Of a stretch of DNA of 64,000 bases, positions 1 to 64,000 are shown in pieces. A program made the translations under genes and the position numbers. Every line of letters begins with the position of its first letter. Position 1 is the stretch's first letter. The stretch spans positions 186,001 through 250,000 of the forward strand of contig NZ_JACHGR010000003.1 in the NCBI RefSeq assembly GCF_014202415.1. The letters are read 5' to 3'. This stretch comes from Tolumonas osonensis. Lineage in GTDB: Bacteria; Pseudomonadota; Gammaproteobacteria; Enterobacterales; Aeromonadaceae. The notes under the pieces were generated by a model, which searched no databases, was not told the DNA's origin, and worked only from the letters and a program-made list of their open reading frames with translations.

Positions 1-203
1 ACACCAATCTTGACGCCATCCAGTTCCGTACCGGTAAGCCGGTATTCATCATCAAGATTGACGTCAGATACTTCAAATTGATAGTAAGAGACACTGAGTC
101 CCAGTTCCTGCCCTGTTTCAGTACGCAACGAATTCGCAGCAAAAACCTGGGAGGCACACAATACAGCTAACAGCGAGAGGGATGGTGCGAGCATTGTCTT
201 CAT
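1..203 (-). CDS. Exported protein, C-terminus cut by window edge
   Basis: Reading leftward from an ATG at 201-203, the first 22 or so residues form a typical signal peptide: two Lys/Met-rich residues, a hydrophobic stretch rich in Leu and Ala, and an A-F-A-type cleavage site near residue 23. The visible mature part is polar and acidic with alternating hydrophobic residues, as in outer-membrane or periplasmic proteins. An AAGGA Shine-Dalgarno sequence lies about 6 bases before the start, which supports the call. Only 67 codons are inside the window, so I do not assign a family or function. Confidence 0.6.
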   Translation of the reverse strand, partial: MKTMLAPSLSLLAVLCASQVFAANSLRTETGQELGLSVSYYQFEVSDVNLDDEYRLTGTELDGVKIG

Positions 204-405
204 GATACATCCTTACACAATAAGTAAAGAGGGGTAATATCAAGTGAGTTCTTATAAAAACAGCTCAGAGTTATCATTCATTTGAATCCACAAACAAACA
301 TCAGAATCATTTGAATAACTATAAAGATAGCAGCATTCGGACGATGCCCCCCGGAATCAGGGGGCAAAACTGCGAAATCAGGCAGGAATATTTAAAAGAA
401 AGGGA

Positions 406-1992
406 TCAATGCTCACGAGTCTTATGGAACTTCACATCCGGGTAACGTTCCATCGTCAGATTGAGGTTCACCATGGTCGGTGCAACATACGCCAGGTTAT
501 CACCGCCATCCAGTGCCAGGTTGAGTGCACACTTACGCTGGAATTCATCGAATTTCTTCGCATCGTCACAGGTAACCCAGCGCGCAGTCGAGACGTTGAT
601 GGTCTCGTAGATCGCTTCCACGTTGTATTCTGATTTCAGACGCGATACCACCACGTCAAACTGCAGCACACCGACCGCGCCCACGATCAGATCGTTGTTT
701 TCGATCGGACGGAACACCTGCACGGCTCCTTCTTCCGACAACTGAACCAGCCCTTTCAGCAACTGTTTCTGCTTGAGCGGATCCTTCAGGCGGATACGGC
801 GGAACAGTTCCGGCGCAAAGTTAGGAATACCGCTGAAATGCAGATCTTCACCCTGGGTGAAGGTATCCCCGATCTGAATGGTACCGTGGTTATGCAGACC
901 GATAATATCGCCCGGATAGGCCTCTTCCGCCTGCTCACGATCGCCGGCCATGAAGGTCACCGCATCGGAGATATTCACATCCTTGCCAAGACGCACATGA
1001 CGCATCTTCATGCCTTTTTCGTACTTACCGGACACCACACGCATGAAGGCGATACGGTCACGGTGTTTCGGATCCATGTTCGCCTGAATTTTAAAGACGA
1101 AACCGGCGAATTTCTCTTCGCTGGCTTCCACCATACGGGTATCGGTTTTGCGTGCCATTGGCGCCGGTGCCCATTCGGTCAGGCCATCCAGCATATGATC
1201 CACACCGAAGTTACCCAGCGCAGTACCGAAGAAGACCGGCGTCATTTCCCCTTTCAGGAATTCTTCCAGATCAAATTCGTGGGATGCGCCCTGTACCAAC
1301 TCCAGCTCGTCACGCAGTTGCGCCGCCAGATCATCACCGACCGCCGCATCCAATTCCGGGTTGTTCAGCCCTTTAACGATGCGCACTTCCTGAATGGTGT
1401 GTCCCTGACCAGACTGATACAGATAGGTCTCATCTTTTGCCAGATGGTAAACCCCTTTGAAAAGCTTGCCACAGCCAATTGGCCAGGTGATCGGCGCACA
1501 TTTGATTTTCAGTTCGTTCTCGACTTCATCCAGCAGCTCCATCGGATCGCGGATATCACGGTCAAGTTTGTTCATGAAAGTCAGGATCGGCGTATCACGC
1601 AGACGGGTTACTTCCATCAGTTTACGGGTACGATCCTCAACCCCTTTTGCCGCATCGATCACCATCAGGCAGCAGTCGACCGCCGTCAGTGTACGATAGG
1701 TATCTTCCGAGAAGTCTTCGTGACCCGGGGTATCCAGCAGGTTGACCAGACTGTCGCGATAAGGGAACTGCATCACGGAGGTGGTGATAGAAATACCACG
1801 CTGTTTTTCCATCTCCATCCAGTCAGATTTCGCATGCTGACCAGAGCCGCCACGGCCTTTTACCGTACCGGCAGTCTGAATCGCACGTCCGAATAACAGA
1901 ACTTTTTCAGTAATGGTTGTTTTACCCGCATCCGGGTGTGAAATGATCGCGAAAGTACGGCGTTTACCCACTTCCTGAAGAAAATCTGGCAT
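406..1992 (-). CDS. prfC: Peptide chain release factor 3
   Basis: RF3 is a translational GTPase that removes RF1/RF2 from the ribosome after peptide release. The 528-residue product matches the family length almost exactly. The P-loop (HPDAGKTT) is at residues 19-26, the G3 box DTPGH at 87-91 and the G4 box NKLD at 141-144. The C-terminal half carries the RF3-specific elongation-factor domains and ends in the conserved KTREH-type tail. It stands alone on the minus strand. A GC-rich hairpin at 346-365 lies downstream but has no U-run. The start gives the expected MPDFLQEV N-terminus. Confidence 0.98.
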
Positions 1993-2132
1993 TTTCTGTC
2001 TCTGACTGGCTGGTTATACATCAAAACTGGGGGCGGATTATAAACCGTGTCGCTGATTTTTCCCATGATTGATGAACAACAGAAAAAAGCAGGCGACCTG
2101 CGCCTGCAAAGGTGGAATTACAGAAAACCGCT

Positions 2133-2735
2133 TCAGGCCGCCGCCGGGTTGTAACGTCCGGGTTTGTGGTTGGTCGCCAGCACCACATTGACGATGATGG
2201 CGGCAAATACCGACAGGGATAACACCGACCAGGAGGTCACCAGCGCAGAGGAAAGCACGATGGTGCAATCCAGCCCCATCTGGACTTTACCCGCGTTCAA
2301 CCCGTAACGCTCCTGCAACCAGAGGCACAGAATGTTAAAACCGCCCAGGCTGGCACGGTGACGGAACAGGATCAGCAAGCCAATACCGATCAGTACGCTG
2401 CCCATCATTGCCGCATACAGCGGACGGATCTGGTTTAGCTGCAGCCATTGATGCAGGTGATCACCAAGGAAAGAGACAGCAGAGACGGCCACCAGCGTCT
2501 TGGCCACAAACAGGCCACCCAGACGCTTCCAGGCCAGCCAGTAAAAAGGCACGTTCAGCAGGAAAAACAGCTGTCCAAAACTCAGCGGTAACACCTTGTG
2601 CAGCAACAGCGCCAATCCGGCGGTTCCGCCGACAACCAGACCGGGCTGGTTAAAAAAGACAATTCCCAGAGAAATCAGACCGGTTGCCGTCAGCATGGCC
2701 AATACATCTTCGATCCAATTGTGTTGAACAGGCAT
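2133..2735 (-). CDS. YitT family (DUF161-type) inner-membrane protein
   Basis: A 200-residue, very hydrophobic protein with about five to six predicted membrane segments. The pattern GxxFFNQPGLVVGGTAGLALLLH near the N-terminus, then a central GS-LIGIGLLILFRHRASLGG segment, is what I know from the YitT/DUF161 membrane family, whose transport role is largely unproven. The reading frame stays open further upstream, but the Met at 2735 (MPVQHNW) is preferred because the upstream extension is Arg/Cys-rich and unlike the family. It is transcribed alone on the minus strand and convergent with nothing nearby. No substrate can be named from sequence. Confidence 0.8.
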   Translation of the reverse strand: MPVQHNWIEDVLAMLTATGLISLGIVFFNQPGLVVGGTAGLALLLHKVLPLSFGQLFFLLNVPFYWLAWKRLGGLFVAKTLVAVSAVSFLGDHLHQWLQLNQIRPLYAAMMGSVLIGIGLLILFRHRASLGGFNILCLWLQERYGLNAGKVQMGLDCTIVLSSALVTSWSVLSLSVFAAIIVNVVLATNHKPGRYNPAAA

Positions 2736-2920
2736 CTCATTTCCATCAGGTAAACATAACCGCCGCCATGCTACCAAGATCACAGTTTTTACCCACCTTT
2801 TGCCGCTCAGAGCCAGAGCGCAGAGATGTAAACTTTCGAGGACAACAAACTCACCATAACGGTGCAAATTGCAGGCAGGTTATACAAGAAGAGAAAAAGT
2901 GGAGAGAATCAGAGAAAAGC

Positions 2921-2951
2921 AATTGATAATAGTTATCATTTGCAATATGAT
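2921..2951 (+). promoter_or_regulatory. Sigma70 promoter overlapped by a Fur-box-like operator
   Basis: A -35 box TTGATA (2923-2928) and a -10 box TATGAT (2946-2951) are separated by exactly 17 bases. The -35 and spacer contain the palindrome TGATAA-TAG-TTATCA (2924-2938), close to the core of the Fur consensus GATAATGATAATCATTATC. Fur bound here would block polymerase. The promoter points away from the YitT gene toward the end of rlmB and no protein gene follows, so its product is most simply the small RNA below. Confidence 0.6.
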
Positions 2952-2956
2952 TATCT

Positions 2957-3053
2957 ACATCGTTATGTTGAGCAATACTCTGTAGACCCACCCTTTTTCC
3001 TCCTCTGAAGGGTGACATTTTCGAGGCTGGCTAATCACCAGCCTCTTTTTTAT
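2957..3053 (+). ncRNA. Candidate Fur-repressed small RNA (RyhB-like in logic)
   Basis: Starting about 6 bases after the -10 box, a transcript of about 95 nt would end at a strong intrinsic terminator. Three stems are visible: a weak 5' pairing CTACA/TGTAG (2955-2959 with 2981-2985); a 7-bp stem CACCCTT/AAGGGTG (2989-2995 with 3008-3014) whose 12-base loop holds the pyrimidine run CCTCC; and the terminator at 3023-3051. The loop is complementary to Shine-Dalgarno sequences, and the U-rich tail would suit Hfq binding. Length and iron-type promoter resemble RyhB, but I do not see the conserved RyhB core, so homology is not claimed. No plausible protein is encoded in the interval. Confidence 0.5.
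3023..3051 (+). terminator. Intrinsic terminator of the candidate small RNA
   Basis: A perfect 8-bp stem GAGGCTGG/CCAGCCTC with loop CTAATCA is followed by six T on the plus strand only. On the minus strand, directly after rlmB, the stem is followed by GAAAAT rather than a U-run. So it serves plus-strand transcription even though no plus-strand protein gene precedes it. Confidence 0.8.
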
Positions 3054-3056
3054 CTG

Positions 3057-3794
3057 TCAGGAACGTCGTTGTCTTACGGCTTCAAACAGACAGATCCCGG
3101 TCGCGACTGATACGTTCAGACTGGAAACGGTGCCCGCCATCGGAATACTGATCAGCTCATCACAGTGCTCACGGGTCAGACGCCGCATGCCGTCGCCTTC
3201 TGCGCCCATCACCAGTGCCAGCGGACCGGTCAGTTTCGCCGCAAACACATCGTGCGTGGCTTCGCCGGCAGTGCCGACCACCCAGACACCGCGCTCTTTC
3301 AGCTCACGCAGAGTACGGGCGAGGTTTGTCACCTGAATAAACGGAACACTCTCCGCAGCACCACAGGCCACTTTACGCGCCGTACCGGTCAGACTGACCG
3401 ATTTGTCCCGCGGCACAATCAGCGCATGCACGCCCGCCGCATCGGCAGTACGCAGACAGGCGCCCAGATTATGCGGATCGGTCACTCCATCCAATACCAG
3501 AAAAAAGGGTGTCTGCTCTTTCTCCAGAATCTTGTCCAGATCAGACTCATCCAGTTTACGGCCTTCACGCACACGAGCGATGATCCCCTGATGAATGGCC
3601 CCTTCGGCTTTGTCATCCAGTGTCTTGCGCTGCACATACTGAATGCTGACGCCATACTGCTGCAGAATGGCCAACAGCGGTTGCAGACGATCATCATCTC
3701 GTCCTTTCAGTACCCATGCTTCCAGAAAACGTTCCGGAGCAACCTCCAGCAACGCTTTTACCGCATGGATCCCGTAAATTAATTCGCTACTCAT
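3057..3794 (-). CDS. rlmB: 23S rRNA (Gm2251) 2'-O-methyltransferase
   Basis: RlmB methylates the 2'-OH of G2251 in the ribosomal P-loop using S-adenosylmethionine. The 245-residue protein has the family's N-terminal substrate-binding domain (residues 1-75) and a SpoU/TrmH knotted methyltransferase domain with [13 protein letters not shown] in motif 1 and [15 protein letters not shown] at the C-terminus. Its ATG overlaps the stop of rnr in an ATGA arrangement, so translation is likely coupled. rnr-rlmB is the usual order in gammaproteobacteria. Confidence 0.97.
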
Positions 3795-6220
3795 TTCTTC
3801 GCTTTTCCCTGACGTTTTTTACGATCGCTTTTCTTGGCAGATCGCGAACGCTCAATTTTATCACTGGCACCAGTACGATGTTTGCCTTTTTGCTTACGCT
3901 CTTTACCTGCCGGCGCTGATGCCTTTTCCTGATCAGCAGAAGCTTTACGCTGTTTACTGCGTTCGCGCTTATCCTGAATATCACTGAGCAGTTTCTGTTT
4001 TTTCTTCGCATCCTTACCGGTAAACACCAGTGGTTCTTCCACCAGCATCAGATCGATCTTGCGATCATCCAGATTGACACCCACTACCCTGACTTTCACC
4101 TTATCACCCAGACGATAAACGCGACGGAAATTTTCACCGATCAGAGTCTGCCGGGAAGGATCAAACTGGTAGTAGTCATTGGTCAGTGTGGAAACATGCA
4201 CCAGCCCGTCGATGTTCAAATCGGCCAGACGAATAAAACAGCCGAATGACGTCACATTAGAGATCACGCCATCGAATTCAGATCCAACATGATCCTGCAT
4301 GTATTCACATTTCAACCAGTCCGCCACATCCCGGGTCGCATCGTCTGCTCGTCGTTCGGTCATCGAACACTGCAGACCCATCGGGGAGATTTCATCATAG
4401 TTGTAATGATAACCACCGCCTGGCGTCCATTTATTTTTCGGATTTCCTTCCTGACGCGCCAGCTCATATTTGATGGCACGGTGCAGTAACAGATCCGGAT
4501 AACGACGGATAGGCGATGTGAAATGCGCATAGGATTTCAGCGCCAGACCAAAGTGCCCGATATTGTCTGCACTGTATTGCGCCTGCTGCATGGAACGCAG
4601 CAGCATGGTATTGATCAGCTCCACATCCGGACGATCCTGAACCTGTGCGGCCAGGACAGCATAATCCATTGGCTCCGGTTCTTCCCCGCCTTTCAGCTCC
4701 AGACCCAATTCGGCCAGGAACTGGCGGAAAGTCTCCAGCTTCAGCTCGCCCGGACGATCATGCACACGGAACAGCGTTTCCGCTTCCTGTTTCTCAATAA
4801 ACTTAGCGGCCGCCACGTTTGCCTGAATCATGCACTCTTCAATCAGTTTGTGCGCATCATTACGGATCAGCGGCACAATACGTTCGATTTTGCGCTGTGC
4901 GTTGAAAATAAAACGGGTTTCATCACTCTCGAATTCCACCGCACCACGCTGGTGACGTGCCGTTCTCAGCGCATGATACAGTTTGTGCAGCTCTTCAATG
5001 TGCGGCACTAGCTCGGCGTATTGTTCCCGTAATTTCAGATCGCCATCCAGGATTGCCGCCACCTTGGTATAGGTCAGACGGGCATGGGAATTCATGACGG
5101 CTTCATAGAATTTATAGCCGGATAAACGCCCGGCTTCGGAGATGGTCATTTCGCAGACCATACAAAGACGATCTACCTGCGGGTTCAGCGAGCACAAACC
5201 GTTAGAGAGCACTTCCGGCAACATCGGTACCACAAACTCAGGGAAATACACCGAGTTACCGCGGTTATACGCCTCATGGTCCAATGCGGCACCGGGACGC
5301 ACATAATAAGAAACATCCGCAATAGCGACCCACAAGCGCCAGCCACCACTGCGTTTACGTTCACAGAATACGGCATCATCAAAATCGCGGGCATCTTCGC
5401 CATCAATGGTCACCAGCGGTAATTCGCGTAGATCGACTCGTCCGACCTTTGCTTCCTCAGGTACCTCTTCTGTCAGCGACTTGATCTGGTTAAGGACTTC
5501 CTGTGGCCATTCATGCGGTATCCCGAATTTGCGGATCGCAATATCGATCTCCATACCGGGATCCATATTGTCACCCAGTACTTCCAGGATCTGTCCCATT
5601 GCATTCAGGCGGCCAGTCGGGCGTTGTGTCACCCGCACCACCACGATCTGGCTCTGGCGCGCACCCAGCGTTGCATCAGGCGGTACCAGGATATCCTGGA
5701 TAATACGGTTATCATCCGGCACCACAAAACCAACACCGTTTTCGACAAAGTAACGACCAACCAGATCCATATCCCGCGACTGCAGCAAACGTACCAGACG
5801 CGCTTCCTGCCGGCCTTTGGCATCCGTTTTGGTAGGCTGGACCAGTACATAATCACCATGCATCAGGCTGGCCATATCCCATTGATTCAGGAACAGGTCA
5901 GAACCGCCACTATCCGGGCGCAGGAAACCATATCCATCTTTATGGCCGATGACATAGCCTTTGATCAGATTCAGTTTATCCGGCAGCGCATAAGTCCGCC
6001 CACGGGTAAACACCAACTGTCCATCCCGCTCCATCGCGCGCAAGCGACGGCGCAGCCCTTCCAGCAGCTCCTCATCTGTCAGCATCAGTGTCTTTTCGAT
6101 TTCATCGCGGGACATCGGACGGCCATTTTTTTCAATCAATGCCAGAATGAGTTCACGACTCGCGATAGGTTTTTCGTATTTTTCAGCTTCGCGTGCGGCG
6201 AAAGGATCTTTAGGGGACAT
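3791..6220 (-). CDS. rnr: Ribonuclease R
   Basis: RNase R is a processive 3'-5' exoribonuclease that degrades structured RNA and takes part in rRNA quality control. The 809-residue protein has an N-terminal winged-helix region, cold-shock domains, the RNB catalytic domain with the metal-binding [11 protein letters not shown] motif near residue 273, an S1 domain at about 645-730, and a Lys/Arg/Ser-rich basic tail from about 735. The frame extends 19 codons upstream, but the ATG at 6220 (MSPKDPF) fits family N-termini. rlmB follows with overlapping stop and start. Confidence 0.97.
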
Positions 6221-6333
6221 AGAAGGCCTGCCATTGGCAATAAATAAAGTCTCAATGAGTATAGCGAAATCAATCACTTTTTGTCAGAACGACGCCATAC
6301 TGAGTAGTAGCGGCATCATCCTGACGCTACGGT

Positions 6334-7224
6334 TTAAAAATTCTGCAGTTGCTGCTGACACAACTCGGCCAGACGCTGGTAACGGGCTTTAAGCGGCGAA
6401 CCCGGGCGATAAATCAGGCCGATGGTTCTTTTGGGCTCAGGATCATGACAAGGCAGATAACACACCCCATCACGTATTCTTTCCTGCGGAACCGCCAGTT
6501 CAGGGATCAGTGTAATGCCGGCACCAGCCGCGACCATGTTGCGTAATGTTTCCAGACTGGTTGCCCGGAAATGAGTGTCTTCCCGTGCTCCGGCAGCAAA
6601 ACAAAAGCCCAGCGCTTGCTCACGTAAACAATGACCGTCCTCGAGCATCAGCAGCTGTTGCCCGGACAGTTCAGTCATCGCAACCTGCTCACGCTGCGCC
6701 CATACATGATCGGCAGCGATAGCAAGATACATCCCCTCATCAAATACCGGTATTTCAATGAATGATGCCGTTTCTTTGACCAGGGCCAGCAAAGCGCAGT
6801 CCAGTTCACCATTTTCCAGCTGAGCCACAATCTGGTGAGTCTGAGCTTCGTGCAGATAGATTTCCAGTTCCGGAAACTCATGACGAATCGCCGGAATAAT
6901 ATGCGGTAACAAATAAGGACCCACGGTAGGAATCAGGCCAATATGTAATGGTCCGGCCATCTCTTCCGTGTGTTGCTGCGCCATTTCCTTCAGCAGACGG
7001 GCCTCTTCCAGGACACGTCTGGCCTGAGCGACCAATTGCAATCCTGACGCGGTAAACAACACCTTGCGGCTGGTTCGCTCCAGCAGAACGACACCTAATT
7101 CATCTTCCAATTTACGGATTTGTCCGCTTAACGTCGGCTGACTGACATAACAGGCTTCAGCCGCCAACCGAAAATGCTGGTGTTCAGCCAAAGCAACCAG
7201 ATATTCCAGATCGCGTAGATTCAT
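6334..7224 (-). CDS. oxyR: Hydrogen-peroxide-sensing regulator OxyR
   Basis: A LysR-type activator of peroxide defence genes. The N-terminal winged helix-turn-helix occupies residues 1-60, followed by the linker helix and the regulatory domain. The redox pair Cys199 and Cys208 (GHCLREQALGFC) falls at exactly the positions known from E. coli OxyR, so peroxide sensing by disulfide formation should be conserved. Length 296 residues is close to the E. coli protein. It is divergent from cybC, and a likely autoregulatory site lies 12 bases before the start. Confidence 0.97.
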   Translation of the reverse strand: MNLRDLEYLVALAEHQHFRLAAEACYVSQPTLSGQIRKLEDELGVVLLERTSRKVLFTASGLQLVAQARRVLEEARLLKEMAQQHTEEMAGPLHIGLIPTVGPYLLPHIIPAIRHEFPELEIYLHEAQTHQIVAQLENGELDCALLALVKETASFIEIPVFDEGMYLAIAADHVWAQREQVAMTELSGQQLLMLEDGHCLREQALGFCFAAGAREDTHFRATSLETLRNMVAAGAGITLIPELAVPQERIRDGVCYLPCHDPEPKRTIGLIYRPGSPLKARYQRLAELCQQQLQNF

Positions 7225-7235
7225 TGTGCATTCCG

Positions 7236-7261
7236 ATAGATTTTAACTATCAAAAGAATAA
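7236..7261 (-). promoter_or_regulatory. Partial OxyR-type binding site
   Basis: Tetranucleotides ATAG (7236), CTAT (7247) and ATAA (7258) are spaced by exactly 7 bases, matching three of the four ATAG/CTAT elements of the oxidised-OxyR consensus. The fourth element does not match. The position directly upstream of oxyR fits autorepression. Confidence 0.4.
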
Positions 7262-7404
7262 CAAGTAGTGGCTATAGCTATCAATAAGCTATCCATATTA
7301 TCACCTTAGACGGTCTATACTTGCTGAACAACTTTTTAACGTTCATTTAATCTTCCGGTATTAGTCTGTGTCCGATAGCCGATACTGTTTCCAAGGAATC
7401 CGAG

Positions 7405-7803
7405 ATGAAAAAAAGTCTAACGTTACTGTCATCTGTATTGCTGACCTCCGCGGTATTGATTGCGCCGGCATTTGCCGCGGTTGATGTCGAAGATGCCATG
7501 AAAGATATGAGCAAAAGTTATCGTCTGGTCATGAATGCCGACGATGCGGCCAGTCTGAAAAAAGATTTGGCCACATTCCGTGCCGCAGCGGTTGAGGCGC
7601 AGTCAGGTATACCAGATAAAATGAAAAAACAGCCTGCAGACAGCACTGAGCGTAAAATTTACGCAGAAGGGATACAGAAACTGATTAATCAGGTAGATGT
7701 TGTCAGCAAACTGGCTGATGAAGGTAAAGTGCCAGAAGCAAAAGCTGAAGCAGCCAAACTGAAAGAACTCATGAAAGAATATCACTCAAAGCTTGGAGTA
7801 TAA
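7405..7803 (+). CDS. cybC: Cytochrome b562, periplasmic
   Basis: A 132-residue precursor with a clear signal peptide (MKKSLTLLSS..., A-F-A cleavage near residue 24) and a mature part of about 107 residues predicted as a four-helix bundle. Key signs are the mature N-terminus V-D-V-E-D-A-M, aligning with the haem-ligand Met7 of E. coli cytochrome b562, and the C-terminal EYHSK, aligning with the ligand His102. No CxxCH motif is present, so haem should be non-covalent (b-type). GIPDKM.K and EGKVPEAKAEA also match the family. It is a soluble electron carrier of uncertain physiological partner. A good RBS (AAGGA) precedes the start. Confidence 0.88.
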   Translation: MKKSLTLLSSVLLTSAVLIAPAFAAVDVEDAMKDMSKSYRLVMNADDAASLKKDLATFRAAAVEAQSGIPDKMKKQPADSTERKIYAEGIQKLINQVDVVSKLADEGKVPEAKAEAAKLKELMKEYHSKLGV

Positions 7804-7820
7804 TCTTGATAAAACCAAAA

Positions 7821-7845
7821 AAGCCGTTGTTTTACAACGGCTTTT
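7821..7845. terminator. Bidirectional terminator between cybC and the lipoprotein gene
   Basis: A perfect 10-bp stem AAGCCGTTGT/ACAACGGCTT with a 3-base loop, flanked by an A-run on the left and a T-run on the right. It can end both the cybC transcript and the convergent lipoprotein transcript. Confidence 0.8.
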
Positions 7846-7865
7846 ATATCTGACAGAGACGGATA

Positions 7866-8366
7866 TTATCGATTAATATAACTCAGGAAATCCGTTTCCA
7901 GTTGTCCGTTAGAAACACAAACCGGGGTAACAGAAGGCGCTGCGACTTTTTCGCCATTACCTTCAAGATAAGAAACGGTAGTTGTGCCTTTCAGATTAAT
8001 AGACGCAACAGATTTATCGGCATTCTGCGTGATCATGAGATTAATCTTAACGGCTGGTTGTTCGATACTGACGCGGGAACCGCCCTTACCACAATCCAGA
8101 TATTTTAAGCCGTCAACATAACTTTCCTGAGAAGCTGACAATACTCCGCCCGTGACTTCACCCTGACCTTCAAAGCCTTTCTCAGCCAGCCAGCGTTGAG
8201 CGCGTCCCCACAATAAATCATATGGGACATTAACTTCAGTACTGGTTTGTACAGGTACAGCCGTCGGCGGTGTATAGCGATATTGCTCGGATACCCCACT
8301 GGAACCTGAACAACCTGCTAACAGCAGAACCATGGAGACACCAATACAACCAAGCGTTTTGTTCAT
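7866..8366 (-). CDS. Putative outer-membrane lipoprotein
   Basis: A 166-residue protein with a lipoprotein signal peptide: MNKTLGCIG, a hydrophobic stretch, and the lipobox L-L-A-G-C with the lipidated Cys at residue 19. Ser/Gly follow the Cys rather than Asp, so sorting to the outer membrane is likely. Two further cysteines in the mature part (near 92 and 150) could form a disulfide. The mature region has an amphipathic section (DLLWGRAQRWLAEKGF) followed by beta-type sequence, a layout seen in uncharacterised enterobacterial lipoproteins. I do not recognise a specific family. Confidence 0.75.
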   Translation of the reverse strand: MNKTLGCIGVSMVLLLAGCSGSSGVSEQYRYTPPTAVPVQTSTEVNVPYDLLWGRAQRWLAEKGFEGQGEVTGGVLSASQESYVDGLKYLDCGKGGSRVSIEQPAVKINLMITQNADKSVASINLKGTTTVSYLEGNGEKVAAPSVTPVCVSNGQLETDFLSYINR

Positions 8367-8463
8367 AAATATACCCTAATTAACCATTATCTGTTGCTGC
8401 CAGAAACGAAGGTATTGTCTAACAAGGTACATTATTTGGCTAGTTTTATTTGGACAATTACTA

Positions 8464-8688
8464 TTAGCGATTCAACAACATACCAGTTTCTAACTCTCGT
8501 TCTCTCTGGCATTCAGCTAAATATATTGCTCCAAGCACAGAAGGTTTTTGATGATATTGATCTATCGCTCTTTCAACCATCAATGTTAACGTCTGCTGTG
8601 TTTTCGCCATACGAAATCTTCGTAACCACATATCTTTTGATTCCAGATCCTGCGGTTCGGTTATATCTTCTTGTTTTTTAGATACCAT
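8464..8688 (-). CDS. Small protein of unknown function
   Basis: A 74-residue highly charged soluble protein, rich in Glu, Lys, Arg and Gln, predicted mostly helical, with a central RRFRMAKTQQTLTLMVERAIDQYHQ helix. No signal peptide or membrane segment. The ribosome-binding site is weak. It is preferred over the overlapping plus-strand frame (8394-8681) because its composition is that of a globular helical protein. It lies between trpS and the lipoprotein gene on the same strand. Function unknown. Confidence 0.5.
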   Translation of the reverse strand: MVSKKQEDITEPQDLESKDMWLRRFRMAKTQQTLTLMVERAIDQYHQKPSVLGAIYLAECQRERELETGMLLNR

Positions 8689-8753
8689 ATATTGTCTTAA
8701 AGTAGTTATATAATGAAGCCGGACTATATATTTTAATAATCCGGCCGGAATAA

Positions 8754-9758
8754 TTAACGTTTACTTACAAAACCAATTGCATCAAATACTCGACGCATTG
8801 TTTCATCCGCCCGCACCTGCGCTTTTTCAGCACCCTGCTGCAGAATCGCCAGCAAAGCCGGCTCATCAGAACGGAACTCCTGATAACGCTGCTGAATAGG
8901 TTCCAGCAGTGCAACAACAGCCTCTGCAGCCTCGGTTTTCAAATGACCGTACATCTTTCCTTCAAAGTGTGCTTCCAGTTCGGCAATAGACCGGCCGGTC
9001 GCACCATGCATCAGGCTCAGCAAGTTACTGACCCCAGCCTTATTTTCAATATCAAACCGGACAACTGGCGGATCTTCGGAATCAGTGACTGCTTTTTTCA
9101 GTTTCTTGGTAATAGATTTAGGATCTTCCAATAAACCAATCACATTGTTCTGATTATCATCCGATTTCGACATTTTCTTCGTCGGATCCTGCAGGCTCAT
9201 TACTTTCGCACCCTGAGGCGGAATAAATGGTTCAGGCGTAGTAAATACATTGCCGTAAATGGAATTAAAACGGTATGCGATATCACGGGTTAATTCAAGA
9301 TGCTGTTTTTGATCCTGACCAACCGGAACCTGATTCGCCTGATATAACAAAATATCAGCCGCCATTAATACCGGATAATCAAATAAACCTACGCTGACAT
9401 TATTTTCATAACGTTGTGATTTATCTTTAAACTGCGTCATACGGGATAATTCACCCATTTGAGTATAGCAATTTAATATCCAGCCTAATTCGGCATGCTG
9501 CGGCACATGCGACTGCATAAATACAGTGCTTTTTGCCGGGTCAATCCCAACCGCCAGGTATAAAGCTGCGGTATCCAGACAAGCTTTACGTAAAACCTGT
9601 GGATCCTGACGTACAGTAATGGCATGTAAATCCACTATACAATACAGACAATCATAATCATCCTGCATCTGAACCCATTGACGCAGTGCACCCATGTAGT
9701 TACCAATGGTCAACTGTCCTGAAGGCTGAGCTCCGCTCAATACGATTGGTTTTGCCAT
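8754..9758 (-). CDS. trpS: Tryptophanyl-tRNA synthetase
   Basis: A class I aminoacyl-tRNA synthetase charging tRNA-Trp. The 334-residue length is normal. The HIGH-type motif appears as TIGN at residues 17-20, and the KMSKS loop is present as KKMSKSDDN. It is the last gene of the aroK-aroB-damX-dam-rpe-gph-trpS series and begins one base after the gph stop, so it is probably co-transcribed. A weak hairpin around CCGGCCGGA follows the stop at 8735-8750. Confidence 0.97.
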
Positions 9759-9759
9759 T

Positions 9760-10452
9760 TCAATTCCTTACTTCAGCGCTAAGCAACGACGCTAATTCAT
9801 CAAAGCGATGTAACACCCAGTCTGGCTGACTGGCTTCTATTGGTTCACCATGGTTATACCCATAACTTAAACCAACAACAGGCATACCTGCCGCGCGAGC
9901 AGCCTGAATATCATTTTTAGAATCACCAACCATCAGCGTCTCGGCAGGTGTTACACGAAATTTTTCACATAAATAATGCAGCGGCATCGGATCCGGTTTT
10001 TTAACCGGTAAACATCCGCCCCCTAAGGTATAGGCAAAGAAGTGAGCTATTCCGGCTGACTGCAACAACGGTTGCACAAACTCATCGGGCTTATTGGTTA
10101 CCACCGCCATCGTGTAACCCGCCTGACCGAGTACAGATAGCGTTTCCGGAACCGCAGGGTAAAGGGAGTAATCCTTATCAATACCCGTCTGGTAATGTTG
10201 ATCAAAATCAGCCTTTACCTGCCGGAACAATACTTCATCCACTTCATTGAAGTGATACTGGCGCGACATTGCCCGTTTCAGCAGAATATCAGCACCATTA
10301 CCAATCCACTCCCTGACCTGTTCAATAGTAACAGCCGGTAATTGATTGTCTTTTAATGCGGCCTGAACTGCCAGATACAGTTGTGGCACGCTGTCAATCA
10401 ACGTGCCATCAAGATCAAACAGAATAACTTTTATATCTTTTAAATCAGACAT
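9760..10452 (-). CDS. gph: Phosphoglycolate phosphatase
   Basis: A HAD-superfamily hydrolase that removes 2-phosphoglycolate, made during repair of oxidised DNA ends. The nucleophile motif [10 protein letters not shown] is near residues 11-20, the TNKPDEF segment carries motif II, KKPDP motif III, and [15 protein letters not shown] motif IV. The start at 10452 (MSDLKDIKV) overlaps the end of rpe by 8 bases. A longer frame exists upstream, but it only reads through rpe in another frame. The product is 230 residues, the usual size. Confidence 0.95.
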
Positions 10453-11125
10453 TTGCAGAGTCCAATTCCTGGCGCAGCTGAGCAATAACTGCAGCATAAT
10501 CAGGCTGATCAAAAATCGCAGAACCCGCAACAAACATATCCGCACCGGCTTCAGCAATCTGACGGATATTATCCGCTTTCACACCGCCATCGACTTCCAG
10601 ACGGATATCCCGTCCACTTTCCTGGATACGCTGACGCACCTGACGTAATTTATCCAGTGTAGCCGGGATAAAGCTCTGACCACCGAACCCTGGGTTAACT
10701 GACATCAGCAGAATAATATCCAGTTTATCCATGACATGATCCAGATAATGTAATGACGTCGCCGGATTCAGTACCAGACCAGCCTGGCACCCATGATCCT
10801 TGATCAGTTGCAAAGTACGATCGATGTGGTCAGAAGCTTCCGGATGAAAAGTAATGATGGATGCCCCTGCTTTGGCAAAATCCGGAATAATGCGATCCAC
10901 AGGCTTGACCATCAAATGAACGTCAATTGGTGCTGTAACACCATAATTCCGTAATGCCTTACATACCATCGGACCTATTGTCAGATTCGGAACATAATGG
11001 TTATCCATCACGTCAAAATGAACAACATCAGCACCCGCTGCCAGCACATTGGCAACATCTTCACCTAAACGGGCAAAGTCTGCAGAAAGAATTGAAGGAG
11101 CAATCAGATATGGTTTCATATTCAT
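10445..11125 (-). CDS. rpe: Ribulose-phosphate 3-epimerase
   Basis: Interconverts ribulose 5-phosphate and xylulose 5-phosphate in the pentose phosphate pathway. The 226-residue TIM-barrel sequence shows the family landmarks: [15 protein letters not shown] at the N-terminus, [17 protein letters not shown] with the metal-binding His and Asp, [19 protein letters not shown], and LEVDGGVK with the catalytic Asp. It lies 12 bases after dam and overlaps gph, as in other gammaproteobacteria. Confidence 0.97.
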
Positions 11126-11137
11126 TGGTCTTTAAGG

Positions 11138-11977
11138 TTATCCAGCCTTTCTGGCCAGTCGGTGTGGTTCATAACGGGCAATTAATTCAGCAACCCGCTG
11201 CCGGGAATGTCCTGCCCGGCTAATGGTTCGTTTTACCTGTAACTCATGCAACGAAGCATGTTTATACAAGTCGTATGTCAGATCAGTGGCATGATTACTG
11301 ATCAATACCGGAATCCGTTTTTCTGAAGCTGCCTGCCAGGCCAGTTCCGCCAGGTGACGCTGTTCATTTTCACTGAACCCCTTGGCCGCATAGCTGGTAA
11401 AGCTGGCGCTTGCTGATAATGGCACATATGGCGGATCACAATAAACCACATGATCCTGCTCCAGCATGGCAAACGTTTCCATAAAAGGCTGACAGACAAA
11501 CGTTGCTTTTTGCGCTTTTTCGGCAAAAAACCATAACTCTGACTCAGGGAAATAGGGCTTCTTATAACGGCCAAAAGGCACATTAAACCCGCCTTTCCGG
11601 TTATAGCGGCACAAACCGTTATAACCATGCCGGTTCAGATACAGAAACAAGGCTGCCCGCCACTGTGTCTCGGTTGTACTGTTAAATTCATCTCGCAGCT
11701 GAAAGTAACGCTCACGCTGATTATTTTTTTCATTAAATAAGCTTTTGGCTACACGAATAAAAGCATCAGGTTCAGACTTCAGCAAATTATACAGTGCGAT
11801 CAAATCCGGATTGATATCAGCAAGCAGGTAAGCCTCATAATCCGTATTCAGAAATACAGATCCCGCACCGACAAAAGGCTCAACCAATACCTTACCTTGC
11901 GGCAAATATTGTGCGATCGACTCGATCAGGCCGTATTTTCCACCAGCCCATTTTAAAAAAGCCCGCTGTTTTTTCAT
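11138..11977 (-). CDS. dam: DNA adenine (GATC) methyltransferase
   Basis: Methylates N6 of adenine in GATC, serving mismatch repair, replication timing and gene control. The 279-residue protein begins KKQRAFLKWAGGKYGLI, with the AdoMet-binding FVGAGSVFLN at residues 35-44 and the catalytic DPPY at 181-184. The start at 11977 matches the E. coli N-terminus; the frame extends six codons further upstream with no family support. It is preceded by damX and followed 12 bases later by rpe. Confidence 0.97.
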   Translation of the reverse strand: MKKQRAFLKWAGGKYGLIESIAQYLPQGKVLVEPFVGAGSVFLNTDYEAYLLADINPDLIALYNLLKSEPDAFIRVAKSLFNEKNNQRERYFQLRDEFNSTTETQWRAALFLYLNRHGYNGLCRYNRKGGFNVPFGRYKKPYFPESELWFFAEKAQKATFVCQPFMETFAMLEQDHVVYCDPPYVPLSASASFTSYAAKGFSENEQRHLAELAWQAASEKRIPVLISNHATDLTYDLYKHASLHELQVKRTISRAGHSRQRVAELIARYEPHRLARKAG

Positions 11978-12073
11978 GACACAGCAAAGCTCCATGCAGG
12001 AACATGCTGTGTCCGTATAAAACTAAAGCAGAATATAGAGTTATATTTTCGCGTCATTCAGCTTCTGCTCTGA

Positions 12074-13621
12074 TTATTTACTTTGCTCTTTATTGATCTG
12101 AGCATAAGACTTAGGCCATGGTTTCGAACTTTGTAATGCTGCCGGTAATCCGGTCACAGCGGCTTTAGCTGCCGTCGCCGAACTGTATTGTCCATAAACC
12201 AGAACATACATACCATTGGATTGATTTTTATAGATTTGTGTTTTTGCCTGTACACCGTTGCTGGCTGCCAGCTGTCTGAGTGCAGCAGGGTTGCCACTCG
12301 CAGCCAGTTGCAAAGCATAACTGCCCGCTGGCGCAACCGTTGTTTTACGTTTAGGCTGCGTTGTCTTTTTAGCTACAGTGGCCGTCGTTTTTACTTTTTT
12401 CCGTTCGGCGGTTGTTTTCGGCTTAGGCTGAACTGTTTTTTTTGCCGGGGCTATTTGAGTGTTTGCCGGTTCGTTTTGTACTGCTGATGAACTTTTGGTT
12501 TTAATATCGTTCACAACGGGTTGCAGCTGATCCAGTGATGTCACGGCAGAAGATGCCTGAGGGGCTTGCGCCGGATTTTCCTCAGCCACAACGCCCGTGA
12601 TCGGTTGATTGGCTGTCATCTGATTTACAACCTGATCACTGATCACGACCCGACGTTTGTCACCATCATCGGCCGGCTGTTCCGCATCAATACCCGTTGT
12701 TACGGCACCGGAAACAATCCCATCCTGAACAACTGCGGCCGGTAAAGCTCCGGAAACAGGAACAACACCATCTGCGGCTGACGTTGCCGGAGCCAACGCT
12801 ACAGCCTGACGCTCCGGTTGATTGACAGGTTCTTTTTCTGACTGAGAGGGAATCATCCAGCTGAGCAACAAAACAATACCTGCCAGAACAGCTACCGCAG
12901 CTACGACTTTATTAACCGGTAAATCATTTATTCCGAATGAAGATAATGACTTTTTATCCATAACAGCCTCCGCAATTGCAACTACCTCACCAGGCGTTCC
13001 CTGGCTATGAGCCAGACGAGCCAGGGCCACTTTACCCTGTGCTGCGGAGACATCTCCGTCCTGAAGGCAGTTCACCAACAGTATTTTTTGTTCCCTGAGA
13101 GTCAGCGGTTCAACTTTAATTTCCAGAGCCTTCTGATCTCTGCCTTTCAGATGTTGCGCCAGATGCCCGGAAAATTCACTGCCTGCGATCAGTAAGACAC
13201 TAATTTTGTGGAGTGGATACAATTCGTCAACATAAGCAAGCCATTGCCATAGCTCAAGCAACCACTCAGGTGACTGACAGTCTGCATTATCAATAACAAG
13301 TAACCGGGGAACAGACAGATCCGGAATAAGCCTGATCAAGGCCTCATCAAGAGGCTCGTCAGGATCAACTCCAGCGCCCGGAACCAATTGTAATTCAATA
13401 TGCTCTCTGACACCGGAAAGTTCCATTTCCGGAGTTAATGAGACATAACTAACATCGCAACTGGTTTCCAGTTCATTCATCAGCAGCTGAACGACAGAAG
13501 TCCGCCCGGAACCTTGAGAACCAGATAAAAAGATAAATGAAGAAGAAAACCCAATCAGCTGTTTTAAACGAAACACCGATTGGGTTTGAGTCGGTAGTAA
13601 TAAATATTCGATTGATGTCAC
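12074..13621 (-). CDS. damX: DamX-type cell-division protein with ATPase and SPOR domains
   Basis: The 515-residue protein has an N-terminal P-loop ATPase-like domain with Walker A GSQGSGRTS (residues 34-42) and Walker B LLVIDNAD (107-114), a single membrane segment at about 239-257, a long Ala/Pro/Gln/Lys-rich linker, and a C-terminal SPOR domain at about 434-510 (SYALQLAASGN...YVLVYGQYSS). SPOR domains bind denuded glycan at the division septum. Position between aroB and dam is the conserved damX position. E. coli DamX is shorter (about 428 residues) and does not show such an intact Walker A in its N-terminal part. Confidence 0.88.
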   Translation of the reverse strand: MTSIEYLLLPTQTQSVFRLKQLIGFSSSFIFLSGSQGSGRTSVVQLLMNELETSCDVSYVSLTPEMELSGVREHIELQLVPGAGVDPDEPLDEALIRLIPDLSVPRLLVIDNADCQSPEWLLELWQWLAYVDELYPLHKISVLLIAGSEFSGHLAQHLKGRDQKALEIKVEPLTLREQKILLVNCLQDGDVSAAQGKVALARLAHSQGTPGEVVAIAEAVMDKKSLSSFGINDLPVNKVVAAVAVLAGIVLLLSWMIPSQSEKEPVNQPERQAVALAPATSAADGVVPVSGALPAAVVQDGIVSGAVTTGIDAEQPADDGDKRRVVISDQVVNQMTANQPITGVVAEENPAQAPQASSAVTSLDQLQPVVNDIKTKSSSAVQNEPANTQIAPAKKTVQPKPKTTAERKKVKTTATVAKKTTQPKRKTTVAPAGSYALQLAASGNPAALRQLAASNGVQAKTQIYKNQSNGMYVLVYGQYSSATAAKAAVTGLPAALQSSKPWPKSYAQINKEQSK

Positions 13622-13623
13622 AT

Positions 13624-14712
13624 TCAGTGTGTCGCATCAATAACTGAACGAAGCACGGTCTGCTCCACATCAGTAAATAAATCCGCACGACCAATAGCCA
13701 GAGGCAGTACCAGTCGCAATTTTCCGGCCTTCGCTTTTTTATCGCGCAACATGTGATGAATATAATCATCGTATGTCATATCTGCAGGAGCAGTAACAGG
13801 AAGGTTTGCCGCTTTCAGCAATGCTTTTATCCGCAAAACGTCTGCTTCAGACAGCAAGCCTAAACGCAGTGATGTTTCAGCAGCCTGGACAGTACCGGCA
13901 GCAACAGCTTCACCATGCAGCCAGTTACCATACCCTTGTTCGGCCTCAATAGCATGACCGAAGGTATGACCAAGATTCAGCAATGCTCTGACACCATTTT
14001 CTGTTTCATCCTGAGCGACGACATCAGCTTTGATGGCGCAACAGCGAAGAATAATTTTAGATAATGCATCAGACGACAAAGCGTGGATCTCGTCCATATG
14101 CTGCTCCAGCCAACTGAAGAAATCAGCATCCCAGATGACGCCATACTTGATCACTTCAGCCATACCGGCTGCAAGCTCCCGCGACGGTAATGTACGCAGG
14201 CAATCAATATCAATGATAACGGCTTTGGGCTGATAAAACGCCCCGATCATGTTCTTACCGAGAGGATGGTTAACTGCCGTTTTGCCACCCACAGATGAAT
14301 CGACCTGAGATAACAGCGTCGTTGGCACCTGAATAAACGGCACACCCCGTTGATAGCAAGCAGCAGCAAAACCGACCAGATCACCAATCACGCCACCACC
14401 CAAGGCAATCAGAGTCGTATCACGACCATGCGTTCCTTTCAGTAAAGCTGACATAATCAGTTCAAATGAAGCGAGTGTTTTATGCACTTCACCATCTGGC
14501 AGAATCAATGTATCAACCTGATAACCAGCCAACGTATTGCAAAGCACATCCAGATATAATGGAGCAATAGTCTCATTAGTCACTATCATGACTCGTTGCC
14601 CGGCAATATGCGGAGCAAACAATGCCGAAGATGTCAGCAGACCGGCACCAACATATATTGGATAACTACGTTCGGCCAAATTTACTGTCAACGTCTCCAC
14701 TACTGCCTCCAT
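13624..14712 (-). CDS. aroB: 3-Dehydroquinate synthase
   Basis: Second step of the shikimate pathway, converting DAHP to 3-dehydroquinate with NAD and a divalent metal. The 362-residue sequence has the NAD-binding [13 protein letters not shown], the [20 protein letters not shown] loop, and the metal-ligand region [11 protein letters not shown]. It starts 14 bases after aroK, and damX starts 2 bases after its stop, so the three are probably one transcript. Confidence 0.97.
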
Positions 14713-14726
14713 TAATATCTTTTGGT

Positions 14727-15245
14727 TTAGAGCCCTAATTGCTCAACAATCTGTGTTGCAACCTGTTTGGCAGTCAATTCATCAGTACGGACGATATAAT
14801 CTGCAATTTCACGATACAGAGGCTCGCGTTCTTCAGCCAGACGCATCAGCACTTCACGCGGAGGTTCTTCAGTTTGCAACAACGGACGGCGTTTATCACG
14901 TTGCGTTCTGGCTAGTTGTTTTTCAATCGGAGTTTCCAGATAAACAACTATACCCCGAGCTGACAGCCGGTTTCTGGTCAAAGAACTCTTGATAGCACCG
15001 CCACCGGTCGCAAGAACAATACCCTGCAATTCACTCAGGTCACTAATTACCTGTTCTTCCCGTTTACGGAAACCTTCTTCGCCTTCAACATCAAAAACCC
15101 ACGCTATATCTGCGCCGGTGCGACGTTCTATCTCCTGATCCGAGTCATAGAGATCCATATGCAACATTTCCGACAAATACTTGCCGATGGTGCTTTTACC
15201 TGCCCCCATAGGGCCAATCAGAAAAATATTGCGTTTTTCAGCCAT
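14727..15245 (-). CDS. aroK: Shikimate kinase I
   Basis: Phosphorylates shikimate at the 3-OH with ATP. The 172-residue protein has the P-loop GPMGAGKST at 11-19, the shikimate-binding [11 protein letters not shown] segment, the GGGAI loop, and the lid region [10 protein letters not shown]. It is the first gene of the aroK-to-trpS series. In most relatives pilQ lies directly upstream on the same strand; here the upstream neighbour is a non-coding stretch and a divergent dapA. Confidence 0.97.
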
Positions 15246-15339
15246 TTTGTCTGTCTATTTTTTTACCCAAATAACGAATGCCCGTTACATTTAACGGGAA
15301 CCAAGAGAACAGTACCTTACGCTAGAAACTGGACGGGGA

Positions 15340-15368
15340 ATTATGCAGTACCCCCCGATTTATAGCAA
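15340..15368 (-). promoter_or_regulatory. Predicted promoter of the aroK operon
   Basis: On the minus strand a -35 box TTGCTA (15368-15363) and a -10 box CATAAT (15345-15340) are 17 bases apart. They sit about 95 bases before the aroK start, in the stretch 15246-15536, which otherwise holds only a short stem CCCGTT/AACGGG at 15281-15298. A dedicated promoter is expected because pilQ is not upstream here. Confidence 0.45.
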
Positions 15369-15536
15369 CCAAACTACAGGGGGCAGCATGATGTTCAAGG
15401 TGTATTTTACTTGAATAAATATAAAACCGTTAACATTTCGTAGAAGAACACTGCTAAACGACAATTAGCAATGCATTATTTATCTCAAATTTAACATATT
15501 TATGCACTATTAAATCATCTATTCCAGCATGACTGC

Positions 15537-15565
15537 TTGACTTTTATGTCCCAATACAGAACTAT
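15537..15565 (+). promoter_or_regulatory. Predicted promoter of the dapA leader
   Basis: TTGACT (15537-15542) is followed after 17 bases by AACTAT (15560-15565). The -35 is near consensus and the -10 is moderate. Transcription from about 15572 would give a leader of nearly 200 bases before dapA, containing a small open frame and an intrinsic terminator. Confidence 0.4.
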
Positions 15566-15598
15566 GTCTTTATTATTGTCATTCTGATGATCAGCGTC

Positions 15599-15670
15599 AT
15601 GAGCAAATGGTTCATCGTTCGAAAACCGTATAAACGTACCTCAAAACCGGGTGCGTACGTTTTCGCGTAA
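15599..15670 (+). CDS. Possible leader peptide upstream of dapA
   Basis: A 23-codon frame starts at ATG 15599 and ends at TAA 15668-15670 (an in-frame ATG at 15587 adds four residues). The peptide is basic: four Lys (all AAA) and three Arg, with the order SKWFIVRKPYKRTSKPG. Its stop codon lies inside GCGTAACC (15665-15672), which is the exact complement of GGTTACGC in the downstream terminator hairpin. That arrangement is typical of ribosome-controlled attenuation. There is no strong ribosome-binding site, and the codons are not a run of one amino acid, so the call is tentative. Confidence 0.3.
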   Translation: MSKWFIVRKPYKRTSKPGAYVFA

Positions 15671-15693
15671 CCAGCTTGTCGCTACCCACTTTT

Positions 15694-15730
15694 AAAACCC
15701 CGGTTACGCTACAGCGAATCGGGGTTTTTT
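15694..15730 (+). terminator. Intrinsic terminator or attenuator in the dapA leader
   Basis: Stem AAAACCCCG/CGGGGTTTT (15694-15702 with 15720-15728) with an inner CGCT/AGCG pairing, ending in six T. It lies 38 bases before the dapA start, in the same direction as dapA. GGTTACGC (15702-15709) within it can pair instead with GCGTAACC at 15665-15672, which would break the terminator. That competing pairing is why I read it as a possible attenuator rather than the end of an unrelated transcript. Confidence 0.6.
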
Positions 15731-15768
15731 GTTGAGATTGTTGAGATTAAAGATCGCAAGGAGTTTGT

Positions 15769-16641
15769 ATGATCCACGGTTCTATTGTGGCCTTGATCAC
15801 CCCGTTCCGGGATGGTCAGCTGGATGAAACAGCATTACGTCATATGGTTGACTGGCATATTGAGCAAGGCACACATGGGATTGTACCTGTTGGTACCACC
15901 GGTGAAAGCCCGACACTGACTCATGATGAACATTGCCGTGTTATTGAGATCGTAGTACAGCAGGCCGCCGGACGAGTACCCGTCATTGCCGGTGCCGGTT
16001 CAAACAATCCGATCGAAGCAATCGAATATTCCAAAGTGGCTGAACGTGCGGGTGCCGATGCGACCTTACATGTCGCAGGCTACTATAACCGACCAAACCA
16101 GGAAGGTTTATATCAGCATTTCAAACTGTTGCATGATCAAACCGCTATTCCGGTCATTTTGTATAATATCCCAGCCCGTGCCATTGTTGATATTCAACCG
16201 GCAACCATGGCTCGCTTGGCAGAATTACCTCGGATTATCGGTGTAAAAGATGCGACCGGCGATCTCGCCCGTCCATGGGCTGAGCGTCAGTTAATCAAAA
16301 AACCATTCATCTGGTTATCCGGCGAAGATGCGACAGCGGTTGCCTACAATATCAGCGGCGGTACTGGCTGTATTTCTGTCACAGCAAACGTGGCGCCGAA
16401 ACTGGTTGCTGAGGTACAAAACCTGACAGCAGCCGGCAAATGGGAAGAAGCCCGTGACCTGCAGGATAAACTGATTCCTCTGCACCAGGCCATGTTTGCT
16501 GAACCAAGCCCGGCCGGCGCAAAATATGCGGCTTCCTTGCTGGGATTATGTACCGAAGAGTGCCGTCTTCCAATCATGCCATTGAGTGATGCAACCAAAC
16601 AACGCATCCGTCAGGTAATGGAACAACTCGGCCTCATTTAA
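15769..16641 (+). CDS. dapA: 4-Hydroxy-tetrahydrodipicolinate synthase
   Basis: Condenses pyruvate with aspartate semialdehyde, the first committed step to diaminopimelate and lysine. The 290-residue TIM barrel has GTTGESPTLTHDEH at 42-55, Tyr106 in GYYNRPNQEG, Tyr132 in YNIPAR, Arg137, and the Schiff-base Lys160 in IIGVKDATG. SD AAGGAG precedes the start. Wording such as HVAGYYNRPNQEGLYQHF, WLSGEDATAVAYN and KYAASLLGLC resembles the alphaproteobacterial branch more than E. coli DapA, which has TPYYNRPSQ. This may be a transferred or second copy; that is inference from memory of family sequences. Confidence 0.93.
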   Translation: MIHGSIVALITPFRDGQLDETALRHMVDWHIEQGTHGIVPVGTTGESPTLTHDEHCRVIEIVVQQAAGRVPVIAGAGSNNPIEAIEYSKVAERAGADATLHVAGYYNRPNQEGLYQHFKLLHDQTAIPVILYNIPARAIVDIQPATMARLAELPRIIGVKDATGDLARPWAERQLIKKPFIWLSGEDATAVAYNISGGTGCISVTANVAPKLVAEVQNLTAAGKWEEARDLQDKLIPLHQAMFAEPSPAGAKYAASLLGLCTEECRLPIMPLSDATKQRIRQVMEQLGLI

Positions 16642-16661
16642 CAGATTAAGGGAACTCTGCC

Positions 16662-17291
16662 ATGCAAATCGAAGATTTACTGCAGAAATATGATGGGTTT
16701 GTTTTTGATCTGGATGGCACCCTGGTTGATTCAATGCCGTTGCATCTGGCTGGTTGGAAACATGCAGCGGCTTTATATAACTTTCATTACGATGCGGCCT
16801 GGTTTTATAACCTGGGCGGTGTTCCCAGCAGGAAAATCGCTAAAATCGTATCTGAAACCCAAAATCTTGACCTGAATCTCGACGCTGTAACAAAAACAAA
16901 ATCGGATTATTATCAACAGGTTATCGCTGATGCTATTGCATTTCCGGCAATGAAGGAACTTGTCATGACGCTGTTCCCTCACCGGCCTTTGGCTATTGGG
17001 ACCGGATCAATCCGCACTAATGCAGAAATTGTTCTTTCCAACAGCGGGCTGCGTCCTTATTTCCGCGCAATCACAGCCGCGGATGACGTTGTTCATCATA
17101 AGCCGAATCCGGATACCTTTTTATTATCCGCAGCCAAAATCAGCGTCAAACCATCCCGTTGTCTGGTATTTGAAGATACGGAAATTGGCATTCAAGCCGC
17201 ACAAGAAGCACAAATGGATTGTGTACTGATTCGGGAAGGGAAACCTGACTGGAGCACTTTTACATCCGCTGCTGCAGATACTCTTGCTTGA
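16662..17291 (+). CDS. HAD-family sugar-phosphate phosphatase, YqaB-like
   Basis: A 209-residue HAD hydrolase with motif I FDLDGTLVDSMP at residues 15-26, motif II in AIGTGS, motif III HHKPNPDTFLL, and motif IV FEDTEIGIQAAQEAQMD. The combination of the short cap and DTFLLSA...CLVFEDTEIGIQAA matches the YqaB branch (fructose-1-phosphate and 6-phosphogluconate phosphatase activity in E. coli). It starts 20 bases after dapA behind a good RBS (AAGGGA) and is probably co-transcribed with it. The exact substrate is not determinable. Confidence 0.85.
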   Translation: MQIEDLLQKYDGFVFDLDGTLVDSMPLHLAGWKHAAALYNFHYDAAWFYNLGGVPSRKIAKIVSETQNLDLNLDAVTKTKSDYYQQVIADAIAFPAMKELVMTLFPHRPLAIGTGSIRTNAEIVLSNSGLRPYFRAITAADDVVHHKPNPDTFLLSAAKISVKPSRCLVFEDTEIGIQAAQEAQMDCVLIREGKPDWSTFTSAAADTLA

Positions 17292-17358
17292 TTTGTACAA
17301 AAAGCCCAGTCTTTACCAGGGATGCCAATACCAAATACAGCATCCCCGGTTCCGCCGA

Positions 17359-17712
17359 TTACACTGAATCTGAATTTCCGTCTGAAGAGGACTGGCCGGA
17401 ATTGTCCTGGTTCTCGTTCTGATAACGTGGCGGACGTCTGCGCTGGAAGGTATTTCCACCCACCCGGCTTCCTAGCGGGGCAATTGTCGAAATCTTGGCT
17501 TTATAGATCATCTGCTGGTTATTATGCGCATCGGTCAGAAGAACGCTGTATTGATCAAAGCCACTGATCACACCTTCCAATTTAATGCCACTGACCAGAA
17601 AAATAGCAACATTTGTGTGACTTTTACGCAGCCAGTTCAGCGCGGAGTCCTGACCATTCCCAAGCGAAAACGCCTGTTCAAGACTGGTATAGTTCTGATT
17701 TTCGCTTGTCAT
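17359..17712 (-). CDS. Divergent Hfq-like Sm protein (Hfq paralogue)
   Basis: A 117-residue protein whose residues 20-80 follow the Hfq Sm fold. Gln21-Asp22 align with Hfq Q8-D9, the FLVSGIKLEG segment with YLVNGIKLQG, F-D-Q-Y at 52-55 with F-D-Q-F (39-42), and Tyr70-Lys71 with Y55-K56. Differences are notable: His57 of the YKH motif is Ala72, Phe42 is Tyr55, there is a two-residue insertion before YK, and the rim arginines R17 and R19 become Lys30 and His32. The N-terminus is 13 residues longer, and the tail has a basic RRRPPR patch then an Asn/Ser/Asp-rich end. It stands alone near mrcA, not in the miaA-hfq-hflX cluster, so it is most likely a second Hfq-type RNA-binding protein. Confidence 0.8.
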   Translation of the reverse strand: MTSENQNYTSLEQAFSLGNGQDSALNWLRKSHTNVAIFLVSGIKLEGVISGFDQYSVLLTDAHNNQQMIYKAKISTIAPLGSRVGGNTFQRRRPPRYQNENQDNSGQSSSDGNSDSV

Positions 17713-17893
17713 TGTTATCTCTCTTCAAGCAATACGTTATATCTTCTAGCTTATACCGTAGATTAGTACCGTAAACAATAAATGCACTATTTTATAGTGT
17801 AGAGTTCTGTACCCATACTGTAATCTTATATTTTCTAATGCTATTTCATACATAACCCGCCAGAAAAACAGGCATTCGGGCGGATTCTGATTT

Positions 17894-20443
17894 TTAGAAA
17901 ATATCGTCTGTACCGGTATCCCCGACGGGTGCGGATGGCGAAGTCGGTGTTTGTGTTGGTGATGATGGCGTATTTACATCGCCATCATCAAACAACACAC
18001 TTTCCTGCTGACTAACAGCCGTGGGCTCTGTGCCTTTCTCAAAAAACTCCTGCCGGCTACCCGGCGCAGAGCCGTTCATAGCTAAACCTGAGTAATTGTT
18101 AACCTGCACGGTGACTACATCATCCGGTTGAGGGAAAGCCCGGTCCGGTACCCCTTTCAGTGCGACCTTCATGTAATCAATCCAGATCGGTTGGGCAGCG
18201 CTGGCACCATATTCATTACCAGCGATACTTCGGCCCAATGCTCTGCGATGGTCATCAAAACCGACCCAGGCGGTAGCAACCACATTAGGCGTAAAACCAC
18301 TAAACCAGGCATCTTTGGCTTCATTTGTTGTACCGGTTTTACCAGCTAAATCGTTGCGTTTAAGTTCCTTCGCAGCACGCCAGCCGGTCCCCATCCATCT
18401 GCCGAGTCCCCGATCTGCACCGCCATAAATAGCGGAATGCAATGCTTCCGTTACCAGAAACGCATTAGCGCCACTTATAATACGAGGGGCTTGTTGACCC
18501 GAAGTAACAGGATCGATAGGGCACTGGCTGAGCCAATCACCTAATTCATCAGCATAGGAACTGGCGCTGTCTAAACCCGCTTCCGCCAGTTGACCACACC
18601 CGGCACAGGCTATAGGAGGGGCTGCTTCATAAATCACTTTACCCGATGCATCTTCAATACGATCGATAAAATAAGGGGTGACTTTAAAACCGCCATTTGC
18701 GAAAGCTGCATAACCGGTAACCAGTTCCAGCGGTGTAAATTCTGCAGTACCTAAAGAAATCGATTCATTGCGTTGCAGACTGCTATCCGGAAAACCGAAC
18801 AGACGCAGATAATTTAAAACATTATCAATACCAACACTGCGTAACAGCCGGACAGTCACAACGTTTTTAGAACGCGCCAGCGCTTCCCGCAAAGAAATTG
18901 GACCATCATATTGTGGCGGTGAGTTTTTCGGGCTCCAGCCTGATGTACCGCCATCCCACTGAGTAATCGGCGCATCATTGATAATAGAAGCCAGAGTAAA
19001 CCCGTTGGCCAGTGCAGATGAATATATAAATGGCTTAATATTCGAACCAATTTGTCTGCGAGCTTGTTCAACCCGGTTGAATTTACTGATCTCAAAGCTG
19101 AAACCACCAACCAGAGCCTGAATCGCACCGTTTTTAGGATTTAAGGCCACAAATGCCGCATTGGCATCAGGAATCTGGGCCAAGCGGAGCAGATCACTAT
19201 TCTCATCCTGCCATACCCAGATCAAATCACCGGCTTGCAAAACATCCGCCGCCTTGCGGGGAGCCACACCTTGTCTGTCATCACTGATAAATGGACGGGC
19301 CCATTTCAGACCATCCCAGGAAATGGATGCATCCAGTCCACCCTTAATAACAATCGCCACATCTTTGTTGTGTACAGCTGTCACAATGGCTGGTTCAAAG
19401 GGTTCATAGCTCGGCAGATCTGCAAGATAGTTATTAATCTGCTCATGATCCCAACCGGAACCTTTTGTCCAAAGGTGTTTTTCTGCTCCTCTGTATCCAT
19501 GGCGAATGTCATAATCAAGCAACCCTTTAAACACCGCAGAATGCGCCGCCTGCTGCTGGGCTGAGCTTATTGTGGTATAGACATGGTAGCCTTTACTGTA
19601 AGACTCTTCTCCATAAGTATTCAGCATGAACTTTCTGACCATTTCAGCCAGATAAGGCGCATCTAACCCGACATTCGTGCCGTGATAGCGGGTGATGATT
19701 GGCTCTTTGACAGCTTGCTGATATTCGCTCTCATCAATCATACCAAGCTGTAACATTCTGGATAAAACAAGATTTCGGCGCGCTAAAGCTCGTTGCGGTG
19801 AACGAATAGGGTTCAGCATGGATGGCGCTTTGGGTAAACCGGCAATCACGGCGATCTCACCCAATGTCAGTTGGTCAACGGTTTTACCGTAATACACCTG
19901 AGCGGCAGCGCCAACCCCGTAAGAACGATACCCCAAAGGAATTTTATTCAGATAAAGTTCCAGGATTTCGCCTTTAGTTAATTCTCTCTCGATACGCCAA
20001 GCTAAAAAAACTTCTTTAATTTTTCGTGAAAGCGTTTTTTCCCTACTCAGGAAAAAGTTACGAGCAACCTGTTGCGTTATCGTGCTGGCACCCTGGCGCA
20101 TCTGACCCGAAACAGCCCAGACGAAACCAGCCCGGGCGATCCCTATCAGATCGATACCCGGATGCTCATAAAAACGAGAATCTTCAATTGCCAGAAAGGC
20201 CTGCTGCATCCGTTGCGGGATCTGGTCCAACTGCAGAGGAATTCGTCTTACATCACCGAACTCCGACATTAACTCACCATCAGCGCTGTACACTCTGAGC
20301 GGTGTTTCCCAAGTCGTATCTTTTAACGTTGATACATCAGGCAGACCTTGTTCCAGATGAAAATAAAAGGCGGCAACAGCAGCGATACCAATTGAGAACA
20401 ACAGGATCAGCAGCCATAATAATCGCTTTAACCATTTAAACAT
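17894..20443 (-). CDS. mrcA: Penicillin-binding protein 1A
   Basis: Bifunctional class A PBP that polymerises glycan strands and cross-links peptides. About 849 residues. A short cytoplasmic N-terminus and membrane segment (MFKWLKRLLWLLILL...) lead to the glycosyltransferase domain with IEDSRFYEHPGID, RQGASTITQQVARN and GEILELYLN motifs, then an OB-like insert, then the transpeptidase domain with active-site SNIKPF (SxxK), the SxN motif in this region (SKNV), and KTGTT. The C-terminus is Ser/Thr/Pro/Asp-rich. The frame allows a start six codons earlier at 20461. It is divergent from pilM, as in most gammaproteobacteria. Confidence 0.97.
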   Translation of the reverse strand: MFKWLKRLLWLLILLFSIGIAAVAAFYFHLEQGLPDVSTLKDTTWETPLRVYSADGELMSEFGDVRRIPLQLDQIPQRMQQAFLAIEDSRFYEHPGIDLIGIARAGFVWAVSGQMRQGASTITQQVARNFFLSREKTLSRKIKEVFLAWRIERELTKGEILELYLNKIPLGYRSYGVGAAAQVYYGKTVDQLTLGEIAVIAGLPKAPSMLNPIRSPQRALARRNLVLSRMLQLGMIDESEYQQAVKEPIITRYHGTNVGLDAPYLAEMVRKFMLNTYGEESYSKGYHVYTTISSAQQQAAHSAVFKGLLDYDIRHGYRGAEKHLWTKGSGWDHEQINNYLADLPSYEPFEPAIVTAVHNKDVAIVIKGGLDASISWDGLKWARPFISDDRQGVAPRKAADVLQAGDLIWVWQDENSDLLRLAQIPDANAAFVALNPKNGAIQALVGGFSFEISKFNRVEQARRQIGSNIKPFIYSSALANGFTLASIINDAPITQWDGGTSGWSPKNSPPQYDGPISLREALARSKNVVTVRLLRSVGIDNVLNYLRLFGFPDSSLQRNESISLGTAEFTPLELVTGYAAFANGGFKVTPYFIDRIEDASGKVIYEAAPPIACAGCGQLAEAGLDSASSYADELGDWLSQCPIDPVTSGQQAPRIISGANAFLVTEALHSAIYGGADRGLGRWMGTGWRAAKELKRNDLAGKTGTTNEAKDAWFSGFTPNVVATAWVGFDDHRRALGRSIAGNEYGASAAQPIWIDYMKVALKGVPDRAFPQPDDVVTVQVNNYSGLAMNGSAPGSRQEFFEKGTEPTAVSQQESVLFDDGDVNTPSSPTQTPTSPSAPVGDTGTDDIF

Positions 20444-20624
20444 AACCTGAGTATCCACCATTAAGACCCAATGGGCGTGCAGTATATAGTGTTATCTGCT
20501 TCAAATTCGAGAAAATTGAAGGACACATTCGTATCGCCAAAATCAAGCCTTACGGCTATAGTTAAACCTACATTTGGCGCAATGCGTCTATTCTAACAAT
20601 ATCAGCATGGATGCCTCTATGGTC

Positions 20625-21689
20625 ATGTTTCTGAAAAAGAGCACGAATATCCCCATGTTAGGGGTTGATTTCGGTAGCAGTACGATTAAGGCTGTTGCAG
20701 TTTCTGGTGATGCAGAAAATTTATCCATTGATGCCTGGGCCGAGATCGCAACGCCAAAAGGTTCTATACGCGATTTCCAACTGCAGGACGTTGACAGAGT
20801 TTCTCAGACGTTTAAGCAGTTGTTAAGAATGTTACCCAGCAAATATAAATATGCTGCAACTGCCGTGAACGGTTCAAGTGTCATAACCAAAATCACGCAG
20901 GTCGCCAGTAACATCAACCAAACTGATTTTGAAAATATTGTCATGATGGAGGCGGAACAACTTATTCCCTTCCCGCTTGATGAGGTCAGCCTGGATTTTG
21001 AGGTTTTAGGACCGAATACCACAGACCCGTCCCGCAATGATGTACTTATTTGTGCGGCGCGTTCCCAGTCGATAGCCAGTGCCATCAGCGTATTTAATGA
21101 TTGTGATCTTACCGTTAAAGTCGTTGACGTAGGAATGCATGCGCTGACGCGGGCTATTGTTTCACTGGAAAAATCATTACAAACAACAGATGCCAACAAA
21201 TACTGCGCATTAGTGGATATCGGCGATTTATCTCTCAGTTTCGGGATCATATTCCAGGGCGAATTGATCTATTCCCGTTTACAGGATTTTGGCGGTGCAA
21301 GCCTGACCCGCTCCCTGGCTACCTTCTATAATTTGCCGCCGGAAGAAGCTGAAAGCATGAAATTGAAAGGCACCCTTTCATCTTATACTGATATTGATGT
21401 AGTTAATTCTTATATCAACCAGCTGAGCCAACACATAAAACGAAATATACAATTATTCTGTAGTTCCTCCGGCCACCGAACAGTAGATGTTCTGGTTCTT
21501 TCAGGTGGTGGCAGCTTAATTCCCGGACTACGCCAGCAATTAGCGTTACAACTGGAAATGGACGTCAGACATCCGGATCCTGTTTCGTTATACAGTCAGG
21601 ACAAGTTGCCTGATAATTTTGGTCATGGCGCTAAATATATGACTGCTCTGGGATTAGCCTTAAGGAGTTTTACACCATGTCAAATATAA
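20625..21689 (+). CDS. pilM: Type IV pilus assembly ATPase-like protein PilM
   Basis: An actin-like cytoplasmic protein that binds the N-terminus of PilN and links the inner-membrane alignment complex to the pilus machinery. The sequence shows the actin-fold phosphate loop LGVDFGSSTIKAVAVSG, the second nucleotide motif LVDIGDLSLSFGI, and LVLSGGGSLIPGL near the end. The frame is open from 20574; the Met at 20625 (MFLKKSTN) agrees best with family N-termini, but 20607 and 20619 are alternatives. The end overlaps pilN by 13 bases. Confidence 0.92.
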   Translation: MFLKKSTNIPMLGVDFGSSTIKAVAVSGDAENLSIDAWAEIATPKGSIRDFQLQDVDRVSQTFKQLLRMLPSKYKYAATAVNGSSVITKITQVASNINQTDFENIVMMEAEQLIPFPLDEVSLDFEVLGPNTTDPSRNDVLICAARSQSIASAISVFNDCDLTVKVVDVGMHALTRAIVSLEKSLQTTDANKYCALVDIGDLSLSFGIIFQGELIYSRLQDFGGASLTRSLATFYNLPPEEAESMKLKGTLSSYTDIDVVNSYINQLSQHIKRNIQLFCSSSGHRTVDVLVLSGGGSLIPGLRQQLALQLEMDVRHPDPVSLYSQDKLPDNFGHGAKYMTALGLALRSFTPCQI

Positions 21690-22249
21690 ACCTCCTGCCG
21701 TGGCGTGAGGCAGCCAAAGAACGTCAGAAACAAAACTTTTTTATCCTGATCGGTGTGAGTTGTGCTATCGCAACTGCCGGTGTATTTATTGTTAACCAGT
21801 ATTTTAATCATCAGATCAGTGCGCAGAATCAGCGCAACCAATTTCTGCAACACGAAATAGCTATACTGGATACAGAAATTGGTCAGATAAACGAAATAAA
21901 GGCGCAGAAACAGTCGCTGGTAAACCGGATGAAACTGATTGATACATTACAACAAAGTCGTAATGTTTCCGTCAGATTATTTAATGACCTGCCGGTTATT
22001 GTTTCTAATGGCGTTTATTTACAATCTATGAACTTTGATCAACTTCAGATTGATGTAGTCGGTAAAGCTGAGGCATATAACCGCGTAGCAAGCACTATGC
22101 GATTGATAGATAAAAGTGGCTGGTTAGGTCAGACGACCATCAACTCTATTTTTGCCAATGATACTGCCGCGATGAAGTTGAGTGAGTTTTCAATGCGGTT
22201 TAACGTATTGAATAATAATAAATCTAATCCCGCTCCAAAAAAACAGTAA
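21677..22249 (+). CDS. pilN: Type IV pilus inner-membrane protein PilN
   Basis: A 190-residue bitopic protein. The N-terminal cytoplasmic NINLLPWREAAKERQKQ is the conserved PilM-binding motif. A single membrane segment follows at about residues 25-42, then a coiled coil (IAILDTEIGQINEIKAQKQS) and a small periplasmic ferredoxin-like domain. It forms a heterodimer with PilO. The start overlaps the end of pilM, suggesting coupled translation. Confidence 0.95.
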   Translation: MSNINLLPWREAAKERQKQNFFILIGVSCAIATAGVFIVNQYFNHQISAQNQRNQFLQHEIAILDTEIGQINEIKAQKQSLVNRMKLIDTLQQSRNVSVRLFNDLPVIVSNGVYLQSMNFDQLQIDVVGKAEAYNRVASTMRLIDKSGWLGQTTINSIFANDTAAMKLSEFSMRFNVLNNNKSNPAPKKQ

Positions 22250-22266
22250 GAGCACAGGGGGCGTAA

Positions 22267-22890
22267 ATGAATATTCAAGAATTAAATGATTTAGACATCA
22301 ATGATGTTGCCTCCTGGCCGGCACTGGCTAAAGGCATATTAATTGCCTTTCTGTGTATATTGATTGCAGGTGCCGGTTACTATGCGCTGATCGCCGATTC
22401 CATAAAAAAACTGGATCAGACAAGGAAACAGGAAATTGAACTAAAGAGTCAGTTTGAAATCAGAGCTGCTCAGGCCAGTAGTTTGAATGCCTATCGCCAG
22501 CAAATGATACAGCTGGAAGAAATGCTGAAAACTCAGTTAAAACAGCTACCAGATAAAGCTGAAGTTGCAGGCCTGCTTGATGATATAAGCTATATAGCCA
22601 CTAATAATGGACTAAAGCTATTGCGTATCAACTGGGAGCCTGAAATTAAAAAAGAGTTTTATACTGAGCTTCCAATGAGGATCGATATTTCCGGCCAATA
22701 CAGCCAGCTTGGACAGTTCGCGGCTGATATTGCTGCATTGCCCCGTATCGTTCTGCTGGGTAGCTTTACCGTAAATAAAGAGGCTAAAGAGAACACAACC
22801 AATGACATGACTATGTCTGTTCAGGCCAAAACCTACCGTATAGACCCTAATCAAAAACAAACAAATACCAAGGGGACGGTGAAAAAATGA
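22267..22890 (+). CDS. pilO: Type IV pilus inner-membrane protein PilO
   Basis: A 207-residue bitopic protein with N-terminal cytoplasmic region, membrane segment at about residues 25-46 (ILIAFLCILIAGAGYYALI), a coiled-coil stalk (KKLDQTRKQEIELKSQFE) and a periplasmic domain with LPDKAEVAGLLDDIS and PMRIDISGQYSQLGQFAADIAALPRIV, which are typical PilO landmarks. It is followed by pilP with a 4-base ATGA overlap. Confidence 0.95.
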   Translation: MNIQELNDLDINDVASWPALAKGILIAFLCILIAGAGYYALIADSIKKLDQTRKQEIELKSQFEIRAAQASSLNAYRQQMIQLEEMLKTQLKQLPDKAEVAGLLDDISYIATNNGLKLLRINWEPEIKKEFYTELPMRIDISGQYSQLGQFAADIAALPRIVLLGSFTVNKEAKENTTNDMTMSVQAKTYRIDPNQKQTNTKGTVKK

Positions 22891-23432
22891 AATATAAACT
22901 ACTGATCCTTCTTTTAAGTACGGTAATGATTTCAGGTTGTGAGCAAAATACCGATCTGCAGACATATGTCGCTCAGGTAAAAGCAAGACCTGCGCAACCT
23001 ATAGATCCACTGCCAACAATCACGCCCTATGAGCCAATGGCTTTTACGGCACAAGAAGCGCGGGATCCTTTTATTGATCCAAAACCAGAGCAAGGCCAGA
23101 TATTTACCAAAGCCAAACTGAAATGTATTCAGCCTGACCTCACCAGACCGAAAGAGGAATTAGAGCAATACTCTCTGGATAATCTGATGATGAAAGGCAC
23201 TCTTTCTGATGATCGGGGACTGTGGGGGCTGGTACTGGCACCCGGAGGTAACGTATATCGCGTCACAGCCAGCCAATATATCGGGTTGAATCACGGCAAG
23301 ATAACAAAAGTAACTAAAAACGATATCGAAGTAGTCGAGATGATACCGGATGGTAGCGGTTGCTGGAACAACAGAACAACTACACTGACGCTTAATACGT
23401 CCACTACTAACGCCAACAAAAAACAGGGATGA
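22887..23432 (+). CDS. pilP: Type IV pilus lipoprotein PilP
   Basis: A 181-residue lipoprotein with signal peptide and lipobox I-S-G-C (Cys at about residue 18). The mature part has a flexible Pro-rich linker and the PilP beta domain, with ARDPFIDPK, QYSLDNLMMKGTL and YIGLNHGKITKVTKNDIEVVEMIPDG. It connects PilN/PilO to the PilQ secretin in the periplasm. The stop lies 3 bases before pilQ. Confidence 0.95.
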   Translation: MKYKLLILLLSTVMISGCEQNTDLQTYVAQVKARPAQPIDPLPTITPYEPMAFTAQEARDPFIDPKPEQGQIFTKAKLKCIQPDLTRPKEELEQYSLDNLMMKGTLSDDRGLWGLVLAPGGNVYRVTASQYIGLNHGKITKVTKNDIEVVEMIPDGSGCWNNRTTTLTLNTSTTNANKKQG

Positions 23433-23435
23433 GTC

Positions 23436-25556
23436 ATGAGTACTAACAGATTATTTACCTCAGGATTATATACAGCGGCTGTGCTTTCTTTCGCTGCATA
23501 CTCAACTACGGTATTCGCCCTGACAGAACTTGAAAATATCCGGGTTAGTCCGCTAAGTGGGGATCAGCTTGAATTACAGTTTGATTTCAATGAACCGGTA
23601 ACAACGTTTACAGACAAACTGAAATATCAGCCTAATCAGCTGTATCTCAATTTTCCTGCTACCAGCTCGGCATTAAAGCAAAACACTATCCCTATTGAGC
23701 GATTAGGTATTCAGGAAATACAGGTTAAACCGAAAAATGCCGGATTAGATGTATCTGTGAATCTGGAACGTTTGATGCCATACCGCATTAAACAGGATGG
23801 TACGCATATTTCTGTTACTCTGGGCCAGTCGCTAGCTAATGAAGCCAAAGCACAATCAGCTTCAGACAGTAAACTCCTGGCTCCACAAACCGAGAATGTT
23901 ACCGCTGGTAGCAGTGCGATGAAGAGCAATGCGGGTGTTATCAACAATATTGAGCACGTTGATTTCCGCCGCGGTAAAAATGGGCAGGGACAGTTACTGA
24001 TCAATTTACAAAATAGTGCTGCAGCAGTTGAAGTCACTTCCCGGGGCAATCATGTCATCGCCTCTTTCAATGCGACCGGAATCAGACCCGATCTGATCGC
24101 ATTAATGAACGTGAATGATTTCAACACACCTGTTTCCAGCATCGATGTGCAGCAGAACAAAAGCAATGTCACATTTGATCTCAATATCAAAGGACGGTTT
24201 GATTATAAATATGATCAATCCGGCAGCTTATTCATTGTTGAAGTCAGCCCTCCACTGAAAACAGCCAGTGCTAATGCGCCGAAAAAATATAAAGGAAAAC
24301 CTATTTCCCTGAATTTTCAGGATGTACCTGTCCGCACCGTTTTGCAACTGATTGCTGATTTTAATAAGCTCAATCTGGTGACCACCGACTCTGTTGGCGG
24401 AAACATTACCTTGCGCCTGGACGGGGTACCTTGGGAACAGGCTCTGGATACGGTGTTAAAAGTAAAAGGGCTGGATAAACGGTTAGACAACAATATTCTG
24501 TTGGTCGCTCCGGCTGCCGAGATTGCCGCCCAGGAAAAACAGCAACTGGAAAATAAACAGAAAGTCGCTGATCTGGCACCGCTTGTCACCGAGTATGTAC
24601 AAATCAACTATGCCAAGGCACCGGATATGGCGAAATTGTTAGCTGATGACAAGACCCGTCTGCTCTCCCCTCGTGGCGCAGTCAGTGTGGATGAACGTAC
24701 CAATACCCTGCTGGTAAAAGATACCGCCGAAGTAATTGACCATATTAAAGATATGATCAAGGTATTGGATGTGGCCGTTAAACAGGTCGTGATCGAAGCC
24801 CGCATGGTTACCGTTACCGATGGAGTTGAAGATGCCTTGGGGATTCGCTGGGGTGTGACAGAGACTGGCTCAAGTGGCGGCACCTCCGGATCGCTGGAAG
24901 GTCTGGATAGCGCAGGAACACCACCTAATATGACGACACCTGCGATAGATGACCGTCTGAACGTTAACCTTGCAGCAGCACCATCCAGTGGTACCGCTGC
25001 AAGTATTGCCTTCCAGGTCGCAAAACTGGCCGATGGTTCTTTGCTTGATCTGGAGCTCAGTGCACTGGAAAACGAAAATAAGGCAGAAATTATCTCCAGT
25101 CCACGAGTTACAACTGCTAACCAGAAAGAGGCGCTTATCGAGCAAGGTTATGAAATTCCTTACAACGAAAGCTCTTCCAGTGGTGCGACAACGGTCGAAT
25201 TCAAAAAAGCAGTATTGAGTCTGAAGGTCACACCACAGATCACACCGGATAATAATGTGATTCTGGATCTGCATGTCACTCAGGATGATATCTATCAGGA
25301 TGTAAACACTGGTAGTGGCGGTACTGCTAAAGCACTGTCTACCCAGGCTATCAGTACTCAGGTGCTGGTAAAAAATGGTGAAACACTGGTACTGGGTGGT
25401 ATCTATAACCGCTCTATCAAGAAAACAGTGAATAAAGTCCCTGTATTAGGCGATATTCCAGGTTTAGGTGTGTTGTTCCGCAACACAACCAACTCGAATA
25501 CCAAGAAAGAGTTGCTGATTTTTGTTACACCCAAGATTGTAACAGGTAATCTGTAA
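23436..25556 (+). CDS. pilQ: Type IV pilus secretin PilQ
   Basis: Outer-membrane secretin through which the pilus fibre passes. The 706-residue precursor has a signal peptide (cleavage near residue 28), two AMIN-type beta domains in the first 270 residues, an STN-like/N0 domain (SLNFQDVPVRTVLQLIADF at about 288-306), N1 domain (YVQINYAKAPDMAKLL), and the C-terminal secretin core from about residue 445, with the ALENENKAEIISSPRVTTANQ and VPVLGDIPGLGVLFRN motifs. It is the last gene of the pil operon, and a strong terminator follows. The aroK gene that usually follows is not here. Confidence 0.97.
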   Translation: MSTNRLFTSGLYTAAVLSFAAYSTTVFALTELENIRVSPLSGDQLELQFDFNEPVTTFTDKLKYQPNQLYLNFPATSSALKQNTIPIERLGIQEIQVKPKNAGLDVSVNLERLMPYRIKQDGTHISVTLGQSLANEAKAQSASDSKLLAPQTENVTAGSSAMKSNAGVINNIEHVDFRRGKNGQGQLLINLQNSAAAVEVTSRGNHVIASFNATGIRPDLIALMNVNDFNTPVSSIDVQQNKSNVTFDLNIKGRFDYKYDQSGSLFIVEVSPPLKTASANAPKKYKGKPISLNFQDVPVRTVLQLIADFNKLNLVTTDSVGGNITLRLDGVPWEQALDTVLKVKGLDKRLDNNILLVAPAAEIAAQEKQQLENKQKVADLAPLVTEYVQINYAKAPDMAKLLADDKTRLLSPRGAVSVDERTNTLLVKDTAEVIDHIKDMIKVLDVAVKQVVIEARMVTVTDGVEDALGIRWGVTETGSSGGTSGSLEGLDSAGTPPNMTTPAIDDRLNVNLAAAPSSGTAASIAFQVAKLADGSLLDLELSALENENKAEIISSPRVTTANQKEALIEQGYEIPYNESSSSGATTVEFKKAVLSLKVTPQITPDNNVILDLHVTQDDIYQDVNTGSGGTAKALSTQAISTQVLVKNGETLVLGGIYNRSIKKTVNKVPVLGDIPGLGVLFRNTTNSNTKKELLIFVTPKIVTGNL

Positions 25557-25587
25557 GCCTCTTTCAGCTGATATCAGTGAAACATCC

Positions 25588-25617
25588 GACCTCTGCCATG
25601 TGCAGAGGTCTTTTTTT
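25588..25617 (+). terminator. Terminator of the pilMNOPQ operon
   Basis: Perfect 9-bp stem GACCTCTGC/GCAGAGGTC with a 5-base loop followed by seven T. Confidence 0.88.
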
Positions 25618-25644
25618 ATAGGATAATTATTTTTTTATCTGAAC

Positions 25645-26697
25645 ATGACTGCTATGCAATACGCTGAGCCCAATAACCTTTCTTCTTTTCTGATCCGACA
25701 CCAATCATTGTTCCAGGACAAGAACATTCTGATTTGTGGCCAGCTTCAGTCTGTGTCGCTGACGCCTTTACTATCGGGAACAAATACCTCATGTCTGGTT
25801 TCCGATTACAGCGTATTTAATAAATTGCAGGCAACAGCACCTTCGCTGGGCTCCCGGTTATGCTATGGATTCACGCCCGCTGAAACAGCCGATAAATATG
25901 ACGCCGTTCTCCTTTTTATGCCAAAAGCCAAACAAGAAGCGGCTTTATGGCTTAGCAGCGTATTACCATCATTAAAGGGAAATGGTGAGATTTTTGTCAT
26001 TGGCGAGAACAGAGGTGGTATCAGCGCCGCGCCTAAACTGCTTCAACCCTACACCGAAAATGTACAGAAAATAGATAGTGCTCGTCATTGTTCCTTATTT
26101 TATGCACAACTGACCGCCTCTCCTGCACCTTGTCTGCCTGATTCGCTGTTCACTCAGTACCTGTTACCATCAATGCCGGATCAACCAGCATTGAAAGTCT
26201 CTGCGTTACCCGGCGTATTCAGTGCCGGAGAGCTGGATGAAGGTACGCAACTTTTACTGGATAGCCTCCCAGCACTGAGTGGCGATATTTTAGATGTTGG
26301 CTGCGGAGCCGGCGTAATCGGCGCAACCATTTGTCTGCGAGCCCCCGATACCAGAGTCGTAATGACGGATGTGAATGCGCTGGCCCTTGCTTCTGCAGCC
26401 AAGACACTGGAAGAGAATAATCTTTCAGCGCAGGTTATTGCCTCAGACATGTTTTCTGATGTAGATGCAAAATTTGACTTCATTATTTCCAATCCGCCAT
26501 TCCATGCCGGCCTGAAGACAAATTATGAAGCCACCGAACGGTTTCTGCATCAGGCACCGTCTCGTCTGAAACATGGCGGACAATTATATCTGGTCGCCAA
26601 CAAGTTTCTGCGCTATGAACCTATTCTGGCAGAAGTTTTTCATTCTGTGTCCGTGATCAAAGAAAACTCACGCTTCAAAATCATTCGCGCTTTTTGA
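25645..26697 (+). CDS. rsmC: 16S rRNA (guanine-1207-N2)-methyltransferase
   Basis: RsmC methylates G1207 of 16S rRNA in the 30S subunit. The 350-residue protein has the family's duplicated architecture: a degenerate N-terminal methyltransferase-like half and a C-terminal catalytic half with AdoMet-binding ILDVGCGAGVIGA and the catalytic NPPFHAG motif near residues 283-289. The start at 25645 is followed five bases later by a second in-frame Met, either of which could be used. It stands alone behind the pilQ terminator. Confidence 0.94.
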   Translation: MTAMQYAEPNNLSSFLIRHQSLFQDKNILICGQLQSVSLTPLLSGTNTSCLVSDYSVFNKLQATAPSLGSRLCYGFTPAETADKYDAVLLFMPKAKQEAALWLSSVLPSLKGNGEIFVIGENRGGISAAPKLLQPYTENVQKIDSARHCSLFYAQLTASPAPCLPDSLFTQYLLPSMPDQPALKVSALPGVFSAGELDEGTQLLLDSLPALSGDILDVGCGAGVIGATICLRAPDTRVVMTDVNALALASAAKTLEENNLSAQVIASDMFSDVDAKFDFIISNPPFHAGLKTNYEATERFLHQAPSRLKHGGQLYLVANKFLRYEPILAEVFHSVSVIKENSRFKIIRAF

Positions 26698-26742
26698 CAC
26701 CAAGATTACATTAACAAACCACGCATGGATCTGTTAGATTAA

Positions 26743-26770
26743 AACGGTGGCGTCAGCCACCGTTGTTCTT
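26743..26770 (+). terminator. Probable terminator of rsmC
   Basis: Perfect 9-bp stem AACGGTGGC/GCCACCGTT with tetraloop GTCA; the following T-tract is interrupted (GTTCTTTGT). Confidence 0.55.
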
Positions 26771-27051
26771 TGTCATATCGCAGTGCTCCCCGTCTGACTT
26801 TTTGCACCTTTCTTTTTGTTGTCTACCTAACTCTTGACGTATGCCACAGGCTTTTTAGTCCGTACCGTCTATAATTAGCGGCTAAGTTAGTCTGATATCA
26901 GTTTCAAGTGTCTGTGTTGTGAGTACAGGTAAAGCAACTCTCTTTTAGTCCGGGAAACCGTCGCACCGATAATTACAACGATATTTTATTAGCACTGAAC
27001 TCATCAGCGCTTTGCCTTAATGGATTTGATTTAATTAGGATAGGAGAACTT
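26771..27051 (+). promoter_or_regulatory. Leader and promoter region of glgC
   Basis: No gene is visible here. A consensus -10 box TATAAT is at 26870-26875, without a good -35 at 17 bases (the nearest TTGACG at 26834 is too far away). That would leave a leader of about 170 bases before glgC, which starts behind the RBS AGGAGA. Long leaders on glg genes are targets of CsrA in E. coli. I see GGA in the RBS but no clear CsrA hairpin set. Confidence 0.35.
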
Positions 27052-28266
27052 ATGTCTGGCGTATTGGCGATGATTTTGGCAGGTGGCGAAGGCACCCGGT
27101 TACAACCACTGACTGTATCGCGTAGTAAACCTGCTGTTCCTTTCGGAGGCAGCTATCGTCTTGTAGACTTCGTACTGAACAATTTCATCAACTCAGACAT
27201 GCTGCGTATTTATGTATTAACGCAGTTCAAATCACAATCTCTCTATCTGCATCTGAAAAAAGGCTGGAACCTGACTGGGATCAGCGGGCGTTTCATTGAC
27301 CCGATTCCGGCGCAGATGCGCATGGGAAAACGCTGGTATGATGGCACTGCTGATGCGATCTATCAGAACATTGGTTTTATTGAAGAAAGCAGTCCGGAAC
27401 ATGTATGTATTTTCGGCAGCGACCATATCTACAAAATGGATATCCGTCAGATGGTGGAATTTCACAAGGAAAAACAGGCTGTTCTGACTGTAGCTGCAAT
27501 CCGGGTTCCTATCGCCGAAGCTTCCGCTTTTGGTGTGATTGAAGTTGATGAAGACGGCCGGATGATTGGTTTTGAAGAAAAACCGAAAAATCCTAAATCT
27601 ATTCCGGGTGATCCTGATTTTGCATTGGCATCAATGGGTAACTATGTCTTTGAAACCAATACATTGTTAAGTGAATTAACCGCTGACGCTGAAAAAGATA
27701 ATTCCACTCATGACTTTGGCCGTGACATTATTCCCGGACTGTATCCGCACGCCCCTGTGTATGTCTATGATTTCAGTGTGAATCAGATCGAAGGGGAAAA
27801 AGGTGCTTACTGGCGTGATGTTGGTACTATCGATTCATACTGGCAGTCACATATGGATCTGGTCAGCGATAACCCACCATTCTCTCTGTATAACCGGAAA
27901 TGGCCATTACATACTTTTTATCCGCCATTGCCACCAGCGACATTCATTGATACCGCCGCTTACAAAACCAATGTATCCCAATCACTGATTTCAGCCGGTT
28001 GTTACATTCAGGGTAGCCGGATAAACCGCAGTATTCTCGGATTCCGTTGCAACATCGCATCTGGCTCGGACATCAGTGAATCGATCTTCCTGGGTGATGT
28101 GAAAATTGGCGAAGGCTGCAAGATTCGCCGGGCGATCATTGATAAACAGGTAGAAATCGCTCCCGGTACAGTAATTGGTGAGAATCTTGCCTATGACCGC
28201 CAGCGTTTCACTGTATCAGAGGGTGGTATCGTTGTTATCCCGAAAGGGGCTAGGGTTGGTTTCTGA
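27052..28266 (+). CDS. glgC: Glucose-1-phosphate adenylyltransferase
   Basis: Makes ADP-glucose from glucose-1-phosphate and ATP, the controlled step of bacterial glycogen synthesis. The 404-residue protein has the nucleotidyltransferase signature AGGEGTRLQPLT at residues 10-21, the PAVPFGGSYRLVDF segment, GSDHIYKMD with the catalytic Asp, FEEKP with the sugar-phosphate-binding Lys, and a C-terminal left-handed beta-helix (ISAGCYIQGSRINRSILG). It is slightly shorter at the N-terminus than E. coli GlgC (431). glgA starts 3 bases after its stop. Confidence 0.96.
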   Translation: MSGVLAMILAGGEGTRLQPLTVSRSKPAVPFGGSYRLVDFVLNNFINSDMLRIYVLTQFKSQSLYLHLKKGWNLTGISGRFIDPIPAQMRMGKRWYDGTADAIYQNIGFIEESSPEHVCIFGSDHIYKMDIRQMVEFHKEKQAVLTVAAIRVPIAEASAFGVIEVDEDGRMIGFEEKPKNPKSIPGDPDFALASMGNYVFETNTLLSELTADAEKDNSTHDFGRDIIPGLYPHAPVYVYDFSVNQIEGEKGAYWRDVGTIDSYWQSHMDLVSDNPPFSLYNRKWPLHTFYPPLPPATFIDTAAYKTNVSQSLISAGCYIQGSRINRSILGFRCNIASGSDISESIFLGDVKIGEGCKIRRAIIDKQVEIAPGTVIGENLAYDRQRFTVSEGGIVVIPKGARVGF

Positions 28267-28269
28267 TAA

Positions 28270-29718
28270 ATGAATATATTGTTTATAGCTTCTGAAGTAG
28301 AAAGCTTCGTCAAAACAGGGGGCCTGGCGGATGTCGCCAAGGCTCTTCCTCTTGAACTGAAACGGGCGGGTCATGATGTCAGAATCATCATTCCCGGCTA
28401 CAGTGCTATCGCGCAACGGGAACATGGTCCGATTGTAACGGGCGGCACGCTGTCAACCGAACCGCAGTATGTTGATGTACCGTATGAGATCCGTCAGTTA
28501 CACCTGGCTGATATCCCGTTATATCTGGTTGAAAACAAACACTATTTTGAAAGACCAAGTCTGTACGGCGAGAATAACAATGCCTATGCGGATAACGGCG
28601 AACGTTTCGCCTTTTTCTCGGCGGCGGCCCTGCAGGCAACGGAACAATTAGGCTTCCGGCCCGACATTGTCCATTGTAATGACTGGCATACGGCACTTGT
28701 GCCTATGTTATTGAAAACCCGCTTTGGTCAGAATTCGTTTTTTGCTCAGACCAAAAGCGTTATTACGATTCATAACGGGGCTTTTCAGGGGATCTGTGAA
28801 CGCGGCCAGCTCTGGGCGTTACCTGAAATCCGGAATGCTGCTAATGATGCTATCTATCAGGGTCCCTACTACGTTAATTTCCTGAAATGCGGTGTTTTAT
28901 ACGCGGATAAGATCAACGCAGTCAGCCCGACGTATGCCAGAGAACTCATGTCTTATCTTGGTGGTCATGGCATGGCAAAACATTTTCAGGATCGGTCGGC
29001 AGATATTTGCGGCATTATCAACGGCTGTGATTACAACGACTGGGATCCGTCCACCGATCATCTGATCCCGGCTCGCTATCATGTTGATGATTTGCAGGGT
29101 AAAGCCGAATGCAAACGACAGTTACAGCAGCGGGCTAATCTGCCGGTTTGTGATCTGCCTGTATTTGGCATGGTGTGTCGCCTGACTGAGCAAAAAGGGC
29201 TTCACTATTTACTGCCAATATTAGCCAAGTTCCTGGTGCATAATGTTCAGGTGGTTGTAGTGGGTTCCGGTGATCCGGTGCTGGCACAAAGACTGGAAGC
29301 GATTGCCCAGCAATTTCCGCAAAAATTTGTCTTTTTCAATGCGCATAGCAATGAACTGGCTCATCTGGTGGAAGCTGGCAGTGACTTTTTCATGATGCCA
29401 TCTCAGTTTGAACCATGCGGTTTAAACCAGATGTACAGTCTGGCATACGGTACTTTGCCAATCGTTCGAGCAGTGGGCGGATTAAAGGATACGGTTACCG
29501 ATTATGATCAGAATCCGGCACAGGCAACGGGTTTTGTCTTTGAGGAACCGGAACCGCATGATCTGCTGAACATATTACGCCGAGCATTACTGCTTTATGT
29601 GCAAGATCCGCATGAATTCCGCAGAATTCAGCGGAATGCCATGTTAACCCGGTACTTATGGTCAGATTCTGTCCATGAATATGAAGATATGTACCGTAAA
29701 GCGTTAGGCTGGCAGTAA
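28270..29718 (+). CDS. glgA: Glycogen synthase (ADP-glucose)
   Basis: A GT5 family retaining glucosyltransferase that elongates alpha-1,4-glucan. The 482-residue protein begins with MNILFIASEVESFVKTGGLADVAKALP, which includes the ADP-glucose-binding KTGGL (residues 15-19). It also has HNGAFQG, the linker region with INGCDYNDWDP, and the C-terminal PSQFEPCGLNQMYSLAYGTLPIVRAVGGL nucleotide-binding motif. It is coupled to glgC with 3 bases between. No branching enzyme or phosphorylase gene is in the window. Confidence 0.96.
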   Translation: MNILFIASEVESFVKTGGLADVAKALPLELKRAGHDVRIIIPGYSAIAQREHGPIVTGGTLSTEPQYVDVPYEIRQLHLADIPLYLVENKHYFERPSLYGENNNAYADNGERFAFFSAAALQATEQLGFRPDIVHCNDWHTALVPMLLKTRFGQNSFFAQTKSVITIHNGAFQGICERGQLWALPEIRNAANDAIYQGPYYVNFLKCGVLYADKINAVSPTYARELMSYLGGHGMAKHFQDRSADICGIINGCDYNDWDPSTDHLIPARYHVDDLQGKAECKRQLQQRANLPVCDLPVFGMVCRLTEQKGLHYLLPILAKFLVHNVQVVVVGSGDPVLAQRLEAIAQQFPQKFVFFNAHSNELAHLVEAGSDFFMMPSQFEPCGLNQMYSLAYGTLPIVRAVGGLKDTVTDYDQNPAQATGFVFEEPEPHDLLNILRRALLLYVQDPHEFRRIQRNAMLTRYLWSDSVHEYEDMYRKALGWQ

Positions 29719-29777
29719 TTAATTGATGAAAAACAGAGCGATCTAACCAATTTCTCTGTTTTTCTTCTTTTTGACAG

Positions 29778-29805
29778 TTGACGCAGGGTCAGGAATCGGT
29801 AGAAT
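29778..29805 (+). promoter_or_regulatory. Promoter of the tRNA-Leu cluster
   Basis: TTGACG (29778-29783), 16-base spacer, TAGAAT (29800-29805), then a GC-rich discriminator GCCGGCCC. A GC-rich discriminator is typical of stable-RNA promoters under stringent control. An overlapping TTGACA at 29771 is spaced too far from the -10. Confidence 0.6.
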
Positions 29806-29817
29806 GCCGGCCCAGAT

Positions 29818-29902
29818 GCGAAGGTGGCGGAATTGGTAGACGCGCTAGCTTCAGGTGTTAGTGCCTTCGGGTGTGAGGGTTCGAGTCCCTCCTTTCGCAC
29901 CA
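29818..29902 (+). tRNA. tRNA-Leu (anticodon CAG), copy 1
   Basis: An 85-base class II tRNA: acceptor stem GCGAAGG/CTTTCGC, D arm with GGAATTGGTAGAC, anticodon stem CTAGC/GTTAG enclosing loop TTCAGGT (anticodon CAG), a long variable arm TGCCTTCGGGTG, T arm GAGGGTTCGAGTCCCTC, discriminator A and encoded CCA. It reads CUG codons. Confidence 0.97.
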
Positions 29903-29942
29903 ATCATGCTGCTGACAGCATGTAAATACAGTCAGACACAGT

Positions 29943-30027
29943 GCGAGGGTGGCGGAATTGGTAGACGCGCTAGCTTCAGGTGTTAGTGCCTTCGGGTGTG
30001 AGGGTTCGAGTCCCTCCTCTCGCACCA
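29943..30027 (+). tRNA. tRNA-Leu (anticodon CAG), copy 2
   Basis: Identical to copy 1 except that acceptor-stem positions are changed to GCGAGGG/CTCTCGC, so base pairing is kept by compensating changes. The preceding spacer (40 bases) contains the stem CATGCTG/CAGCATG, a likely processing hairpin. Encoded CCA present. Confidence 0.97.
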
Positions 30028-30072
30028 AATCATGCTGCTGACAGCATGTAAATACAGTCAGAGACAATCAGT

Positions 30073-30157
30073 GCGAAGGTGGCGGAATTGGTAGACGCGC
30101 TAGCTTCAGGTGTTAGTGCCTTCGGGTGTGAGGGTTCGAGTCCCTCCTTTCGCACCA
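30073..30157 (+). tRNA. tRNA-Leu (anticodon CAG), copy 3
   Basis: Same sequence as copy 1. The 45-base spacer before it repeats the spacer between copies 1 and 2, including the CATGCTG/CAGCATG stem, showing that tRNA plus spacer was duplicated as a unit. Encoded CCA present. Confidence 0.97.
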
Positions 30158-30166
30158 AATTCTTCG

Positions 30167-30202
30167 AAAAAGCACACAGCTCACAAGGCAGTGTGCTTTT
30201 TT
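30167..30202 (+). terminator. Terminator of the tRNA-Leu cluster
   Basis: 10-bp stem AAAAGCACAC/GTGTGCTTTT with a 14-base loop, running into a total of six T. It begins 9 bases after the CCA of copy 3. Confidence 0.82.
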
Positions 30203-30325
30203 GTTATATGCGCTATTTGTTAATTCGCTGCCCGCTAAAAACCACATCTGTTACGAAAATCCGAAGACAAGCGTGACAACCGATTTAGTGGGTAACCGGC
30301 TATCACCCCTGTCTCCGGATAATCA

Positions 30326-31669
30326 TTAATTTCTTGTCAGCTGGACGACCGTTTCAACATGCATGGAATGTGGGAACATATCAACCGGTTGTACTTTCCT
30401 GATGCTGTACCCGGCCTGCTGCAGAACAACCAGATCTCTGGCCAGTGAATCCGGGTCACAGGAAACATAAACAATCCGTTCAGGTTTCATGGCCGCCATG
30501 GTATTCAGTACCGCCAGATCACATCCCTTACGCGGAGGATCAACGACGACAACATTTGCCCGGGCGCCCTGTGTATAGAGTGCGGGAACAACTTCTTCCG
30601 CTTTCCCGGTATAGAATTCCGTATTATCAAGATGGTTCCGTCGTGCGTTATTGCGTGCATCCTCGATTGCCTGCGCGACCACTTCAATACCGATCACCTT
30701 CTTTGCTTCCTGTGCCAGATACAGGGAGATAGTGCCGATCCCGCAATAAATATCAAACACTGTTTCGTCACCGGTTAGCTCGGCAAAACGCAATGCGGTC
30801 GCATACAACTGGTCGGTTTGCTGCGGGTTGACCTGATAGAACGAATGCGCAGAGATGCTGAAGGTCAACCCATGCAATTCATCTTCGATTGCGTCAGTGC
30901 CATCACACACCCGTTGCTGAGCGCCTAAAATCCGGTTCACTCGCTCCGGATTAACATTGTGAATCACGCTGTCAATCTTGCCGCAGGCTTGCAGGTAATG
31001 GAGTAATTCGGCTTCACCGGGGAGTTGCTCGGTTAAGGTCACCAGCACCACCATACAGGCGTCGGTTTTAAAGCCATGACGGATCATGACATAACGCAGG
31101 CAACCGGTATGGTTCGCTTCATCGTAACCGGCGATGTTCAGATCTTTCATCCATTGCCGGATAGCCATAATGATGTCTGTTGTTTGCGGGTGCTGAACCG
31201 GACAGGCTGCGATATCAATGACCTGGTGACTGTTCTTACGATAAAACCCGATTTGAGGTTCGCCATTTTCGCTGCGCACGGCATACACAGCCTTATTACG
31301 AAATGCCAGCGGCTCTGACATCCCCAGGCAAGGTTCAACAGGCACAAAGATACCCTTGCGCTGCAAGGCTGCTGTCACCTGCTGCTGTTTCAGTTGCAGT
31401 TGTCCGGCATAGGCCAGATGCGATAACTGGCAACCACCACATTCCGCATACTGACAGTGAGGTGGAACACGCTGCGGATGAGGCTGGAGCACCTGCAGTA
31501 ATTCGCCCTGGGCATATTTCGGTTTAATACCGTGTAATGCGACACTCACTTCTTCTTCGGGCAATGTATCCGGTATGAATACTTTGCGTCCGTGCCAGTC
31601 GGCAATACCATCGCCCTTTTCAGAAAGCGCAGTGACAGAAAGAGTAATGGGTTGCCCGGAATGTGGCAT
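30326..31669 (-). CDS. 23S rRNA (uracil-C5)-methyltransferase, RlmD/RlmCD family
   Basis: A 447-residue AdoMet-dependent m5U methyltransferase. It has an N-terminal TRAM domain (about 5-62) and [4Fe-4S] cysteines C72, C77, C80 and C156 (spacing C-x4-C-x2-C rather than the C-x5-C-x2-C of E. coli RlmD). AdoMet binding is at DIYCGIGTISLYLA (306-319), DPPRKGCD is at 377-384, and the catalytic Cys404 is in YVSCDPDSLARDL. The wording (IGFYRKNSHQVIDI, YCGIGTISLYLA, EVVAQAIEDARNNA) is closer to Gram-positive RumA/RlmCD enzymes than to E. coli RlmD, so the target may be U1939, U747 or both. I leave the gene symbol open. Confidence 0.88.
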   Translation of the reverse strand: MPHSGQPITLSVTALSEKGDGIADWHGRKVFIPDTLPEEEVSVALHGIKPKYAQGELLQVLQPHPQRVPPHCQYAECGGCQLSHLAYAGQLQLKQQQVTAALQRKGIFVPVEPCLGMSEPLAFRNKAVYAVRSENGEPQIGFYRKNSHQVIDIAACPVQHPQTTDIIMAIRQWMKDLNIAGYDEANHTGCLRYVMIRHGFKTDACMVVLVTLTEQLPGEAELLHYLQACGKIDSVIHNVNPERVNRILGAQQRVCDGTDAIEDELHGLTFSISAHSFYQVNPQQTDQLYATALRFAELTGDETVFDIYCGIGTISLYLAQEAKKVIGIEVVAQAIEDARNNARRNHLDNTEFYTGKAEEVVPALYTQGARANVVVVDPPRKGCDLAVLNTMAAMKPERIVYVSCDPDSLARDLVVLQQAGYSIRKVQPVDMFPHSMHVETVVQLTRN

Positions 31670-31775
31670 GGTGGCTCCGACGTGATGACAAAAATCAGGT
31701 CGGTCATTTTAGCGAAATGTACCCGTCGGAAGAAGAAAAAGCCGGAAAATGTTCCGGCTTTGGCAGACAACGGGT

Positions 31776-32756
31776 TTATGCGGCGATAAACCGGTAGCGG
31801 GTTTGATGGTGGTAAGTGTTTCCTGGTAACAGCCAGGGATCGCCCAGTTCAGGCCGACCGGGACTATCAGGTAACAGCTGGGCCTCCAGACAGATACCTT
31901 CATAGTCTTGATATAGCGTCCCATCACGGGAAGGCGCACCGTCCAGATAGTTGCCGGTATAAATCTGTATTCCGGGCTGATTGGTAAACACTTCCATGGT
32001 CAGTCTGGCATCTGCAGACGTCAGACGGGCAGCGGCTTCCTGAGCATCTGAATCGAGCAGATAACAGTGATCAAAACCTTTCGCCGTGACCAATTGCGGA
32101 TGGCTCAGCCATTGCTCTTTCAGACAACGGGACTGCCGCAAATCCAGGGCCGCCTCGACAGGTTGCGGCGCGGAACTCAGCGGAATTCCCATCGCATCGA
32201 TCGGCAGATAGCGGCTGGCATTAACCATCAGGTCATGCTCCCTGACATCGCCGCGTTTACCATCCAGATTGAAATAACCATGACAAGTCAGATTCACCGG
32301 GCACGCTTTAGAGACCGTAGCCTGAATATCAATCAGTACATCGTTGTTTTCTAACGCATAGGTCAGCGTGACATCGCACTCGCCCGGAAAACCCTGGTCA
32401 CCATCGGCAGAATGCAGTGACAAGGTCACTTTATCTTGCTGCAAACTGACAATGGACCATTCTCTGCGATCAAAGCCATCCTTGCCGCCATGCAGGCAGT
32501 TTTCGCCCTGACTGGCAACCAGATGATAGGTTTCCCCCTGGTAGTGGATAACCGAATTGGCAATGCGGTTGGCAAAACGCCCTACCATGGCATTCAGGTA
32601 AACCTGCTGCCGGAGATAATCTTCCGGTTTGCAACCTAACAGGACCTCCCGTTGTTCATCGCCAACGGGAACAGTCAGTGACAACAGGGCGGCGCCTGTC
32701 GTCATCAGTTTCAGTTGCATACCTGATTCATTCGTCAGTGTTATCAGTTGTGTCAT
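31776..32756 (-). CDS. galM: Aldose 1-epimerase (mutarotase)
   Basis: Converts beta-D-galactose to the alpha anomer used by GalK. The 326-residue beta-sandwich protein has NAMVGRFANRIANS with the conserved NxxGRxANRI motif, NCLHGGKDGFDRREW with the catalytic His, LTCHGYFNLDG with the second His, and QIYTGNYLDG; a conserved Glu lies in YEGICLEAQLLPDSP. It is the last gene of galETKM, 12 bases after galK. Confidence 0.95.
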   Translation of the reverse strand: MTQLITLTNESGMQLKLMTTGAALLSLTVPVGDEQREVLLGCKPEDYLRQQVYLNAMVGRFANRIANSVIHYQGETYHLVASQGENCLHGGKDGFDRREWSIVSLQQDKVTLSLHSADGDQGFPGECDVTLTYALENNDVLIDIQATVSKACPVNLTCHGYFNLDGKRGDVREHDLMVNASRYLPIDAMGIPLSSAPQPVEAALDLRQSRCLKEQWLSHPQLVTAKGFDHCYLLDSDAQEAAARLTSADARLTMEVFTNQPGIQIYTGNYLDGAPSRDGTLYQDYEGICLEAQLLPDSPGRPELGDPWLLPGNTYHHQTRYRFIAA

Positions 32757-32768
32757 TATTCTCTCCGC

Positions 32769-33923
32769 CTAAAACGTGCCGGCACCATCACTGGCTTTGC
32801 AGACATAGCAGGTCGGTTTCAGGCCGGTTTTGGCAGGATACTCTGCTTCCACTGCCGCAATCACGGCATCAACCTGAGCCGGACGCAACAGGGCAACCAC
32901 ACAGCCACCGAAACCACCACCGGTCATACGGGCACCACCATCGTTACCGATATGCTGTTGCAGGATCTCAACCAGTGTATCGATCGCCGGCACCGTGATC
33001 GCGAAGTCATCGCGCATGGAGATATGTGATTCCGCCATCAGGACACCCATTTTCTCCAGATCACCGGTTTCCAGGGCATCGGCCGCAGCCAGCGTACGTT
33101 CGTTTTCGGTGATGACATGACGGGCACGCTGATAGACCACCGGTTCCAGTTTGCCCTGCTCTGCCGCTTCCTGTAGTTGTTCCAGCGTGACATCGCGCAG
33201 TGCTTTGACACCGAAATGACGTGCCGCGGTTTCACACTGTTCGCGACGGGTGTTGTATTCGCTATCAACCAGACCACGTTTCACATTCGAGTGCACGATC
33301 AGGATTGCCAGATCTTCCGGCATTTTGACCAGACGGGTTTCCAGTGAGCGGCAATCCAGCAGCAAGGCATGATCTTTCTCGCCGCTGGCCGAGATCATCT
33401 GATCCATGATGCCGCAGTTACAGCCCACAAATTTGTTTTCTGCTTCCTGGCCGTTCAGCGCAATGGCTGCCGGTGTCAGGCCCAACTGATAGGCATCGTT
33501 AAATGCCTGTCCGATCGCGACTTCCAGCGAGGCAGATGAACTCAGGCCGGCGCCCTGCGGCACATTGCCGGAGACCACCATGTTCAAGCCTTTCAGGCTG
33601 AACCCTTTTTCCAGCAAATATTTCACTACGCCGCGGATATAGTTACTCCAGAGCTGGTCAGCATGCGCTTCGATCGGTTGTGACAGTGAAAACTCATCTT
33701 TCTGATTGGCATAATCGGCAGCCACGACCACCACTTTGTCATCATCCCGACGTTGCAGCGCCACGACCGTTTCATAGTCAATCGCGCAAGGCAGCACAAA
33801 CCCATCGTTATAGTCCGTGTGTTCACCGATCAGATTTACGCGCCCCGGTGCCCGGACGTAGAAATCCGGTTCACAACCAAAACTGCTCTGAAATACAGCG
33901 TGTACTTTTTCTTTTAATGACAT
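32769..33923 (-). CDS. galK: Galactokinase
   Basis: Phosphorylates alpha-D-galactose to galactose-1-phosphate. The 384-residue GHMP kinase has the galactokinase signature [22 protein letters not shown] (about residues 27-48), the ATP-binding [18 protein letters not shown] and the C-terminal [14 protein letters not shown] motif. It starts 12 bases after galT in the same operon. Confidence 0.97.
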
Positions 33924-33935
33924 AGATATGTTTCC

Positions 33936-34973
33936 TTAAGCCTGTTCTTTGTAGTGAATGTCGCTCACGGCGCGTAAACGTTCTGCAGCCTGCTCTGGTG
34001 TCAGATCCCGCTGGGTTTCAGCCAGCATTTCATACCCCACCATAAATTTGCGGACGGTGGCGGAGCGCAGCAATGGCGGATAAAAATGTGCGTGTAACTG
34101 CCAGTGATCCATGTTGCCTTCCTGATGCGGTGCGCCATGCCATCCCATCGAGTACGGGAAAGAGCACTGGAACAGGTTGTCATAGCGGCTGGTCAGTTTT
34201 TTCAGTGCCAGGGCCAGATCCTGCTTCTGTTCATCACTGAGTTCGGTCAGGCGACGAACGTGCGTTTTCGGGAGCAGCAGCGTTTCGAAAGGCCAGGCAG
34301 CCCAGTAAGGCACGACGGCAATCCAGTGTTCTGTTTCCACCACGGTCCGTTCACCAGATTGCTGTTCCTTCTGCGCATATTGCAGCAACAGCGGCGCGCC
34401 TTTTTCAGCCAGCCACTGCTTCTGCGTCAATTCTTCACGTGCCAGCTCATTCGGCAGGAAGCTATTTGCCCAGATCTGGCCGTGCGGATGAGGATTGGAG
34501 CAGCCCATCGCCGCGCCTTTGTTCTCGAATACCTGCACCCACAGATAGTCTTTGGCCAGATCGGTAATTTGTTCACACCAGGTATCAATCACCTGACGGA
34601 TAGCCGGCACCGGCAATTCCGGCAGTGTTTTGCTGTGATCCGGTGAAAAACAGATCACGCGGCTGGTACCACGGGCCGACTGACTCTGGAATAAAGGATC
34701 TGCGGACGCCGGAGAATCCGGTGTGTCTGTCATTAAGGCCGCAAAATCGTTAGTGAAAACGAACGTACCCTTGTAATCCGGATTTTTCTCGCCATTCACC
34801 CGGGTATTACCGGCACAGAGATAGCAATCCGGATCATGGGCCGGACGATCATCCGGCGCGGCTTTTTCTACCTGTCCTTGCCACGGGCGTTTCGCCCGGT
34901 GCGGTGATACTAATACCCACTGTCCTGTCAGCGGATTGAAACGACGATGAGGATGGTCGATCGGGTTAAACAT
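33936..34973 (-). CDS. galT: Galactose-1-phosphate uridylyltransferase
   Basis: Transfers UMP from UDP-glucose to galactose-1-phosphate. The 345-residue HIT-superfamily protein has the catalytic HPHGQIW motif, N-terminal zinc-binding [12 protein letters not shown], and [23 protein letters not shown] at the start. It begins 3 bases after galE. Confidence 0.97.
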
Positions 34974-34976
34974 GTT

Positions 34977-35990
34977 TTATTCCTCGTATCCGTTCGGATT
35001 ATTTTTCTGCCAGCGCCAGCTGTCCCGGGTCATATCGTCCAGCGTTCGGGTGGCTTTCCAGCCCAGTTCACGCTCAGCTTTCGCCGGATCAGCCCAGCAT
35101 TCCGCAACATCGCCGGGGCGACGGTCGACAAGTTTGTAATTAATTTCCAGACCACAGGCGCGGGCAAAGGCATTGACCATTTCCAGCACACTGACGCCCT
35201 GCCCCGTGCCGAGGTTATAAATATGCAAGCCGGCCTGTTCGCCGCAGACCTGCCAGGCCTTGACGTGCCCTTCCGCCAGATCCATGACATGAATGTAATC
35301 ACGGACGCAGGTACCATCCTTCGTCGGATAATCATTGCCAAAGATGCTCAGACAATCCCGGCGGCCAATCGCGACCTGGGTGATGAAAGGCATCAGGTTA
35401 TTCGGAATACCCTGCGGATCTTCGCCCATCCGGCCTGATTCATGCGCACCAATCGGATTGAAATAACGCAGTAACGTGATGCTCCAGCGCGGATCGGCCT
35501 TCTGCATATCCTCCAGGATCTGTTCAATCATGAGTTTGGTTCGGCCATACGGGCTCATGGTGGAACGGGGAGAATCTTCCTGAATAGGTACGGTTTGCGG
35601 ATCGCCGTAAACCGTGGCAGAAGAACTGAAAATGAAGCGGTAACAACCGGCCCGGCGCATCGCCCCCAGCAGACTCAGCGTGCCGGAGATGTTGTTTTCG
35701 AAATATTCAAAAGGCTTTTGTGTGGATTCGCCGACAGCTTTTAATGCGGCGAAATGGATCACGCCAGCAATCTGCTGTTCCTGAAAAATACGATCTAATA
35801 ATGCAGGATCCCGGATATCGCCCTGATAAAACAGCGGACGTTTTCCTGAAATCTCTTCAATTCTGTCCAGGACAGATAACTTGCTGTTGCATAAGTTATC
35901 CAGAATGACCGGCTCCAAACCTGCGGACATTAAAGCCAGACAGGTATGACTGCCTATGTAACCTGTTCCGCCGGTAACCAGAATTTTCAT
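34977..35990 (-). CDS. galE: UDP-glucose 4-epimerase
   Basis: Interconverts UDP-galactose and UDP-glucose. A 337-residue short-chain dehydrogenase with N-terminal NAD-binding TGGTGYIGSH (residues 7-16), catalytic Ser-Tyr-Lys in SSSATVYGD and PYGRTKLMIE, and RYFNPIGAHESG. The start at 35990 (MKILVTGG) is chosen over the upstream Met at 36005 because it matches family N-termini. It heads galETKM and is divergent from the repressor gene, sharing an operator region. Confidence 0.97.
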   Translation of the reverse strand: MKILVTGGTGYIGSHTCLALMSAGLEPVILDNLCNSKLSVLDRIEEISGKRPLFYQGDIRDPALLDRIFQEQQIAGVIHFAALKAVGESTQKPFEYFENNISGTLSLLGAMRRAGCYRFIFSSSATVYGDPQTVPIQEDSPRSTMSPYGRTKLMIEQILEDMQKADPRWSITLLRYFNPIGAHESGRMGEDPQGIPNNLMPFITQVAIGRRDCLSIFGNDYPTKDGTCVRDYIHVMDLAEGHVKAWQVCGEQAGLHIYNLGTGQGVSVLEMVNAFARACGLEINYKLVDRRPGDVAECWADPAKAERELGWKATRTLDDMTRDSWRWQKNNPNGYEE

Positions 35991-36090
35991 GTTATCTCCT
36001 CTCAAGATAAGGCTAACCCTTGGTTGGTATATTTGTTATTCGCTAGTCTAGAAGAGAGTGAAAGGTCAGACTGTGATCTGACATACAAAA

Positions 36091-36104
36091 TGTAAACGTT
36101 TACA
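36091..36104. promoter_or_regulatory. Gal operator (perfect palindrome) in the galE/repressor intergenic region
   Basis: TGTAAACGTTTACA is a perfect 14-base palindrome matching the half-site pattern of the GalR/GalS operator (GTGKAANCGNTTNCAC). It lies between the divergent galE and repressor starts, so it can control both. A weak CRP-like element TGTGA-N6-ATACA is at 36072-36087. Confidence 0.75.
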
Positions 36105-36226
36105 CTTATTCCTGATTTATATCCTGTGATTAGTATGGATTAGTACTGGTGGCCGTATAACTATCCCTGTTATATTGCAGGCAGTTATGCATGAAAATTA
36201 CGCGTTCCGGATGAGAAATACGCATT

Positions 36227-37240
36227 ATGGCAACCATTAAAGACGTCGCGAAGCTGGCAGGAGTTTCAATTGCAACCGTTTCAAGGGTGATAAACAACTC
36301 CCCTAAAACCGGTGAAGCCGCAAGAGAAGCAGTTAAGCGGGCCATGGAAGAGTTAAATTACAGCCCGGATCCCAATGCCAGAGCGTTAGTAAGCAGAGTA
36401 AACGATACCATCGGTTGTATGGTTTTTGATGTGGCCGATCCGTTTTTTGGTGCGATGGTGAAAGCCATTGAAACAGAATGCCGGGCACATCATAAACATT
36501 TATTGATCGGTAACGGCTCGCACGATGCCGCACAGGAACGCGAGACCATTGAGCTTTTAATCAGCAAGCGCTGTGAAGCACTGATCATTCACAGTAAAGC
36601 GCTCAGTAACGAAGAATTGACCGCCTATGCCCAAAAATCGCCGGGCATGGTATTTATCAACCGGTTACTCCCCGAACTCCCTTCCCGCTGCATCTGGCTG
36701 GATAATCATTACGGCAGTTACACCATCACTCAGCATCTGATCGAATTAGGGCATAAGCATATTGCCTGTGTGGCATCCAAATATGATATCGAAGACGCTC
36801 ATGAACGCATTCGGGGCTATCAGGACGCGCTGCGCGAATCCGGACTGGATCAGGATGAAATTGCAGTGGAACGTTCCGAACCGAATGAAGAAGGCGGTGA
36901 ACAGGCTATCCAGAACCTGCTGGGTCGTGGCAGCCCTTTTACTGCCGTCGTGGCGTATAACGATGCGATGGCCACAGGGATCATTTCGGTACTGATTGAT
37001 AACGGCTTCAGAGTACCGGAAGACGTCTCCGTGGTGGGTTTTGATGATGTTATCTTTGCCCGCTTCTCGCGGCCTAAATTAACAACCATGCGTTACCCTA
37101 TTTCCATGATGGCCTCCAAAGCCACGCAGATGGCAATGCAGCTGGCCACAGGCGAAACCTCCGATCACAGAGCCCAGATGTTTCGGCCTGTCCTGGTCAA
37201 ACGGCAGTCATCGGCGATTGCTCCTCAGGAAACCCGGTAA
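36227..37240 (+). CDS. galR: LacI-family galactose repressor (GalR/GalS type)
   Basis: A 337-residue regulator with N-terminal helix-turn-helix IKDVAKLAGVSIATVSRVINN (residues 3-24), hinge helix near ALVSRV, and a periplasmic-binding-protein-like sugar domain with VFDVADPFFGAMVKAIE and GFDDVIFARFSRPKLTTMRYPI. The DPFFGAMVKAIE, ALIIHSKALS and GMVFINRLLP wording matches GalR/GalS rather than other LacI proteins. Being divergent from galETKM and 0.2 kb from mgl, it probably serves both; E. coli uses two paralogues. I cannot decide between the GalR and GalS branches. Confidence 0.9.
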   Translation: MATIKDVAKLAGVSIATVSRVINNSPKTGEAAREAVKRAMEELNYSPDPNARALVSRVNDTIGCMVFDVADPFFGAMVKAIETECRAHHKHLLIGNGSHDAAQERETIELLISKRCEALIIHSKALSNEELTAYAQKSPGMVFINRLLPELPSRCIWLDNHYGSYTITQHLIELGHKHIACVASKYDIEDAHERIRGYQDALRESGLDQDEIAVERSEPNEEGGEQAIQNLLGRGSPFTAVVAYNDAMATGIISVLIDNGFRVPEDVSVVGFDDVIFARFSRPKLTTMRYPISMMASKATQMAMQLATGETSDHRAQMFRPVLVKRQSSAIAPQETR

Positions 37241-37273
37241 CCTTCCCTCTCTTATTTTCCGTTTTATCTTTGT

Positions 37274-37307
37274 AACCGGCAGATCGTTTATCTGCCGGTT
37301 CTTTTTT
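37274..37307 (+). terminator. Terminator of the galactose repressor gene
   Basis: 11-bp stem AACCGGCAGAT/ATCTGCCGGTT with a 5-base loop followed by C and six T. Confidence 0.85.
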
Positions 37308-37323
37308 GCCTGCCAGATACCCA

Positions 37324-37361
37324 TCAAAAATAATTCGGCCTGTCTGAGAACAGACAGGCCG
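37324..37361 (-). terminator. Terminator of the mglBAC operon
   Basis: On the minus strand an 11-bp stem CGGCCTGTCTG/CAGACAGGCCG (37361-37336) with loop TTCT is followed by AATTATTTTT. Confidence 0.8.
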
Positions 37362-37391
37362 ATTCGTACTTGGGGGTGAAACTGAAACTAT

Positions 37392-38393
37392 TTATTTTTT
37401 CTTGGCGTATTTCAGCGAGTCCAGCGCTACTGCCATGATGATGATCGCGCCCTTGATGATGAACTGCCAGTAAGGGTTCACACCGATATAAGTCATACCG
37501 TAGTTGATAACCGTGAAGATGATTACCCCGGTAATAACGCCCAGTACGGTACCCACACCACCACTGAAGGAGACACCACCCACGACGCACGCAGCTATCG
37601 CGTCCAGTTCATACATGAAACCCAGGTTGTTAGTCGCACTACCGATACGACCCGCTTCCAGCATACCGCCGAAGGCATAGAACACACCGGACAGCATATA
37701 GATCAGGATCAGGTTCAGCGTGACGTTAACACCCGATACTTTCGCTGCTTCAGGGTTACCACCAATCGCGAAAATGTTTTTACCAAATTTGGTTTTGTTC
37801 CACAGTACCCAGATAAGTGCGGTCGCAATGGCGGCGTAAATCACCAGATAAGACAGTTTAAACGTCCCGATCTTGAAATAGCCCTGGGTAAAACTGGAGA
37901 AACGTGGATCAAAACCAGCAATCGGTGATGCACCGGCCAGATCGTAGTACAGTGAGTTCACACCATAGACGATGATCATGGTGCCCAAAGTGGTAATAAA
38001 TGGCGTCACATTCAGTTTGGCAATGATGATACCGTTGATTAAACCGATCAGCGCGCCCACCGCACACACAATCAGGATAACAACCGGGATCGGGATTTCG
38101 CCGATGGACGGGAATACCTTATTCACGTTTGTCATTGCCTGCAGTAATGTCGCAGCAATGATTGCCGCCAGACCAACCTGACGACCGGCCGACAAGTCGG
38201 TACCTTGGGTAACAATCAGACCAGCCACACCTAACGCAATAATGACACGTACTGCAGATTGAGTGAGGATATTACTGAAGTTATTCAGACTTAAAAATGT
38301 AGGCTCTTTAATAATAATGATCGCCAGTAAAATTAAAAGAACCACATAAATACCACCATTTTTCAGGTAGTTTAGAGTTTTTGATACATTCAT
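37392..38393 (-). CDS. mglC: Galactose/methyl-galactoside ABC transporter permease
   Basis: Inner-membrane permease of the MglBAC importer, homologous to RbsC. About 333 residues with roughly nine to ten hydrophobic segments. It has TQGTDLSAGRQVGLAAI, INGIIIAKLNVTPFITTLGTM and the ABC-contact region GGNPEAAKVSGVNV, then GELDAIAACVVGGVSFSGGVGT-type sequence near the end. The start at 38393 (MNVSKTLNYLKNGG) is preferred over an upstream Met that lies within mglA. It lies 16 bases after mglA. Confidence 0.96.
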   Translation of the reverse strand: MNVSKTLNYLKNGGIYVVLLILLAIIIIKEPTFLSLNNFSNILTQSAVRVIIALGVAGLIVTQGTDLSAGRQVGLAAIIAATLLQAMTNVNKVFPSIGEIPIPVVILIVCAVGALIGLINGIIIAKLNVTPFITTLGTMIIVYGVNSLYYDLAGASPIAGFDPRFSSFTQGYFKIGTFKLSYLVIYAAIATALIWVLWNKTKFGKNIFAIGGNPEAAKVSGVNVTLNLILIYMLSGVFYAFGGMLEAGRIGSATNNLGFMYELDAIAACVVGGVSFSGGVGTVLGVITGVIIFTVINYGMTYIGVNPYWQFIIKGAIIIMAVALDSLKYAKKK

Positions 38394-38409
38394 GATGTAT
38401 ATCCCCGGA

Positions 38410-39930
38410 TTACAAATACAAAGCTGCCAAACGCATAATTTCTTGCTGATCAGTTTTTTCTGTTTCAACAATGCCTGCCACACGACCGTTACTCATCACA
38501 AGAATACGATCGGTGATACCTAATAATTCCGGCATTTCTGATGAAATCATAATAATGCCTTTATCTTTTTTGGCTAATTCAAGCATCAATTGATAAATTT
38601 CAAATTTTGCACCAACATCAATACCGCGCGTTGGTTCATCCAGCATTAATATTTCCGGCTGGGTTAACAACCAGCGGCCAATAATAACTTTCTGCTGGTT
38701 ACCACCGGATAATGTTCCAATCGCTGTTTTCTGGCTTGGTGTTTTTACACGCATCGAGTCAATCACCCACTGGGTATCACTCTTCATGCGTTTATTATCC
38801 AATAAACCAGACTTGCCTTTGTAATTATCCATATTGGCAATCAGCGAGTTGAATGCGATATCCAGCTGACTGTAAATACCGGTGGAACGACGTTCTTCCG
38901 TTACCAGCGCAAAACCATTGCGGATGGCATCATGCGCATCGACGTTCTTAACTTCTTTACCATGCAGTTTAATGGTGCCGGATGCTTTCTCGCGGATCCC
39001 GAAAATCGTTTCAACAATCTCGGTACGTTTCGCACCGACCAGGCCGGCAATACCGAGGATCTCGCCTTTGCGCAACTGGAAGGTCACATCCTTGATTGAT
39101 GGCTGATTCAGGGCGGTCAAACCTTCGACTTCCAGAATGACTTCTTTCGGCCGGTTCACTTTTGGCGGGAAACGCTGTGTCAGTTCACGACCGACCATCA
39201 TACCGATGATCTTGTCCATGTCTAACCCTTCAAGTGAACAGGTATTTACCCACTGACCGTCACGCAGAATAGTGATTTCATCGCATAACTGGAATATTTC
39301 TTCCATTTTATGCGAGATATAAACAATACCGCAGCCGCGATCTTTTAATTTGCGGATAATGGTAAACAGATGATTCACTTCTTTCTCGGTCAGAGATGAA
39401 GTCGGTTCATCCATAATTACAATTTTTGCATTATACGAGAACGCCTTGGCAATCTCGATCATCTGCATTTGAGATACAGAAAGATTGGCAACCTTTTCTT
39501 TAGGGTCGATATCGATACCCAGTTCTTCAAATATTTCCTTGGTATCTTTATACATTTTGTTGTGATCAATAAACATGCCCTTTGTCGGGTAGCGCCCCAA
39601 CCACATGTTATCCATCACGGAACGTTGTCTTACCTGGTTTAATTCCTGGTGCACCATAGAAACACCGTTATCCAATGCTTCTTTGGCAGAGTGAAAATTA
39701 ATTTCTTTGCCCTGGAAAATAATTGTGCCGGCATCTTTTTCATAGATACCGAACAAGCATTTTAATAATGTGGATTTACCCGCACCATTTTCACCCATTA
39801 ATGCATGGACTGAATGTGGACGGATTTTTAAATTCACATTATCCAAAGCTTTTACACCCGGAAACTCTTTGCAAATACCTACCATTTCCAGCAGATATTC
39901 CTGAGATGAATTCACTGTGATATCAGCCAT
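38410..39930 (-). CDS. mglA: Galactose/methyl-galactoside ABC transporter ATPase
   Basis: A 506-residue double ABC ATPase, the usual form in sugar importers of the CUT2 group. The first domain has Walker A GENGAGKS at 46-53, signature LSVSQMQM and Walker [12 protein letters not shown]; the second has a degenerate Walker A (GLVGAKRTE), signature LSGGNQQK and [10 protein letters not shown]. The start at 39930 (MADITVNSS) is chosen because upstream codons are low-complexity Leu. It lies between mglB and mglC. Confidence 0.97.
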
Positions 39931-40006
39931 AATATTGCCACAACCATAAAGAAATAAGAGGAGGAGCATCCTCCTCTTATCAGGTCTACTTCGAAGGGTT
40001 TATGTA

Positions 40007-40996
40007 TTACTTGAACTGGCTCAGGTTATCTTTATCGACGCCTACGTATGGTACACGTACCACTTTATCGACGATCTGCCACTGAGTACCTTCCGCAGCC
40101 GCTTTGCCTTCAGCCAGGTTTTTAGCCAGATCGAAAGTCGCTTTCGCCTGGTTGTTGGCATCGTTCAGTACGGTGCCAGCCATTGTCCCGGCTTCTACCA
40201 TCGCCAGCGCTTCCGGCAGTGCGTCTACACCAAACACTGGCGTTTTGGTATTGCCATGCGCTTTCAGTGCTTCTACCGCACCCATGGCCATTGCGTCGTT
40301 GTTAGCAATAACAACTTCGATCTTGGCGCCATTAGGACCAGACAACCATGCGTCTGCCTTGTCTTTCGCCATTGCGGTATCCCACATGGCGGTATCGACG
40401 TTCAGCGGATTGGTTTTGATCTTATGGGTTTCGTCCAGCGTTTTGGTCACGTAGGTAGTACGTGCTTCAGCATCCGGATGACCTGGTTCGCCTTTCAGCA
40501 ATACATAGTCAATCACGCCATCTTTATTCAGATCCCATTCCGGGTGCGCTTTCCATTGCTTAGCAATGATGTCGCCCTGAATGATGCCTGATTCTTTCGA
40601 GTCAGTTCCTACATAATAAGCTTTGTCATAGCTGGCCAGCGCTTCTTTGCTTGGTTCCTTGTTGTAGAACACAACCGGAATTTCAGCTTCTTTGGCTTTT
40701 TCAATCACAACCGGTGCTGCAGCAGGGTCAACCAGATTGATAGCCAGCGCTTTTACGCCTTTGGAAATCAATACGTCGATCTGGTCGTTCTGTTTGGACT
40801 GATCGTTCTGAGAGTCGTTCATCAGCAATTCGACATCTTTATACTGAGCGCCTTCTTTCTCGATCGCTTTACGAACTGCTGACATGAAGTTGTCATCGTA
40901 TTTATAGACAGTGAAGCCCAGCAGAGTTTCTGCCTGCGCAGCGGCACCAATGGTCAGACCAGCTAAAATTACAGCTAATTTAGAGAACTTTTTCAT
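40007..40996 (-). CDS. mglB: Periplasmic galactose/glucose-binding protein
   Basis: A 329-residue precursor with a signal peptide ([22 protein letters not shown], cleavage near 22) and a ribose/galactose-type binding fold. It has [57 protein letters not shown], and [17 protein letters not shown], all characteristic of Mgl[24 protein letters not shown] retains the calcium-binding loop. It is the first gene of mglBAC, with the longest upstream regulatory region in the window. It can also serve chemotaxis through Trg-type receptors. Confidence 0.97.
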
Positions 40997-41825
40997 TCGG
41001 TTTTTCTCCAGTTATTCTTTTTGCTGCAAAGCACTTTTATGGAAATCCCAACAACTGTTTTGTCATTGAGCTTGTTCGTCAATAACATTACTCAGTTTTC
41101 TGTTATTCTTTTGTGATCTTCCCTGCAATATGAAATCGTTTACATCAATAATTCTTCAGTTTCGGGAATCCGCTAACACTTTTGCCTGTATATGGCGCCT
41201 ATCTGCCACCATTGAAGCCCCTTGCCGTTCCGTAAAACAATGGTATCGCTTACATAAACGTTAAATTCGAGACTTTATTGTTAAAAAATTGTGAATCTAT
41301 ACGCCGCACAAGGTCAGTTACAATCAGTTACAATAAACAATAATTGGTAATAAGCTTCGATAGAGACCTCTGGCGAATAAAAATTCCGTTAAGTTATTGT
41401 TTTTTATTTGTGTAAACGTATTCATTAAGACGATGGGTGAAAATTTATTCTGAATGACGGTATGTGATTTGTTATAAATTTGTTGCTCACACTCACAGAA
41501 ACAATCATTTCCAATACACCTTTCCATGAGCAGTTCGTAACATACGCGAAGATTTAAGTGTATACAGAATAAGGCTTAATTGTTCTTCTTCACGATTTTT
41601 ACATTCTCTCTGGCGACTCTGCACGTGATTAACTAGTCTGAAATGGAATTCGTGTGAAAACAGTCCCTGCCTCCGGATCCTGGAAGTGCAGAGCCCGCAA
41701 CCCCGTATTTACAGAACGGGTTGTCTGACTCCGTTCATCTGTTCCACCTTCCGCTGACGGGATGGGATGTCCCTTATCTCTACCGATAATTAAAGCTGCA
41801 GCAAGATTGCTGACAGAGGTGGCAT
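40997..41825. promoter_or_regulatory. Divergent control region between mglB and nuoA
   Basis: 829 bases without a convincing gene. On the mgl side are gal-operator-like elements TGAAATCGTTTACA (41131-41144) and TGTAAACGTATTCA (41411-41424), plus a CRP-like half-site TGTGATCTTCCCTGCA (41112-41127). These fit control of mglBAC by the galactose repressor and cAMP-CRP. On the nuo side an imperfect stem CAACCCCGT/ACGGGTTG (41699-41726) lies about 100 bases before nuoA without a U-run. The nuoA start follows GAGGTGGCAT. Confidence 0.5.
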
Positions 41826-42233
41826 ATGGCTGATTTGGCGCATAACGGTTCTTTTTTATTTTATGTTCTGGCTGCTATCGCATTGTGCGGCATCATGATT
41901 GGGCTGGCCGCTTTTCTGGGTGGGCGGGCTTACGGACGCAGCAAAAACAAACCTTTCGAATCGGGTGTCGATTCTGTCGGCAGCGCCCGCCTGCGTTTTT
42001 CCGCAAAATTTTATCTGATAGCGATGTTCTTCGTGATTTTTGACGTGGAAGCGCTGTTTCTGTTTGCCTGGTCTGTTTCTGTTCGGGAGAGCGGCTGGCT
42101 TGGCTTTCTTGAGGCTGCAACCTTTGTCGTTCTGCTACTGGTTGGCCTGATCTATCTGTGGCGCATTGGTGCACTTGACTGGGCGCCGAAAGACCAGCCC
42201 TCCTCTTCTCATCACACTGATCAATCCAGGTAA
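41826..42233 (+). CDS. nuoA: NADH-quinone oxidoreductase subunit A
   Basis: Small membrane subunit of complex I at the junction of membrane and peripheral arms. 135 residues with three membrane segments. It has [44 protein letters not shown], the conserved loop-and-helix 2 signature with Glu and Asp. First gene of the 13-subunit nuo operon. Confidence 0.97.
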
Positions 42234-42247
42234 GCACGAGGCTTGTC

Positions 42248-42919
42248 ATGAAGTACACCCTGACCCGTATCGATCCGAACGCCCCGATCGAGCGTTATCC
42301 GGCGGAAAAGAAACAGACTGTGAATGATCCGTTGCAGGAGGTTGGCCGCGGCATTCTGCTCGGCAAACTGGAAAACGTCCTGAACTCGACGGTGAACTGG
42401 GGACGAAAGAATTCGCTCTGGCCTTATAACTTCGGGATCTCCTGTTGTTATGTGGAAATGACGACCGCGTTTACCGCTGTCCATGATGTGGCACGGTTCG
42501 GGGCAGAAGTTATCCGGGCATCGCCCCGTCAGGCGGATTTTATGGTCATCGCCGGTACCCCTTTCATCAAAATGGCGCCGGTTATCCAGCGTCTTTATGA
42601 ACAGTTACTGGAGCCCAAATGGGTGATCAGTATGGGTGCCTGCGCCAACTCCGGCGGCATGTACGATATCTATTCGGTCGTCCAGGGCGTGGATAAATTC
42701 CTGCCGGTGGATGTGTATATTCCGGGCTGTCCGCCACGGCCGGAAGCCTTCCTGCAGGCCTTGCTGCTGCTGCAAAAATCGATTGGAGAAGAGCGTCGTC
42801 CGCTGTCATGGGTGGTTGGCGATCAGGGGGTTTACCGGGCACAGATGCCTTGCGAGAAAGAGCTGTCCCGTGACCAGCGTATTGCAGTCACCAATCTGCC
42901 AACTCCTGACAAGTTGTAA
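42248..42919 (+). CDS. nuoB: NADH-quinone oxidoreductase subunit B
   Basis: Carries the terminal [4Fe-4S] cluster N2 that reduces quinone. 223 residues. The cluster ligands are visible as the tandem Cys pair in [11 protein letters not shown], the Cys in [11 protein letters not shown] and the Cys in [11 protein letters not shown]. It lies 14 bases after nuoA and 10 bases before nuoC-D. Confidence 0.97.
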
Positions 42920-42929
42920 GGGCGACATC

Positions 42930-44738
42930 ATGAGCCAGCTGACACAACAATTTCCGGTCAATTCTGAGATGCAACTGTGGCATACCCGTGATCTGCAGGA
43001 TACGCCGGTAGTGCAGGAGTTATTGCACCGCTTTCTGCACGATATTCTGCATGTACAGAGTACCCGGATGGGGATCCCGGTTGTGTGGATCCGGCGGGAT
43101 GTCTTACTGAACGTGATCCGCTATCTGCGGCATGCGCCCAAACCATTTGTGATGCTGTATGACCTGCATGCCATCGACGAACGGCTGCGGACACATCGTC
43201 AGGGATTACCGGCTTCCGAATTCACTATGTTCTATCACTTGCTGTCGATCGACCGGAACAGTGATGTGATCCTGAAAGTACCGCTCACCGAATCGGATCT
43301 GCGGATGCCTTCCCTCACCGGCGAGTTTCAGAACGCCAACTGGTATGAAAGAGAAGTCTGGGACATGTTTGGGATCCATTTCGATGGACATCCGCATCTG
43401 ACCCGCATTCTGATGCCGCGCAACTGGAAAGGTCATCCGTTACGTAAAGATTACCCTGCCCGCGCGACCGAGTTTGAGCCCTTCATGCTGGATGAAATGC
43501 GCCAGGATGAGGCGCAGGAACAGTTGCTGTTCAAACCGGAAGAATGGGGCATGAAACGCGGTACCAGCAGTGAAGACTACATGTTTCTGAACCTGGGGCC
43601 GAACCATCCATCTGCTCACGGTGCGTTCCGGATTGTGCTGCAACTGGATGGTGAAGAGATCCTCGATTGTGTACCCGATATCGGTTACCACCACCGTGGC
43701 GCCGAGAAGATGGGCGAACGTCAGTCCTGGCACAGCTATATCCCTTATACCGATCGGGTGGAATATCTGGGCGGGGTGATGAATAACCTGCCGTATGTGC
43801 TGTCGGTGGAAAAACTGGCCGGCATTGAAGTACCGGATCGCGTGAAATATATCCGTATCATGATGTCTGAACTGTTCCGCATCAACAGCCATCTGCTGTT
43901 CCTCGGTACTTACATCCAGGACGTCGGCGCCATGACGCCGGTGTTCTATGCCTTCACCGACCGGCAGAAAATCTACAACATCATTGAGGCTGTGACTGGT
44001 GCGCGTATGCATCCTTCCTGGTTCCGGATTGGCGGTGTAGCCCATGATCTGCCGCAGGGCTGGCAACGTCTGGTGAAAGAGAATCTGCTCGACTGGCTGC
44101 CGGAACGTCTGAATGAATATGTCAAAGCGGCACTGAAAAACAGTGTGCTGATGGGCCGCACCGTCGGTATTTCCGCCTATAACACCCAGCAGGCGCTGAA
44201 CTGGGGGGTGACCGGCGCCGGCTTACGTGCAACAGGACTGAACTTTGACCTGCGTAAATGGCGCCCTTACTCCGGTTACGAAATGTTTGATTTCGATGTC
44301 CCGGTCGGTCAGAACGGCGACGCCTACGATCGGGCCATGGTGCGGGTGGAAGAGATCCGCCAGAGCATGCGCATCATCGAGCAATGTATGCACAACATGC
44401 CGGCAGGTCCGTTCAAGGCGGATCATCCGCTGACTACACCGCCACCCAAAGAGCGCACCCTGCAGCACATTGAAACCCTGATCAATCACTTCCTGCAGGT
44501 TTCCTGGGGGCCAATCATGCCGGCACAAGAATCCTTCCAGATGATTGAAGCGACCAAGGGCGCCAACAGTTATTACCTGACCAGCGATGGCAGCACCATG
44601 AGCTACCGCACGCGTATCAGAACACCCAGCTTTGCCCACCTGCAGCAGATCCCGTCCGTGATCCACGGTCACCTGGTCTCCGATCTGATTGTGTATCTGG
44701 GTAGTATCGATTTCGTTATGTCAGATGTGGATCGCTAA
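42930..44738 (+). CDS. nuoC: NADH-quinone oxidoreductase fused subunit C/D
   Basis: A single 602-residue protein joining subunit C (about residues 1-190, with [26 protein letters not shown]) to subunit D (about 210-602, with [41 protein letters not shown] and the C-terminal [11 protein letters not shown]). Subunit D forms part of the quinone cavity. The fusion is normal in enterobacteria and relatives and is not a frameshift. The start at 42930 follows nuoB; the longer open frame back to 42636 is a shadow of nuoB. Confidence 0.96.
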
Positions 44739-44740
44739 CT

Positions 44741-45241
44741 ATGAATCATCAATGCCAAAGCAAAAATGAGCCATTTGTACTGTCAGATTCTGAACGGACA
44801 GCAATTCAGCACGAGATGCATCACTATGAAGATCCGCGCGCTGCCAGCATCGAAGCACTGAAAATTGTCCAGCAGGCACGCGGCTGGGTGCCTGACGGCG
44901 CTATCTATGCCATCGCGGATGTCTTGGGCATCCCGGCTTCGGATGTGGAAGGCGTGGCAACCTTCTACAGCCAGATTTTCCGTCAGCCGGTTGGCCGTCA
45001 CATCATCCGCTATTGCGACAGCGTGGTTTGTTTCATCAACGGTTATCAGACGATACAGCAGACGCTGGAGGAAAAATTGGGTATCCGGCCAGGTCAGACC
45101 ACAGCCGATAACCGTTTCACCCTGCTGCCCGTCTGCTGCCTGGGTAACTGTGATAAAGGGCCGTCCATGATGATCGATGAGGATACTCACAGTCATCTGA
45201 ACGCAGACAAAATCGACGAACTGCTGGAGCAATATCCATGA
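44741..45241 (+). CDS. nuoE: NADH-quinone oxidoreductase subunit E
   Basis: Thioredoxin-like subunit of the NADH dehydrogenase module with [2Fe-2S] cluster N1a. 166 residues. The four ligands appear in two pairs: C-x4-C in YCDSVVCF and C-x3-C in [11 protein letters not shown]. It begins 2 bases after nuoC-D and overlaps nuoF by 4 bases. Confidence 0.97.
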
Positions 45242-46572
45242 TCCGAACTGCTGATTCTCATCCCCTCACCTGGCGGCTGCGGGTCGATCAGCAGCCAGTC
45301 TGGTTTGAGGAATACCGGGCCAAACAGGGTTATGCCGGCGCGGAAAAAGCACTGGCGCTGGCACCGACTGCCGTGACGGAACAGGTGAAAGCAGCCGGAT
45401 TACGTGGCCGTGGCGGCGCCGGTTTCCCGACCGGCGTGAAGTGGAGCCTGGTGCCGATGGATCCGAAATTCGACAGGAAATATCTGTTGTGTAATGCCGA
45501 TGAAATGGAACCCGGCACTTACAAAGATCGTCTGCTGCTGGAACAACTGCCCCACCAGCTGATTGAGGGCATGCTGATTGGCGCTTACGCCCTGCAGGCT
45601 TACCGCGGTTACATCTTCCTGCGTGGTGAATATGTTGTCGCGGCGGAACGGTTACGTCATGCGATTGACGAAGCTACCAAAGCGGGTTTCCTCGGTAAGA
45701 ACATCCTCGGAACCGGTTTTAACTTTGAACTGTTCGTACATACCGGTGCCGGCCGTTACATCTGCGGCGAGGAAACCGCGCTGATCAATTCACTGGAAGG
45801 CCGCCGGGCCAATCCGCGGGCCAAACCGCCGTTCCCGGCCCTGGCCGGTGCCTGGGGCAAACCGACCTGCGTCAACAACGTGGAAACTCTGAATAACGTG
45901 CCAGCCATCCTGCTGAACGGCGTGGACTGGTACAAAGGCTTGTCTGCCGGCAAGAGCAACGATGCCGGTACCAAGCTGATGGGTTTCTCCGGACGGGTAA
46001 AGAATCCCGGACTGTGGGAACTCCCCTTCGGCACAACCGCCCGTGAAGTGCTGGAAGATTACGCCGGCGGCATGCGCGATGGCCTGACGTTGAAAGCCTG
46101 GCAGCCGGGCGGTGCCGGTACGGATTTCCTGACGGAACAACATCTTGATCTGCCTATGGATTTTGATTCCATCGGGAAAGCCGGCAGCCGTCTGGGTACC
46201 GCGCTGGCGATGGCGGTGGATCACGAAATCAATATGGTGTCACTGACACTGAATCTGGAAAAATTCTTTGCCCGGGAATCCTGTGGCTGGTGTACCCCCT
46301 GCCGGGAAGGTTTGCCGTGGAGCGTCAAAATCCTGCAGGCCCTGGAACAAGGGGAAGGTCAGCCGGGCGATATCGAAACACTGGAGCAACTGTGCCGCGA
46401 TCTGGGTCCGGGGAAAACGTTCTGCGCTCACGCACCCGGTGCCGTGGAACCATTACAGAGTGCCATTAAATATTTCAGAGCAGAGTTTGAAGCCGGCATT
46501 ACCCGCGATCCCATGCTGTCTTCCCCTGTTCCGGCCGGGATACAACCCAATCTGCTGGAACAGCGCTGGTGA
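45238..46572 (+). CDS. nuoF: NADH-quinone oxidoreductase subunit F
   Basis: Binds NADH, FMN and [4Fe-4S] cluster N3. 444 residues. The [13 protein letters not shown] segment binds [18 protein letters not shown]-type sequence (here [19 protein letters not shown]) binds FMN, and cluster ligands are in [12 protein letters not shown] with a final Cys in TFCAHAPGA. It overlaps nuoE and nuoG by a few bases. Confidence 0.97.
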
Positions 46573-46604
46573 TCACCGGATATAAAAAAGGAAGTGATGT
46601 TGCT

Positions 46605-49331
46605 ATGGCCACAATTCATGTAGACGGCAAAGAGTATGAAGTCAACGGAGCGGATAACCTGCTGGAGGCTTGTCTGTCTCTGGGGCTGGATGTCCCCTAT
46701 TTCTGCTGGCATCCGGCGCTCGGCAGTGTCGGCGCCTGCCGGCAATGTGCCGTAAAACAATATTCCGGTCCCGACGATAAACGCGGCCGGCTGGTGATGT
46801 CCTGTATGGCCCCCGCCAGTGACGGCACCTATATCTCGATTGAAGATGAGGAAGCGGTCGCATTCCGCCAAAGTGTGAATGAATGGATGATGCTGAATCA
46901 TCCGCACGATTGTCCGGTCTGTGAGGAAGGCGGCGCCTGTCATCTGCAGGATATGACGGTGATGACCGGTCATAACACCCGCCGTTACCGTTTCACCAAG
47001 CGTACGCATGAAAATCAGGATCTCGGCCCGTTCATCAATCATGAAATGAACCGTTGTATCGCCTGTTACCGCTGTGTGCGTTATTACAAAGATTACGCGG
47101 ATGGTAGTGATTTGGGCGTCTATGGCGCACACGATAATGTTTATTTCGGCCGGGTCGAATCCGGCACCCTAGAGAGCGAGTTCTCCGGCAACCTGGTTGA
47201 AGTCTGCCCGACCGGCGTGTTCACCGACAAAACCCAGTCGGCCCGGTTCAACCGCAAATGGGACATGCAGTTTGCCCCCAGTATCTGCCACGGTTGCAGC
47301 CTGGGCTGTAACATCAGTCCCGGTGAGCGTTATGGCGAGCTGCGCCGCATCGAAAACCGTTATCACGGTGGGATCAACCATTACTTTCTCTGTGACCGCG
47401 GACGCTTCGGTTATGGCTATGTCAACTTGCCTGAACGGCCTTACAAAGCCTGGCACCGGCATGAAGGCCAGCGGTTTGAACTGAGCACCACGGAAGCAGC
47501 GGAAAAAATAGCCGATCTTCTGCGTCAGAATAAACGGATTGCCGGCATTGGTTCTCCCCGGGCCAGTACGGAAAGCAACTTCATGCTGCGGGAACTGGTG
47601 GGCGCCGGCAACTTTTCCAGTGGCATTGCCACCCGGGAGTGGCAGTGTCTGCAGAAAATGACCACCTTGCTGCGTCACAGCGGAGTACATACCCCCACCC
47701 TGCGCGAAATCGAAAGCTGTGATGCCATTCTGGTCCTGGGTGAAGATCTGACCCAGACTGCGGCCCGCATGGCACTGTCGGTGCGTCAGGCCGTCAAGGG
47801 TAAAGCCCGTCAGATGGCAACAGAGTTGAAAGTGGATGTCTGGCAGATTGCCGCCATCCAGAATATCGGACAAAACGATCGCTTCCCGCTCTATCTCACC
47901 AGCGTCGACAGCACGCGTCTGGATGACGCCGCCTGTCTGCATTACCACGCGGCTTATGCGGATCAGGCCCGCCTGGGATTTGCCGTCGCACACCTGCTGG
48001 ATCGTGCGGCACCAGCAGTCCCTTATGCGGACGACAATCTGATGGCCATGGCACAGAAAATTGCCGACGGTCTGTCAAAAGCGAAAAAACCGTTAATCAT
48101 CACCGGCACCACATCGGAAACCCCTGCGTTACTGGATGCTGCTGCCAACATTGTCCGGGCGCTGAAGCAGCAAAATGCCGATGTCAGTCTGTCACTGGTG
48201 GCGGCCGAGGCCAACAGCGTAGGGAGTGCCTTGATCGGCGGCAAGCCGCTGGAACAGATGCTGAGCGAACTGGAACAGGGGCGTATCGATACGCTGATTG
48301 TGACAGAAAATGATCTGTTCCGTCGTCTGCCGGCATCACGCGTACAGGCGGCACTGGAAAAAGTGCAGCAGCTCATCGTGCTCGACCACCAGCCAACCGG
48401 ACTGACCGAGATGGCAGACTGGGTCTTGCCTGCAGCCACGTTTGCCGAAGCGGATGGTACGCTGATCAACAATGAAGGCCGGGCGCAGCGCTTCTTCCAG
48501 GTGTTTGATCCCACCTATTACGATAACAGCCGCTCAGTCAAAGCCAGCTGGCACTGGCTGCATGTGCTGAACAGTCTGCAGACGCACCGTCGGATGGACT
48601 GGGGCGAGCTGGATGACATCGTCACCCGCTGCGCCGAGACCATCGCGGAACTGCGCGGCATTGCCGATGCCGCGCCGGATGCCAAATTCCGCATCAAAGG
48701 CATGAAGCTGGCCCGTTCACCACACCGCTACAGTGGCCGCACCTCCATGCGCGCCAACATTGATGTCAGTGAACCGCAGGCCGCGCAGGATCCGGATTCC
48801 GCCTTTGCCTTCTCCATGGAGGGTTATATCGGCAGCCGGGAAACATTCCAGCAAGTCCCGTTTGCCTGGGCACCGGGCTGGAACTCCCCTTCCGCCTGGA
48901 ACAAATTCCAGGATGAGGTCGGCGGTCATCTGCGCGCCGGCGATCCGGGAACCCGCCTGTTTGACAGTGCGCTGTCCGGCCAGGCGGAATATCAGACCAC
49001 GATCCCACCGGCTTATCTGCCGGATACCAATTTTCAGATCGTGGCTCACTGGCAGCTGTTTGGCAGTGAAGAACTGACGCAGCGTTCACCGGTGATGCTG
49101 CAACGCATGGCAACCCCAGTACTTTGGCTGAGTGAAGACGATGCTGCGCGTCTGAAATTGCAGGAAGGCTCGGTGGTCCGCTTTGTCTGGGATAACCAGC
49201 CATTCACGCTGCCGGTAAGAATCAGTCATCATCTGGCGGATGGTCTGATCGGCTTGCCGCTGGGCGTGACACCGTTCACTCCGGCCATGCTGGCGGCAAC
49301 GATTGACTCATTGCAGGAGGTCAGAACATGA
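46605..49331 (+). CDS. nuoG: NADH-quinone oxidoreductase subunit G
   Basis: Largest peripheral subunit, with several iron-sulfur clusters. 908 residues. The N-terminal ferredoxin domain shows [19 protein letters not shown] and a further Cys in VMSCMAP (2Fe-2S). Then comes [16 protein letters not shown] with a His ligand, [13 protein letters not shown] and VEVCPTGVF (4Fe-4S), and [15 protein letters not shown] for the extra N7 cluster. The rest is a molybdopterin-oxidoreductase-like fold without a cofactor role. The start at 46605 (MATIHVDGK) follows RBS AAGGAAG; an upstream Met at 46569 overlaps nuoF. Confidence 0.96.
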
Positions 49332-50302
49332 CAATCTCCGCAGAATTAATTGATCTGCTGATCGCCATCGGCAAAGCGCTGATTGTGCTGGTTATTGTGG
49401 TCGGGATCGGTGCCTTCATGAGCTTTATCGAACGGCGTCTGCTCGGTCTCTGGCAGGATCGCTACGGCCCGAACCGGGTCGGACCATTCGGTATCTTCCA
49501 GCTGGTCGCCGATATGATCAAAATGTTTTTCAAGGAAGACTGGATCCCGCCTTTTGCGGATCGGCTGATCTTTGTTCTGGCACCGATGATCGCATTCTGC
49601 TCTTTCCTGATCGCGTTTGCGATTGTGCCGATTACCCCCGACTGGGGTGTGGCCGATCTGAATATCGGGATCCTCTTCTTTCTCGCAATCGCCGGACTGG
49701 CGGTCTATGCCGTGCTGTTCGCCGGCTGGTCGAGCAACAACAAGTACTCCCTGCTGGGCAGTCTGCGTGCTTCCGCGCAAACCTTAAGTTACGAGGTGTT
49801 TCTCGGCCTGTCGCTGATGGGCGTGGTGGCGCAAACCGGTTCCTTCAACATGCGTGACATCGTTGAAGCGCAAAGCGACCTCTGGTTCATCATTCCGCAA
49901 TTCTTTGGCTTCATCACCTTTGCCTTCGCCGGCGTGGCCGTTACTCACCGGCATCCGTTTGACCAGCCGGAGGCCGAACAGGAACTGGCCGATGGCTATC
50001 ACATTGAATATTCCGGCATGAAATGGGGGATGTTCTTCGTTGGCGAATACATCGGGATCGTACTGGTTTCCGCCTTGCTGGTGACGCTGTTTTTCGGTGG
50101 CTGGCATGGTCCCTGGCTACCGCCGGTGGTCTGGTTTGCGCTGAAAACCGGCTTCTTCATGATGCTGTTTATTTTGCTGCGGGCGTCATTGCCCCGCCCG
50201 CGTTATGACCAGGTTATGACCTTTGGCTGGAAAGTCTGTCTGCCGCTGACACTGGTAAACCTGCTGGTGACCGGTGCCCTGATCCTGTTACAGGCGGAGT
50301 GA
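49328..50302 (+). CDS. nuoH: NADH-quinone oxidoreductase subunit H
   Basis: Membrane subunit that forms the quinone entry site with subunits B and D. 324 residues, about eight membrane segments. It has [43 protein letters not shown] and the later [22 protein letters not shown] loop with conserved acidic residues. Overlaps nuoG by 4 bases. Confidence 0.97.
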
Positions 50303-50312
50303 GGAAAAAAAC

Positions 50313-50855
50313 GTGAATATAAAACAAATAGTACAAGGTGTTGGCACCCAGTTGCGCAGTCTGGCGATGGTTTTTTCCCACTCCTTCCGCCCACGCGACA
50401 CGCTCTGTTATCCGGAAGAAAAAGTACCGTTAGCCCCGCGCTATCGCGGCCGGATCGTACTGACCCGGGATCCTGACGGTGATGAACGCTGCGTGGCCTG
50501 CAACCTGTGCGCCGTTGCCTGTCCGGTGGGTTGTATTTCCCTGCAGAAAGCCGAAAGAGAGGACGGTCGCTGGTATCCGGAGTTTTTCCGCATCAATTTT
50601 TCCCGCTGCATCTTCTGCGGCTTATGCGAAGAAGCCTGTCCAACGACCGCCATTCAGCTCACCCCCGATTTCGAGATGGGCGAATATCGCCGTCAGGATC
50701 TGGTGTATGAAAAAGAAGATCTGCTGATCAGCGGGCCGGGAAAATATCCGGATTACAACTTCTACCGCGTCAGCGGGATGGCGATTGATGGCAAGCCCAA
50801 AGGCACTGCCCAGAAAGAGGCTGCCCCGATTGATGTCAAAAGCATTCTGCCGTAA
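50313..50855 (+). CDS. nuoI: NADH-quinone oxidoreductase subunit I
   Basis: Ferredoxin-like subunit carrying two [4Fe-4S] clusters (N6a, N6b). 180 residues. Ligands are in [15 protein letters not shown] and [16 protein letters not shown], each C-x2-C-x2-C-x3-C. An N-terminal amphipathic helix attaches it to the membrane arm. Spaced 10 bases from nuoH. Confidence 0.97.
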
Positions 50856-50868
50856 GGAGCCCGCGGAT

Positions 50869-51396
50869 ATGGAACTCGCGTTTTATGGATCGTCGGTAGT
50901 CGCGATTCTGGCTACCCTCGGGGTCATCAGCGGAACGAACCCGATGCATGCCCTGCTTTATCTGATCGTGTCACTGATTGCGGTCGGCATGATTTTCTTC
51001 AGCCTCGGCGCCAGTTTCGCCGGTGCCATGCAGGTGATTGTCTATGCCGGCGCCATCATGGTGCTGTTTGTATTCGTGGTCATGATGCTGAACCTGGGAA
51101 CCGCACAGGAACAGGAACGGCAGTGGCTGAGACCAATAACCTGGGTTGGCCCCCTGATCCTGAGTATCGGTCAGATGGCGGTTTTTTACGCCGCACTGCA
51201 CGGCATTCCCGGCATCATCACTGGCGAGCCGATCACTGCCAAACAGGTCGGCATCGCACTCTACGGCCCTTATGTGCTGGCCGTTGAACTGGCCTCCCTG
51301 CTGCTGCTGGCTGGTCTGGTTGCGGCTTATCACCTCGGCCGGGAAAGCCGCCGTGGTGACATCATCTCCACCCGCAATGAGGAGGATGATGCATGA
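50869..51396 (+). CDS. nuoJ: NADH-quinone oxidoreductase subunit J
   Basis: Membrane subunit with five helices, including the pi-bulge helix 3 involved in coupling ([26 protein letters not shown]). 175 residues from the ATG at 50869 ([10 protein letters not shown]), behind RBS AAGGAG; the frame extends upstream into nuoI without meaning. Overlaps nuoK by 4 bases. Confidence 0.95.
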
Positions 51397-51701
51397 ACGG
51401 CATTCCGTTTGAACATGGACTGCTTGTTGCAGCCATTCTGTTCTCGCTGGGGCTGTGTGGACTGTTAATTCGCCGGAATCTGTTATTCATTCTGATGAGT
51501 ATCGAAGTCCTGATGAATGCCTCCGCGCTCGCCTTCATTGTCGCCGGCAGCCGTTATGGTCAGACTGACGGCCAGATCATGTATATCCTGGTGATCAGCC
51601 TCGCGGCCGCCGAAGCCAGTATTGGCCTGGCGCTGCTGATGCGGATGTACCGCCGTCATCACACACTGAATGTCGATTCAGTTAAGGAGATGCGCGGATG
51701 A
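51393..51701 (+). CDS. nuoK: NADH-quinone oxidoreductase subunit K
   Basis: Small membrane subunit related to MrpC. 102 residues, three helices. The conserved Glu in [19 protein letters not shown] and the second in [12 protein letters not shown] are the expected proton-pathway carboxylates. Overlaps nuoJ and nuoL. Confidence 0.97.
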
Positions 51702-53536
51702 GCCTGTTATTCCTGACTTGTCTGTTTCCGTTTGCCGGCTTCCTGCTCCTCGCCTTTTCCGCCGGCAGATTAAGCGAAAACCGCGCCGCGCTGATTGGCG
51801 TCGGCAGTATCGGGCTTTCTGCACTGACAACGCTGTTCGTCGGTCTGCAGTTTCTGCAACAAGGCGCAGCCAACACCTTCAGCCAGACGTTGTGGCAATG
51901 GATCAACACCCTGGATCTGAAAGTCGGACTGGTACTGCATCTGGATGGTTTATCGCTGACCATGCTGGGCGTCGTCACCGGTGTCGGTTTCCTGATCCAC
52001 CTGTTTGCGTCCTGGTATATGCGCGGTGAAGAGGGCTACTCCCGTTTCTTCGCGTACACCAACCTGTTTATCACCAGCATGCTGTTTCTGGTGCTGGCGG
52101 ATAACCTGATGTTTGTCTATCTTGGCTGGGAAGGAGTTGGTCTGTGCAGTTATCTGCTGATCGGCTTCTACTACAAGGATCGCAATAACATTGCTGCCGC
52201 GATGAAAGCGTTCATCGTGACCCGGGTCGGTGACGTGTTCCTGGCGATTGGCCTGTTTGTGCTCTATCGTGAGCTGGGCACACTGAATATCGCCGATATT
52301 CTGACGCTGGCCCCCCAGAAACTGACCGCCGGTGATCCCACCATCGAATTTGCCACGCTGATGCTGCTGGGTGGTGCGGTAGGTAAATCGGCTCAGTTGC
52401 CACTGCAAACCTGGCTGGCCGATGCCATGGCGGGTCCGACACCGGTCTCGGCGCTGATCCATGCCGCTACCATGGTAACTGCCGGGGTCTATCTGATCGC
52501 CCGCATGCATGGCCTCTTTCTGATGGCGCCGGATGTGCTGTATCTGGTCGGTATTGTCGGCGCAGTAACGTTGCTGCTTTCCGGTTTTGCCGCACTGGTT
52601 CAGACCGATATCAAACGTATCCTGGCCTATTCCACCATGAGTCAGATCGGTTACATGTTCCTGGCGCTGGGGGTTGGTGCCTGGGGTGGCGCGGTGTTCC
52701 ATCTGATGACGCATGCGTTTTTCAAGGCGCTGCTGTTCCTTTCCGCCGGTTCCGTCATTCTGGCCTGTCATCATGAACAGAACATTTTCAAGATGGGCGG
52801 CCTACGCAAGTCGATCCCGCTGGTTTATGCCGCATTCCTGATCGGGGGTTCCGCTCTGGCAGCCCTGCCTTTCGTGACGGCTGGTTTCTTCAGTAAAGAC
52901 GCGATCCTGTTTGCCGCGTACCAGGGCGGCTATTCCGGGTTATTGCTATCCGGTTTGGTTGGCGCCTTTCTGACTTCGCTGTACACCTTCCGCCTCATCT
53001 TCATCGTATTCCACGGTGACAGTAAGCTGAACGTGCATCCGGGTCATGGCATCAGTCATCATCTGCCGCTGCTGGTGCTGATGCTGCTTTCCACCTTTGT
53101 CGGCGCATTGATTACACCGCCGCTGGCCAGTGTGTTCCCGCCGGCCAGTGAAAGCCACGATGGGAAATTACTGATTGAACTGCTTTCCGCCACCATTGCG
53201 ATTGCCGGTATTGCGCTGGCGGCCATCCTGTTCCTGGGAAAACGGCCGTTGATCGGGCAACTGGCCAACAGCGCTGTCGGACGGCCACTGTGTAAGCTCT
53301 GGTTTCATGCCTGGGGATTCGACTGGCTGTATCAGACCCTGTTTGTCATGCCCTATCAGTGGATTGCGCAGTTACTGAAGCGGGATCCGCTGGATCGCAT
53401 GATCGCACTGAGTGTCCCGGTTATCGGAATACTGAACCGCCTCAGTGTACGGATGGTCACCGGCAGTCTGCGCTGGTACGCCGCCAGCATGAGTCTGGGT
53501 GCGCTGGTTGTTTTGACCCTGTTGCTGATGTACTAG
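51698..53536 (+). CDS. nuoL: NADH-quinone oxidoreductase subunit L
   Basis: Distal antiporter-like proton-pumping subunit with the long lateral helix at its C-terminus. 612 residues. Landmarks are [19 protein letters not shown] with the key Glu, [44 protein letters not shown] with the Lys, and [18 protein letters not shown]. It overlaps nuoK by 4 bases. Confidence 0.97.
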
Positions 53537-53546
53537 GAGGCCCGTC

Positions 53547-55067
53547 GTGAGTTTACTCTGGTTAATATTGTTACCATTTATCGGCGGCTTCCTTTGCTGG
53601 CTGGTGGAATTTACCCATAAGGGCACCAACATCCCCCGCTGGATTGCGCTGATCAGTATGGCGCTGCAATTGCTGCTGGCACTGAGCCTGTGGCATGCGT
53701 ATGACTATTCGCTGGTATTGCCGGGACAAGGCAACTGGACACTGGATCATCAGTGGTCCTGGATCCCGCGCTTTGGCATTTCCATCCACCTGGCACTGGA
53801 TGGTATCTCGCTGCTGATGGTGACACTGACCGGCCTGCTGGGGATACTGGCGGTCGTCTGCTCCTGGAGTGAAATTCAGGATCGGGTCGGTTTCTTCCAC
53901 CTGAACCTGCTGTGGATCCTGGGCGGCGTGATCGGTGTGTTCCTGTCGCTGGACCTGTTCCTGTTCTTCTTCTTCTGGGAAATGATGCTGGTCCCGATGT
54001 ACTTCCTGATTGCGCTATGGGGACATAGCGGCTCCGACGGCCGGACCCGTATCTATGCCGCCACCAAGTTTTTCCTCTATACCCAGGCCAGTGGTCTGCT
54101 GATGTTGCTGGCCATCCTGGCGCTGGTGTTCATGCACTATCAGGCTAGCGGTACCATCACGTTTGATTACACGGCCTTGCTGAACACCTCGATGCCCGCC
54201 GAAGTTGAATTTCTGCTGATGCTGGGTTTCTTTGTGGCCTTTGCCGTAAAAATGCCGCTGGTACCGCTGCATGGCTGGCTGCCGGATGCCCACTCCCAGG
54301 CTCCCACCGCCGGTTCGGTCGACCTGGCCGGCATTTTGTTGAAAACCGCCGCCTACGGTCTGCTGCGGTTCGGGATCCCGCTATTTCCGAATGCCTCCGC
54401 CGAATTTGCGCCGGTGGCCATGTGGCTGGGGATCATCGGGATCGTCTACGGCGCCGTACTGGCCTTCAGTCAGACGGATATCAAGCGTCTGGTCGCCTAT
54501 ACCAGTATCTCGCACATGGGATTTGTCGTGATTGCCCTGTATGCCGGCACTTCCACCGCGATTCAGGGCGCGATCGTGCAGATGGTGGCGCACGGCCTGT
54601 CCGCGGCCGGGCTGTTTATCATGTGTGGTCAGTTGTATGAACGTCTGCACACCCGCGACCTGCGTGAAATGGGCGGGCTGTGGCATCGTCTGCGCTATCT
54701 GCCTGGAATCATGCTGTTCTTCTCGGTTGCGTCACTGGGACTGCCGGGAACCGGCAACTTCGTCGGCGAATTCATGATCCTGCTAGGCAGTTTCGGTTCG
54801 GAACCGGTGATCGTCATGGTAGCCACCGTGGGGCTGGTACTGGCGTCTGTCTATTCACTTGTCATGCTGCAGCGGGCCTGCTTCGGCCAGGGAAAAGTGA
54901 ATACCGCCCTGAAAGCGCTGAGCACCCGTGAATTAAGTATGTTGCTGTTACTGGTGATCTTGCTGGTGGGTCTCGGTGTTTATCCACAACCGGTGCTGGA
55001 TGTCAGCGGTATGACCGGTGCATTGCTGCAACCCGGCGACGCATCAGTCATGACGAATCAGCGCTAG
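53547..55067 (+). CDS. nuoM: NADH-quinone oxidoreductase subunit M
   Basis: Second antiporter-like proton-pumping subunit. 506 residues, about 14 helices. Landmarks are FFFFWEMMLVPMYFLIALWG with the conserved Glu, FFVAFAVKMPLVPLHGWLPDAHSQAPTAGSVDLAGILLKTAAYGLLRF, and KRLVAYTSISHMGFVVIALY. Spaced 10 bases from nuoL and 9 from nuoN. Confidence 0.97.
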   Translation: MSLLWLILLPFIGGFLCWLVEFTHKGTNIPRWIALISMALQLLLALSLWHAYDYSLVLPGQGNWTLDHQWSWIPRFGISIHLALDGISLLMVTLTGLLGILAVVCSWSEIQDRVGFFHLNLLWILGGVIGVFLSLDLFLFFFFWEMMLVPMYFLIALWGHSGSDGRTRIYAATKFFLYTQASGLLMLLAILALVFMHYQASGTITFDYTALLNTSMPAEVEFLLMLGFFVAFAVKMPLVPLHGWLPDAHSQAPTAGSVDLAGILLKTAAYGLLRFGIPLFPNASAEFAPVAMWLGIIGIVYGAVLAFSQTDIKRLVAYTSISHMGFVVIALYAGTSTAIQGAIVQMVAHGLSAAGLFIMCGQLYERLHTRDLREMGGLWHRLRYLPGIMLFFSVASLGLPGTGNFVGEFMILLGSFGSEPVIVMVATVGLVLASVYSLVMLQRACFGQGKVNTALKALSTRELSMLLLLVILLVGLGVYPQPVLDVSGMTGALLQPGDASVMTNQR

Positions 55068-55076
55068 GAGGAGTGT

Positions 55077-56546
55077 ATGTCGTTTAATTCTGTCTTATTT
55101 ATCGCCGAGGTGCCGCTGCTGCTGACCGCACTCACCGCCATTGCCGTGATGCTGTCGATTGCCTGGCAACGAAACCACAAGCAGGTATTTTTTATCACGG
55201 CAGCCGGGCTGAACGCCGCGTTGTTCAGCCTGCTCTGGGCCAGCAGCGCCACTGACGTGCAGGTAACGCCGCTGCTGATGGTGGACAGCTATGCGCTGTT
55301 CTACTCAGCGCTGATTCTGATTGGCTCGCTCGCCACGATCACGCTCGCCCGTGCCTGGCTGAAAAAATTCCCGGATAACCGGGAAGAGTTTTATCTGCTC
55401 CTGATCCTGGCATCGACCGGCGCCATCGTCATGGCCCAGGCGCATCATCTGGCCGCCGTGTTTATTGGTATCGAACTGATGTCGCTGCCACTGTTCGGTC
55501 TGGTCGGTTACGCCTTCAAACAACGGCGATCGCTGGAAGCGGCGGTGAAATACATGGTGCTCTCCGCCAGTGCCACGGCGTTTTTGCTGTTTGGTATCGC
55601 CCTGATTTACGCTCAGCTCGGCAGTCTCGATATCGCCACTATCGGCGCCCGGCTTTCCCGGTTGCCCGATGTCGAGAATGCGCATCTCACGCTGCTGGTG
55701 GTAGGACTGGGAATGATGGTTATCGGGCTGGGCTTCAAACTGTCACTGGTGCCATTCCATCTGTGGACACCCGATGTCTATCAGGGGGCACCGGCACCAG
55801 TCACCACCTATCTGGCGACGGTCAGTAAAATCGCCGTGTTCGCGGTGCTGCTGCGCCTGTTTTATTCCATTCCGGCAACCGACACCTTCTTCTACAGCCT
55901 GCTCGGCGGACTGGCCTTTATTTCTATCATTGTGGGCAATCTGCTGGCACTGCTGCAGAACAATCTGAAACGCCTGCTCGGCTTTTCTTCCACCGCGCAT
56001 TTCGGGTATCTGCTGGTCGCGCTGGTTGCCTGCCGTCTGGGCGAATTATCGCAAGAAGCTGTGGCGCTCTATCTGGTGATGTATCTGCTGACCTCGGTAG
56101 GCAGTTTCGGTGTGGTGAGTCTGATGTCGAGCCCGTATCAGGAACGGGACGCCGATGAGCTGCCCGCGTATCGCGGTCTGTTCTGGCGGCGTCCGATCCT
56201 CTCCTCGGCCCTGACCATCATGCTCCTGTCACTGGCCGGCATTCCGATGACGCTCGGTTTTATTGGCAAATTCTACATTCTCACTGTCGGTGTCCAGTTC
56301 CATTTCTGGTGGCTGACCGGGGCGGTAGTCTTCGGCAGCGCGGTGGGGCTTTATTACTATCTGCGAGTGATCAGCATTCTCTATCTGCGCACGCCGGGCA
56401 TGCCATCACGGGATGCGACCAATGATTGGGGGCTGACCACCGGTGGTCTGATGGTATTAACCTCCGCGATACTGGTCATTCTGCTGGGTGTTTATCCGCA
56501 ACCGTTGCTGGATCTGCTGCCGCTGGCACAGCTCTCCGCACCTTAA
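55077..56546 (+). CDS. nuoN: NADH-quinone oxidoreductase subunit N
   Basis: Third antiporter-like subunit, next to A/J/K. 489 residues. Landmarks are [58 protein letters not shown] and [19 protein letters not shown]. Last gene of the nuo operon; a terminator follows. Confidence 0.97.
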
Positions 56547-56555
56547 GCGCTCTCA

Positions 56556-56588
56556 TGGCACATTTCCTGTGAAGTGTGCCAGTTTTTT
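56556..56588 (+). terminator. Terminator of the nuo operon
   Basis: Stem TGGCACA/TGTGCCA with further TC/GA pairing inside, followed by G and six T. It begins 9 bases after the nuoN stop. Confidence 0.85.
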
Positions 56589-56617
56589 ATACATCCTTCC
56601 TGCTCAATTCATCTTAT

Positions 56618-56635
56618 ATTGGTATTATTGTTACC
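56618..56635 (+). promoter_or_regulatory. Candidate operator of the GntR-family regulator
   Basis: ATTGGTATTATTGTTACC contains the inverted repeat GGTA-N7-TACC, 55 bases before the regulator gene. The same ATTGGTAT word recurs three times in the region upstream of the PTS gene (62263, 62338 and, inverted, 62364). This suggests autoregulation plus control of the PTS operon. Confidence 0.45.
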
Positions 56636-56690
56636 GGTTACATAAAACCACTATGTCCTGAACAGGTCGTGTTCATACGAAGGAATAACC

Positions 56691-57494
56691 GTGTTATATA
56701 AAAATATCGCCAAGAAACTACGGTTCCGCATCAACTCGGATGAATTTGCCATCGGAGATGTCTTGCCGACCGAACGGCAACTGATGGAAGAATACCAGGC
56801 CAGCCGGGTCTCCATCCGCAAGGCTATTGATGAACTGGTGACCATGGATCTGATCGAGAAAAAACAGGGCAGCGGTACTTACATCAAGCAAAAAGAAATC
56901 GTGCACATGATGCAGCCGCTGCGCAGTGGAGTCGAAAGCTCACAGGAAATAGGTAAACGCATTACCAGTGAAGTCATTGAATTTTCTATCGTCTATCCGG
57001 ATACCGAAATCGCCCAGCGACTGAAAATCAGCCCGGCCGAGCGGGTTTATCACACCAAACGTGTACGCAAGATCAATGACCGGCCGCAGATCATCGAGGA
57101 AAGTTTCATGCCTGTCGCGCTCTTTCCCGAGCTGACCATCCGGGTACTGGAACACTCCAAGTTCGAATACATCGAAGACAAGCTGGGGCTGAAAATAGAA
57201 GGCAGTTATCAGGAGTTCTCACCGGTCCTGCCCGATAAGGAAGAAGAGCAGTTACTGAATATACAGAACCGGGAACCGGTGCTGCAGATCACCTCCTTGT
57301 CCAATTTCCAGGACGGCACTATCTTCGACTACAGTGTGATGAAATTTAAGGCCAGCGAATACCTGCATGCCATGTATGTGCACCGCGAAACGCAGGGGCC
57401 GATACTGTCACAGAAGAAATTGAGCACCCCGGATAACCAGATTCATTCGTCTGCACCGACAGAGGACACACTCAAGTTCTATCCGGTACAATAA
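56691..57494 (+). CDS. GntR-family (HutC/UTRA subfamily) transcriptional regulator
   Basis: A 267-residue regulator. The N-terminal winged helix-turn-helix covers residues 1-70 (MLYKNIAKKLRFRIN..., LPTERQLMEEYQASRVSIRKAIDEL, KKQGSGTYI). A UTRA ligand-binding domain follows at about 85-235 (YPDTEIAQRLKISPAERVYHTKRVR, EESFMPVALFPELT, EPVLQITS). UTRA domains of sugar-operon regulators bind phosphosugars. The gene lies 32 bases before the YqhD-like gene and close to the alpha-glucoside PTS, so a sugar-phosphate effector is plausible. Confidence 0.9.
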   Translation: MLYKNIAKKLRFRINSDEFAIGDVLPTERQLMEEYQASRVSIRKAIDELVTMDLIEKKQGSGTYIKQKEIVHMMQPLRSGVESSQEIGKRITSEVIEFSIVYPDTEIAQRLKISPAERVYHTKRVRKINDRPQIIEESFMPVALFPELTIRVLEHSKFEYIEDKLGLKIEGSYQEFSPVLPDKEEEQLLNIQNREPVLQITSLSNFQDGTIFDYSVMKFKASEYLHAMYVHRETQGPILSQKKLSTPDNQIHSSAPTEDTLKFYPVQ

Positions 57495-57526
57495 TTTTTA
57501 TCTCACACCAAAAGGAAACCCGACAG

Positions 57527-58684
57527 ATGAATAACTTCAGTTTTCGGAACCCGACCAGAATTCATTTCGGCAAAGGACAAATCGCAAAAATCAGAGAGGA
57601 AATTCCGGCTGACGCCCGCGTGCTGATCACCTATGGCGGTGGCAGTATCAAAAAAAATGGTGTTTTGGATCAGGTACATGCCGCCCTGGAAAACATCACT
57701 TTTTTTGAGTTTGGCGGCATTGAACCCAATCCGCATTTTGAAACGCTGATGAAAGCCGTTGAACTGGTAAAACAGGAAAAAATCACCTATCTGCTGGCGG
57801 TCGGCGGCGGGTCTGTCGTCGATGGCACCAAGTTCATCGCGGCAGCGGCAGAATACCCCAATGATCCGGTAGAAATGCTGCCTACCAAAGGTGCCCACAT
57901 CCGTAGCGCCCTGCCGCTGGGCTGTGTACTGACCTTACCGGCGACCGGCTCGGAAATGAACGGCAATGCCGTGATCACCCGCTGGGAAACCAAAGACAAG
58001 ACCGGCATTTTCTCCGAACTGATCCGTCCGGCGTTTTCCGTGCTGGATCCGGAAACTACCTACAGTCTGCCGCCCCGTCAGATCGGCAATGGCGTGGTCG
58101 ATGCTATCGTGCATATCGTCGAGCAGTACATGACCTATCCGGTGAACGGCAAAGTGCAGGATTACTATGCGGAAAGCCTGCTGAAAGTGCTGATGGAAGA
58201 AGGTCCGAAGGCGCTGCAGGATCCAACGAATTACGACGTGCGGGCCAATATCATGTGGGCGGCCACGCAGGCGCTGAACGGTACACTCAGCCTCGGCGTC
58301 CCCGGCGACTGGTCCATTCATGCCATTGGTCATCAGATCACCGCACTGTACGGGCTGGATCATGCCCAGACCCTGGCCATCGTGTTACCGGCGGTCTGGC
58401 AGCACAAAAAAGAACAGAAAAAGGCCAAGCTGCTGCAATACGCCAGCCATGTGCTCGGCATGACGGAGGGCGATGACGAGCAGCGCGCCACGCAGGCGAT
58501 TGAGAAAACCCGGGCGTTCTTTGAACTGATGGGCGTTCCGACCCGTTTCTCCGCCTATGGTCTGGATGAGAGCGTTATTCCGGCTGTAGTGGCCAAACTG
58601 AAGCAGCATGGCCGGCTGAAACTGGGTGAACATGGCGATATCACCCCGGACGCCGTTACCGAGCTGCTGCGACTGGCGCTGTAA
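57527..58684 (+). CDS. yqhD: NADPH-dependent aldehyde reductase / iron-type alcohol dehydrogenase, YqhD-like
   Basis: A 385-residue group III metal-dependent alcohol dehydrogenase. Coenzyme binding is in ITYGGGSIKKNGVLDQV and AVGGGSVVDGTKFIAA. Metal ligands fit the Asp and His of NGVVDAIVHIVEQY and the two His of GHQITALYGLDHAQTLAIVLPA. The wording follows E. coli YqhD closely throughout (FEFGGIEPNP, LTLPATGSEMN, DVRANIMWAATQALNG). YqhD detoxifies short aldehydes with NADPH. In E. coli its neighbour is the AraC-type YqhC; here it follows a GntR-type regulator. Confidence 0.92.
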   Translation: MNNFSFRNPTRIHFGKGQIAKIREEIPADARVLITYGGGSIKKNGVLDQVHAALENITFFEFGGIEPNPHFETLMKAVELVKQEKITYLLAVGGGSVVDGTKFIAAAAEYPNDPVEMLPTKGAHIRSALPLGCVLTLPATGSEMNGNAVITRWETKDKTGIFSELIRPAFSVLDPETTYSLPPRQIGNGVVDAIVHIVEQYMTYPVNGKVQDYYAESLLKVLMEEGPKALQDPTNYDVRANIMWAATQALNGTLSLGVPGDWSIHAIGHQITALYGLDHAQTLAIVLPAVWQHKKEQKKAKLLQYASHVLGMTEGDDEQRATQAIEKTRAFFELMGVPTRFSAYGLDESVIPAVVAKLKQHGRLKLGEHGDITPDAVTELLRLAL

Positions 58685-58701
58685 TTTCGACTGCCACTCC
58701 C

Positions 58702-58998
58702 CTATTGCCGGAAAGGACGCTCTTTTCCGGCAATCCCGCGATACCGGATCTTCATTCCCAGAATGATGCCAGCCAGAACCAGCGTGATACCATTGGCCGC
58801 AATCACCGCAATCTGTCCATTGATCACGCCATAGATACACCACAGCAAAACCCCAATGACAAATGCGACGTACATCAGCAATGAAATGCCGGAGACATCG
58901 CGGGTGCGCAAAATCTTGACCACCTGTGGAATAAAAGAGCCCGTAGTCAGACATCCTGCCATCAGTCCAACCAATTCTGTCAGTGAAACGTCCATCAT
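58702..58998 (-). CDS. SemiSWEET-type small sugar transporter
   Basis: A 98-residue membrane protein with three helices and the PQ-loop motif GSFIPQVVKILRTRDVSGISLLMYV, typical of bacterial SemiSWEETs, which dimerise to move sugars. It also has VGVLLWCIYGVINGQIAVIAANGITL-type sequence in helix 3. The start at 58998 is preferred over a Met at 59031, since GGGA lies 10 bases before it and the upstream codons fall in a terminator hairpin. It runs convergent to yqhD with 17 bases between stops, and an 11-bp stem (58703-58734) overlaps its stop codon. Substrate unknown. Confidence 0.85.
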   Translation of the reverse strand: MMDVSLTELVGLMAGCLTTGSFIPQVVKILRTRDVSGISLLMYVAFVIGVLLWCIYGVINGQIAVIAANGITLVLAGIILGMKIRYRGIAGKERPFRQ

Positions 58999-59013
58999 CA
59001 ATTCATTCCCTGT

Positions 59014-59044
59014 AAATAAAAAAGATGCCACCCGAAGGTGGCAT
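59014..59044 (-). terminator. Terminator between the GH4 gene and the SemiSWEET gene
   Basis: On the minus strand an 8-bp stem ATGCCACC/GGTGGCAT closed by the stable tetraloop TTCG is followed by CTTTTTTATTT. Its end is only 16 bases before the SemiSWEET start, leaving no room for a separate promoter after it. Confidence 0.85.
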
Positions 59045-59120
59045 TAATTAACTCCAAGAACAACTCATTTTCACACACACATTTCAGCAGGCTTTCCCCC
59101 TGACACCTGCTGCCGAACAA

Positions 59121-60461
<1,341 letters not shown>

Positions 60462-60509
60462 CTACGACTAATTAATTATTCAGCGATTAAGTTTTTAACT
60501 ATTTAACAA

Positions 60510-62096
60510 TTACGCATTCAACTTCATCAGATTTTCCATGCTGTCGCGAACCTGCGGCACAGACAAACCGATAATCACCTGAATTGCATCTTTATTTCTG
60601 ACCACACCATGCGCACCAATCTGACGGAATGTGGCATCATTCATAACCCGGTGTTCATCTTTAACACTGATACGCAAGCGGGTAGCACAGTTATTGACTT
60701 CGGCAATATTTTCACTGCCACCCAGCGCTTCCAGCAATTGCAGCGCCTGACCTTCATACGGATTATCATTATTTACTACTGATGAACCCTGCTGACGGTT
60801 TTTATAATCGGCTTTGGTGAACAGTTTAATATCTTCTGCTTCATCTTCACGGCCCGGTGTTTTTACATCGAAGCGGAGAATCAGATATTTAAAGCTGAAG
60901 AAGTAGATGACGGTAAACAGAGAGCCGATCATGATTTGCATCAGTACATTCATCGCATGATTGTGGAACATCGGCAGCCAGTTCTGCACCATGATTTCCA
61001 GTAAACCACCACCCATGTTGCCGACAATGCCATTCATATACATCACCGCGGCCATGGTCGCCGCCAGTACAGCATGGATAGCAAACAGGAACGGCGCCAC
61101 GAACAGGAAGGTAAACTCCAGCGGTTCCGTGATCCCCACCAGCACCGCAGTCAACACTGCCGGGATCAGCAGACCTGCCACTTTCTTCTTGTTCTCTGGT
61201 TTGGCGGTCATATACATGGCACCGGCAATACCAATCGCACCGAACATCTTGGAGTTGCCGTGCAGTGCAAACCCACCCTGCGGGAACAGCTCAATCAGCG
61301 GCTGGCTGGAGTTACTGAACTCCGCGATATGCTGGATCCAGTAAGCCTGAATACCACCTTCCACCACCGCCGGACCCAACACAAACGGACCATAGATAAA
61401 GTGATGCAGACCAGTCGGGATCAGAATGCGTTCCAGGAAGGTATAGATCCAGACACCGAATGCACCCGCCTGACTCAGGAACTCCTGCAGTGATGCAATA
61501 CCACCCTGCACTTTTGGCCACACCAGTGCGGTTAAGAACGCCAGTGGCAGCATAGCAATGAAACCAATAATGGTAACAAACGCGGTACCCTGGAAAATAC
61601 CCAGATAATCCGGCAGTTTTTTATCAAAATAGCGGTTATGAATATAAGTCATAATGGCCGCAATAAAGATAGAACCGATAATACTGGTATCTAATGTTTT
61701 AATACCGGCAATATTTGTTAATCCGCTGACGCCACCAATTGGTTGATTAAAATCAACACCAAATTCGGCACCCCAGGTCGTTAATATCGCACCGATAAAA
61801 TAATTAAATGTTAAATAAGAGACGATAACTGCCAAACAGGCCCGTGCATGCGCTGTTCTCGCCAGACCAATCGGCAAACCAATCGCGAAAATAATTGGCA
61901 TATTACGGAATACTGTCCAGCTGCCTTCCTGAATAATCATCCAGAGTTTAAACCAGACCGTATCAGAATTAGCAATCGAACCGACCAGTTGTGGATTGGT
62001 TAATAATATTGATATACCAGCCACGATTCCCGCAAAGGGAAATAACAATACGGGAGTAAACATGGCACCACCGAATCGTTGTAATAACTTTAGCAT
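60510..62096 (-). CDS. Alpha-glucoside PTS enzyme IICB
   Basis: Takes up and phosphorylates maltose-type alpha-glucosides. The 528-residue protein has an N-terminal EIIC domain of about ten helices (MLKLLQRFGGAMFTPVLLFPFAGI..., FLERILIPTGLHHFIYGPF, GITEPLEFTFLFVAPFLF) and a C-terminal EIIB domain with the phosphorylated Cys in NNCATRLRISVKD. There is no EIIA domain and no EIIA gene nearby, so it presumably takes phosphate from the glucose EIIA (Crr). It matches the AglA/MalB/GlvC group. First gene of the operon with the GH4 enzyme. Confidence 0.93.
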   Translation of the reverse strand: MLKLLQRFGGAMFTPVLLFPFAGIVAGISILLTNPQLVGSIANSDTVWFKLWMIIQEGSWTVFRNMPIIFAIGLPIGLARTAHARACLAVIVSYLTFNYFIGAILTTWGAEFGVDFNQPIGGVSGLTNIAGIKTLDTSIIGSIFIAAIMTYIHNRYFDKKLPDYLGIFQGTAFVTIIGFIAMLPLAFLTALVWPKVQGGIASLQEFLSQAGAFGVWIYTFLERILIPTGLHHFIYGPFVLGPAVVEGGIQAYWIQHIAEFSNSSQPLIELFPQGGFALHGNSKMFGAIGIAGAMYMTAKPENKKKVAGLLIPAVLTAVLVGITEPLEFTFLFVAPFLFAIHAVLAATMAAVMYMNGIVGNMGGGLLEIMVQNWLPMFHNHAMNVLMQIMIGSLFTVIYFFSFKYLILRFDVKTPGREDEAEDIKLFTKADYKNRQQGSSVVNNDNPYEGQALQLLEALGGSENIAEVNNCATRLRISVKDEHRVMNDATFRQIGAHGVVRNKDAIQVIIGLSVPQVRDSMENLMKLNA

Positions 62097-62446
62097 CTTT
62101 GTCGCTCCTCAATTTCCAGTATCAGTGACATGGAACGTCATCTCCATCGACTTATTCTTTTTGATGCAACTGAAACTTTTTCGTTTCAGATATGCTGTTG
62201 TGTAGTATCAATATAAAACCAATATGAATTTCAAAAAGCGACAACGATCACAAAGGTATTTCATTGGTATCAAAAATTCATATTGTGGTATCTGTTTGTG
62301 ACTATAAGTGGCCTATTAACGAACCTAACTAGATTAAATTGGTATTTAACTGGACACAATAAAGATACCAATTCAGCGATGGTATAAAATGATATTCCGC
62401 AAACAGACAATGACAGGGAGAAAAAACAGGGGAACAGGGAAAGGAA
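62097..62446 (-). promoter_or_regulatory. Control region of the alpha-glucoside PTS operon
   Basis: AT-rich, without a gene. It holds ATTGGTATC at 62263-62271, ATTGGTATT at 62338-62346 and the inverted GATACCAAT at 62364-62372. The last two make an inverted pair AATTGGTAT/ATACCAATT (62337-62345 and 62365-62373). Further GGTAT words are at 62255, 62287 and 62381. TTTGTGATCGTTGTCGC on the minus strand (62254-62238) and TTTGTGACTATAAG (62294-62307) are CRP-like half-sites. The gppA and PTS genes both read leftward, so this region is also downstream of gppA. Confidence 0.5.
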
Positions 62447-62468
62447 ACAAGCAGGGAACCCTGCTTGT
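62447..62468 (-). terminator. Probable terminator of gppA
   Basis: Stem ACAAGCAGGG/CCCTGCTTGT with a minimal loop, followed on the minus strand by TTCCTTTCCC, an interrupted U-tract. Confidence 0.5.
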
Positions 62469-62479
62469 CAGAATAAAAC

Positions 62480-63985
62480 TCAGATCGCCGACTCTTCAAT
62501 GACCGTTGGCCATCCCATGGCACACTGGCGCTGCGCTTCCTGCTGTAGTTCAGACGCTCGCAGATAATGCTCATTCAGCCAGCCCACCGGCAGCCGCAGC
62601 ACAAGTTGATCTTCATTAGCCTCCAGCGCAAAACGCGGTACGGAACCTTCGGTCCGGCGCATGCACAGGATGATAGCAAAACGCAGCAAACGGGCTAACC
62701 GGGTCGCCTGGCGCAGCGAAACGGCATTCTGCTTTTCCAGTACTTCCACTTTAAAGCTGTCCCGCTGGTTATAGACCAATGCCGATAAGAGTTGCTTCTG
62801 TGCCGGTGTAAAGCCAGGCATATCAATGTTATCAATGATATACGCCGCATGTTGTGGCGCCTTCTTATACTCGATGCAAAGGCCCAGCTCATGCAGCATG
62901 GCAGCCCAGCGCAACATCGGACGTCCGTACTGTTCGCTCAGTTGCCACTCTTTCTGTACCTGCTGAAAAGCATATAGCGCCGCATCGCGCACACGCTCCG
63001 CCTGAATGCGATCCATCTGATAACGGGTGATCAGACTGTCGGCTGTACGCTCACGCACATCGCAATCACGACGTTTCCCGATCATGCCGTAGATCAGTCC
63101 TTCGCGCAGGGCGCCGCCCGCCAGCGTCATATTACCAATTTGCAGTGTTTCAAAGATCGCAATCAGGATCGCCAGCCCCGACGGGAAAACACTCAGCCGC
63201 TCCGGCATCAGTCCCTGCAGCACCAGCATATCCAGATGACCGCAAGCAATGGTCTGGGCTTTCAGCTCATACAGTTTGGCCAGCGTTACCCGCTCACTGC
63301 GGCCCTGGGCAATCATGATCTCCTGCAGCGCCTGCACCGTACCGGACGCACCGACACAGCTTTCCCAGCCCAAGGTTTTATATTCTCCGGCAACACCTTG
63401 TAAAACCGCTTTCGCTGCATCAATCGCCGCGGTGAAGTTGGCCTCGTTCAGCAAACCATCGGCAAAATAACGCTTGATCCAGGTCACGCAGCCCATGTGC
63501 AGACTGTTCAGCAGTTTGGCTTGGTTGTTTTCGCCGATGACCAGCTCGGTGCTGGCCCCACCGATATCAATCACCAGACGATTACCTTCACCGCTGGAAG
63601 TCCACGAAACCCCCTGATAAATGGTACGGGCTTCATCTTCCCCGGTAATGATCTCGATATGATGCCCCAGCACCTGTTCGGCAATTCGCAAAAAGGAATC
63701 AACGTTACGGGCCAGACGTAAAGTCGCGGTACCAACCACCCGGACATTCTCTTTGGGCACGTCCTGCAACTGTTCCGCAAACAGACGCAGACAATCCCAG
63801 CCCCGCGCCATCGCCTCATGGCTCAGATTGTGTTCAGTGTCCAGACCAGCAGCCAGACGCACTTTACGTTTGACCTTGGCGACAGTACGGATGGCACCCG
63901 CCACTTCCCGTACCATCAGCATGTGAAAGCTGTTCGAGCCAAGATCAATAGCAGCATATAACGGTGATTGATCCACGAAAGACAT
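62480..63985 (-). CDS. gppA: Guanosine pentaphosphate phosphatase GppA (Ppx/GppA family)
   Basis: Converts pppGpp to ppGpp and may also degrade polyphosphate. The 501-residue protein begins LYAAIDLGSNSFHMLMVREVAG with the actin-like phosphate loop, then RKVRLAAGLD, GTATLRLARN, the second phosphate loop LVIDIGGASTELVIG, GASGTVQALQEIM, VFPSGLAILIAIFETL and the HD-like C-terminal helices with ELGLCIEYKKAPQHAAYI. These match E. coli GppA more closely than Ppx (for example APQHAAY and FTPAQKQLL). It stands at the window end with only 15 bases upstream, so its promoter is not visible. Confidence 0.94.
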   Translation of the reverse strand: MSFVDQSPLYAAIDLGSNSFHMLMVREVAGAIRTVAKVKRKVRLAAGLDTEHNLSHEAMARGWDCLRLFAEQLQDVPKENVRVVGTATLRLARNVDSFLRIAEQVLGHHIEIITGEDEARTIYQGVSWTSSGEGNRLVIDIGGASTELVIGENNQAKLLNSLHMGCVTWIKRYFADGLLNEANFTAAIDAAKAVLQGVAGEYKTLGWESCVGASGTVQALQEIMIAQGRSERVTLAKLYELKAQTIACGHLDMLVLQGLMPERLSVFPSGLAILIAIFETLQIGNMTLAGGALREGLIYGMIGKRRDCDVRERTADSLITRYQMDRIQAERVRDAALYAFQQVQKEWQLSEQYGRPMLRWAAMLHELGLCIEYKKAPQHAAYIIDNIDMPGFTPAQKQLLSALVYNQRDSFKVEVLEKQNAVSLRQATRLARLLRFAIILCMRRTEGSVPRFALEANEDQLVLRLPVGWLNEHYLRASELQQEAQRQCAMGWPTVIEESAI

Positions 63986-64000
63986 CCTGTCGTTAAGATT

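Follow-up and report, generated by a model that had tools for sequence, protein, structure and literature searches.

A candidate Fur-controlled small RNA with an anti-Shine-Dalgarno loop, confined to Tolumonas within its family and probably an analogue of RyhB

Analysis of a 64,000-nucleotide stretch of the Tolumonas osonensis genome (hereafter the window) revealed a candidate small RNA (sRNA) unit of an inferred ~94 nt at positions 2958-3051 of the plus strand, in the yitT/rlmB intergenic region of this member of the Aeromonadaceae. We hold with high confidence, judging from sequence and its conservation, that this sRNA gene with its Fur box is real and bound to the genus. As far as its sequence tells, it is a new lineage-specific sequence family within a known functional class, whose hallmarks it carries in the form of a Fur box at the promoter and a short non-coding unit with an intrinsic terminator. 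The RNA would probably be a Fur-repressed, trans-acting, iron-sparing analogue of RyhB, acting by occlusion of the sodB and frdA ribosome-binding sites.

The unit is preceded on the plus strand by a -35 hexamer (TTGATA, 2923-2928) and a -10 hexamer (TATGAT, 2946-2951) with the 17-nt spacing that the original prediction had placed there. The promoter match is by itself not significant (1 found versus 1.4 expected in shuffles), and the -10 hexamer is poorly kept within the genus. The Fur-like palindrome proposed over the -35 hexamer and spacer was also located: the Fur box TGATAATAGTTATCA (2924-2938) has a 7-1-7 layout, overlaps the -35 hexamer and differs from TGATAATNATTATCA at one position. 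The 5' end of the putative transcript is placed from the -10 hexamer and its 3' end from the U-run. A conserved 5' element (CTCTGTAGA, 2978-2986) precedes a predicted hairpin, whose arms (CACCCTTT, 2989-2996, and GAAGGGTG, 3007-3014) display the loop UUCCUCCUCU. This anti-Shine-Dalgarno loop (TTCCTCCTCT, 2997-3006) contains most of the pairing seed CCUCCUCUG (2999-3007). The stem announced at 2989-3014 was present, with a predicted loop of 10 nt, slightly shorter than described. An intrinsic terminator follows as the stem-loop GAGGCTGG...CCAGCCTC (3023-3045) with a U-run (3046-3051) that, as anticipated, occurs on the plus strand only. None of 200 dinucleotide shuffles matched the stability of the 2957-3053 fold (z -3.35). 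On the minus strand, the unit is flanked by the divergent yitT (2136-2783, start uncertain), encoding a YitT membrane protein, and by the convergent rlmB (3057-3794), encoding a 23S rRNA methyltransferase. Elsewhere in the window, three tandem tRNA genes with near-equal scores and starts 125-130 bases apart were observed at 29818-30154.

A lack of conservation of the promoter and hairpins had been named beforehand as grounds for refuting the candidate. The outcome does not refute it: 10 of 11 Tolumonas genomes keep the Fur box, hairpin and terminator at the yitT-rlmB junction. When 61 genomes were searched at the DNA level, nine of the ten further Tolumonas genomes matched the unit with 81-89% identity; the rlmB gene of the window is 95-98% identical to rlmB in nine of the ten searched. 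A covariance model built from the unit found one strong copy each (98-120 bits) in 10 of the 11 Tolumonas genomes, and yitT and rlmB flank the sRNA in all ten loci. The exception, G008, is an assembly that is 70% complete and whose best rlmB match is a 33% paralogue; the junction is therefore probably missing from this assembly, which would account for the miss. Sharing among other Aeromonadales, which had been expected, did not materialize: within the family, the new model detected the sRNA only in Tolumonas, with no comparable match in 64 other Aeromonadaceae genomes (best, 34 bits). Among 394 genomes sampled evenly across the order, the top match outside Tolumonas reached 41.9 bits and corresponded to a terminator after a cold-shock-like gene. 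The weak outside matches, inspected by eye on one strand each at six family loci and all 11 listed order loci (L170-L173 left out), were gene ends with terminators or stems, and no sRNA with a Fur box was seen among them. Downstream of rlmB, one Aeromonas and one g5 genome carry other genes.

In the alignment of the ten Tolumonas sequences, 13 of 16 Fur box columns are invariant (mean pairwise identity, 93%), and the loop and the 3' arm of the hairpin reach mean identities of 92% and 97%, respectively. The 56 bases beside the Fur box on the yitT side are only 51% identical, and the spacer/-10 stretch only 67%. The motif CCUCCUC is invariant and 95-99% unpaired in the predicted folds of all ten sequences, and the eight terminator pairs never vary. 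Among the stem pair cells, 159 of 160 hold standard pairs; as only one pair varies, covariation neither supports nor opposes the structure.

Further insight into the Fur box came from the genome as a whole, in which the Fur pattern identified 36 sites at ≤2 mismatches against 7 for a reversed control pattern. The box of the candidate is among eight sites with ≤1 mismatch. Beside the other seven lie, among others, two genes for TonB-dependent receptors, one for a solute-binding protein and a gpmA-like gene, and for three of the seven the neighbours look, by eye, unrelated to iron. A FecCD permease gene and a binding-protein-like gene without a Pfam match have a site with 2 mismatches between them. 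The surplus over the control, together with these neighbour genes, suggests that the pattern seems to mark the Fur regulon of Tolumonas osonensis. The only perfect Fur box of the genome lies just before the gpmA-like gene (G000:C2:254864), and a box with 2 mismatches lies just before a dsbB-like gene (G000:C2:410798). In the half of the genome that was read, no second unit of Fur box and terminator was found beyond candidates preceding open reading frames of 85 and 300 codons, and the fur gene was not seen. The genome contains hfq, and its presence and the terminator U-run are consistent with an Hfq-assisted RNA.

No Rfam family matches the candidate at threshold. The RyhB covariance model (RF00057), a search that the original prediction had itself suggested, gave no match at E≤10 in the window stretch, which agrees with its view that the known RyhB core is not visible and that the family may be new. 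In a genome screen that used stricter filters and in which the E. coli control passed, RyhB exceeded the Rfam cut-off in every genome of two sister genera (11 of g2 and 11 of g4, which is Aeromonas). It did so in none of the 11 Tolumonas genomes (best, 25.9 bits versus a cut-off of 55), nor in the single g3 genome or the three g5 genomes. The g3 genome (G012) and the g5 genomes (G014, G017 and G020), which represent two other lineages of Aeromonadaceae, have neither RyhB over the cut-off nor the candidate sRNA, three of these four assemblies being incomplete (94, 71 and 65%); the absence of RyhB alone therefore does not demand a substitute. RyhB is flanked by a yhhQ-like and an rraA-like gene in two Aeromonas loci, and the rraA-like gene of Tolumonas has a zapB-like gene behind it and no RyhB at its side (names assigned by eye). 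The candidate is not at the place of RyhB in the sister genera (beside the yhhQ-like gene, with the rraA-like gene in Aeromonas) and sits at yitT-rlmB. RyhB membership was thus rejected on the missing match, the absence over the cut-off in all 11 Tolumonas genomes and the different locus. PrrF (RF00444) membership was likewise rejected: its gathering score is 90, and with the promoter included the match reaches 23.8 bits here (E 0.04) and 25.8 bits in one of four relatives; without the Fur-box stretch it vanishes at E≤10. The transcript by itself gave a GlmZ-like match (18.3 bits against a gathering score of 60, E 0.0058), which is a gapped partial alignment that does not recur at E≤10 in one relative tried likewise, and was also rejected.

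Among known iron-sparing RNAs, the candidate resembles RyhB of E. coli, Vibrio and Aeromonas in its length of about 90 nt, the Fur box at its promoter and the terminator U-run, and differs from it in the lack of a model match or RyhB core, in its locus and in pairing through a CU-rich anti-Shine-Dalgarno loop. In E. coli, sodB and frd are RyhB targets. PrrF of Pseudomonas shares the Fur box and a similar length, and its model consensus also has CUCCUC; the low score separates the two. FsrA of Bacillus and IsrR of Staphylococcus, set apart here by their descriptions and the Rfam scan, are Fur-controlled iron-sparing RNAs with C-rich single strands, and FsrA is described as binding Shine-Dalgarno sequences through a C-rich motif (PMC9410917). 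The CCUCCUC of the candidate, open in all ten predicted folds, may pair with Shine-Dalgarno sequences in a similar way. In contrast, FsrA and IsrR belong to Firmicutes, IsrR has three C-rich regions where the candidate has one CU-rich loop, and FsrA needs other chaperones. HrrF of the Pasteurellaceae is told apart by its description, which places it at a pmbA-hpt locus. BrrF of Burkholderia is presented as iron-responsive, unlike known Fur-regulated sRNAs and with predicted sodB and TCA-cycle targets; it differs from the candidate in having no Fur box directly upstream, and of its predicted interactions just 17% extend to the Shine-Dalgarno region (PMC7377471). In the accessible parts of the sources, PMC3521468 included, a literature search on Tolumonas with RyhB or small RNA found no sRNA of the genus. 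A wider search found no such RNA for Aeromonadaceae among the matches listed, with most subscription papers outside its scope.

The proposal that the loop is complementary to ribosome-binding sites fits both sodB and frdA, whose products were confirmed as FrdA and SodB[Fe] by NCBIfam. The frdA leader string CAGAGGAGGCCTAAGTG, found by searching for the 9-base complement of the loop before start codons, occurs in 10 of 11 Tolumonas genomes: nine leaders were read with the gene, the tenth (G001) was recognized by the identical string on a short contig, and the eleventh genome had no gene start. At the same place, four of four Aeromonas genomes read have TAAGGAGG, and three g5 genomes have AAGGAGG or TAGGAGG. 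For sodB, chosen before the analysis as a textbook RyhB target, the leader carries GAGGAGA in all nine Tolumonas genomes (of 11) where the gene was found, and TGGAG in all 11 other Aeromonadaceae read (four g2, one g3, four g4 and two g5). Predicted loop-sodB energies range from -8.9 to -10.1 kcal/mol in Tolumonas versus 0 to -5.6 kcal/mol in other family members. In this leader comparison, 28 of 30 loci yielded a sodB start, both misses lying outside the family; for frdA, the start was missed in G006 and set wrongly in the two g2 genomes, and the frdA leaders come from a separate reading. Among the family members read, complementarity of the frdA and sodB ribosome-binding sites to the loop is specific to Tolumonas.

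These two genes also ranked high in predicted pairing against 1242 background genes, which were called in 1.664 Mb of genome by a simple custom caller; repeated leaders were left out, as were genes whose start lay within 60 bases of the end of a stretch. With opening costs included, loop pairing placed frdA at rank 3 and sodB at rank 6, with predicted pairings of 9 and 6 bp, respectively; the frdA rank is not independent, because the gene was found by searching with the loop. Pairing of the whole RNA gave ranks of 6 and 11, and since it is dominated by the variable 5' end, the loop segment was used for ranking. GAGGAG itself occurs in 29 of 412 GGAG-type sites and in the ribosome-binding window of 32 of the 1242 sampled genes.

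In the suggested target search with the loop, sodB and frdA rank high, most other iron genes looked at rank low, and iron genes overall show no clear enrichment. Before start codons in the 11 Tolumonas genomes, the loop complement occurred at 44 sites versus 46 for the reversed pattern (30 of the 44 were fetched and the remainder judged by string). The frdA string was present in 10 genomes, motY-like genes carried the complement in 5, and the complement lay on the opposite strand of the sRNA itself in 7; that strand apart, no other such string occurred in more than five genomes. Sorting of the 30 best loop targets by eye from Pfam matches identified four iron-cofactor or iron-complex genes (sodB, frdA, ilvD and nuoM), with HemX, an Nramp transporter and a Blh-like protein as borderline cases. 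The 30 controls, chosen from below rank 100 for their strong ribosome-binding sites, held two iron genes (Fe-ADH and IscA-like), so that the difference, 4 of 30 versus 2 of 30, is too small to count. Nine motif-defined iron genes ranked 6, 28, 261, 272, 356, 514, 660, 948 and 968 of 1242 for loop pairing, and iscR, cydA, iscA-like and formate-dehydrogenase-like genes spanned ranks 150 to 742 (iscR 665, cydA 285, two iscA-like genes 150 and 467). In a coarser test with shuffled loops, frdA and sodB both ranked as high in 7 of 200 shuffles, frdA alone in 7 and sodB alone in 36; against the 250 background genes of this test, sodB came no higher than the top 4.4%. Shuffled loops also rank the two genes high because CU-rich loops generally fit ribosome-binding sites. 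Given these shuffle results and the lack of a clear enrichment, the iron-sparing claim rests on two targets and their evolution and not on a regulon. The broader idea that targets are generally iron proteins, raised by the GAGGAGG-preceded frdA, nuoK, pyruvate:flavodoxin oxidoreductase-like, nifX-like and luxS genes, was not borne out: the Pfam comparison showed no clear enrichment, and with structure and background considered, nuoK, the oxidoreductase gene and luxS rank only 49, 133 and 116 of 321.

Several individual genes were recorded in the course of this search. A nifX-like gene (G000:C1:109738-109756), which has a Nitro_FeMo-Co domain and scores below the NCBIfam nifX cut-off, has the entire complement of the loop, CAGAGGAGG, in its ribosome-binding site. 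It would stand second among the 321 genes of the first background, and nitrogenase assembly would be a target with a high demand for iron. Within the window, a nuoK-like gene has GAGGAGG (51379-51391), and a nuoM-like gene, rank 17 of 1242 for loop pairing, has CTAGGAGG before its start (53547). The best loop-pairing gene of the sample encodes a metallo-beta-lactamase-fold protein (L343:18389-19249), whose nearest model, with a score under the cut-off, is that of the sulfur dioxygenase Blh. The sulfur dioxygenase Blh family consists of iron enzymes.

Three alternative readings of the locus itself were weighed. The divergent yitT begins at a distance of roughly 110-200 nt from the Fur box in each of the ten loci (starts uncertain), and if the box served this gene, the plus-strand transcript would be incidental; we consider this highly improbable, because the box overlaps the plus-strand -35 hexamer and conservation continues through the hairpin and the plus-strand terminator, falling away on the yitT side. 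A small-protein or leader-peptide gene deserves practically no credence: four of the ten sequences hold a 6-codon MLSNTL-like frame, which is absent or shifted in the other six, and the loop is what is conserved. No open reading frame is conserved in the ten transcripts, in line with the protein-free stretch originally described; the longest closed frame spans 0 to 14 codons, and one-base indels fall between and inside conserved parts, so the small-protein reading was rejected. Descent from a diverged RyhB or PrrF instead of a new gene would explain the similar size, the Fur box over the promoter and the terminator, and PrrF is the best-scoring Rfam match once the promoter is included. The dependence of that match on the Fur-box stretch, its distance from the gathering score, the missing RyhB match and the differing loci make such descent very unlikely.

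A Fur-controlled sRNA whose main targets are other than sodB and frdA must also be weighed. Such an RNA could act on other GAGGAG leaders or through the 5' element CUCUGUAGA, by which gltB reaches rank 12 of 1242 in whole-RNA pairing. This notion draws support from several non-iron genes that equal sodB in score, from the lack of a clear enrichment of iron genes, from a cobI-like gene with the loop complement, and from a motY-like gene that carries it in five species (by eye, the fifth by string only). However, the 5' element is mostly paired in nine of the ten predicted folds, which makes it uncertain as a second pairing site, and sodB and frdA are complementary to the loop in every readable Tolumonas leader and not in the other family members read. 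We therefore regard other main targets as unlikely and favour the RyhB analogue acting on sodB and frdA.

In the mechanism that we propose for this analogue, Fur would leave the box over the -35 hexamer when iron is scarce, so that the ~94-nt RNA would be made. The hairpin would keep CCUCCUCU open in the loop. This motif is a copy of the ribosome's own anti-Shine-Dalgarno motif, and, held open on a stem, its simplest action would be to cover a ribosome-binding site. With the assistance of Hfq, the loop may pair with the Shine-Dalgarno sequences of iron-enzyme mRNAs, at least those of frdA (the fumarate reductase operon) and sodB (iron superoxide dismutase), and by covering the ribosome-binding site would block translation. 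Such an RNA would give a Gram-negative example of Shine-Dalgarno occlusion as described for FsrA.

Fur-repressed iron-sparing RNAs arose repeatedly from unrelated sequences, and here both sides of such a change may be visible, namely an RNA restricted to one genus and target sites unlike those in close relatives carrying RyhB. More tentatively, and as a possibility that we would not yet put on the favoured side, Tolumonas may have lost RyhB and rebuilt iron-sparing control on an unrelated RNA that mimics the anti-Shine-Dalgarno sequence, with the sodB (TGGAGA to GAGGAGA) and frdA (AAGGAGG to CAGAGGAGG) sites rewritten to suit. If this regulatory swap is true, both of its halves are legible in the sequence, and since the RNA and the altered target sites can both be read, the transfer of a regulon between sRNAs would become directly testable in this genus.
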